NCBI GenBank assembly: GCA_938023415.1 | Contig: CALHEE010000008.1 | Location: forward strand, 1-36,990 | Direction: 5' to 3' | Length of the DNA: 36,990 nt | Source: Minisyncoccota bacterium | GTDB lineage: Bacteria > Patescibacteriota > Minisyncoccia > Minisyncoccales > GBS-2 | Part shown: positions 1 through 36,990 of the stretch, in pieces | Numbering within the stretch: position 1 is the first letter of the stretch | Layout: each line of letters opens with the position of its first letter | Notes under the pieces: model-generated | Databases searched by the model: none | The model's input: only the letters and a program-made list of their open reading frames with translations | Told to the model about the DNA's origin: nothing | Translations under genes and position numbers: made by a program

Positions 1-450
1 ACAACCGTAATTACTACAAGTAAAATATCTTGTCGGATCTAGTTCTAACTGAAAGTAAAGACAAAACTTTTGCGGTCGATTATTTCCCTCCCTATACCAA
101 AAATATTGTCTTACGCCATTGCCAGTGGGAATGGGGTTTAAATAAATTTGTAAATCTTCATTTACGGGAAGGATTTGTTCTCCGCAAAGATCAGTAGCAC
201 AAGAAAAAGGAGTAGGAAGGCTAGTTGGATAATAACCTAAGTCATTGTACCTCAGTTCCAGAGCATTAACGATCTGGCGCAAATCCGCCTTCCCTTTAAT
301 GTCTCGCTGTTTTTTTCTCATGTCCATAAAGTTAATAGAAACAATGGCGATCAAAAAAACAATAATAGTAAGGACAAGTAAAAGCTCAACTAAAGTGAAG
401 CCACTAATTTTTTTAAATCTTTCTGCTTTGCTTTTAAAGAAAGATGTCAT
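1..450 (-). CDS. Type IV pilin / pseudopilin-like protein, 3' end truncated by window edge
   Basis: Minus-strand reading MTSFFKSKAERFKKISGFTLVELLLVLTIIVFLIAIVSINFMDMRKKQRDIKGKADLRQIVNALELRYNDLGYYPT...; prepilin motif SGFTLVELL plus hydrophobic helix. Absent from the ORF track because it is open at the edge. Confidence 0.9.
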   Translation of the reverse strand, partial: MTSFFKSKAERFKKISGFTLVELLLVLTIIVFLIAIVSINFMDMRKKQRDIKGKADLRQIVNALELRYNDLGYYPTSLPTPFSCATDLCGEQILPVNEDLQIYLNPIPTGNGVRQYFWYREGNNRPQKFCLYFQLELDPTRYFTCSNYGC

Positions 451-522
451 CTTTTCCCTTTTTGTTTTCCTTATTTTTTAGTATAAAAGAAAATCGCAAA
501 AAGACAAGCTAAGGGTTTTTGG

Positions 523-605
523 TGCGGACGGTGGGACTTGCACCCACACGGGAAAACCCCATACGCCCCTCAAACGTACGCGTCTGCTAATTCCGCCACG
601 TCCGC
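523..605 (-). tRNA. tRNA-Leu (anticodon GAG)
   Basis: Acceptor GCGGACG/CGTCCGC, anticodon loop TTGAGGG, long variable arm, T arm GTGGGTGCAAGTCCCAC. Confidence 0.93.
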
Positions 606-625
606 CCATTTTTATTTTAATAAAT

Positions 626-1279
626 TTAAGGCTTCAAAACAATTATTTTTGCTTCTTCAGGCGACAAGTCTTTCTTTTTAATCGATAATTTTTTTGTCGG
701 TTCTAAAGATTTTATTCCAAAAGTTTTCAAAAATTTATCCAAGGTTTCAAGTTTGATTTTTATTTTTGGAATCCAATAATGCATAGGGATAGTAATTTTT
801 GGTTCAAGTTGGTTCATAATCTTTACCGCTTCTTTAGAAGAAATGGTAAAAACCCCACCTACCGGAATCATTAAAATATCGATCTCTCCTATCGCTTCTA
901 ATTGTTCTTGGGTTAATTCCTTTTGCCCAAAATCTCCCAAATGACAAATTCTTAAATCTTCCGCCTCGATAATAAAAATATTATTCTCTCCCCTTTCTTT
1001 ACCCTGGACATTGTCATGAAAACTCAAAATTCCTTGAACAAACACATTCTTTATTTCATATTCTCCAGGGCTGTCAATCAAAAAATAATTACCTGAAATT
1101 GCCTCAACATTATCATGATCTTTGTGATGGTGGGAAATTAATAAAATATCAGCCTCTAATTTTGGTAACCTCAAACCGATCTCTGGGGAAAAGGGGTCAA
1201 TCACAATAGAAACTTGCTCTCCTTTATTTTTGGGAATCAAAATTTGAAAACAAGACTGGCCGTACCAAAAAAGTTGCAT
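626..1279 (-). CDS. Metallo-beta-lactamase-fold metal-dependent hydrolase (UlaG-like)
   Basis: 217 aa; LISHHHKDHDN metal-binding motif, IPMHYW near C-terminus. Confidence 0.85.
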   Translation of the reverse strand: MQLFWYGQSCFQILIPKNKGEQVSIVIDPFSPEIGLRLPKLEADILLISHHHKDHDNVEAISGNYFLIDSPGEYEIKNVFVQGILSFHDNVQGKERGENNIFIIEAEDLRICHLGDFGQKELTQEQLEAIGEIDILMIPVGGVFTISSKEAVKIMNQLEPKITIPMHYWIPKIKIKLETLDKFLKTFGIKSLEPTKKLSIKKKDLSPEEAKIIVLKP

Positions 1280-1285
1280 AAGGTT

Positions 1286-1314
1286 ATTTTAACATTGCTC
1301 TTGAAAAGAAGCAA
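1286..1314 (-). promoter_or_regulatory. Putative promoter TTGCTT-17-TAAAAT, -10 ends 6 nt before ATG of MBL hydrolase
   Basis: By-eye match to sigma70-type -35/-10 boxes on minus strand; ATG at 1279. Confidence 0.55.
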
Positions 1315-1340
1315 GAAATATTATAAGTTAAGTAGGTAGT

Positions 1341-2144
1341 ATGATAAATCGGATGAAAAAATTGCTAACAGAAAATGAATTATTGAAACCACCAACCATT
1401 GGTCAGGTGGTTAAGGGAAAGGTTTTAAGCAAAGGAAAAAAGGCAATTTTTTTGGATTTGGGAGCAATTGGCACAGGAGTGATTTATGGAAGAGAATTTT
1501 TAGAGTCAAAAGATCAACTTAAAAATTTAAAGATTGGAGATGAGGTTTTAGCAAAAATAATCGATTTAGACAATGAAGAAGGACTTATTGAATTGTCAGT
1601 CAAAGAAGCATCACAAGAAGTAACCTTTGAAATTTTAAAAGAAAAAAAGAAAAGCGGTGAGGTCTTAAAAGTAAAGATTTTGGGAGCAAACAAAGGAGGA
1701 CTGTTAACTGAGGTTTTAGGAATTCCTGCTTTTCTGCCTGTCTCTCAATTAAAACCAGAGCATTATCCAAAAGTAGAAAACGGAGACAAAAACCAAATTT
1801 TGAAAAGGCTTCAAAAATTTATAGGAAAAGAGCTTGAGGTTCAGGTTTTAAATATTCTTTCTGAAAGTCGTCAACTCATTCTTACTGAAAGAATAAAAAA
1901 GAAAGAAAAAACCCCTAGCCAATTAGAGGGCCCAAAAGTAGGAGAGGTGGTAGAAGGAGAAATTAGCGCCATTACCTCCTTTGGAGCTTTCGTGAAATTT
2001 GGAGATTTAGAGGGACTGGTCCCCTTCTCTGAATACAACATGGATAACTTGAAGGTGGGAGAAAGGGTGAGGGTAAAAATTATAGAAATAAAAGACGATA
2101 AAATTTATTTATCTTTAAAATTGGAAAATGAAAAATTTCACTAA
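1341..2144 (+). CDS. rpsA: 30S ribosomal protein S1-like (S1 RNA-binding repeats)
   Basis: Repeated S1 domains: GQVVKGKVLSKGKKAIFLDLGAIGTGVI..., GEVVEGEISAITSFGAFVKFGDLEGLVPFSE. Confidence 0.85.
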   Translation: MINRMKKLLTENELLKPPTIGQVVKGKVLSKGKKAIFLDLGAIGTGVIYGREFLESKDQLKNLKIGDEVLAKIIDLDNEEGLIELSVKEASQEVTFEILKEKKKSGEVLKVKILGANKGGLLTEVLGIPAFLPVSQLKPEHYPKVENGDKNQILKRLQKFIGKELEVQVLNILSESRQLILTERIKKKEKTPSQLEGPKVGEVVEGEISAITSFGAFVKFGDLEGLVPFSEYNMDNLKVGERVRVKIIEIKDDKIYLSLKLENEKFH

Positions 2145-3999
2145 AAATTTCCTTCTTTTAATAATTCTTTTTTTTCTCACCTCTCTCTTTTTTAGTTTTT
2201 TCTCAAAACCTTTTCAGGAAAAAAAGGAAATTTCGCTCACTAAATTGGTTGAAGAAATCAATCAGGGAAGAGTGAAAAAAATTACCGCTATTGGAAATCA
2301 GTTAGAAATCGTCTACCAAGATAACTCTCGGGTTTATTCTAAAAAGGAGCCAGAAGCTGCTCTTTCTCAATCTCTGATTAATTACGGAGCAATTAGAGAA
2401 AAATTGAGCCAAGTTGAAATTGAAACTAAGGAAGTAGGAAATGTCTGGAGTTGGTTGGGCCCAATTTTATTTTCTCTCTTGCCTTTTTTGATTCTAATTT
2501 TCTTTTTCTGGAGCATTTTCCGCCAAGCAAAAACTGGTACCACCCAGATTTTCGACTTTACTAAAGCAAAACCAAGACTCTTTGGGGCAGGATCAAAACA
2601 AAAGGAAAAGGTCAGCTTTGATGATGTAGGAGGACTAAAAGAAGCTAAAGAAGAACTAAAAGAGGTGGTCGATTTTTTGAAAAATCCAAAAAAATATTTA
2701 CAATTGGGAGCAAAGATCCCCCGGGGGGTTTTATTAATAGGCGCTCCCGGTACCGGAAAAACTTTATTGGCCAAAGCCATTGCCTCCCAAGCTAATGTTC
2801 CTTTCTTCTCAATTACCGCCTCTGAGGTGATTGAGCTTTTTGTTGGAGTAGGAAGTGCGAGGATTAGAAGTCTCTTTGAACAGGCAAGAAAAGTCGGACG
2901 GGCAATTATCTTTATTGATGAAATCGATAGCATCGGAAAAATAAGGGGGGTAGGGGTAACTGGTGGGCACGAAGAGAGGGAACAAACTTTAAATCAATTA
3001 TTGGCAGAAATGGATGGAATTGGAAGGGAAGAAGGAATCTTGGTTTTTGCTGCTACTAATAGACCTGAATTGTTAGACCCTGCTCTTTTGCGACCAGGAA
3101 GATTTGACCGAAGAATCGTTTTAGATTTACCAGATGTTGGAGAAAGGGAGGAAATTTTAAAAATCCATTGTCGAGGAAAACCATTGGCTTTAAATGTTAA
3201 TTTAAGGGAAATTGCGGAAAGAACTCCTGGTTTTTCTGGAGCAGATTTAGCCAATGTCGTCAATGAAGCAGCTATCTTAGCGGCAAGAAAAAACAAACAA
3301 CAAATTTTCCAAGAAGAATTTTTAGAGGCAATTGAAAAAGTTTTGTTGGGACCAGAAAGAAAATCCCATATTTTGTCACTTAAAGAAAAAGAAATCGCTG
3401 CCTATCACGAAACTGGACATGCCTTGGTCTCTGCCTTTTTGCCAGAGGCAGAGCCAGTGAGAAAAATTTCCATCATTGCTCGGGGATTGGCTGCAGGTTA
3501 TACCTTGAAATCACCGAAAGAAGAAAGGAAATTTAAAACAAAATCTGAATTTTTGGCAGAAATGGCTGCTCTTTTAGGAGGTTACTGTGCCGAAAAAATA
3601 AAATTTGGTGAAATTACTACTGGGGCAGCCAATGATTTGGAAAGAGCTACTCAACTGGCAAAAAAAATGGTTATGGAATTTGGAATGTCGGCTTTAGGCC
3701 CTATTACTTTCGGAAAGAAAGAAGAGTTGATTTTTTTGGGAAAGGAGGAAATCTTGAGAGATTATTCTGAAAAGGTAGCGGCAAAAATTGATCGAGAAAT
3801 TGAAAAATTAATTAAAGAATCAGAAGAAACAGCTACAAAAATTTTAACCAAAAAAAGAGGGCTTTTGGAAAAAATTGCCAAAAGATTAATAGAAAAAGAA
3901 ACGATAGAAAAAGAAGAATTCGAAGAATTAATTGGAAAAACAGAAAAACCAAAAAGAGTTAAAGCTCAAGAAAAAGTAGTTGAAATAAAAATCAAATAA
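2128..3999 (+). CDS. ftsH: ATP-dependent zinc metalloprotease FtsH
   Basis: AAA Walker [12 protein letters not shown] region, HETGH zinc-binding motif, N-terminal TM segments. Confidence 0.97.
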
Positions 4000-4013
4000 A
4001 ATTAAAATAAAAA

Positions 4014-4085
4014 GGGCATGTAGCTCAGTGGTAGAGCATCGTCCTTATAAGACGAGGGTCGCAGGTTCGATCCCTGCCATGCCCA
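4014..4085 (+). tRNA. tRNA-Ile (anticodon TAT)
   Basis: Acceptor GGGCATG/CATGCCC; anticodon stem-loop TCGTC-CTTATAA-GACGA; T arm GCAGG-TTCGATC-CCTGC. Confidence 0.9.
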
Positions 4086-4088
4086 CAG

Positions 4089-4163
4089 GGGCACTTGGCG
4101 CAATGGTAGCGCGTTCGCTTGACGTGCGAAAGGTTGGGGGTTCGAGTCCCTCAGTGCCCACCA
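4089..4163 (+). tRNA. tRNA-Val (anticodon GAC), CCA apparently encoded
   Basis: Acceptor GGGCACT/AGTGCCC, ACCA 3' end, anticodon stem-loop TTCGC-TTGACGT-GCGAA. Confidence 0.93.
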
Positions 4164-4168
4164 AATTT

Positions 4169-4519
4169 ATGGAAAAAGAAATAAAAAATTTTTTAGCGCC
4201 TTTCTTAAAGAAAGATCTCCCTGAAATAAAACCTGGTGATACTGTTTGCGTTTATCAGAAGCTAAAAGAAGGAGAGAAAGAAAAAATTCAAACTTTTGAA
4301 GGAATAGTTATTGCCAGAAAGCATGGAAAAGAAATTGGCGCTACGATCACCGTGAGAAGAGAAATTTCGGGAATTGGAGTTGAAAAAATTTTTCCTCTTC
4401 ACTCACCAACAATTACAAAGATTGAAATCTTAAAAAGAGGAAAAGTGAGGAGGGCAAAACTTTATTATTTAAGAAAAGCGGTTGGTAAAAAGAAGAAAAT
4501 CAAAATAAAGAAAGAATGA
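4169..4519 (+). CDS. rplS: 50S ribosomal protein L19 (start trimmed to ATG after the tRNA)
   Basis: [51 protein letters not shown]...; the longer ORF from 4028 reads through the tRNAs. Confidence 0.92.
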
Positions 4520-5958
4520 AAATGAAGTTGAGAAAGTTTATCAACTACCTTCCTCTCGCTTTTTTAATTTTAGCTAGTTTTCTTACCAGGTTTTATCATC
4601 TCGATCATCCTAAAAAAGTTGTCTTTGATGAGGCCCATTTTGGTCTTTACGCCACAAAATATCTTTCTCGCCAATATTATTATGATATCCATCCCCCATT
4701 TGGGAAACTTCTCTTTGGCCTGGTCGCTTTTTTAACTAAGGCCAAGCCTGGTTTTAATTTTGCCATCTCTACTGAATACGGAAATTTTAATTTTTTTCCT
4801 TTAAGGGCAACGGTCGCTTTTTTTGGTTTTCTTTTTGTAATTTTAATATTCTTTTTAACGAAAGAAATGGGCGGATCTCAAAAAATGGCCTTTTTGTCCG
4901 CCTTTTTTGTTCTCTTTGATAATGCCTTCCTCGTCCAATCCAGATTGATTTTACTTGACACTATCTTAATTTTTTTTATCTTTCTCTCTTTACTTCTCTA
5001 TCTTTGGACAAAAAAGGCGAAGGTTTTTTCCTTAAAGTGGTACCTCCTTTTAACTTTTTTAGGCCTTTCTTTAGGTTGCGCCATTTCGACAAAATTAATA
5101 GGTTTTGGAATTTTTGCCCTTTTGTGGGTATGGGAGATTTTAGAAGAAAATTTTTTTTCAAAAGAAAAAAAAGAAATTCTCTTAAAAATTTTTTTCCTTT
5201 TCTTTTTACCAATTTTTCTTTATCTTCTCTTTTTCTTCATTCATCTTCAACTCCTTCCTCTTCCCTGCCAAGAAAACTGTGGAGAAGTTTTGGAATTGAA
5301 AAAATGGAAAACGTTCTTTGATATTACCGATTTCACCTATTTTGTCCAAGAATTGAATACTCCCCCATCAGGAAATCTTTTTCAGAAAATTTTAAAAATT
5401 CACAAATCCATCTTGAAAAATACCTTCAGCTTCTCAAGCTACCCTTGGGAAAGTAAATGGTACAGCTGGCCATTCTTGATCAGGCCTATTTGTTATTTTT
5501 GGGAAAAGAGAGATAAAGAAATGGTCATCATTTACTTTTTAGGAAATCCTTTAATCTGGTGGATTTCTGGAATTGGGTTTTTGATCTATTTTTATTTAAT
5601 AGTGAGAAACCATCTTTTCCGTTCGAAAATGAACTTGCCGGCCATCTTTTACTCAGAAAAATCTCGGATGCTTGTTTTGGGTTATTTGTTTTTCTTTCTA
5701 CCCTTTTCAGTCATTCCTAGATTTTTATTACTTTATCACTATCTTCCCGCCTTAACCTTTTTAATTATCCTTTTTGCGTTTGTTTTTTGCAGTCTTTTGG
5801 AAAAATTATCTGCCAGGTTTTCAAACATCATTTTCTTTTCAGTTTTAATTTTGATTTTCTTAAGTTTTCTTTATTTTCTTCCTTTGAGCTATGGCCTTCC
5901 CTTAACTGAAGGTTCTTTTAGGAAAAGATTATGGCTTCCTAGTTGGGGCTTTTGGTAA
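4516..5958 (+). CDS. Dolichyl-phosphate-mannose--protein mannosyltransferase family (GT39/PMT), copy 1
   Basis: 480 aa polytopic protein; PMT signatures [33 protein letters not shown]. Confidence 0.85.
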
Positions 5959-5975
5959 GTTTTTTGGAGGAAAAA

Positions 5976-6668
5976 ATGAATTTAAAAATTATTTACCAAG
6001 ATGAAAATTTATTAGTTTTAGAAAAACCTGCAGGAATGATCGTCTTTCCAGAAGGAAAGATAAAAGAAAAAACTCTTGTCGATTTTCTTTTAGAAAGATA
6101 CCCTGAGTTAAAGAAGGTGGGTGAAGCTCCAAGATACGGAGTGGTCCATAGATTAGACAAGGAAACTTCTGGAATTTTGTTGGTGGCAAAAAATGAAAAA
6201 GCCCTAAAATTTTTTCAAAGGCAATTTAAGGAAAGAAAGGTAATTAAAAAATATTTGGCCCTTTTACATGGAAGACTTAAAGAAAATTTTGGTAGAATTG
6301 AAACCTTAATCGGCCGTTCACCCAAAAATGGCCAAAAACAAAAAGTTTATTTACCTTTTGAACCAAAGGCAAAAGGGAAAAGAAAAGCCATCACTGAATA
6401 TCGGGTCTTAGAGAGATTTCAAAATTATACCTTATGTGAAGTGATGCCAAAAACTGGCAGAAAGCATCAAATCAGGGTTCATTTTAGTTATTTGGGCCAT
6501 CCCATTGTCGGAGATAAAATTTATAGCTTCAAAAATCAAAAATCTAAACTAAAAAGGCACTTCTTGCATGCCTTTTATTTAAAAATAAAAATGCCAGAGG
6601 GAAGAGAAAGAGAGTTTCAATCAGAATTACCAAAAGATTTGAAAGAATTTCTTGAAAAATTAAGATGA
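5976..6668 (+). CDS. RluA/RluD-family pseudouridine synthase
   Basis: GVVHRLDKETSGILLVAKN catalytic motif; GGAGG SD at 5966-5970. Confidence 0.93.
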   Translation: MNLKIIYQDENLLVLEKPAGMIVFPEGKIKEKTLVDFLLERYPELKKVGEAPRYGVVHRLDKETSGILLVAKNEKALKFFQRQFKERKVIKKYLALLHGRLKENFGRIETLIGRSPKNGQKQKVYLPFEPKAKGKRKAITEYRVLERFQNYTLCEVMPKTGRKHQIRVHFSYLGHPIVGDKIYSFKNQKSKLKRHFLHAFYLKIKMPEGREREFQSELPKDLKEFLEKLR

Positions 6669-6943
6669 GAGAATTTTTAAAAAAAATTCAACAATGGCCA
6701 AGGAAAAGAAAAAAGATTTTGCTTTGGATGACGATCATCATTTTGGGGATCTTTCTTTTTAGATTTTATATTGGTAATCTCCAAAAAAAATTTCAAGCCT
6801 TGAGGCCAAACGAAAAAAGGGAAATTCTTAAAAAAAGGGGAAATGAATGGCAGAAGATAGAAGAAGAATTAAAAAAATTAGAAAAAGAGTTAGAGGATCT
6901 TTATAAAGCTTTTCAGCCAAAGAAAAATGAAAATGTGAAATAA
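6665..6943 (+). CDS. Small single-TM protein with charged coiled-coil tail, unknown function
   Basis: 92 aa; ILLWMTIIILGIFLFRFYIG TM, Lys/Glu-rich helix after. Confidence 0.6.
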   Translation: MREFLKKIQQWPRKRKKILLWMTIIILGIFLFRFYIGNLQKKFQALRPNEKREILKKRGNEWQKIEEELKKLEKELEDLYKAFQPKKNENVK

Positions 6944-6960
6944 AAAAGTTTAGAGAACAT

Positions 6961-8190
6961 ATGATCGGAGATTTAGAGAAAAATTTGAGAGAAAAAATTT
7001 TGTTTTTCTCATGGATCCTTTTCTTTATTGGCGCATTTTTTAATTATCTTCTTTACTTTTCCTTCAAAGATTTTTTATCATTTTCTTTTTTCTTAAATTC
7101 TCTCATTAACCTTTCCTCCGATCTTTTTTTCCTCATTTTTTTCATTTTTCTTTTTCTTTCTTTCAAAACAGGTTTAAAACTTTCTCATGAGGGATTGGTC
7201 CTTTTTTTCGCTTTGCTTTTTTATCTCATTTTGTCTTTTTCCTCTACATTTTGGAGTGTCTTTCCAGGCACTACATTTTGGAAGAGCTTTAATTTATTAA
7301 TTTTAAGCTTTCCTCCTTTATTCACCTCTCTTAATTTTTCCAAACCAAAATTTCTCCTAAATAGTTTTGGAACCCTTCTTTCTTTCCTCTCTATCTTCAC
7401 CATTTTTTGCAATTTTATCTTACAAATTTTAGTTAAAAATCACCTTTACCTTTTTGGCAATCCCAATCCTTTTGGTTTTTGGCTTTTTTTAACCAGCGCT
7501 ATTACTTTTTTTCTCTATTTTTTTAATTCAAAAAAATATTTTTTCTTCTTTTTTCTCATTCAAATTTTCACTTTAATGTCTACTTTTTCCAGAGGATCTT
7601 TGCTGGGGGTAATGGGATTTTTTCTTTGTTTTTTCTTTCTCCTTTGGCAAAAAAGAAGAGAACTTTTGAAACCTTTCTTATTAAAAACCCTTCCTCTCTT
7701 TTTTATCCTCGGAATAACTTCTATTTTAATTTCTCCTCAAGGCTGGTTGACAAAATTCAAACTAGGAATGAACAAAAGAATAGAAATTTGGAAAGAAGGG
7801 TTCGCACTTTGGAAAGAAAAACCATTTTTAGGTCATGGCTTTGGAGCTTCTGATTTTTTGCTTTTCCAAAGAATCATTCCGCCTCCGTTTAGTTATCCCT
7901 CTTTTCATAATGTCTTTTTCGAAACTCTTGCAGATTTAGGAATTGTTGGTCTTTTAATTTTAGTGTTTTTCTGGTTTTTCGCGATTAAATTTGGTATAAA
8001 AAAATTGAAAATGGCTAAGGCTGAAGAGGAAATTCTTCCTTTAATTTTTCTCCTCTCTCTTCAAGGAGGTATTTTTTTAAATTCTCTTTTTGAATCCCAC
8101 ATTGCCCCTCAGGCCCTTTCTTTTCTATACTCTCTTTGGATATTTTTCACTTCCTTCTTATTAAATCCCAATCTTTATAAAAGAGAGTAA
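6961..8190 (+). CDS. O-antigen ligase / Wzy-like polytopic protein
   Basis: 409 aa, many TMs; KEKPFLGHGFGASDF...SFHNVFFETLADLGIVGLLILVFF typical of Wzy_C-family proteins. Confidence 0.78.
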   Translation: MIGDLEKNLREKILFFSWILFFIGAFFNYLLYFSFKDFLSFSFFLNSLINLSSDLFFLIFFIFLFLSFKTGLKLSHEGLVLFFALLFYLILSFSSTFWSVFPGTTFWKSFNLLILSFPPLFTSLNFSKPKFLLNSFGTLLSFLSIFTIFCNFILQILVKNHLYLFGNPNPFGFWLFLTSAITFFLYFFNSKKYFFFFFLIQIFTLMSTFSRGSLLGVMGFFLCFFFLLWQKRRELLKPFLLKTLPLFFILGITSILISPQGWLTKFKLGMNKRIEIWKEGFALWKEKPFLGHGFGASDFLLFQRIIPPPFSYPSFHNVFFETLADLGIVGLLILVFFWFFAIKFGIKKLKMAKAEEEILPLIFLLSLQGGIFLNSLFESHIAPQALSFLYSLWIFFTSFLLNPNLYKRE

Positions 8191-8191
8191 A

Positions 8192-9619
8192 ATGAAGAAA
8201 AAGATAAAACAAATCTTTGCCCTTCTTTTTTTGGTACTCCTTAGTTTTTTCACTAGATTTTATCGCCTTGATTTCCCACCTAATGTCGTCTTTGACGAAG
8301 CCCACTTTGGTCTCTATGCCACAAAGTATCTTTCTCATCAATATTATTTTGATGTTCACCCCCCTTTGGGAAAGTTAATTTTTGGCTTGGTTGCCTTTTT
8401 GTCTAAAGCAGAACCTGGTTTTGATTTTGAAAAATCAAAAAGCTACGGAGACTTCAATTTTTTACCATTGAGAGCGATAGTCGCCTTTTTTGGCGTTTTT
8501 TTAATCATTTTAATATATTTTCTAGTCAAAGAATTAGGGTTTTCAGAAAAAACTGCCTTTTTTTCAGCTTTCTTTATGATATTTGATAATGCTCTTTTGC
8601 TTCAGTCGCGCTTAATTTTAATGGATATTTTTCTTTTATTTTTTATATTTCTTTCACTTTATCTTTATCTCTTGATTAAAAAAACTACCCCTTTTTCAAG
8701 AAGATGGTGGATTTTAAACTTTTTCTTAGGAATTTCTTTGGGGGCAGCAATTTCCATAAAGCTCATTGGATTAGGAATTCTCTTTCTTTTATGGTTATGG
8801 GAAATTTTTGAGGAAAGAGTTTTTTCAAAGGAAAAAAAAGAACTCTTTGTAAAAATAGGACTTTGGGCAATCTTGCCCCTTTTTCTCTTTTTTTTGTTTT
8901 TCCTTATTCATTTTTCTCTCCTTTGGGAAAATTGTAGCAAAAATTGTGGCTTTGTTTTGGAAGGAGAAATAATGCGAGCAAAAGCTGAAGGTATTTCTTT
9001 TTACCTACTTCTTAATACTCTTCCTGAAGGAAATATTTTTCAAAAAATTTTCAGAGAAATAAAAATGATAATGTGGAGCAATCTTTCTGGACAACGATGG
9101 GTTTTTGAAAGTCCTTTTTATCTCTGGCCCCTCATGTTTCAACCTTTTCCTTATTTTCACACTTTTTTAGATGAAAAGTGGATACTTATTGTTTTTTTAG
9201 GCAATCCTTTTGTTTGGTGGGGCTCTTTTTTCGGGATCTTGGTCTATTTATATTTGTTGATAAGAAATTTAATTGTTAAATTTAAGAAAAACCTGCCTCC
9301 TACTTTTTATTCTCCCAATTTAAGGCTTTTATTTTTGGGATTTATCATTTTTTGGGTTTCTTTTTTGATCATCCCCCGCTTTTTACTGTTATATCATTAT
9401 TTAACCGCTTTAGTTTTTGCAATTATTATTTTTTCCAATCTAATTGGTGAACTTTTCCAGAAGATCCCTCGATATTCAAATATTTTATTCTTTGGAACCT
9501 TAATTTTTTGTTTTTTAAGCTTTTTATTTTTTTCTCCTTTAACTTACGGATTTCCCATTTCAAAAACTCATTTTCTTGTTAAGAAATGGCTTCCTTTGTT
9601 CACCGTATGGATGAAATAA
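8192..9619 (+). CDS. Dolichyl-phosphate-mannose--protein mannosyltransferase family (GT39/PMT), copy 2
   Basis: [49 protein letters not shown], alignable with copy 1 over its full length. Confidence 0.85.
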   Translation: MKKKIKQIFALLFLVLLSFFTRFYRLDFPPNVVFDEAHFGLYATKYLSHQYYFDVHPPLGKLIFGLVAFLSKAEPGFDFEKSKSYGDFNFLPLRAIVAFFGVFLIILIYFLVKELGFSEKTAFFSAFFMIFDNALLLQSRLILMDIFLLFFIFLSLYLYLLIKKTTPFSRRWWILNFFLGISLGAAISIKLIGLGILFLLWLWEIFEERVFSKEKKELFVKIGLWAILPLFLFFLFFLIHFSLLWENCSKNCGFVLEGEIMRAKAEGISFYLLLNTLPEGNIFQKIFREIKMIMWSNLSGQRWVFESPFYLWPLMFQPFPYFHTFLDEKWILIVFLGNPFVWWGSFFGILVYLYLLIRNLIVKFKKNLPPTFYSPNLRLLFLGFIIFWVSFLIIPRFLLLYHYLTALVFAIIIFSNLIGELFQKIPRYSNILFFGTLIFCFLSFLFFSPLTYGFPISKTHFLVKKWLPLFTVWMK

Positions 9620-9657
9620 GGTTTCAGTCTCTTTCAGAATAAAGTCGTTGGCGCAAT

Positions 9658-9695
9658 TGGCTTTCTTCTTTACCCAAAAGCCATTTTTTATTTTA
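9658..9695 (+). terminator. Putative intrinsic terminator after PMT copy 2
   Basis: TGGCTTT (9658-9664) / AAAGCCA (9677-9683) stem followed by TTTTTTATTTT. Confidence 0.6.
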
Positions 9696-9712
9696 GCTAA
9701 GAAAAATTTTTG

Positions 9713-9740
9713 TTGACTTTTGAAGACAAAAAGATAAAAT
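9713..9740 (+). promoter_or_regulatory. Putative gyrA promoter TTGACT-16-TAAAAT, -10 ends 7 nt before ATG
   Basis: TTGACT 9713-9718, TAAAAT 9735-9740, ATG 9748. Confidence 0.65.
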
Positions 9741-9747
9741 AAATTTT

Positions 9748-12204
9748 ATGATAAAAAAAATGAATGACTCTACAAGAGAAAAGATTTTGCCCAGAGAAAT
9801 CACTGAGGAAATGAAAGAATCTTACTTAGATTACGCCATGTCAGTAATAGTGGCGCGCGCTTTGCCTGATGTCAGAGATGGGTTAAAACCTGTTCAAAGG
9901 AGAATTTTGTACTCAATGTGGGAAATGGGTTTAACTAGTAATGCAAAATACCGAAAGTCAGCAGCAGTCACCGGCTATTGCATGGGTGCCTTTCATCCTC
10001 ATGGAGATGCTCCTATTTACGAAGCCTTAACGCGGATGGCTCAGGATTTTACTCTTCGTTATCCTTTAGTGGATGGACAGGGAAATTTTGGCAGTATTGA
10101 TGGGGATCCTCCAGCCAGTCAAAGATATACTGAGTGTCGCCTTTCAAAAATCGGAGAAGAAATGCTTAAGGATATTGAAAAAAACACCGTTGACTTTGTC
10201 GACAATTACGACGGGACAAGAAAAGAACCTCAGGTCTTGCCTTCTCCCTTGCCTCAGCTTTTACTCAATGGTTCACTGGGCATTGCGGTAGGGATGGCTA
10301 CCAACATTCCTCCCCACAATCTTTCTGAGGTTATCGACGCCTTAGTTTATCTTCTCGAACATCCAAAAGCTACCACTGAGGATCTTTTTAAATTCATTAA
10401 GGGCCCAGATTTTCCTACCGGCGGGGAAATTTTCAACCTCAAAGAAATCATCCAGGCTTATTCTCAAGGGAGAGGACCAATTTTAGTAAGAGGAAAAGCA
10501 GAAATTGAAGAAAAAGGGGAAGAAAAATTTCAAATTGTAATCAAAGAAATTCCTTTTCAGGTCCAAAAATCTTCCCTTTTAGAACAATTTGCTAATTTAG
10601 TTCAAGAAAAGAAAATTGAAGGAATTAAAAACATCAGGGATGAATCAGATAAAGAAGGATTGAGAATTGTTATTGAGCTTTCCCGCCAAACCAATCCTCA
10701 AAGAGTTTTAAATCAACTCTACAAGTTTAGTGATTTAGAAAAAGTTTTTCATCTAAATTTATTGGCTTTAGTAGATGGAATCCAGCCTCGGGTCTTAAAT
10801 TTAGTAGAACTGTTGAATGAATTTTTGGCTCACCGAAAAAAGGTTGTTGTTAAAAAAACAGAATATGATCTTCAGCAAGCAAAAGAGAGGGCCCATATTC
10901 TAGAGGGTTTATCAAAGTGTTTGGGAAAAATTAACGAGGTGATAAGAATAATAAAAGCTTCAGCTGACCGGGAAGAGGCAAAGAAAAAATTAATAAAACG
11001 ATTCAGATTGGATGAAATTCAAGCCAATGCCATTTTGGATACGAGGTTGGCTTCTTTAGCTAAATTAGAAAGAGAAAAAATTGAAAAAGAGTTAAAAGAA
11101 TTAAGATTAGAAATCAAAGAATTAACAAGCATTTTAAAAAATCCAGCAAAAATAAAAGAGGTGATGAAAAAAGAGTTTCTCCTTTTAAAAGAGAAATTCG
11201 GTGACGAAAGGAAAACAAAAGTTCACCTCCAAAAAGTAGGTGAAATTTCTGAAGAAGAATTAATTCCCTCAGAAGAGACAATTATCACTCTTACTGCGGG
11301 GGGGTATATTAAAAGAATCAATCCAAGAAATTATCGAATTCAAAGGAGAGGAGGAAAAGGAATGGTGGGAACGAAAACGATTGGGGAAGATGTGGTAGAA
11401 CATTTAATTTCTGCTAATACCCACGATTGGATTTTGTTCTTTACTGATTCTGGAAAGGTGTTTAAAATAAGGGTTTACGAAATTCCTGAAGCTCAAAGAT
11501 TAGCTAAGGGTAAAAGTCTTCATAATTTCTTGGAAATCTCATCCCAAGAAAAAATTTTATCTTTGGTTCCTTTAAGTAAAAAAGAAAAAGCAAAATATTT
11601 AGTGATGGTGACAAAAAATGGTATAATTAAAAAAACCGCCCTCACTGAATTCGAAAATATTCGGCGCTCAGGACTCATCGCTATCTTGTTAAAAAAGGAT
11701 GATTTATTAAGAAAGGTGGCGAAAAGCAGTGGTGAAGATGAAATTTTATTAGTCACGAAAAAAGGCCAGGCAATTAGGTTTAAAGAAAAGGAAATAAGAG
11801 AAATGGGAAGGCAGGCAGTTGGAGTTAGGGGAATAAGGTTGAGAAAGGGTGATGAGGTTGTGGGCATGGAAATTGTGACAAGGGAAAATTTAAAATCTAA
11901 AATTCAAAATTATTTGTTGGTCTTAACGGAAAATGGTTATTGCAAGCAAACTCCTCTGAAAGAATATAGACTGCAAAAAAAAGGAGGATGCGGAATAAAA
12001 ACAGCCAAAATTACAGAAAAAACCGGAAACCTTGTTGCCTCCAAGCTACTTGATAAAGAAGAGGACTTAATTGTCGTTTCTCAAAAAGGACAAATTCTCA
12101 GAACGAAAATTTCTCAGGTCCCAAAGCTTTCAAGGGGAACTCAAGGGGTGAAAATAATGAAACTGCAACCTGGAGATTTAGTCGCTTCTGCGACTTGTTT
12201 TTAA
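9748..12204 (+). CDS. gyrA: DNA gyrase subunit A
   Basis: [29 protein letters not shown] active site, GyrA box QRRGGKG, six-blade CTD. Confidence 0.96.
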
Positions 12205-12212
12205 GTTTTTTT

Positions 12213-12731
12213 ATGGAAGAGTTTCTAAATCCAGAAGAGATTTTAAAAGAATTAAACCTGAAAAAAGAGATGGTGGCAGCTGATTTTGGTTGCGGATCTG
12301 GGGGCTGGACAATTCCCTTAGCAAAAATTCTGGCAAGGGGCAAGGTTTTTGCTATCGATATTTTAGAAGAACCTCTTTCTGCCCTCCGAGGAAAGATGAG
12401 GACTGAGAAAGTTTTTAATATCGATCCTTTAAGAGCTGATGTGGAAAAAGGAACAAGCTTGCTAAGTGAAAGTTGTGATTTAGTTTTAATGACCAATCTT
12501 TTATTTGAGGTAGAAGATATTGAAAAAGTTTTAAAAGAAGGGAAAAGAGTTTTAAAAAAAGGAGGAAAAATTTTAGTTGTTGATTGGGAAAAAGATAATC
12601 CCCTTACCCCTGAAATTGAATTTTGTTCCATTGAAAAAGTAAAAGAAATTGCTCAAAAACTTGATTTAAAAATAGAAAGAGAATTTAAGGCTGGGGCTTA
12701 CCATTGGGGATTAATTTTAGAAAAGTATTGA
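12213..12731 (+). CDS. Class I SAM-dependent methyltransferase
   Basis: ADFGCGSGGWTIPLAKIL motif I; start trimmed to ATG (the ORF track uses an upstream TTG inside gyrA). Confidence 0.85.
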   Translation: MEEFLNPEEILKELNLKKEMVAADFGCGSGGWTIPLAKILARGKVFAIDILEEPLSALRGKMRTEKVFNIDPLRADVEKGTSLLSESCDLVLMTNLLFEVEDIEKVLKEGKRVLKKGGKILVVDWEKDNPLTPEIEFCSIEKVKEIAQKLDLKIEREFKAGAYHWGLILEKY

Positions 12732-12757
12732 CCGATTATTTTTGAGGCTGTTAAAAT
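12728..12757 (+). promoter_or_regulatory. Putative promoter TTGACC-18-TAAAAT, -10 ends 6 nt before ATG of pilin-like gene 1
   Basis: TTGACC 12728-12733, TAAAAT 12752-12757, ATG 12764. Confidence 0.6.
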
Positions 12758-12763
12758 AAAAAA

Positions 12764-13078
12764 ATGAAAATTTTATTCTCAAATCTCTGGGAAATATTTT
12801 TCCCTAAATGCCAGGCGGTGACAGTCACTTTTACCAACCCTTTGGCTACTCAAGACTTTCGAGCTTTCATTGACAATATTCTCAATATCATCTTTACTGT
12901 TGGCCTACCTCTCTCAGTGGTGATGATGCTAATAGGTGGAATTTTAATTGTCTCAGCAGGAGGAGATCAATCGCAAATTGAAAAAGGAAAAAAAATACTT
13001 TTTTACACCCTGGTAGGACTTACCCTTCTCTTTATGGCGCGGGGCCTTGTAGAATTAATGGATTATTTGATAAGATAA
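12764..13078 (+). CDS. VirB2/TrbC-like T4SS pilin family small membrane protein, copy 1
   Basis: Two hydrophobic helices with LIVSAGGDQSQIEKGKKILFYTLVGL between. Confidence 0.75.
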   Translation: MKILFSNLWEIFFPKCQAVTVTFTNPLATQDFRAFIDNILNIIFTVGLPLSVVMMLIGGILIVSAGGDQSQIEKGKKILFYTLVGLTLLFMARGLVELMDYLIR

Positions 13079-13082
13079 TTTA

Positions 13083-13409
13083 ATGAAAAAAAATTATTTA
13101 TTTTTGATCTTTACAAATTTGATTTTTCCTTTTAAAATTTTAGCTGGAGGGGTCCAACTTCAACCACCGATTAGTGCCACTTCTATTCCGGAAGTAATTG
13201 AAAGATTGAGTAATTTTATTTTCACTTTAGCTATTTATTTTCTTCCGGTGGTTGCAGTAAGTGCAGGCATTTTTCTGATCACTGCCGGTGGCAATATTCA
13301 ACAGATTGAAAGAGGAAAAAAATTGATAATATATGGATTGATTGGTTTTGTGATCATTTTGGTCGCCACTGGCTTAATTAGGTTGTTCCGAGAGACCTTT
13401 TTAAGATGA
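13083..13409 (+). CDS. VirB2/TrbC-like T4SS pilin family small membrane protein, copy 2
   Basis: LITAGGNIQQIERGKKLIIYGLIGF; signal-like N-terminus. Confidence 0.75.
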   Translation: MKKNYLFLIFTNLIFPFKILAGGVQLQPPISATSIPEVIERLSNFIFTLAIYFLPVVAVSAGIFLITAGGNIQQIERGKKLIIYGLIGFVIILVATGLIRLFRETFLR

Positions 13410-13429
13410 AAGATAAGTTTTAAGGGCGA

Positions 13430-13466
13430 TTTTAAAAAAGGTCGAAAATTTTAAAAAGGTCGAAAA
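13430..13466 (+). repeat. Two tandem copies of TTTTAAAAA(A)GGTCGAAAA
   Basis: 13430-13448 and 13449-13466, differing by one A. Confidence 0.85.
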
Positions 13467-13486
13467 TTAATTAAATAATTTAATTT

Positions 13487-13843
13487 ATGACAAAAAAGGC
13501 TTTGGCAATTTTCTCCCTGCTTGTTCTCTTTTTTGCCCAGATGGTTTTTGCCCAAGATGAAACATTTCCCTGGGGAGGAGCAAGTCCTCGATTCACTCTT
13601 CCGACCGTGAGATTGGAAGCAACCGTAAAGAGAATCACTGATGTGATTTTCTATTTGCTCGTTTTGATTGCAGTGATCATGGTCATTTGGGGAGGTGTGG
13701 TTTTGGCGACTGCAGGTGGAGATCCAGCAAAGGTAGATTTAGCCAGACATTTGATTATGTACTCTCTCATTGCCATTGCTGTTGGGGCAATTTCTTGGGG
13801 ATTGGTCAATCTCGTCGCCAGTTACATTGCCAGATTAAGTTAA
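13487..13843 (+). CDS. VirB2/TrbC-like T4SS pilin family small membrane protein, copy 3
   Basis: Signal peptide-like start, TLPTVRLEATVKRITDVIFYLLV, LATAGGDPAKVDLARHLIMYSLIAI. Confidence 0.78.
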   Translation: MTKKALAIFSLLVLFFAQMVFAQDETFPWGGASPRFTLPTVRLEATVKRITDVIFYLLVLIAVIMVIWGGVVLATAGGDPAKVDLARHLIMYSLIAIAVGAISWGLVNLVASYIARLS

Positions 13844-13853
13844 TTGAAGAAAA

Positions 13854-13885
13854 AGAGGGGGAGAGAAAATGGTCACTCCCCCTCT
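13854..13885 (+). other. Perfect 10-bp inverted repeat between pilin-like genes 3 and 4
   Basis: AGAGGGGGAG (13854-13863), 12-nt loop, CTCCCCCTCT (13876-13885). Confidence 0.85.
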
Positions 13886-13913
13886 CTCAATTAGCAAGTT
13901 AAAAAAATCTAAA

Positions 13914-14234
13914 ATGAATAAAAGATTTTTTATCTTTTTCTTTTTGATTTTCCCAATTTTTGCCTTTGCCCAAGATCCTCAACTTCTTACTCTTCCGACT
14001 GTCCAAATAGGAGTAATAATGAAACGCTTAGCTGATGTTTTATTTACGATTTTGGTTTTTTTATCAGTGGTCTTTGTAATTGCAGGTGGTATTACTTTTG
14101 TCAGCGCAGGTGGTGATCCTAATAGAGTGGAGACAGCAAAAAGGATGATTATTTATTCTTTAATAGGGATTGCCCTGGGGGCAGTTTCATTTGGCCTTGT
14201 AAATTTGTTTTACAGTTATCTCACGAGGAGATAA
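13914..14234 (+). CDS. VirB2/TrbC-like T4SS pilin family small membrane protein, copy 4
   Basis: MNKRFFIFFFLIFPIFAFAQDPQLLTLPTVQIGVIMKRLADVLF...VSAGGDPNRVETAKRMIIYSLIGI. Confidence 0.78.
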   Translation: MNKRFFIFFFLIFPIFAFAQDPQLLTLPTVQIGVIMKRLADVLFTILVFLSVVFVIAGGITFVSAGGDPNRVETAKRMIIYSLIGIALGAVSFGLVNLFYSYLTRR

Positions 14235-14254
14235 AGAAATTGATGTTTAAATTT

Positions 14255-14821
14255 TTATTCTTGAGGAACAATTTTTCTTTTTTTCTCTCTTAAAAGCTTT
14301 GGCATTTTGATTGTCAAAATTCCCTCTTTAAGAAAGGCCTCAATCCGATTGGGATCAATTTCCACCGGTAATATAATTTGACGAGAAAATCTTCCCCAAT
14401 AACATTCTTTGATAAGATACTCTGCGTTTTCTACTGTTGGGTTTTTTCTTTCCCCTCTAATGGTGAGAATATCTTTTTCAAGCTCAATATCCAAGTCTTC
14501 TGCTTTCACTCCGGCAATCGGAGATTGAAGATATAAATTTTCTTCTGTCTGAAAAACATCAACCACTAGTTGCCCCTCTGGTTCAAGCCAATCTTCTTTT
14601 TTCTCTTCTAAAACCTTTTCTCTTTCTTTCTCTTCTTGTGTCACCTCAGTTTTTTCTTTTACAGAAGGGGTCACCTTTTTTGAAATTTTTTCTTTTTCTC
14701 TTTCGCTTTCTTTTGATTTTTTTGGCCTTTCTCTTTGAACTTTTTCAGGTTCTTTTTGTTCTGGGGTTACCTCTTCAATCCCCATCCCCCGTTTTAATTT
14801 TTCTAAAAATGAACTAGCCAT
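14255..14821 (-). CDS. Hsp20/alpha-crystallin small heat shock protein with charged N-terminal extension
   Basis: QLVVDVFQTEENLYLQSPIAGVKAEDLDIELEKDILTIRGERK...FLKEGILTIKMPK. Confidence 0.9.
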   Translation of the reverse strand: MASSFLEKLKRGMGIEEVTPEQKEPEKVQRERPKKSKESEREKEKISKKVTPSVKEKTEVTQEEKEREKVLEEKKEDWLEPEGQLVVDVFQTEENLYLQSPIAGVKAEDLDIELEKDILTIRGERKNPTVENAEYLIKECYWGRFSRQIILPVEIDPNRIEAFLKEGILTIKMPKLLREKKRKIVPQE

Positions 14822-14829
14822 ATCTTTTT

Positions 14830-15585
14830 TTATTTTACTATCTCACATAGACCTTGCAATTTTTTTAATCTTTTAAAGCCTAAAGAGAGAAAGATGGCAG
14901 ATCCTAGCAAAATGCTCACTATTCCGATTAAATAAAAAGCTAATAATGCTGAAGAAAAAAATGAGATTTCTCCCGCGCTCGTTCCCACTGTCTGACCAAT
15001 TTTAATAATAAAGAAATTAAAAAATCCATGCAAGAGAACGCTCAAGCTTATCCCAGAAAAAAAATGAAAAAGTTCTTTTTTGGGTTGATAGAAGGAATAG
15101 GCCAAAAAGTAACCTAAGATTCCTGAACAAAGAGCATGTAAAAATACTGCTCCCAAAAAGCGGAAAGAGGCGACCAAAACTATTTTTAAAAATTGAAGTT
15201 GGTAAAAAATCAAAAAGAAACTGTTTTCAAAAGCAGCAAAGCCTAAAGCAGCAATGATGCAATATAAAATGACATCTGTGGGTTCGTCCAATTCTGAACT
15301 TTTTAATACCTTATCTTTCACTACTAAATACTTCATCATCTCTTCAGGTAGAGCAATGCAAAAAAGATAATAAAAGAGAGAGCTTAAGGGCAATTTACTC
15401 AAAAGAGAAAATAAACTAGAGGTGCCCAATTCAATGAGAATGGTCGGTAAAGTAGCTAACATTCCCCAAATGAAAATTTTAATCACCATGTAATTTGGCT
15501 CAGGATGAACATCTTTTCTCAAATAAAAAAGTAGCCAGATAATGCTCGGTAAAATGCCAAAAATGAGATAAAGTAAATAAACCAT
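14830..15585 (-). CDS. PrsW-family intramembrane metalloprotease
   Basis: Polytopic; ALPEEMMKYLVV, HALCSGILGYFLAYSFY, LLHGFFNFFI motifs. Confidence 0.88.
   Translation of the reverse strand: MVYLLYLIFGILPSIIWLLFYLRKDVHPEPNYMVIKIFIWGMLATLPTILIELGTSSLFSLLSKLPLSSLFYYLFCIALPEEMMKYLVVKDKVLKSSELDEPTDVILYCIIAALGFAAFENSFFLIFYQLQFLKIVLVASFRFLGAVFLHALCSGILGYFLAYSFYQPKKELFHFFSGISLSVLLHGFFNFFIIKIGQTVGTSAGEISFFSSALLAFYLIGIVSILLGSAIFLSLGFKRLKKLQGLCEIVK
14832..14859 (-). promoter_or_regulatory. Putative hsp20 promoter TTGCAA-16-TAAAAT within the 3' end of prsW
   Basis: TAAAAT at 14832-14837 and TTGCAA at 14854-14859 on minus strand; ATG at 14821. Confidence 0.45.
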
Positions 15586-15587
15586 GT

Positions 15588-17681
15588 TTACTCAGGCCAA
15601 TTTTCTATCATTAAGCTTTTCTTTTTACCAAAGATAGGTAACTGGAGATATATTTGTTCAGTAATAAAAGGTATGAATGGGTGCAACAGTTTTAAAGAAG
15701 TGAGCAAAACATAAATTAAGACCTTTTTGGTTGTTTCTCTAGTGGCATTGTCTTTTAACTGAGATTTTGATTTTTCAATGTAAATGTCGCAAAAATCGTG
15801 CCAAAAAAAATTGTATAAGCTTCGGACAGCTCTTCCAAATTGAAAATCTTCCAGAGATTTGTCAACAAAAAGAATGGTTTTTTTGAGAGCTTTAAGAATA
15901 AGTTTGTCTGCTAAAGTGAGTTTAAAAGCTTTGAGTTTGAATTTTCTTGGAATTTTAAATTTTGAATCTTGGACTTGAGGTAAAACGAATCTACTAGCGT
16001 TCCAAATTTTATTGCAAAATTTTTGCCCCATGACAATATTGTCTTCAACAAACTTAATGTCTTGCCCTCCCATCATCTGCCAAACAATCCCCCACCTCGT
16101 GGCATCAGCACCATATTTTTCAATTAATAAGCTAGGGTCAATCCCTGTGCCCAAAGACTTTGACATTCTTTTTCCCTCTTTAGTTAAAACGGTAGGATGA
16201 ATAAAAACTTTTCTAAAAGGAACTTTTTTCAAAAATTCCATTCCTGAAAAAATCATCCGAGCGACCCATAAATTTATAATTCCACGGTCAGTGCTTAAAA
16301 CATCGGTAGGATAAAATCTTCTTAAATCTTTGCTCTTTTTTGGCCAGCCCAAAGCAGCAAAAGGCCACAAGGCGGAAGAAAACCAGGTATCTAAAACTTC
16401 TTCTCTTCCCCTTAAGGGAATTTTGTGTCCCCACCAAATCTGCCTAGAAATGCACCAGTCTTTCCCTGAACTTAGCCAATCAAAATAAATTTTTTCCCAT
16501 CTTTTAGGAATGAATTTTACCATTCCAGAACTCACTGCCTTTTTGGCCATTTGAGCTAAATCTTTCATCTTCAAAAACCATTGTTCAGAAGGCAAAATTT
16601 CAGTGGAAGTTTGACAGCGATAACATTTAGGAATGGATACTTGATAATCTTCTACTTTCACTAAGAGTCCTAATTTTTCTAAATCTTTCACGATCTTTTC
16701 TCTTGCCTCCCAGACCGTCAATCCTTGATAGTCAGCTGGCACCTGAATCATTTTTCCCTCTTTATCGATCACCTCAATAAGAGGAAGATGATGCTTGAGA
16801 GAAATTTCGTAGTCTCTTAAATCATGAGCAGGGGTAATCTTCAATACTCCGGTTCCAAAATCCGGATCAACCGCCGAATCTTCAATTAAAGGAATTTCCC
16901 TTTCGATTAAGGGTAGAGAAAGAAAAATCTTTTTCTTCACCAACTCTTTGTATCTTTTATCTTTTGGGTTGACCGCCAACGCAGTGTCTCCAAAAATTGT
17001 TTCTGGCCTGGTAGTGGCGACAATCAAAAAAGAATTTTCATTTTTCGCAAATGGATACTTAATGTACCATAATTTACCTTCTTCTTTTTTGTACTCAATT
17101 TCCAAATCAGACAAACTCGTTTGGCATCTTGGACACCAGTTAATCGGCCTTTTTCCTTTGTAAATTAAACCCTTTTTGTAATAGTAAAAAAAGGCCTTTT
17201 TTACCGCTTGAGAATATTCTTTGTCTAAAGTAAACCTCGTTCTTGACCAATCTAAAGAGCAACCTAACTTTTTAAATTGCTCCAAAATAATCTTTCTGCA
17301 CTTTTTTACCCATTGCCAGACTCTCTCAATAAATTTTTCTTTTCCTAAATCAAATCTTGTCAGATTCTCTTTTTTCAATTGTTTTTCCACTACATACTGA
17401 GTAGCAATGCCGGCATGATCGGTCCCTGGTAACCAAAGGGTTTTGAATCCTTTCATTCTTTTCCATCTAATTAAAATATCCTGGCAGGTGGCATTGAGGG
17501 CATGACCAATGTGAAGTTCTCCCGTAACATTGGGTGGAGGAATAACGATCGAATAGGGCCTTTTATGTCTTTTTGGCAAATGATCAGGGTTGAATAATTT
17601 ACTTTTTTCCCAAAATTGGTAAATTTTCTTCTCTACCAGCTTGGGATTGTAAACTTTTTCTAAGACCAGTTTTCTTTTCAT
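15588..17681 (-). CDS. valS: Valyl-tRNA synthetase (shortened)
   Basis: PPPNVTGELHIGHALN, GTDHAGIATQ, DVLDTWFSS-like and KMSKSLGTGIDP motifs; editing domain ATTRPETIFGDTA. Confidence 0.96.
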   Translation of the reverse strand: MKRKLVLEKVYNPKLVEKKIYQFWEKSKLFNPDHLPKRHKRPYSIVIPPPNVTGELHIGHALNATCQDILIRWKRMKGFKTLWLPGTDHAGIATQYVVEKQLKKENLTRFDLGKEKFIERVWQWVKKCRKIILEQFKKLGCSLDWSRTRFTLDKEYSQAVKKAFFYYYKKGLIYKGKRPINWCPRCQTSLSDLEIEYKKEEGKLWYIKYPFAKNENSFLIVATTRPETIFGDTALAVNPKDKRYKELVKKKIFLSLPLIEREIPLIEDSAVDPDFGTGVLKITPAHDLRDYEISLKHHLPLIEVIDKEGKMIQVPADYQGLTVWEAREKIVKDLEKLGLLVKVEDYQVSIPKCYRCQTSTEILPSEQWFLKMKDLAQMAKKAVSSGMVKFIPKRWEKIYFDWLSSGKDWCISRQIWWGHKIPLRGREEVLDTWFSSALWPFAALGWPKKSKDLRRFYPTDVLSTDRGIINLWVARMIFSGMEFLKKVPFRKVFIHPTVLTKEGKRMSKSLGTGIDPSLLIEKYGADATRWGIVWQMMGGQDIKFVEDNIVMGQKFCNKIWNASRFVLPQVQDSKFKIPRKFKLKAFKLTLADKLILKALKKTILFVDKSLEDFQFGRAVRSLYNFFWHDFCDIYIEKSKSQLKDNATRETTKKVLIYVLLTSLKLLHPFIPFITEQIYLQLPIFGKKKSLMIENWPE

Positions 17682-17689
17682 ATATTTTC

Positions 17690-17717
17690 ATTATATCTGA
17701 GGGTTGATTTTTTTCAA
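17690..17717 (-). promoter_or_regulatory. Putative valS promoter TTGAAA-16-TATAAT, -10 ends 8 nt before ATG
   Basis: TATAAT at 17690-17695 on minus strand; ATG at 17681. Confidence 0.6.
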
Positions 17718-17731
17718 ATTTTTCCTAAAAT
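17704..17731 (+). promoter_or_regulatory. Putative promoter TTGATT-16-TAAAAT for tRNA-Glu / GT2 transcript
   Basis: TTGATT 17704-17709, TAAAAT 17726-17731, tRNA starts 17743. Confidence 0.5.
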
Positions 17732-17742
17732 AATATTGATTT

Positions 17743-17814
17743 GCCGCCATCGTCTAACGGTTAGGACATCGGGCTTTCAATCCGAAAATCGGAGTTCAAC
17801 TCTCCGTGGCGGCA
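17743..17814 (+). tRNA. tRNA-Glu (anticodon TTC)
   Basis: Acceptor GCCGCCA/TGGCGGC; anticodon stem-loop TCGGG-CTTTCAA-TCCGA. Confidence 0.94.
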
Positions 17815-17815
17815 C

Positions 17816-19360
17816 ATGAAATCAGATTATCTTAACCTCTCTTCCCCTGAAGACTTAATCAATAAAAAAGAAAAAATTTTTTACCGAATCCTGGAAATTC
17901 TTCCAGGATTTTTATCATGGCTTACTCTTTTGAGTTTTTTTGTTTTATCTTGGTCCGCCCCAAAAGTGGTGGCTGTTTTTATTATCATTTTCGATCTCTA
18001 TTGGTTAATGAGGGTGGCTTATTTGTCCGTTCACCAAATTGCTTGTTTTTTGCAAATGAGAAAACACTTAAAGATTGATTGGCTGGAAAAGCTTAAAAAT
18101 TTAAATAGTCTTTCCAAGAAAAATTGGCAAGAGATTTACCATTTAATCGTTTTGCCAATGGCCAACGAAGACTTAGAAATCGTAAAGAGTAGCCTTGAGG
18201 CTCTTTTAGAATGCAATTATCCAAAAGAGAAAATGATGGTTGTGCTGGCCATTGAAGAAAGAATAGGTAAAAAAGCTCAAGAGATAGCCAAAATAATTGA
18301 AAAAGAGTTCGGAAAAAAATTTTTCAAATTTTTCATCACGCGCCATCCAAAAGATATTAAAGGAGAAGTAAAAGGCCGTGGCTCAAATGTTGCCTGGGCA
18401 ATAAAAGAGGTAAAAAAGAAACTACCTAAGGAAATCCCCCTCGACAAAGTCATCGTTTCCATTTTTGATATTGACACCAGACCGTTTCCCCAATATTTTG
18501 CCGTGCTCACTTATTATTATCTGACAACAAAAAACAATTTGAGAGCAAGCTATCAGCCGATTCCTGTCTACAACAATAACATCTGGGAAGCTCCGGTTTT
18601 TTCTCGAATTGTCGCCACCTCCAATACCTTCTGGCAGATGATGCAACAGGAAAGAAAAGAACAATTGGTAACTTATTCTTCTCACTCCATGCCCTTGAAA
18701 ACTTTATTAGAAGTGGGCTATCCTGCGAATGTCGTTTCTGACGATTCGCGCATTTTTTGGAAGGCCTATCTTTTTTACAATGGCAAATATCAGGTCATTC
18801 CTCTATATTATCCAATTTCCATGGATGCAGTTTTGGCAAAAAATTTCTTCCAAACGGTGATCAATCAATACAAACAACAAAAGCGTTGGGCTTTTGGAGC
18901 AGAAAACATTCCTTACATTATCTTTGGCTTTTTTAAAAACAAAAAAATTCCATTTTTTGAGAAGGTGCGCCATACCTTCATTATTTTAGAAGGATTTTGG
19001 TCTTGGGCGACAGCTGCCCTTTTAATTTTCTTTTTGGGTTGGCTACCTTTATTGTTAGGAGGTGAAAAATTCAATTTTACCCTTCTTTCTTATAATTTAC
19101 CCAGGTTAACTTCCAATCTGATGGCACTGGCCATGCATGGGATGATGATCGCTGCCCTTATTTCTCTTTTACTTTTGCCCCCTCGACCAAAAAATTATTC
19201 AAAATTAAAAACCTTCTCTATCTTCTTTCAATGGCTTCTTTTACCGCTTACTTTAATTTTCTTTGGGGCTCTCCCTGCTTTAGATGCTCAAACAAGATTA
19301 ATGTTGGGTAAAAGATTGGAGTTTTGGGTGACGGAGAAAAAGAGAAAATTGAAAGATTAA
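17816..19360 (+). CDS. Membrane glycosyltransferase family 2 protein
   Basis: FDIDTRPFPQYF, VSDDSRIFW, QQKRWAFG (Q..RW) motifs and C-terminal TMs. Confidence 0.85.
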   Translation: MKSDYLNLSSPEDLINKKEKIFYRILEILPGFLSWLTLLSFFVLSWSAPKVVAVFIIIFDLYWLMRVAYLSVHQIACFLQMRKHLKIDWLEKLKNLNSLSKKNWQEIYHLIVLPMANEDLEIVKSSLEALLECNYPKEKMMVVLAIEERIGKKAQEIAKIIEKEFGKKFFKFFITRHPKDIKGEVKGRGSNVAWAIKEVKKKLPKEIPLDKVIVSIFDIDTRPFPQYFAVLTYYYLTTKNNLRASYQPIPVYNNNIWEAPVFSRIVATSNTFWQMMQQERKEQLVTYSSHSMPLKTLLEVGYPANVVSDDSRIFWKAYLFYNGKYQVIPLYYPISMDAVLAKNFFQTVINQYKQQKRWAFGAENIPYIIFGFFKNKKIPFFEKVRHTFIILEGFWSWATAALLIFFLGWLPLLLGGEKFNFTLLSYNLPRLTSNLMALAMHGMMIAALISLLLLPPRPKNYSKLKTFSIFFQWLLLPLTLIFFGALPALDAQTRLMLGKRLEFWVTEKKRKLKD

Positions 19361-19363
19361 TTT

Positions 19364-21478
19364 TTACTCCAGATGGACTCTCTTTTTAAATTCAGCCAAT
19401 TTTTTTCTTAAAAGGGGGTATTTTTTTAACTCTGGATCTTTTTCTAAAATCTCCTTGGCTGAATTTCTCGCCTTCTCTACAAGAGAAACATCTTTCAAAG
19501 ACTCCATGGCAATGTCTGGGAGGCCCCATTGTTTTGCCCCAAAAATTTCTCCAGGTCCTCTCATTTCTAAATCTTTCTCAGCTAATTCAAAACCATTTTC
19601 GCAAGTTAAAAGAGCTTCTAGCCTTTGACGAGTTTTCTTTGAAGAAGATTCCGTAAAAAGAAAACAAAAGGATTGTTTTTCTCCTCTCCCTACTCTCCCC
19701 CGAAATTGATGAAGCTGGGCTAAGCCAAATCTCTCTGCCCCCTCAATCATGATAATAGTAGCGTTGGGAATATCAATGCCCACCTCTACCACCGAAGTAG
19801 AGACTAAAATATCGATTTTTTTTTCCTTGAAATCTTTCATTATTTTTTCTTTTTCTTTTGCCTTCATCCGGCCGTGAAGCATAGCCACTTTCAAATCAGG
19901 AAAGATCACTTTTGAAAGTTTCTCATATTCTTCTTTTACTGCTTTCACTTCAGACAAGTTTAAATTTTCATTTTCTCTTTTCTCAATTCGGGGACAAATG
20001 ACAAAAACCTGGTTTTTCGCCTTCACTTGCTCTCTAATAAAATCGTAGGCCAGTTTTCTTTTTTCAGGGGGAATAATTTTCGTCACCACCTTCTTTCTGC
20101 CTTTTGGTAATTGATCAAGGAGAGAGAGGTCAAGGTCGCCATAAAGAGCAAGAGCAAGGGTCCGAGGGATGGGAGTAGCGGTCATTGAAAGAAGATGGGG
20201 AAGAAAAGGCTGTTCTTGTCTCTTCACTAATCTTGCCCGCTGTTCCACTCCAAAGCGATGTTGCTCGTCTAAAATCACTAAGGCTAAATTTTTAAATTCC
20301 ACTTCTTTTTGAATGAGGGCATGGGTACCAATCAAAAAATCAATTTCTCCATTTTTGATTTTCTGTAAAAATTTTTTTCTTGAAATTTGAGAAATCTTTT
20401 GTTCACCAAAAACCAAACTTTCTTCTCTTGTTAAAAGGCCAATTTTTACTTGGAAATTTCTTAAAAAATAAGAACTGGTCTTAAAATGTTGCCTGGCTAA
20501 GATTTCGGTAGGTGCCATCAGGGCAATTTGATAACCTGCCCTAGCCACATTCAAAGCAGCAATGAGGGCGACGATAGTTTTCCCTGAACCAACATCTCCC
20601 TCTAATAAGCGGTTCATTGGTCTTGGTTTTTCTAAATCCTTTAAAATTTGAAAGAGAGATCTTTTTTGGGCCAAGGTCAACTCAAAAGGTAAGGAGTTAA
20701 TAAAGTTTTTTACCAATTCTAAATTGAGAGGAATGGAAACTGCCCTTTCTCTTTTCAGGGCCAGTCTTTCTCTTAAAATATAAAGCTGAAGCAAAAACAA
20801 TTCTTCGAAAGAAAATCTTTCTTTTGCTTTTTGAGCAGAATTTAAAGAATCTGGAAAATGAACCTGCCAAAGAGCCTCTTTAAGAGGAAAGAGGTTGAAT
20901 TTCTTGATGATCTCTCCAGGGATAAAATCTCTGAGCTTATTTTCGATTTTAATTAAAATTTTCTGGATGATTTTTCTTAACCAACGGGAAGAAAGTCTTT
21001 CTGTCTCTGGATAAATTGCCACTAACCTTCCGGTGTGGATGAGATTGGAAGTATCAAGTTCAGAATGAGAAATTTTTTCGTAAGCAGGATTGGACAAATA
21101 TAAGCCGTATTCATCGAAAGTCACCTTTCCCGACAAAGAGATGAAATTTCCTTTTTTTAAAACATTCACCAAATAAGGTTGATTGAACCAAACTATTTTT
21201 ATTGACCCGGAATTATCTGCCACTATTGCTTGAGTTAAAATCATTTTCTTTTTCCAGGTTTGAGTATTTGTGATTTCTAGAATCTTTCCCTGAAGGCTCA
21301 CTTTTTCTCCCACTTTTACTTGAGCAATCTTTTTTAAATTGGAAAAATCCTCATAACGATGAGGAAAATGATAAAGAAGATCGCGGACGGTTTTAATGCC
21401 CAACTTTTTTAATCTCTTCTGATAGATAGGTCCTATTTTGGGAATTTCTTTAATGGGGGTAGAGAGTTCAATTTTCAT
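19364..21478 (-). CDS. recG: ATP-dependent DNA helicase RecG
   Basis: Wedge domain; LLEGDVGSGKT, DEQHRFGVEQR, SMTATPIPRTL, QFRGRVGRG motifs. Confidence 0.96.
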   Translation of the reverse strand: MKIELSTPIKEIPKIGPIYQKRLKKLGIKTVRDLLYHFPHRYEDFSNLKKIAQVKVGEKVSLQGKILEITNTQTWKKKMILTQAIVADNSGSIKIVWFNQPYLVNVLKKGNFISLSGKVTFDEYGLYLSNPAYEKISHSELDTSNLIHTGRLVAIYPETERLSSRWLRKIIQKILIKIENKLRDFIPGEIIKKFNLFPLKEALWQVHFPDSLNSAQKAKERFSFEELFLLQLYILRERLALKRERAVSIPLNLELVKNFINSLPFELTLAQKRSLFQILKDLEKPRPMNRLLEGDVGSGKTIVALIAALNVARAGYQIALMAPTEILARQHFKTSSYFLRNFQVKIGLLTREESLVFGEQKISQISRKKFLQKIKNGEIDFLIGTHALIQKEVEFKNLALVILDEQHRFGVEQRARLVKRQEQPFLPHLLSMTATPIPRTLALALYGDLDLSLLDQLPKGRKKVVTKIIPPEKRKLAYDFIREQVKAKNQVFVICPRIEKRENENLNLSEVKAVKEEYEKLSKVIFPDLKVAMLHGRMKAKEKEKIMKDFKEKKIDILVSTSVVEVGIDIPNATIIMIEGAERFGLAQLHQFRGRVGRGEKQSFCFLFTESSSKKTRQRLEALLTCENGFELAEKDLEMRGPGEIFGAKQWGLPDIAMESLKDVSLVEKARNSAKEILEKDPELKKYPLLRKKLAEFKKRVHLE

Positions 21479-21479
21479 A

Positions 21480-21552
21480 TGCCCTCGGTAGGAATCGAAC
21501 CTACAATCTCAGGGTCCGCAACCCTGAATTTTATCCATTAAACTACGAGGGC
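21480..21552 (-). tRNA. tRNA-Arg (anticodon GCG)
   Basis: Acceptor GCCCTCG/CGAGGGC; anticodon stem-loop CAGGG-TTGCGGA-CCCTG; T arm GTAGG-TTCGATT-CCTAC. Confidence 0.9.
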
Positions 21553-21648
21553 AAGTCAATTTAACTGTATCATATTTTCTCAAAAAAACAATCTCTTTTA
21601 TGGAAAAGATTTGGAGAAAAATTAAAAAAATGATAAATTGAAGATAAA

Positions 21649-21740
21649 GGAGGAGTGTCCCGAACCAGGTAAGGGAGTGGCTTGCTAAGCCATCGGCAGC
21701 TTAAAAAACTGCCTTGTGGGTTCAAATCCCACCTCCTCCG
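21649..21740 (+). tRNA. tRNA-Ser (anticodon GCT)
   Basis: Acceptor GGAGGAG/CTCCTCC, anticodon loop TTGCTAA, long variable arm. Confidence 0.92.
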
Positions 21741-21761
21741 CCGGAGTTATTGTGAAAGAGC

Positions 21762-22451
21762 TTAAATTCTGTCACTACCTGCCTTAGCTTTAGCTACCAC
21801 CATTCCAATAATCTCTTTTGCTCCAGCTTCCTTTAAAATTTTGGCCGCCTCCTCCATGGTCGCGCCCGTAGTATATATGTCATCTACCAAAATGACTTTT
21901 TTTCCTCTAATTAATTTCTCGTTTTGAAAAAAGAAAGATCCTTTCACATTTTCTTTTCTTTCTCTTTCTGAAAGCTCCACTTGGGGAAGGCTTGATTTTT
22001 TCTTTAGTAAAACATTGTTTAAGACTGGTAAATTTAAAAATTCTCCCAAGTGTTTAGCTATTTCTTCTGCCTGATTAAAGCCCCGCCATTTTAATCTTTT
22101 TTTAGTTAAGGGGATGGGTATTAAAAGATAATCTTTTTTTTCCTTGAAAAATTCAGGGGGATTATCAATTAATTGAAGATGGTCTATAATGAGAGAAGAA
22201 GCGAGGGGGGCTAATTCTTTAAGAAAAGGAAAGTATTTAAATTTCTGAATTAATCTTTTTAAAAGAAAATTTTGATAATCAGTGGCAAAGTAAAGATCCT
22301 GAAGGTGTTTTGTCTTAAGAGGTTGATGGGAAGAGAAAATTTCAATCGTGGCACGACAATCTGGGCAAAGATAATCTCCCTCCCTCTGACAGCCAAGACA
22401 AAATTTTGGAAAGATCAAATCGAAAATAAAGCTTTTGATTTTTCCTTGCAT
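21762..22451 (-). CDS. ComF-family phosphoribosyltransferase
   Basis: CLGCQREGDYLCPDC zinc motif and VILVDDIYTTGATMEEAAKIL PRPP motif. Confidence 0.92.
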   Translation of the reverse strand: MQGKIKSFIFDLIFPKFCLGCQREGDYLCPDCRATIEIFSSHQPLKTKHLQDLYFATDYQNFLLKRLIQKFKYFPFLKELAPLASSLIIDHLQLIDNPPEFFKEKKDYLLIPIPLTKKRLKWRGFNQAEEIAKHLGEFLNLPVLNNVLLKKKSSLPQVELSERERKENVKGSFFFQNEKLIRGKKVILVDDIYTTGATMEEAAKILKEAGAKEIIGMVVAKAKAGSDRI

Positions 22452-22474
22452 GCTTTCGATGTTTAAACTATAAT
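22446..22474 (+). promoter_or_regulatory. Putative promoter of type IV pilus operon TTGCAT-17-TATAAT
   Basis: TTGCAT 22446-22451, TATAAT 22469-22474; ATG at 22508, no evident SD. Confidence 0.5.
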
Positions 22475-22507
22475 AATAAAAATCAGTAAAAATTTCCATT
22501 TTTTAAA

Positions 22508-23587
22508 ATGGCCTTAAAATTATTATCGAAAAGTTTTTTAGGGATAGACATTGGCACCTCCGCAATTAAAATAGTAGAACTCTCTTCTTTTGCCGGAAAA
22601 ATAAAATTAGAAAATTATCTGGAACTTCCCACTCAACCTTTTCACCAACGACAGGCTTTCGTTCCTGAAAAAAGCACTATTTATCTTCCAGCCAAAGAAA
22701 TTGCCGGGGCAATAAAAGAATCTTTGGAAGAGACAAAGATAAAAACGAAAAATTGTGTCATTGCCATTCCTGATTTTTTAACTTTTTTTACTATTTTTAA
22801 TTTGCCCATGATGTCAAAGGAGGAGTTACCAGAGGCAGTGAAAATTGAAGCAAGAAAATATATTCCCCTCCCAATAAAAGATGTGACCGTAGATTGGCAA
22901 CTTCTCGAGAAAAATGCTGATTTTCAAAAACAATTGACTATCCTCTGTGTTGCGGTACCCAATGAGATCATTGCTAAATGTCGGCAGATTGCCTCTTTAG
23001 CCAATCTCAAACTTTTAGTTTTAGAGGCAGAAATTTTTGGTCTCGTTCGTGCTCTCATTCAGAAAGAACAAAGGCCAATTGGCTTAATTGATATTGGAAC
23101 CAGGAGTACGACCTGCAGTGTGGTCGAGGATGAGAAGATAAGAATTTATCATAGTCTAAATTTTTCCGGAAGTATTTTAACAGAAAAAATTGCCCAACAA
23201 TTAGGCATTGATTGGGAATTGGCAGAAAAAGTCAGAAATTGCTGGGGCCTTACCAATTTTCCTTCTTATTGGTCAGAAGAGATGAAAAATTTTTTCAAAA
23301 AAATCTTCACCTCTTCTTTGGAACCTGTCCTCAAAGAGGCAGAGAAAATTTTCAACGATTATTATTTGAAAAGAAAAGCTGAAATTGTTAAAATTATTTT
23401 AGCAGGAGGAATTGGATTGGTCCCTGGACTATTGTCATTTTTTCAAAATTATTTTAAAAGGGAGGTAGAGATAGCAAATCCATTTTTAAACATCTCTTAC
23501 CCCCCCTTCCTTGAAGAAAAAATAAAAAAGCTTGGACCATCGCTTGCGGTAGCAGTAGGGGTGGCTTTGCGGGGTTTAACATCTTAA
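22508..23587 (+). CDS. pilM: Type IV pilus assembly protein PilM
   Basis: FLGIDIGTSAIKIVEL, actin-like fold motifs, position in operon. Confidence 0.92.
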   Translation: MALKLLSKSFLGIDIGTSAIKIVELSSFAGKIKLENYLELPTQPFHQRQAFVPEKSTIYLPAKEIAGAIKESLEETKIKTKNCVIAIPDFLTFFTIFNLPMMSKEELPEAVKIEARKYIPLPIKDVTVDWQLLEKNADFQKQLTILCVAVPNEIIAKCRQIASLANLKLLVLEAEIFGLVRALIQKEQRPIGLIDIGTRSTTCSVVEDEKIRIYHSLNFSGSILTEKIAQQLGIDWELAEKVRNCWGLTNFPSYWSEEMKNFFKKIFTSSLEPVLKEAEKIFNDYYLKRKAEIVKIILAGGIGLVPGLLSFFQNYFKREVEIANPFLNISYPPFLEEKIKKLGPSLAVAVGVALRGLTS

Positions 23588-23596
23588 ATTATAGTT

Positions 23597-24133
23597 ATGG
23601 TCGAAATAGTTCCAAAATCAAGCGAAAAAGAAAACGGCTCAACAGGTTTTCTATTTTTCTTTTCTCTCTTTTTTTTATTTGCTTCCATCATTGCCTATTT
23701 TGTTTTTCTTTCTCTTCAAAAAAAAGCAGAAGCTTCAATCCAAAATTTACAAGAAAGACTAGCTAAAGAAAAAACCGCTGAGATTGAAGCTTTAGAAAAA
23801 ACTCTTCAAGATTACGAAAAAAGGTTAAGAAATATTGAACCTCTTTTAAAAGAGCATGTCTTTACCTCAAAACTTTTTGCAGAGCTAGAAAAAAACACTC
23901 ATCCTCAGGTTTTCTTCTATCATTTTGATTTAGATTGTCCTAACTTAACCGTCACCCTCAAGGGAAAAAGTAAGGATTTTTTTAGTCTAGGTCAACAAAT
24001 TTTAATCTTAGAAAAAAATCCAAAAATTGCCAACCCAACCTTAGAACAACTCAGTTTAGATCAAGAGAAAATGGTCGATTTTGTTTTAAGGTTTCAATTT
24101 AGTCCTGATTTAATAAAAATTAATCTAAAATGA
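23597..24133 (+). CDS. PilN-like membrane protein of type IV pilus operon
   Basis: N-terminal TM, coiled coil, position between PilM and PilO. Confidence 0.6.
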   Translation: MVEIVPKSSEKENGSTGFLFFFSLFFLFASIIAYFVFLSLQKKAEASIQNLQERLAKEKTAEIEALEKTLQDYEKRLRNIEPLLKEHVFTSKLFAELEKNTHPQVFFYHFDLDCPNLTVTLKGKSKDFFSLGQQILILEKNPKIANPTLEQLSLDQEKMVDFVLRFQFSPDLIKINLK

Positions 24134-24645
24134 GAAATGAAACATTTTACGCTTTAACCTTCTCATTTTTGGCCATCTTGATCATTTTCTTTTGGGTTTT
24201 GCCCCAATATCAGAATATGATTAGTATCAAAAAAGTCCTGGCGGATTTTGAATCAGCTAAAAGAGAGCAGGAAAATTATTTTGAACAATTAAAAAAAACA
24301 GCCAGAGAGCTAGAAAGATACAAAGAAACACTCTCTAAGATTGAGTCTGCCCTTCCTAATAATCCTTCTTTGCCTCAATTTTTCAATTTTTTTCAAAAAC
24401 TTTCCTCCCAATCTGGATTTAATTTTACTCAAATAAGTTCTATTACTACTGACTCCCTTCCCCAAGAGGACTTAAAAATAACGAAAATTGAAATAATAGG
24501 AAGCGGTAATTATCTTGATTTTAAAAACTTTCTTTCTGGCTTGGAAACTTCCAGCAGATTAATTGAGGTGGAAAATATTTCTTTTTCTTCTGGGGAAAAA
24601 GAACCTTTTCAATTTAATCTTAAAGTAAGAATTTACAGCTATTAA
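24130..24645 (+). CDS. PilO-like type IV pilus assembly protein
   Basis: TM, coiled coil, IEIIGSGNYLDFKNFLSGLETSSRLIEVENISFS. Confidence 0.8.
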   Translation: MRNETFYALTFSFLAILIIFFWVLPQYQNMISIKKVLADFESAKREQENYFEQLKKTARELERYKETLSKIESALPNNPSLPQFFNFFQKLSSQSGFNFTQISSITTDSLPQEDLKITKIEIIGSGNYLDFKNFLSGLETSSRLIEVENISFSSGEKEPFQFNLKVRIYSY

Positions 24646-24649
24646 TTTT

Positions 24650-24973
24650 ATGGCCATTGTCTTTAAAGAAAAGCTTAAAACCCAACAATTTTTCCTATAT
24701 TTACTTTTCCTTTTGATTATCGGGGTTATTTTTCTCATTGGATGGCGACTTACAACCAAAAGAATCAGTCCTCAAGAGACGGCAATTCCCCAATTTGGAA
24801 AAAGAGTGAAAATAAATTTTGAAGTTTTGAAACATCCTCTTTTACAAATCCTCCAACCGATTGAAAAAATTCCTCCTTTGGAAACTGAATTAAACCGAGA
24901 AAATCCTTTTCTTCCTTATCCAACCTCTACTCCTCCCAAATTTCAACTGAAAGGTACTACCCCTTCTCAATAA
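24650..24973 (+). CDS. Small TM protein in type IV pilus operon (ENPF motif), unknown
   Basis: 107 aa, one TM, NRENPFLPYPT segment. Confidence 0.6.
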   Translation: MAIVFKEKLKTQQFFLYLLFLLIIGVIFLIGWRLTTKRISPQETAIPQFGKRVKINFEVLKHPLLQILQPIEKIPPLETELNRENPFLPYPTSTPPKFQLKGTTPSQ

Positions 24974-24982
24974 TTTATTAGC

Positions 24983-26701
24983 ATGGCCTTGATAGAACAA
25001 CTCATTCAAAGAGGAATTCTCAAGAAAAATGAAGGGCTCTCTTTAATGGAAGAGGTAAGTAAAAGTGGTAAAAAAGAGGAAGAAATAATCTTAGAAAAAG
25101 AAATCTTATCAGAAGAAAAACTTTTTGAAATCAAATCAGAACTTTTAAAAATTCCCTTAAAGAAAATAAGAGAAGAAGAAGTCTCAACTGAGGTTTTAAA
25201 AGAAATCCCTGAGGAAACGGCAAAATACTACCAACTAGTGCCCTTAGAAAAGAGGGGGCAAACTTTAGAAATAGGAATGGTTTTTCCTGAAGATTTGGAT
25301 GCTCGGGAAGCTTTAAATTTTTTGTCTCGAATTAAAAATCTTGATTACCAGATTTTTCTCATTACTCCAAGCACTTTCAAAAAAATCTTGGCAAGATACC
25401 ATACCCCAAAAAGGGAAGTAGAAAATGTCTTGTCAGAGTTAGAAGAAGTATTCAGAGGGGAAAAAATTTCTGCTTTAGCAGAAGTAGAAAGGGCGGTCGA
25501 AGAAGAAGCTCCTATTTCTAAGATCGTGGGGGTGATTTTAAAATATGGGGTTGAAGGAGAAGCTTCCGATATTCACATTGAACCATTGAGAGATAAACTC
25601 AGAGTTCGTTTTAGAAGGCTGGGAAGGCTATACACTTCATTTTTTTTACCCCTAAAAATTTTACCTGCAATCGTTGCCAGAATTAAAATTCTTTCTAATC
25701 TCAGAATTGATGAAACAAGAATTCCTCAAGATGGTAGATTTTCTCTTAAATTAGAAGGAAGAGAAATAGATTTTCGCGTTTCTACTTTTCCCACTTCAGG
25801 AGGTGAAAAAGTAGCCATTAGAATTTTAGATCCAAGAGTGGGATTAAAAAAATTTGAAGATTTGGGTCTTTCTGGAAGAAATTTTGAGGTTGTGACTAGG
25901 GCAATCCAAAAGCCTTATGGAATGATTTTGGCCACCGGCCCTACAGGTTCTGGTAAAACTACCACTCTCTATGCCATTTTACAGCTTCTCAACAAAGAAC
26001 AAGTAAATGTGGTCACTTTGGAAGATCCGGTAGAATATTATATCGAAGGCCTCAATCAATCTCAGATAAGGCCGGAAATCAATTATGATTTTGCCCGAGG
26101 TTTGAGACATGTGTTAAGGCAAGATCCAGATGTCATTATGGTTGGGGAAATTAGAGATCAAGAAACAGCTAGCTTAGCGATTCACGCTGCCCTCACTGGA
26201 CACTTAGTACTCTCTACCTTACATACTAACAATGCCTTAGGGGTCATTCCGCGATTACTCGATTTAGGAGTCCAACCTTTTCTAATTCCCCCTACTTTAA
26301 ACATTGCCTTGGCCCAGAGATTAGTCAGGAGGTTGTGTGATAAATGTAAAAAGGAGATTGAACCAGAAGAAGAAATTAAAGAAATGATCCTGAAAGAAAT
26401 CGAAAATCTCCCCCCCGAAGCAAGATCAGAAATTCCAGAAACCATTTCCATCTGGAAACCGGTGGGGTGTCCAGATTGTCATGGAGAAGGATTTAGTGGT
26501 CGAATTGCTCTTTTTGAGGTTTTGGAAATGACCCCCCAATTAGGAAAAATCATTTTAAGAGAACCAAGCGAATCAGCCATTTTCCAAGAAGCAAGACGGC
26601 AAGGAATGATTACTATGAAACAAGATGGAATAATCAAGGTTTTAAAAGGAATTACCACCTTAGAAGAGGTCTTTAGGGTAACAATCCAAACAGAAGAATG
26701 A
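24983..26701 (+). CDS. pilB: Type IV pilus assembly ATPase PilB / GspE family
   Basis: GPTGSGKTTTLYA, RQDPDVIMVGEIRDQETA, LSTLHTNNA, zinc CxxC motifs. Confidence 0.95.
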   Translation: MALIEQLIQRGILKKNEGLSLMEEVSKSGKKEEEIILEKEILSEEKLFEIKSELLKIPLKKIREEEVSTEVLKEIPEETAKYYQLVPLEKRGQTLEIGMVFPEDLDAREALNFLSRIKNLDYQIFLITPSTFKKILARYHTPKREVENVLSELEEVFRGEKISALAEVERAVEEEAPISKIVGVILKYGVEGEASDIHIEPLRDKLRVRFRRLGRLYTSFFLPLKILPAIVARIKILSNLRIDETRIPQDGRFSLKLEGREIDFRVSTFPTSGGEKVAIRILDPRVGLKKFEDLGLSGRNFEVVTRAIQKPYGMILATGPTGSGKTTTLYAILQLLNKEQVNVVTLEDPVEYYIEGLNQSQIRPEINYDFARGLRHVLRQDPDVIMVGEIRDQETASLAIHAALTGHLVLSTLHTNNALGVIPRLLDLGVQPFLIPPTLNIALAQRLVRRLCDKCKKEIEPEEEIKEMILKEIENLPPEARSEIPETISIWKPVGCPDCHGEGFSGRIALFEVLEMTPQLGKIILREPSESAIFQEARRQGMITMKQDGIIKVLKGITTLEEVFRVTIQTEE

Positions 26702-27066
26702 AAAAAAGAATTTTATTAGTCGAAGATGACCCCTTTTTAATTGATATTTACACTACCAAATTAAAAGAAGAGGGTTTTTTAATCGATGTTGCCACTACTG
26801 GTGAAGAGTGTTTAAAAAAAATAAAAGAAGAAAAATTCAATCTTTTGATTTTAGATATTGTTTTGCCAGAAATTGATGGTTGGGAAATTTTAGAAAGATT
26901 GAAGAAAGAAAAAGAGGATCAAGATTTAAAAGTCTTAATTCTCTCTAACCTTGGCCAAAAAGAAGAGATAGAAAGAGGATTAAGTTTAGGAGCAAATAAA
27001 TACTTGGTCAAGGCCCACCATACTCCCTCGGAAATAGTAGAAAAAATAAAAGAAATGTTAAAATAA
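26698..27066 (+). CDS. CheY-like single-domain response regulator
   Basis: ILLVEDDPFL, LLILDIVLPEIDGWE, ILSNLG, NKYLVK. Confidence 0.93.
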   Translation: MKKRILLVEDDPFLIDIYTTKLKEEGFLIDVATTGEECLKKIKEEKFNLLILDIVLPEIDGWEILERLKKEKEDQDLKVLILSNLGQKEEIERGLSLGANKYLVKAHHTPSEIVEKIKEMLK

Positions 27067-27067
27067 G

Positions 27068-28156
27068 ATGCGAGAGAAGTACTTTTCCCAACTAAATAAC
27101 CTTTTGGAATTAACAATAAAAGAAGAAGCTTCTGATTTACATTTATCTGCTGGTTATTTTCCTACTCTCAGAATAAAAGGCAATCTTTTCCCTCTTTCTT
27201 ATGAAAGGAAACTGACGGAAGAAGATACTCAGGGTTTAGCTTTCGCTCTCATGACGAGTCAGCAAAGAGAGAGGTTTTTACAACAAAAAGAAATCGACTT
27301 TTCTTTTCAATTTAAAGACAAGGCACGCTTTCGGGTCAATGTCTTTTTTCAGAGAGGAAATATTTCCATTGCTTTAAGAGTCATTCCAAATAAAATTAGA
27401 ACGATTGAAGAATTAAATCTTCCCCCCATTTTGCATTATTTTGCCAGAGCCAATCAAGGATTTGTTTTAGTTTGCGGTCCCTCCTCCCATGGTAAGTCCA
27501 CTACCTTAGCTGCCCTAATTAATGAAATAAATGAAAATAGAACGGAACACATCATCACCATTGAAGACCCTATCGAATATATCTTTGAACCAAAAAAATC
27601 AATGATTGAACAAAGAGAAGTGGGCCAAGACACTCTTTCTTTCGTCAAAGCACTGCGCTCCACTCTTCGCCAAGATCCTGATGTCATCATGATTGGTGAA
27701 ATGAGAGATCCAGAAACAATGGCGACCGCGATCACTGCTGCAGAAACTGGACATTTAGTCTTTGCCACTCTTCATACCAATTCTGCTGCTCAAACCATTC
27801 ACCGAATTGTTGACTCTTTCCCCCCAGAACAGCAAAATCAAATTAGGGCTCAATTGGCCAGCTCTCTTTTAGGAATTGTTTCCCAAAGATTAATACCTAC
27901 GACTAAAGGAGGTTTAATACCTGCCTGCGAGGTAATGATCATGACGCCAGCCATTGCTAATTTAATTAGGGAAAATAAAATCCATGAAATTCCCATGGTC
28001 ATTGAAACTTCAGCTGAAGTGGGAATGATTTCTCTAAATAGATCCTTGGCCAATTTGGTAAAAGAAGGAAAAATTTCTTTGGAAAATGCCCTTAACTATT
28101 CGCTCAACCCAGGAGAACTAAAAATGCTTTTAAGATCAAAACAATATGAAGTTTAA
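27068..28156 (+). CDS. pilT: Type IV pilus twitching motility ATPase PilT
   Basis: GPSSHGKSTTLAALI, RQDPDVIMIGEMRDPETM, ATLHTNSAAQTIHRIVD. Confidence 0.93.
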   Translation: MREKYFSQLNNLLELTIKEEASDLHLSAGYFPTLRIKGNLFPLSYERKLTEEDTQGLAFALMTSQQRERFLQQKEIDFSFQFKDKARFRVNVFFQRGNISIALRVIPNKIRTIEELNLPPILHYFARANQGFVLVCGPSSHGKSTTLAALINEINENRTEHIITIEDPIEYIFEPKKSMIEQREVGQDTLSFVKALRSTLRQDPDVIMIGEMRDPETMATAITAAETGHLVFATLHTNSAAQTIHRIVDSFPPEQQNQIRAQLASSLLGIVSQRLIPTTKGGLIPACEVMIMTPAIANLIRENKIHEIPMVIETSAEVGMISLNRSLANLVKEGKISLENALNYSLNPGELKMLLRSKQYEV

Positions 28157-29360
28157 TTATCAAGCCAGAACCAAAGAAGGAGAAATTCGAACAGGTCAAA
28201 TTGAAGCTTTCTCAAAAGAGGCAGCAATTGCCATTTTGCAAAAATACGGCCTCTATCCCACCTTTATTGAAGAAGCAAAGCGACCTTTTTATGCCAGAGA
28301 AATTTATCTTTTCCGAAAGGTTTCGCTTAAAGATTTGGTTTTTGCAACCAGAGAATTAGCAATTATGTTCCGCTCTGGTGTTCCATTTGTTGAGGCAATA
28401 AGTAGCGTTGCCCAAGAAACACAAAATTTAAAATTGAAAGAAATATTTTTCGAATTAGCAAAAGAAGTAAAGTCAGGAAGTTCTCTTTCTGATGCCCTCG
28501 CTCGCTATCCTGAGGTTTTTTCTTCTTTTTACATCTCTATGGTAAAAATTGGTGAAATATCTGGACAGCTCCCTCAGGTTTTAGAAAGCATCGCCGAATA
28601 TTTGGAAAGGAATTATCATTTTACTTCTCGAATCCGAGGAGCTCTTCTTTATCCGACAATTGTAATCTTCCTTGTCCTGGTGGTAGTTTTTTTGATTTTC
28701 TTTATTGTCGGACCGAAATTAGTGGGATTAATTGCTACCATGGAAAAAAATCCTCCTTTTTCTCTCCAGATTTTATTGGCAATCAAAGAATTTTTCAAAA
28801 ATTGGGGGGCTCTTTTGTTTTTGTTTTTTAGCGGGATAATTGTTTCTTTAACTGTTTATTTTGAAACCCCAACTGGAAAAGAAGAGTTTAAGAGAATTTC
28901 CTTAAAATTACCTTTTCTCGGTTCTTTCTTGAAAACAGCTTATCTTGCTCGTTTTGGAAAAACTTTAGCCACTCTCATTTCAGCTGGCGTGCCCATTGCC
29001 GAAGCTCTAGAGGTAGGAAGCGATGTCATTGGAGAAAATATTTACAAAGATGCAATTTTGACTGTCAAAGAGGCGGTCCAGGCTGGAGAAAGTCTTTCCA
29101 ATGCCTTAAAAAAAGAACAAATGCTTTTCCCTCCTTTCTTTTGGGAAATGATCGCCGTGGGAGAAAAAACGGGTAATCTTTCAAAGACCTTATTGAGTGT
29201 AAGTGAATTTTATGAAAAAGAGTTGGAAAGAAAAATCGAAACTTTTTCTACCTTGGTAGAACCTGTGCTCATTATATTTGTTGGGATAATTGTTGGTCTC
29301 TTGGTCATTACTGTTTTCAATGCCATCTACAGCTCAATTTCTGGTTGGGAAGGCATTTAA
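28146..29360 (+). CDS. pilC: Type II secretion system F / PilC inner-membrane protein
   Basis: Two T2SSF repeats, ATRELAIMFRSGVPFVEAI and RFGKTLATLISAGVPIAEAL. Confidence 0.94.
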   Translation: MKFNYQARTKEGEIRTGQIEAFSKEAAIAILQKYGLYPTFIEEAKRPFYAREIYLFRKVSLKDLVFATRELAIMFRSGVPFVEAISSVAQETQNLKLKEIFFELAKEVKSGSSLSDALARYPEVFSSFYISMVKIGEISGQLPQVLESIAEYLERNYHFTSRIRGALLYPTIVIFLVLVVVFLIFFIVGPKLVGLIATMEKNPPFSLQILLAIKEFFKNWGALLFLFFSGIIVSLTVYFETPTGKEEFKRISLKLPFLGSFLKTAYLARFGKTLATLISAGVPIAEALEVGSDVIGENIYKDAILTVKEAVQAGESLSNALKKEQMLFPPFFWEMIAVGEKTGNLSKTLLSVSEFYEKELERKIETFSTLVEPVLIIFVGIIVGLLVITVFNAIYSSISGWEGI

Positions 29361-29367
29361 GAATTTT

Positions 29368-29439
29368 GGGCGGGTAGCTCAGTGGAAGAGCGCTTCTCTT
29401 ACACAGAAGAGGTCGTAGGTTCAAGTCCTACCCCGCCCA
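29368..29439 (+). tRNA. tRNA-Val (anticodon TAC)
   Basis: Acceptor GGGCGGG/CCCGCCC; anticodon stem-loop CTTCT-CTTACAC-AGAAG. Confidence 0.94.
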
Positions 29440-29510
29440 CTTTTGTTTAGTTTTCTCATCATTGAAATTGCTTCAAAAACCTGATATTTTTAAGAATTGC
29501 AGATGATTTT

Positions 29511-29595
29511 GGTGGGTTGGCAGAATGGCTATTGCGCGGCTCTCGAAAAGCCGTGGGTATTTTTACCCTTGTAGGTTCGAATCCTACACCCACCG
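29511..29595 (+). tRNA. tRNA-Ser (anticodon CGA)
   Basis: Acceptor GGTGGGT/ACCCACC; anticodon stem-loop CGGCT-CTCGAAA-AGCCG; long variable arm. Confidence 0.93.
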
Positions 29596-29603
29596 CCTAC
29601 TTT

Positions 29604-30035
29604 ATGATTTTCGATTTTTTTAAAAGAAAGAAAGAAAAAAGAGGTGAGGAAAGAAATTTGAAAGAGGTCTTTTTTCAACTAGAAAAGATCAATAAAGAAC
29701 TAGAAAAAATTAAAAAAGAAATAGAAGAGTTGAAAAAGAAAAATGATTTTAATATCCAAAAAGTTGGAATGGTAAGGTTTAACCCTTTCCAGGAAATTGG
29801 TGGAAACCAGAGTTTTTCTTTGGCCTTGTTAGACGCCAACGATAATGGCATCGTCATTACCAGTTTATATACCAGGGAAGGAAACCGCATCTTTGGAAAG
29901 CCAATCAAAAATGGAGCCTCAGAATATTTGCTTTCCGAAGAAGAAAAATTGGCAATTGAAAAAGCAAAACATGAAAGATTCAACACAAAAGTTAATAACA
30001 AAACCTCCAGTGGTAGTAGTTTTGGGACACATTGA
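29604..30035 (+). CDS. DUF4446-family protein
   Basis: VGMVRFNPFQEIGGNQSFSLALLDANDNGIVITSLYTREGNRIFGKPI; start trimmed to ATG after tRNA-Ser. Confidence 0.82.
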   Translation: MIFDFFKRKKEKRGEERNLKEVFFQLEKINKELEKIKKEIEELKKKNDFNIQKVGMVRFNPFQEIGGNQSFSLALLDANDNGIVITSLYTREGNRIFGKPIKNGASEYLLSEEEKLAIEKAKHERFNTKVNNKTSSGSSFGTH

Positions 30036-31461
30036 TCACGGGAAAACTTCCTTGCTTTTGGCCATTCGAGAAATGAAGGTACCTTCAGGAAAACCCGGAG
30101 GAGTAATCACCCAACACCTCGGAGCTTATCAAGTAGAGAAAAATAATCGCAAAATTACTTTTATCGATACGCCGGGACACGAAGCTTTTTCCCAAATGAG
30201 ATCTCGAGGGGCAAAAGTAGCTGACATTGCTATTTTGGTTATTGACGCAGTTGAGGGTATTCAAGTGCAAACAAAAGAGGCAATCTCTCATATTAGAAAG
30301 GCCCAAATTCCAATGATTGTCGCCATTAATAAGATAGATAAACCAACCGCTAATCCAGAAAAAATAAAAAGAGATCTTCAAAAGGAAGGAATTTTAGTGG
30401 AGGAGTTTGGAGGGAAAGTTCCGGTGGTAAATACTTCGGCAAAAACTGGCCAGGGTATTGAAGAGCTTTTAGAACTCATATTACTTTTGGCAGAGATGGA
30501 AAACCTTCAGGCTGATCTTTCTAAGGAGGCAGAAGGAGTAATCATTGAAGCTTATTTAGATTCAAAAAGAGGTCCGGTAGCAACCTTAATTTTAAGTGAA
30601 GGTCAATTGAAAATAGGCGAGATCGTTGCTACCCCCTCTACCCTTGGAAAAGTAAAAAGTCTAAAGGATTTTCAGGGTAAAAACCTTGAAAATGCACTTC
30701 CTGGTCAACCGGTTCTTTTAATCGGTTTGGAAAAGGTTCCAGAAGTAGGAGAAATAATAAAAGCCTTTCCTAATTTTGAAAAGGCTCAAGAATATCTCAA
30801 GAAAGAAAAAAAGAAAGAAGGTGAGTTTTTAAGAGTAAAGCCTGGCCAGAAGGTTCTTAATTTAATTTTAAAAACTGATGTTTTAGGGAGCTTGGAGGCG
30901 ATCGAAGAAATTTTAAAGAGATTACCTCAAGATGAAATCATCTTGAGAATCTTGAAAGCTGAGGTGGGAGAAATTACTCCAAGCGATATTGAGTTGGCCA
31001 AAACAGGCAGAGCTATGATCGTAGGTTTTCGAACCAAACTTAATCCTGCTGCTCAGGTTTTCCTACAAAGAGAAAAAATTAAAATTCTCCAGTTTGAAGT
31101 AATTTATGATTTGATAGAAGGAATAAGAAAATTGATGGAAAAAATGCGCAAACCAGAAATTGTCAGGGTAGAATTAGGGAAAATAAAAGTGCTGGTTAAT
31201 TTTTGGGCAGAAAAAAATCGTCAGATCGTTGGGGGAAGGGTGATTGAAGGAGAAGTAAAAAAAGGAGGGGAAATTGAGATTGTTCGGGCAGAAGAAGTAA
31301 TCGGCCATGGAAGAATCATTAATCTCCAAATCAATAAAAAAGATGTAGAAAGAGCGACAAAGGGCCAAGAGTGTGGGATTTTGTATGAAGGAGAGGGAAA
31401 AATTTTAGAGGGAGACATTTTAATAATTTATACTTACCAGCGCGAAAAAAAAGAAATATAA
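29971..31461 (+). CDS. infB: Translation initiation factor IF-2 (short, lacking extended N-terminal region)
   Basis: VVVLGHIDHGKTSLL, DTPGHEAF, NKIDKP; start trimmed to MKDSTQKLITKPP. Confidence 0.95.
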   Translation: MKDSTQKLITKPPVVVVLGHIDHGKTSLLLAIREMKVPSGKPGGVITQHLGAYQVEKNNRKITFIDTPGHEAFSQMRSRGAKVADIAILVIDAVEGIQVQTKEAISHIRKAQIPMIVAINKIDKPTANPEKIKRDLQKEGILVEEFGGKVPVVNTSAKTGQGIEELLELILLLAEMENLQADLSKEAEGVIIEAYLDSKRGPVATLILSEGQLKIGEIVATPSTLGKVKSLKDFQGKNLENALPGQPVLLIGLEKVPEVGEIIKAFPNFEKAQEYLKKEKKKEGEFLRVKPGQKVLNLILKTDVLGSLEAIEEILKRLPQDEIILRILKAEVGEITPSDIELAKTGRAMIVGFRTKLNPAAQVFLQREKIKILQFEVIYDLIEGIRKLMEKMRKPEIVRVELGKIKVLVNFWAEKNRQIVGGRVIEGEVKKGGEIEIVRAEEVIGHGRIINLQINKKDVERATKGQECGILYEGEGKILEGDILIIYTYQREKKEI

Positions 31462-31462
31462 T

Positions 31463-31807
31463 ATGAGAAAGCGCCTTTTGCGAGTCAATCGTTTGATCAA
31501 AGAGGAGTTGGGAAAAATAATTTTAAAAGAGGTTGAATTTGAAAGAGAGGTTCTTGTAACCATTACCAGGGTAGAAAGCACTCCTAATCTAGAAGAGGCC
31601 AAAATTTTTGTCTCTACTTTTCCGGAGGGCAAAAGTGAAAAAGTGCTCAAACTTTTAAATGCCCAGATATATCATTTACAGCAAAAACTAAACCAAAAAC
31701 TAAAGATGGAAAACGTTCCAAAAATTAAATTTGTTGAAGAGAAAAAAGTAGCGGAAGCTGGAAGAATTGAAAAAATCTTAGAAGAATTGAAAAAAAGCGA
31801 AAAGTAA
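31463..31807 (+). CDS. rbfA: Ribosome-binding factor A
   Basis: RVNRLIKEELGKIILKEV...VTITRVESTPNLEEAKIFVSTFP, directly after infB. Confidence 0.9.
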   Translation: MRKRLLRVNRLIKEELGKIILKEVEFEREVLVTITRVESTPNLEEAKIFVSTFPEGKSEKVLKLLNAQIYHLQQKLNQKLKMENVPKIKFVEEKKVAEAGRIEKILEELKKSEK

Positions 31808-31822
31808 GTTAAAATTTAGCCA

Positions 31823-31895
31823 GGCGGCGTGGCGAAGTAGCTAACGCGGTAGTCTGCAAAACTACTATTCGTGGGTGCAATCCCCACCGCCGCCT
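31823..31895 (+). tRNA. tRNA-Cys (anticodon GCA)
   Basis: Acceptor GGCGGCG/CGCCGCC; anticodon stem-loop GTAGT-CTGCAAA-ACTAC. Confidence 0.94.
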
Positions 31896-31898
31896 CTC

Positions 31899-31984
31899 GC
31901 CCGGGTGTCGTAATTGGTAGCCGAAGCAGACTTAAAATCTGCTGGAGATTTTTCTCCGTGTGGGTTCGAGTCCCACCCCGGGCA
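31899..31984 (+). tRNA. tRNA-Leu (anticodon TAA)
   Basis: Acceptor GCCCGGG/CCCGGGC; anticodon stem-loop GCAGA-CTTAAAA-TCTGC; long variable arm. Confidence 0.94.
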
Positions 31985-31990
31985 CAAATA

Positions 31991-32020
31991 AAAAAAACCA
32001 CCTGAGAAGGTGGTTTTTTT
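31991..32020. terminator. Bidirectional intrinsic terminator
   Basis: AAAAAAACCACCT-GAGA-AGGTGGTTTTTTT between convergent tRNA-Leu and 3D-domain gene. Confidence 0.92.
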
Positions 32021-32032
32021 ATTTTTGCTTTT

Positions 32033-32545
32033 TTATTCTTCCACAATTTCAATATAGGTTTTGTGAGCACCAAAATTTAAAGCTTGCCAATAGTCTGGAA
32101 ACCAAACATCGACAATATAATTTCCTTTCCGCCAATGCATTCTATCTTCAACGATAAAGATTTCATCGCCGAATAATTCTGGGATTTTAATTTTTGTTCC
32201 AAAAGGGAGAAAGTTGTTAGCCACTATTCCCTTTCTCACTAAAGTCCCAGCAGCAGTAATGTAAGGATCATCATCGGTTTGGCAGGGAGTGCTCGAATAA
32301 CCAGTGACCACCACCGAGATTCTTTTGGGCGGAGGTAAAGAGGGATTGTTAGGATTGGAAAAGGCTAAGATGGTATTTTTTTGAAAAATAACAGCTAAAG
32401 GAAGCTCTTCAATAAAAAAAACACCTCTTTTTTCTTGAGCTTCCGAGGAGAAAAAAGGAGAAAATTCAATAAACAATCCAAATAAAATAAGAAAAAGTGA
32501 TGGGAAAATGGTCCAGGTCTTTAAGTTTTTGAAGAAATTTTTCAT
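32033..32545 (-). CDS. 3D-domain (RlpA/MltA-like) secreted or membrane-anchored protein
   Basis: VTGYSSTPCQTDDDPYITAAGTLVRKGIVANNFLPFGTKIKIP...DRMHWRKGNYIVDVWFPDYWQALNFG; N-terminal hydrophobic segment. Confidence 0.88.
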   Translation of the reverse strand: MKNFFKNLKTWTIFPSLFLILFGLFIEFSPFFSSEAQEKRGVFFIEELPLAVIFQKNTILAFSNPNNPSLPPPKRISVVVTGYSSTPCQTDDDPYITAAGTLVRKGIVANNFLPFGTKIKIPELFGDEIFIVEDRMHWRKGNYIVDVWFPDYWQALNFGAHKTYIEIVEE

Positions 32546-32553
32546 CTTTTTAT

Positions 32554-32582
32554 ACTGTAACATAATAAAAAAGACCCGTCAA
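32554..32582 (-). promoter_or_regulatory. Putative promoter TTGACG-17-TACAGT, -10 ends 8 nt before ATG of 3D gene; -35 lies in the upstream terminator
   Basis: TACAGT 32554-32559, TTGACG 32577-32582 on minus strand. Confidence 0.5.
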
Positions 32583-32597
32583 GAAAAAGACGGTCTC
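32568..32597 (-). terminator. Putative intrinsic terminator of the tRNA-Arg/Ala/Phe/Gly cluster
   Basis: Minus strand AGACCGTC-TTTTTCTT-GACGGGTCT (one bulged G) followed by TTTTTATT. Confidence 0.7.
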
Positions 32598-32600
32598 TTG

Positions 32601-32671
32601 AGCGAGAGAGGGGAATCGAACCCCCGACGGTTCCTTGGCAAGGAACCATTTTACCACTAAACTACTCTCGC
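32601..32671 (-). tRNA. tRNA-Gly (anticodon GCC)
   Basis: Acceptor GCGAGAG/CTCTCGC; anticodon stem-loop GTTCC-TTGCCAA-GGAAC. Confidence 0.93.
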
Positions 32672-32675
32672 GAAA

Positions 32676-32748
32676 TGCCGGGGCCCGGAATCGAACCGGA
32701 TCTTGAACTTTTTCAGAGTTCCGTGCGCACCAGCTACACCACCCCGGC
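32676..32748 (-). tRNA. tRNA-Phe (anticodon GAA)
   Basis: Acceptor GCCGGGG/CCCCGGC; anticodon stem-loop GAACT-CTGAAAA-AGTTC. Confidence 0.93.
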
Positions 32749-32755
32749 AAAAGAT

Positions 32756-32827
32756 TGGACCCAGTGGGATTTGAACCCACGACCTTGCGCATGCCATACG
32801 CACGCTCTACCGCTGAGCTATGGGCCC
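32756..32827 (-). tRNA. tRNA-Ala (anticodon GGC)
   Basis: Acceptor GGGCCCA/TGGGTCC; anticodon stem-loop TGCGT-ATGGCAT-GCGCA. Confidence 0.92.
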
Positions 32828-32837
32828 AAAAATTTCG

Positions 32838-32911
32838 TGCCCCTGGTGCGACTTGAACGCACAACCCACAGCTTAGGAGTCTGTTGCTCTATCCAATTGA
32901 GCTACAGGGGC
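32838..32911 (-). tRNA. tRNA-Arg (anticodon CCT)
   Basis: Acceptor GCCCCTG/CAGGGGC; anticodon loop CTCCTAA; A31-G39 mismatch at stem end. Confidence 0.9.
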
Positions 32912-32940
32912 AGGCAAGGTTATCTTAACAAAAATTTTTC

Positions 32941-32969
32941 TTGTGAGCAATAGCTTTTCTTGCTAAAAT
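32941..32969 (+). promoter_or_regulatory. Putative htrA promoter TTGTGA-17-TAAAAT (extended TGC-TAAAAT), -10 ends 8 nt before ATG
   Basis: TTGTGA 32941-32946, TAAAAT 32964-32969, ATG 32978 (in-frame GTG at 32975). Confidence 0.55.
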
Positions 32970-32977
32970 AAAAGGTG

Positions 32978-34000
32978 ATGAAAAAATCACCTCTTGTCGA
33001 GATAGCAAAAAAGGTATGCCCGGCGGTAATTACCATCGTCATCTCCAAAGACCTTCCAAAAGTAGAGGGATTTTATCTCTTTCCCTTTGGTGAAGAAAAT
33101 TTAATTTTCCCAAAGTTCAAAGAAGGAACGGAAAAAACAAAGATCGGTGGAGGATCTGGATTTCTTGTCTCTCCAGACGGATACATTCTCACTTGTAATC
33201 ATGTCGTCAGTGATCCAGAAGCTGATTATACTGTGATTGTAGACCCAAAGCATAAATATCAGGCCCAAATTTTAGCCACCGATCCCTTGGTCGATGTGGC
33301 AATTTTGAAAATTGAAGGAAAAAACTTTCCTTTTTTAGAATTGGGAGACTCAAGCAAAATTGAATTGGGAGAAACAGTCTTGGCCATTGGTAATCCTTTG
33401 GGTGAATTTGAAGACACTATCTCTGCAGGAATTGTCTCTGGGCTTTCTCGAAAAATTACAGCCTACGGCGGTCTTCCTTTTAAAGCGACCAGCCTGAGAG
33501 GTCTAATTCAGACTGACGCTGCCATTAATCCCGGAAATTCCGGGGGGCCGTTGGTAAATATGGAAGGCAAAGTAATTGGAATTAATACTGCCATGGTGAT
33601 GGGAGCGCAAAATATTGGTTTTGCCATCCCGATAAATTATGCAAAAAAAATTTTAGAAGAAGTGAAAAAATACGGAAGATTGAAAAGACCATTTTTGGGA
33701 GTAAGGTATGTCATTTTAAATCCAGAAATTGCCCGAGTTCATAAACTTCCGGTAGAATTTGGCGCTTTAGTAGTAAGAGAAAGTTTTGGTGAGCCTCCGG
33801 TGATAAAGGGATCGCCAGCTGAAAAAGCGGGACTGAAAGAATATGACATCATTTTAGAAGCCAATGGAAAAAAAATCACTCAGGAAAATACCCTCGCTGA
33901 TGTTTTACAAGAGCTCAAGGTGGGAGATAAACTAACTTTGAAGGTTTTAAGAGAGGGAAAAGAAATCATCTTAGAAGCAAAACTGGAAGAAAAAAAATAA
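32978..34000 (+). CDS. HtrA/DegP-like trypsin-fold serine protease with one PDZ domain
   Basis: TCNHVV (His), DPLVDVAILKIEG (Asp), INPGNSGGPL (Ser), C-terminal PDZ; no evident signal peptide. Confidence 0.93.
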   Translation: MKKSPLVEIAKKVCPAVITIVISKDLPKVEGFYLFPFGEENLIFPKFKEGTEKTKIGGGSGFLVSPDGYILTCNHVVSDPEADYTVIVDPKHKYQAQILATDPLVDVAILKIEGKNFPFLELGDSSKIELGETVLAIGNPLGEFEDTISAGIVSGLSRKITAYGGLPFKATSLRGLIQTDAAINPGNSGGPLVNMEGKVIGINTAMVMGAQNIGFAIPINYAKKILEEVKKYGRLKRPFLGVRYVILNPEIARVHKLPVEFGALVVRESFGEPPVIKGSPAEKAGLKEYDIILEANGKKITQENTLADVLQELKVGDKLTLKVLREGKEIILEAKLEEKK

Positions 34001-34021
34001 AAAATTTAAATTCAAAAAAAT

Positions 34022-34050
34022 AAAAGCAAAAACTTTGCTTTTTTTATTTT
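34022..34050 (+). terminator. Putative intrinsic terminator after htrA
   Basis: AAAAGCAAA-AAC-TTTGCTTTT followed by TTTTTATTTTT. Confidence 0.65.
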
Positions 34051-34053
34051 TGG

Positions 34054-34128
34054 GGTGCTCGACGGGGCTTGAACCCGTACTCTCCAGGGCCACAGCCTGG
34101 CGCTTTAACCAATTAAGCTACGAGCACC
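34054..34128 (-). tRNA. tRNA-His (anticodon GTG), G-1 encoded
   Basis: Acceptor GTGCTCG/CGAGCAC with G-1:C73; anticodon stem-loop CCAGG-CTGTGGC-CCTGG. Confidence 0.94.
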
Positions 34129-34129
34129 A

Positions 34130-34201
34130 TGCCCCCGGAAGGATTTGAACCCTCAACCCAAGATCCGAAGTCTTGGATGATATCCGTTTCACCACGGGGG
34201 C
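34130..34201 (-). tRNA. tRNA-Arg (anticodon TCG)
   Basis: Acceptor GCCCCCG/CGGGGGC; anticodon stem-loop CAAGA-CTTCGGA-TCTTG. Confidence 0.92.
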
Positions 34202-34214
34202 TAAAAACTAGTAA

Positions 34215-34253
34215 AATTTTAACAAAAAAGGGTCCTTCTAGCAAGGACCCTTT
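34215..34253 (-). terminator. Intrinsic terminator overlapping the last codons of the alpha/beta hydrolase
   Basis: Minus strand AAAGGGTCCTT-GCTAG-AAGGACCCTTTTTTGTTAA, 11-bp perfect stem. Confidence 0.85.
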
Positions 34254-35121
34254 CCAAGAATTTGAGTACTCGTTGAAGGTACTCTTGGGGATAAAGGAAA
34301 ATTGCTTGACAATGATCCGCCCCTTCAACAATCCATAGCTCCTTTTCTTGTGTTTTTTTCATCTCTTCAAAAATAAATTTTGCTTCTTCGGGAGGGGTGA
34401 TTCTGTCTTTTTCTCCGCTAATTAAAAGAACATTTGAAAGTTGCTGAAGATCCATCCTTGAAAGGTCAAGCTTTTTTGTCCAGCCAAATCCTAGCTTAAA
34501 CGAAGAGAGAAGGTAGAAAAGATAAACTACCACTTTCGGATATTTTTTCGTGTTAAAAATGGAAACAAAAACACTGTCCGCAATGGTCGCGATCACTTCT
34601 TTTCTTTCTATTGCTACTCTAATCGCAGCATTAGCCCCAGCAGAAAATCCAAATAAAATAAAGTGCCGAAGATTTTGCCAGCGAGAAAGAAACTCAATGA
34701 GGGCGGTGAGATCTTCGTCCAAATGGATGCCCAGATCAAAAGAGCCCTCGCTTTCTCCAAGACCGCGAGGATCAAAAAGACAAAGAGAAAAACCCTTTTC
34801 CCAAAGGAGGTAAAGAGGAGAAAGGTTTTGATGGTTAAAGCTCAAAAAATACTCCTTTTTCCCTCTCCATCCAGGAACAAAAATAATGCAAAGATCATTT
34901 TGACCTGGAATAAACCAACCAAAAATCTTTTCCTGCCTTTTCTCTCCAACTGAAAGGGTAAAGCCGAAATAGGGAAGGCCAATGGTTTCTGGGGTGAGAG
35001 GAGGAAAATTTTCTTCTCTTGGCGGAGAGAGAACAAAATTGACATTTTGCCAAAGCAGAAAAAGCCCAAAACTACCAGAAATAAAAACTCCCAGGAAAAA
35101 AAGCTTCTTACTCCTTCTCAT
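34219..35121 (-). CDS. Alpha/beta hydrolase with N-terminal membrane anchor
   Basis: FGFSAGANAAIRVA nucleophile elbow, SGEKDRITPPEEA, EGADHCQAI; SD AAAGGAGG before ATG at 35121. Confidence 0.88.
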   Translation of the reverse strand: MRRSKKLFFLGVFISGSFGLFLLWQNVNFVLSPPREENFPPLTPETIGLPYFGFTLSVGEKRQEKIFGWFIPGQNDLCIIFVPGWRGKKEYFLSFNHQNLSPLYLLWEKGFSLCLFDPRGLGESEGSFDLGIHLDEDLTALIEFLSRWQNLRHFILFGFSAGANAAIRVAIERKEVIATIADSVFVSIFNTKKYPKVVVYLFYLLSSFKLGFGWTKKLDLSRMDLQQLSNVLLISGEKDRITPPEEAKFIFEEMKKTQEKELWIVEGADHCQAIFLYPQEYLQRVLKFLERVLARRTLFC

Positions 35122-35148
35122 CTTCCCTCCTTTCAAAGAGCTAAAAAT

Positions 35149-35177
35149 ATTTTAAAATTCCTCATTCGAAAGGTCAA
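35149..35177 (-). promoter_or_regulatory. Putative promoter of alpha/beta hydrolase TTGACC-17-TAAAAT with leader and SD AAAGGAGG
   Basis: Minus strand CTTGACCTTTCGAATGAGGAATTTTAAAATATTTTTAGCTCTTTGAAAGGAGGGAAGATG. Confidence 0.65.
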
Positions 35178-35181
35178 GAAA

Positions 35182-35210
35182 TTGAAAAAAGCATTTCTTT
35201 AAATTAAAAT
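35182..35210 (+). promoter_or_regulatory. Putative promoter TTGAAA-17-TAAAAT, -10 ends 7 nt before ATG of CCA-adding enzyme
   Basis: TTGAAA 35182-35187, TAAAAT 35205-35210, ATG 35218. Confidence 0.65.
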
Positions 35211-35217
35211 TGAAAAT

Positions 35218-36681
35218 ATGAAGATTCCAAATGAAGTAAAAAATATCATTGAAAAATTAAAAGAAGCTGGCTTTGAGGGTTTTATTGTCGGGGGATGTGT
35301 GAGAGATCTTTTAAGAAAGAAAGAGCCTGAAGACTGGGATATTGCCACTAATGCTAAACCCTTAGATATTCAAAGAATTTTTCCAAAAAGCTATTATTCA
35401 AATCAATTTTTCACTGTCACCGTTTTGACGGAAAGCGATGACCCGAGATTGAAAGAAATTGAAATTACCACCTTTCGAAAAGAAGCAAAATATACAGATA
35501 AAAGACATCCAGATGAAGTAAAGTTTGCCGAAAATTTAAGGGAAGACTTAGCGAGAAGAGACTTCACCATTAATGCCATGGCCATAGAACTCAAGGAAGA
35601 AAAAGAAAAAATTATTGATCCTTTTGGAGGGAAAAAAGATTTAGAAAAGAAAATTATAAGAACGGTGGGCGAAGCCAAAAAGCGATTTAATGAAGATGCC
35701 TTAAGAATGTTAAGAGCGATAAGGTTTGCGGTCAGTTTAGGAGAAAACTGGAAAATTGAGGAGAAAACAGCTCAAGCGATCAAAGAAAATTCCTTTTGGA
35801 TTTCTGCTATTTCCAAAGAAAGAATCAGAGAAGAATTAATGAAGATTATAATGTCAGAAAGAGCAGCCGAGGGTATTGAACTCTTAAGAACTTTTGGTCT
35901 TTTAAAATATATCATTCCGGAATTAGAAGAAGGTTATAAGGTAACCCAAAACAAACATCACATTTACGATTGTTATGAACATTCTTTAAGGTCTTTAGAT
36001 TATGCAGCAAAAAGAGGATTTAATAAATTTGTCAGACTGGCAGCTTTACTTCACGATATCGCCAAACCAAGAACAAAAAAAGGAGAAGGTCCCGACGCTA
36101 CTTTTTACGGTCATGAAGTCTTAGGAGCAAAAATGACAGCAGAAATTCTCAATCGACTGAAATTTCCTAAAAAAGAGATTGAGAAAATTGTGAAATTAGT
36201 AAGGTATCATCTCTTTTACTACAATGTGGGAGAAGTAAGCGAGTCAGCGGTAAGGAGACTTTTAAGGAAAGTGGGGAAAGAAAATATTGAAGAATTATTA
36301 CAGGTAAGAATGGCAGACAGAATTGGTTCTGGGGTGCCAAAGGCAGAACCTTATAAATTAAGACATTTAAGATATCTCATTGAAAAAGTAAGCCAAGATC
36401 CCATTTCCGTAAAGATGCTCAAAGTTAATGGATACGATGTCATGCGAATCCTAAAAATTAAGCCAGGACCGAAAGTGGGAGAGGTTTTAGATATTTTGCT
36501 AGGAGAAGTCTTAGAAGATCCGAAAAAAAATGAAAAAGAATTTTTAGAAAAAGAGATTGAAAGATTAGGAAAATTGGAAGATGAAGAGTTAAAAAGATTA
36601 GCTCAAAAAGCTCGCCAAGAAAGAGAAAGATTAGAAATGAAAAGAGATGAGATGACAAAGAGAAAGTATTGGGTAATATAA
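35218..36681 (+). CDS. CCA tRNA nucleotidyltransferase / polyA polymerase family with HD domain
   Basis: FIVGGCVRDLLRKKEPEDWDIATNA, RRDFTINAMA, LAALLHDIAKP HD motif. Confidence 0.94.
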   Translation: MKIPNEVKNIIEKLKEAGFEGFIVGGCVRDLLRKKEPEDWDIATNAKPLDIQRIFPKSYYSNQFFTVTVLTESDDPRLKEIEITTFRKEAKYTDKRHPDEVKFAENLREDLARRDFTINAMAIELKEEKEKIIDPFGGKKDLEKKIIRTVGEAKKRFNEDALRMLRAIRFAVSLGENWKIEEKTAQAIKENSFWISAISKERIREELMKIIMSERAAEGIELLRTFGLLKYIIPELEEGYKVTQNKHHIYDCYEHSLRSLDYAAKRGFNKFVRLAALLHDIAKPRTKKGEGPDATFYGHEVLGAKMTAEILNRLKFPKKEIEKIVKLVRYHLFYYNVGEVSESAVRRLLRKVGKENIEELLQVRMADRIGSGVPKAEPYKLRHLRYLIEKVSQDPISVKMLKVNGYDVMRILKIKPGPKVGEVLDILLGEVLEDPKKNEKEFLEKEIERLGKLEDEELKRLAQKARQERERLEMKRDEMTKRKYWVI

Positions 36682-36682
36682 A

Positions 36683-36754
36683 CGGGGGCTGGTGTAATGG
36701 TAACATACACGCTTCGGGTGCGTGTGATTAAGGGTTCAAGTCCCTTGCCCCCGA
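36683..36754 (+). tRNA. tRNA-Pro (anticodon CGG)
   Basis: Acceptor CGGGGGC/GCCCCCG; anticodon stem-loop CACGC-TTCGGGT-GCGTG. Confidence 0.94.
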
Positions 36755-36755
36755 C

Positions 36756-36810
36756 TTGCCAAAACACCAAAAATCTGCTAAAATAAAACCTCCCCAGAAA
36801 GGAGGTGATC
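36756..36810 (+). promoter_or_regulatory. Putative promoter TTGCCA-17-TAAAAT followed by extended Shine-Dalgarno AGAAAGGAGGTGATC
   Basis: TTGCCA 36756-36761, TAAAAT 36779-36784, SD 36796-36810. Confidence 0.6.
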
Positions 36811-36851
36811 TTTGAAATTTTGGGGAAGAAAAAAAATGAAAAGGAGGAGAA

Positions 36852-36990
36852 ATGAAGAGACCCCTAGTACCAGTAGTAGAATTTTGGGATGAAGGAGAAA
36901 AGATAAGGTTAGAGTTGTTAAATTTGGATTATCTCCCTCATCGTCAGGTAATCATCAGAAAATGTAACCCTGCTCTGTACTTAATATTTA
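36852..36990 (+). CDS. Hypothetical protein, truncated by window edge
   Basis: ATG with SD AAGGAGGAGAA; MKRPLVPVVEFWDEGEKIRLELLNLDYLPHRQVIIRKCNPALYLIF... open to the edge. Confidence 0.6.
   Translation, partial: MKRPLVPVVEFWDEGEKIRLELLNLDYLPHRQVIIRKCNPALYLIF

What the first reader, a model, noticed from the sequence alone, without database searches (positions are those of the whole stretch)
17743..17820. tRNA-Glu discriminator base lies 1 nt before the GT2 start codon: tRNA processing may generate a near-leaderless mRNA
Seen: the tRNA acceptor ends TGGCGGC-A at 17814, then one C, then ATG at 17816. No conventional promoter, leader or SD fits between them. Established: RNase Z (or exonucleolytic trimming plus the CCA enzyme) cuts CCA-less tRNA precursors just after the discriminator. 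Inference: the GT2 mRNA depends on tRNA-Glu transcription and is released as 5'-C-AUG by tRNA maturation, unless a promoter lies inside the tRNA gene.
Basis: partly seen in the sequence, partly recalled or inferred. Interest (0 to 1): 0.72.

Follow-up and report, generated by a model that had tools for sequence, protein, structure and literature searches.

The report
tRNA gene abutting a leaderless-type gene
In this ultrasmall bacterium a tRNA gene ends one letter before the start codon of a sugar-transferase gene, an arrangement that recurs in many relatives, so the messenger RNA is probably cut free by tRNA maturation as in mitochondria, yet the usual enzyme for that cut appears to be missing.

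Summary
tRNA-Glu(UUC) spans 17743-17814 and its discriminator is A17814. One C follows, and ATG 17816 opens a 514-aa membrane glycosyltransferase with a GT2-like fold. Homology fixes that start codon. RecG follows tRNA-Arg in the same way in this window. In about 100 homologous loci tRNA-Glu lies within 400 nt upstream in 46, at gap 1 in 11 and gap 2 in 4. Operon-first genes in four genomes, and glycosyltransferase orthologues without a nearby tRNA, carry -10 boxes 11-15 nt before ATG. Shine-Dalgarno motifs are near background. Leaderless initiation therefore looks normal in this order of Patescibacteria. The abutting loci have no -10 box inside the tRNA; a promoter-like site lies upstream of it.

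First, short tRNA-to-ORF spacing (12/44 at 1-3 nt) matches ordinary protein-to-protein spacing here (164/681), so compaction explains it. Second, RNase Z, the proposed nuclease, was not found over cut-off in any of 60 genomes. RNase R/II and E/G are also undetected in this genome.

Best reading: a tRNA-mRNA co-transcript whose 3' tRNA cut yields a near-leaderless mRNA. The enzyme is unknown and no RNA data exist.

The parts
17704..17731 (+). promoter-like site (TTGATT-16-TAAAAT) just upstream of tRNA-Glu, the presumed promoter of tRNA and downstream gene
   Evidence: consensus scan; TANNNT boxes are enriched at -20..-11 before tRNA-Glu in 29 linked loci
17743..17814 (+). tRNA-Glu(UUC), no encoded CCA, discriminator A17814
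   Evidence: Rfam RF00005 65.5 bits; ARAGORN
17815..17815 (+). single C between discriminator and start codon (would be C74 of a partial CCA)
   Evidence: sequence; +1 is C in 84% of CCA-less tRNAs in four genomes
17816..19360 (+). 514-aa membrane glycosyltransferase, GT2-like fold, start codon ATG 17816
   Evidence: ORF; AlphaFold model pLDDT 83.7 matching cellulose/hyaluronan synthases; conserved N terminus; Pfam finds no significant match
17690..17717 (-). divergent promoter-like site TTGAAA-16-TATAAT; its -10 box begins 14 nt before the LeuRS ATG at 17681, so LeuRS looks leaderless
   Evidence: consensus scan, 11 of 12 matches
15588..17681 (-). leucyl-tRNA synthetase, divergent neighbour
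   Evidence: Pfam tRNA-synt_1 4.4e-125
21480..21552 (-). tRNA-Arg(GCG); discriminator A21480, then one T (21479)
   Evidence: Rfam RF00005 69.5 bits; sequence
19364..21478 (-). RecG helicase, ATG at 21478-21476, one base after tRNA-Arg: second case in the same window
   Evidence: NCBIfam RecG 2.7e-262; gap 1
35218..36681 (+). CCA-adding enzyme / poly(A) polymerase-type nucleotidyltransferase, needed for CCA-less tRNAs
   Evidence: Pfam PF01743 1.7e-37, PF12627, PF13735

Best explanation
tRNA-Glu and the glycosyltransferase form one transcription unit driven by the promoter in front of the tRNA. Cutting at the 3' end of the tRNA, after the discriminator or after the following C, releases an mRNA that begins with C-AUG or AUG. 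The lineage's leaderless-competent ribosomes then translate it. This works like mitochondrial tRNA punctuation. Shown: the anatomy, its recurrence, the start codon, the lack of a promoter or Shine-Dalgarno site in between, and -10 boxes close to ATG across the lineage. Inferred: co-transcription, the cut, and leaderless translation. The cutting enzyme is unknown and is probably not a canonical RNase Z.
For: Abutment with a homology-fixed start. Gap 1-2 in 15 of 46 tRNA-Glu-linked loci, none at 0 or 3-5. In the window's clade of 22 rows: 11 at gap 1-2, none at 3-30, 7 above 30 and 4 without a tRNA. GT2 gaps favour 1-2 over 3-10 more than protein pairs do (15:7 against 112:230, p 0.002, not corrected for relatedness). 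No -10 box within the tRNA in gap 1-2 loci (0/15), but 28/68 orthologues without a close tRNA have one at -15..-11 against about 11 elsewhere. Genome-wide -10 peak at -15..-12 in four genomes (48/166, 75/245, 48/251, 33/135; control means 17.6, 29.8, 13.6, 11.1) with Shine-Dalgarno near background. Further cases: RecG, rpmG, RNase J. YchF, reported to promote leaderless translation (cited in PMC12641178), is present. Precedent: Propionibacterium acnes lacks an obvious RNase Z, is cut endonucleolytically near tRNA 3' ends, and has many leaderless mRNAs (PMC3848588).
Against: No RNA data. No RNase Z found in the order over cut-off, nor RNase R/II or E/G in this genome, so the required endonuclease is unidentified. 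Short spacing is no more frequent than between ordinary co-oriented genes. Gap 1 is partly favoured by the C-A tail of tRNAs. In some relatives the spacer is 6-330 nt with the gene intact, so the arrangement is not obligatory.
Confidence: 0.55

Rival explanations
1. Plain compaction with no special processing: intergenic DNA has eroded to the minimum, as between any two genes here. The gene is translated from the tRNA-mRNA precursor before maturation, and each transcript ends up either as mRNA or as tRNA.
For: tRNA-to-ORF spacing equals protein-to-protein spacing. No RNase Z, RNB or RNase E/G found in this genome. PNPase is the 3' exonuclease found, so trimming would consume the mRNA.
Against: A folded acceptor stem one base before AUG (predicted fold) should block a ribosome from placing AUG in its P site (inference). 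In the window's clade gaps are either 1-2 or above 30 nt, not graded.
Confidence: 0.2
2. The enzyme is exonucleolytic only: endonucleases (RNase Y or J) cut within the ORF and PNPase trims back to the tRNA, so maturation of tRNA-Glu destroys the mRNA and expression comes from rare unprocessed transcripts.
For: RNase J, RNase Y, RNase III and PNPase are present. RNase Z was not found over cut-off in the order.
Against: It would make conserved, widespread genes (glycosyltransferase, RecG, rpmG) depend on failed tRNA maturation. Full-length ORFs are kept in many genera.
Confidence: 0.12
3. An independent promoter inside the tRNA gene transcribes the downstream gene.
For: Internal promoters cannot be excluded by sequence alone; promoters that depart from consensus exist.
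Against: No TANNNT box between about -40 and -11 in 15 gap 1-2 loci, and only one at -10. GC-rich, constrained tRNA sequence leaves no -10 box at leaderless distance.
Confidence: 0.07
4. The start codon is misplaced and a real start lies downstream.
For: None found beyond the general weakness of computed starts.
Against: Homologues in many genera align from residue 1-5, with M1 invariant in 14 aligned sequences. No alternative ATG/GTG/TTG within 36 nt.
Confidence: 0.03

Closest known systems
tRNA punctuation in animal mitochondria (RNase P and RNase Z release the mRNAs; PMC4394434)
   Same: tRNA abuts the ORF with almost no leader; the cut that matures the tRNA would define the mRNA 5' end; the mRNA would be leaderless.
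   Different: tRNA genes here mostly have promoter-like sites just upstream instead of one genome-long transcript; only some genes are involved; RNase Z was not found.
Leaderless mRNAs of actinobacteria and other bacteria (for example PMC4681348, PMC3848588)
   Same: Start codon at or within a few bases of the 5' end, no Shine-Dalgarno; -10 box 11-15 nt before ATG in this lineage's other genes.
   Different: Those 5' ends are made by transcription start; here the end would be made by RNA processing (5'-monophosphate).
Bacterial tRNA-mRNA operons such as the E. coli tRNA-tufB operon (from general knowledge)
   Same: tRNA and protein gene co-transcribed from a tRNA promoter.
   Different: There a leader with a ribosome-binding site separates tRNA and ORF (general knowledge); here there is one base.
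RNase-Z-less tRNA 3' processing in Propionibacterium acnes (PMC3848588)
   Same: No obvious RNase Z, yet endonucleolytic ends near tRNA 3' ends, even inside CCA; leaderless mRNAs common.
   Different: There most tRNAs are transcribed alone and the downstream fragments were not described as mRNAs in the section read.

Membership tests
tRNA punctuation (mitochondrial type) | tRNA gene directly delimits the ORF | tested here: met
   gap 1 at tRNA-Glu/glycosyltransferase and tRNA-Arg/RecG; recurs in relatives
tRNA punctuation (mitochondrial type) | tRNA and mRNA on one primary transcript | tested here: inconclusive
   no promoter or terminator fits between them; no RNA data
tRNA punctuation (mitochondrial type) | 3' cut by RNase Z | tested here: not met
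   TIGR02651: 0 of 60 genomes over cut-off, 14 of 14 controls found; own best hit is GloB-like
tRNA punctuation (mitochondrial type) | mRNA with a processed 5' end used for translation | not testable with these tools
   needs 5'-end mapping and ribosome profiling
leaderless mRNA | mRNA 5' end within about 0-8 nt of the start codon | not testable with these tools
   implied only if the tRNA is excised at its 3' end
leaderless mRNA | lineage shows -10 boxes 11-15 nt before start codons and little Shine-Dalgarno | tested here: met
glycosyltransferase family 2 (processive, membrane) | GT-A fold with transmembrane helices like cellulose or hyaluronan synthase | tested here: met
   AlphaFold pLDDT 83.7; Foldseek best hits BcsA 4.7e-10 and hyaluronan synthase 2.9e-9
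glycosyltransferase family 2 (processive, membrane) | sequence match to a GT2 profile | tested here: not met
   no Pfam family at 0.001; best PF13632 at E 3.5; DxD and QxxRW-type motifs are invariant in the alignment

The most novel reading that the evidence does not exclude
An order of Patescibacteria uses tRNA 3'-end cutting by an unidentified endonuclease other than canonical RNase Z, acting at or just after N73-C74, as a regular way of making leaderless mRNAs: a bacterial counterpart of mitochondrial tRNA punctuation.
Probability: 0.35. Interest if true: 0.75.

Novelty: new variant of a known kind. Interest (0 to 1): 0.5.

Why it matters
If true, bacteria as well as organelles can let tRNA maturation define mRNA 5' ends, which ties protein output to tRNA synthesis and removes the need for a leader. 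It also poses a sharp question: which enzyme frees tRNA 3' ends in a lineage with no detectable RNase Z, RNase R/II or RNase E/G in the genome examined, where CCA-less tRNA genes keep a C at position 74?

Tried and rejected
Promoter inside the tRNA: no -10 box at leaderless distance in 15 gap 1-2 loci. Start further downstream: rejected by homology. Spacing as proof of a special mechanism: rejected, because protein-to-protein spacing is equally short. Pairing of the 5' leader with the ORF start, suggested by the fold: not significant across 15 loci (p 0.11). Phylum-wide gap 1-2 counts are confounded by encoded CCA, whose A doubles as the A of ATG; the gap 4-5 run was also dominated by CCA tails. 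RNase Z candidates in this genome: the 183-aa MBL protein is GloB-like, the 217-aa one is a PRK00685-type hydrolase, the 573-aa one is RNase J. Literature searches found no report of tRNA-derived leaderless mRNAs in bacteria, but only open-access papers are held.

Full report
Observation. The Rfam tRNA model ends exactly at A17814; C17815 follows and ATG 17816 opens a 514-aa ORF. The same frame holds no start codon inside the tRNA. The same arrangement occurs on the other strand of the window: tRNA-Arg(GCG), one T, then the ATG of RecG at 21478.

The gene. Pfam finds no significant family, but the AlphaFold model (mean pLDDT 83.7) matches membrane glycosyltransferases of the cellulose/hyaluronan synthase type. 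It is found in 77 of 95 good genomes of the order. M1 is invariant in 14 aligned homologues.

Relatives. In about 100 homologous loci tRNA-Glu(UUC) lies co-oriented within 400 nt upstream in 46. Gaps: 1 (eleven), 2 (four), none at 0 or 3-5, then scattered up to 327. Four loci of Giovannonibacteria/Ryanbacteria have tRNA-Ile(UAU) there instead, at gaps 5-29. On the tree gap 1-2 needs 9 changes (at least 6 forced by starred branches). In the window's own clade of 22 rows the state is either 1-2 (11 rows) or above 30/no tRNA (11 rows), with nothing between.

Spacing statistics. In four genomes (619 kb own, 660, 540 and 400 kb of others) 159 tRNAs were found. Forty-four have an ATG-started ORF of at least 50 aa within 60 nt, at gaps 1 (five), 2 (five), 3 (two), 0 (none). 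This exceeds a uniform null (p about 1e-6), but co-oriented protein genes in the same genomes are spaced just as tightly (164 of 681 at 1-3 nt; Fisher p 0.59). A pattern survey of 119 genomes of the order gave about 10 tRNA-arm-to-ATG matches per genome against well under one for the reversed control. Gaps 1 and 2 stand out among the 131 matches that were listed (18 and 17 against about 5 per position beyond gap 3), though these include chance ATGs and C-A tails. So the anatomy is real and recurrent, but short spacing alone is explained by compaction.

Initiation mode. Operon-first genes in all four genomes have an excess of -10-like boxes starting 12-15 nt before ATG (48/166, 75/245, 48/251, 33/135 against control-window means of 17.6, 29.8, 13.6, 11.1), and Shine-Dalgarno motifs are near background (first seen). 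Glycosyltransferase orthologues without a close tRNA show the same box (28 of 68 against about 11). The divergent LeuRS gene in the same 61-bp intergenic region has TATAAT beginning 14 nt before its ATG. By contrast, none of the 15 gap 1-2 loci has such a box, and -10-like boxes are enriched upstream of the tRNA instead. Leaderless translation thus looks like a standard mode here, and for the abutting genes the 5' end must come from somewhere other than a promoter at the ATG.

Processing. In this genome (96.7% complete) RNase R/II and RNase E/G were not found either; RNase R/II was over cut-off in only 4 of 60 genomes of the order. PNPase, RNase J, RNase Y and RNase III are present, and a CCA-adding enzyme lies in the window. 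CCA-less tRNA genes keep C at +1 in 84% of 115 cases, against 18% background. That would fit a cut after C74, which at gap 1 leaves exactly 5'-AUG; this step is inference. Propionibacterium acnes is a precedent for endonucleolytic tRNA 3' ends without an obvious RNase Z (PMC3848588).

Verdict. The best reading is a tRNA-mRNA co-transcript from which a 3' tRNA cut frees a near-leaderless mRNA, working like mitochondrial tRNA punctuation (PMC4394434) but failing its RNase Z criterion. Co-transcription, the cut and translation of the product are inferred. No held paper that the searches returned describes this in bacteria. Limits: gene calls were made by simple ORF rules, related sequences are not independent, three comparison genomes are partial, absence is by profile only, and no RNA data were available.

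Noticed in passing
four genomes, 115 CCA-less tRNAs: The base after the discriminator is C in 84% (30/30 and 22/22 in two genomes) although the full CCA is not encoded; +2 is A in 61%.
   Followed up: partly
window 17743-21552 and G002, G016, G037, G051, G056 and others: Conserved block: the glycosyltransferase and RecG lie tail to tail, in the window and G002 each preceded by a tRNA (tRNA-Glu and tRNA-Arg in the window).
   Followed up: partly
G000:C13 (gap 42), L167, L170, L183: The RNase J gene itself follows a tRNA gene (tRNA-Leu(CAG) here, gap 42), with gaps of 2-3 nt to an RNase J-like N terminus in three other genomes.
   Followed up: no
L006, L128, L026, L267 spacers: Where the spacer between tRNA-Glu and the glycosyltransferase is long, it often ends in or contains a second tRNA-like 3' half (for example GATTCCCGTTGTGGCCAC-GTG), as if DNA had been inserted at the tRNA 3' end with duplication.
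   Followed up: no
L017 spacer of 327 nt: The spacer holds a small ORF whose reading (YIGYTTDLKRRLLEHNNG) resembles GIY-YIG nucleases, inserted between tRNA and glycosyltransferase.
   Followed up: no
other Patescibacteria classes; G090 tRNA-Ile and tRNA-Val, G113 tRNA-Val: Encoded CCA often overlaps the start codon as NCCATG, the A serving both; partly chance, but in some cases it opens a real ORF, so tRNA and mRNA would compete for that base.
   Followed up: partly
window 1-36990: 17 tRNA genes lie in 37 kb of a 619-kb genome that has 46 in all.
   Followed up: no
window 17690-17717, minus strand: LeuRS has an almost consensus promoter whose -10 box begins 14 nt before its ATG, a likely leaderless mRNA.
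   Followed up: partly
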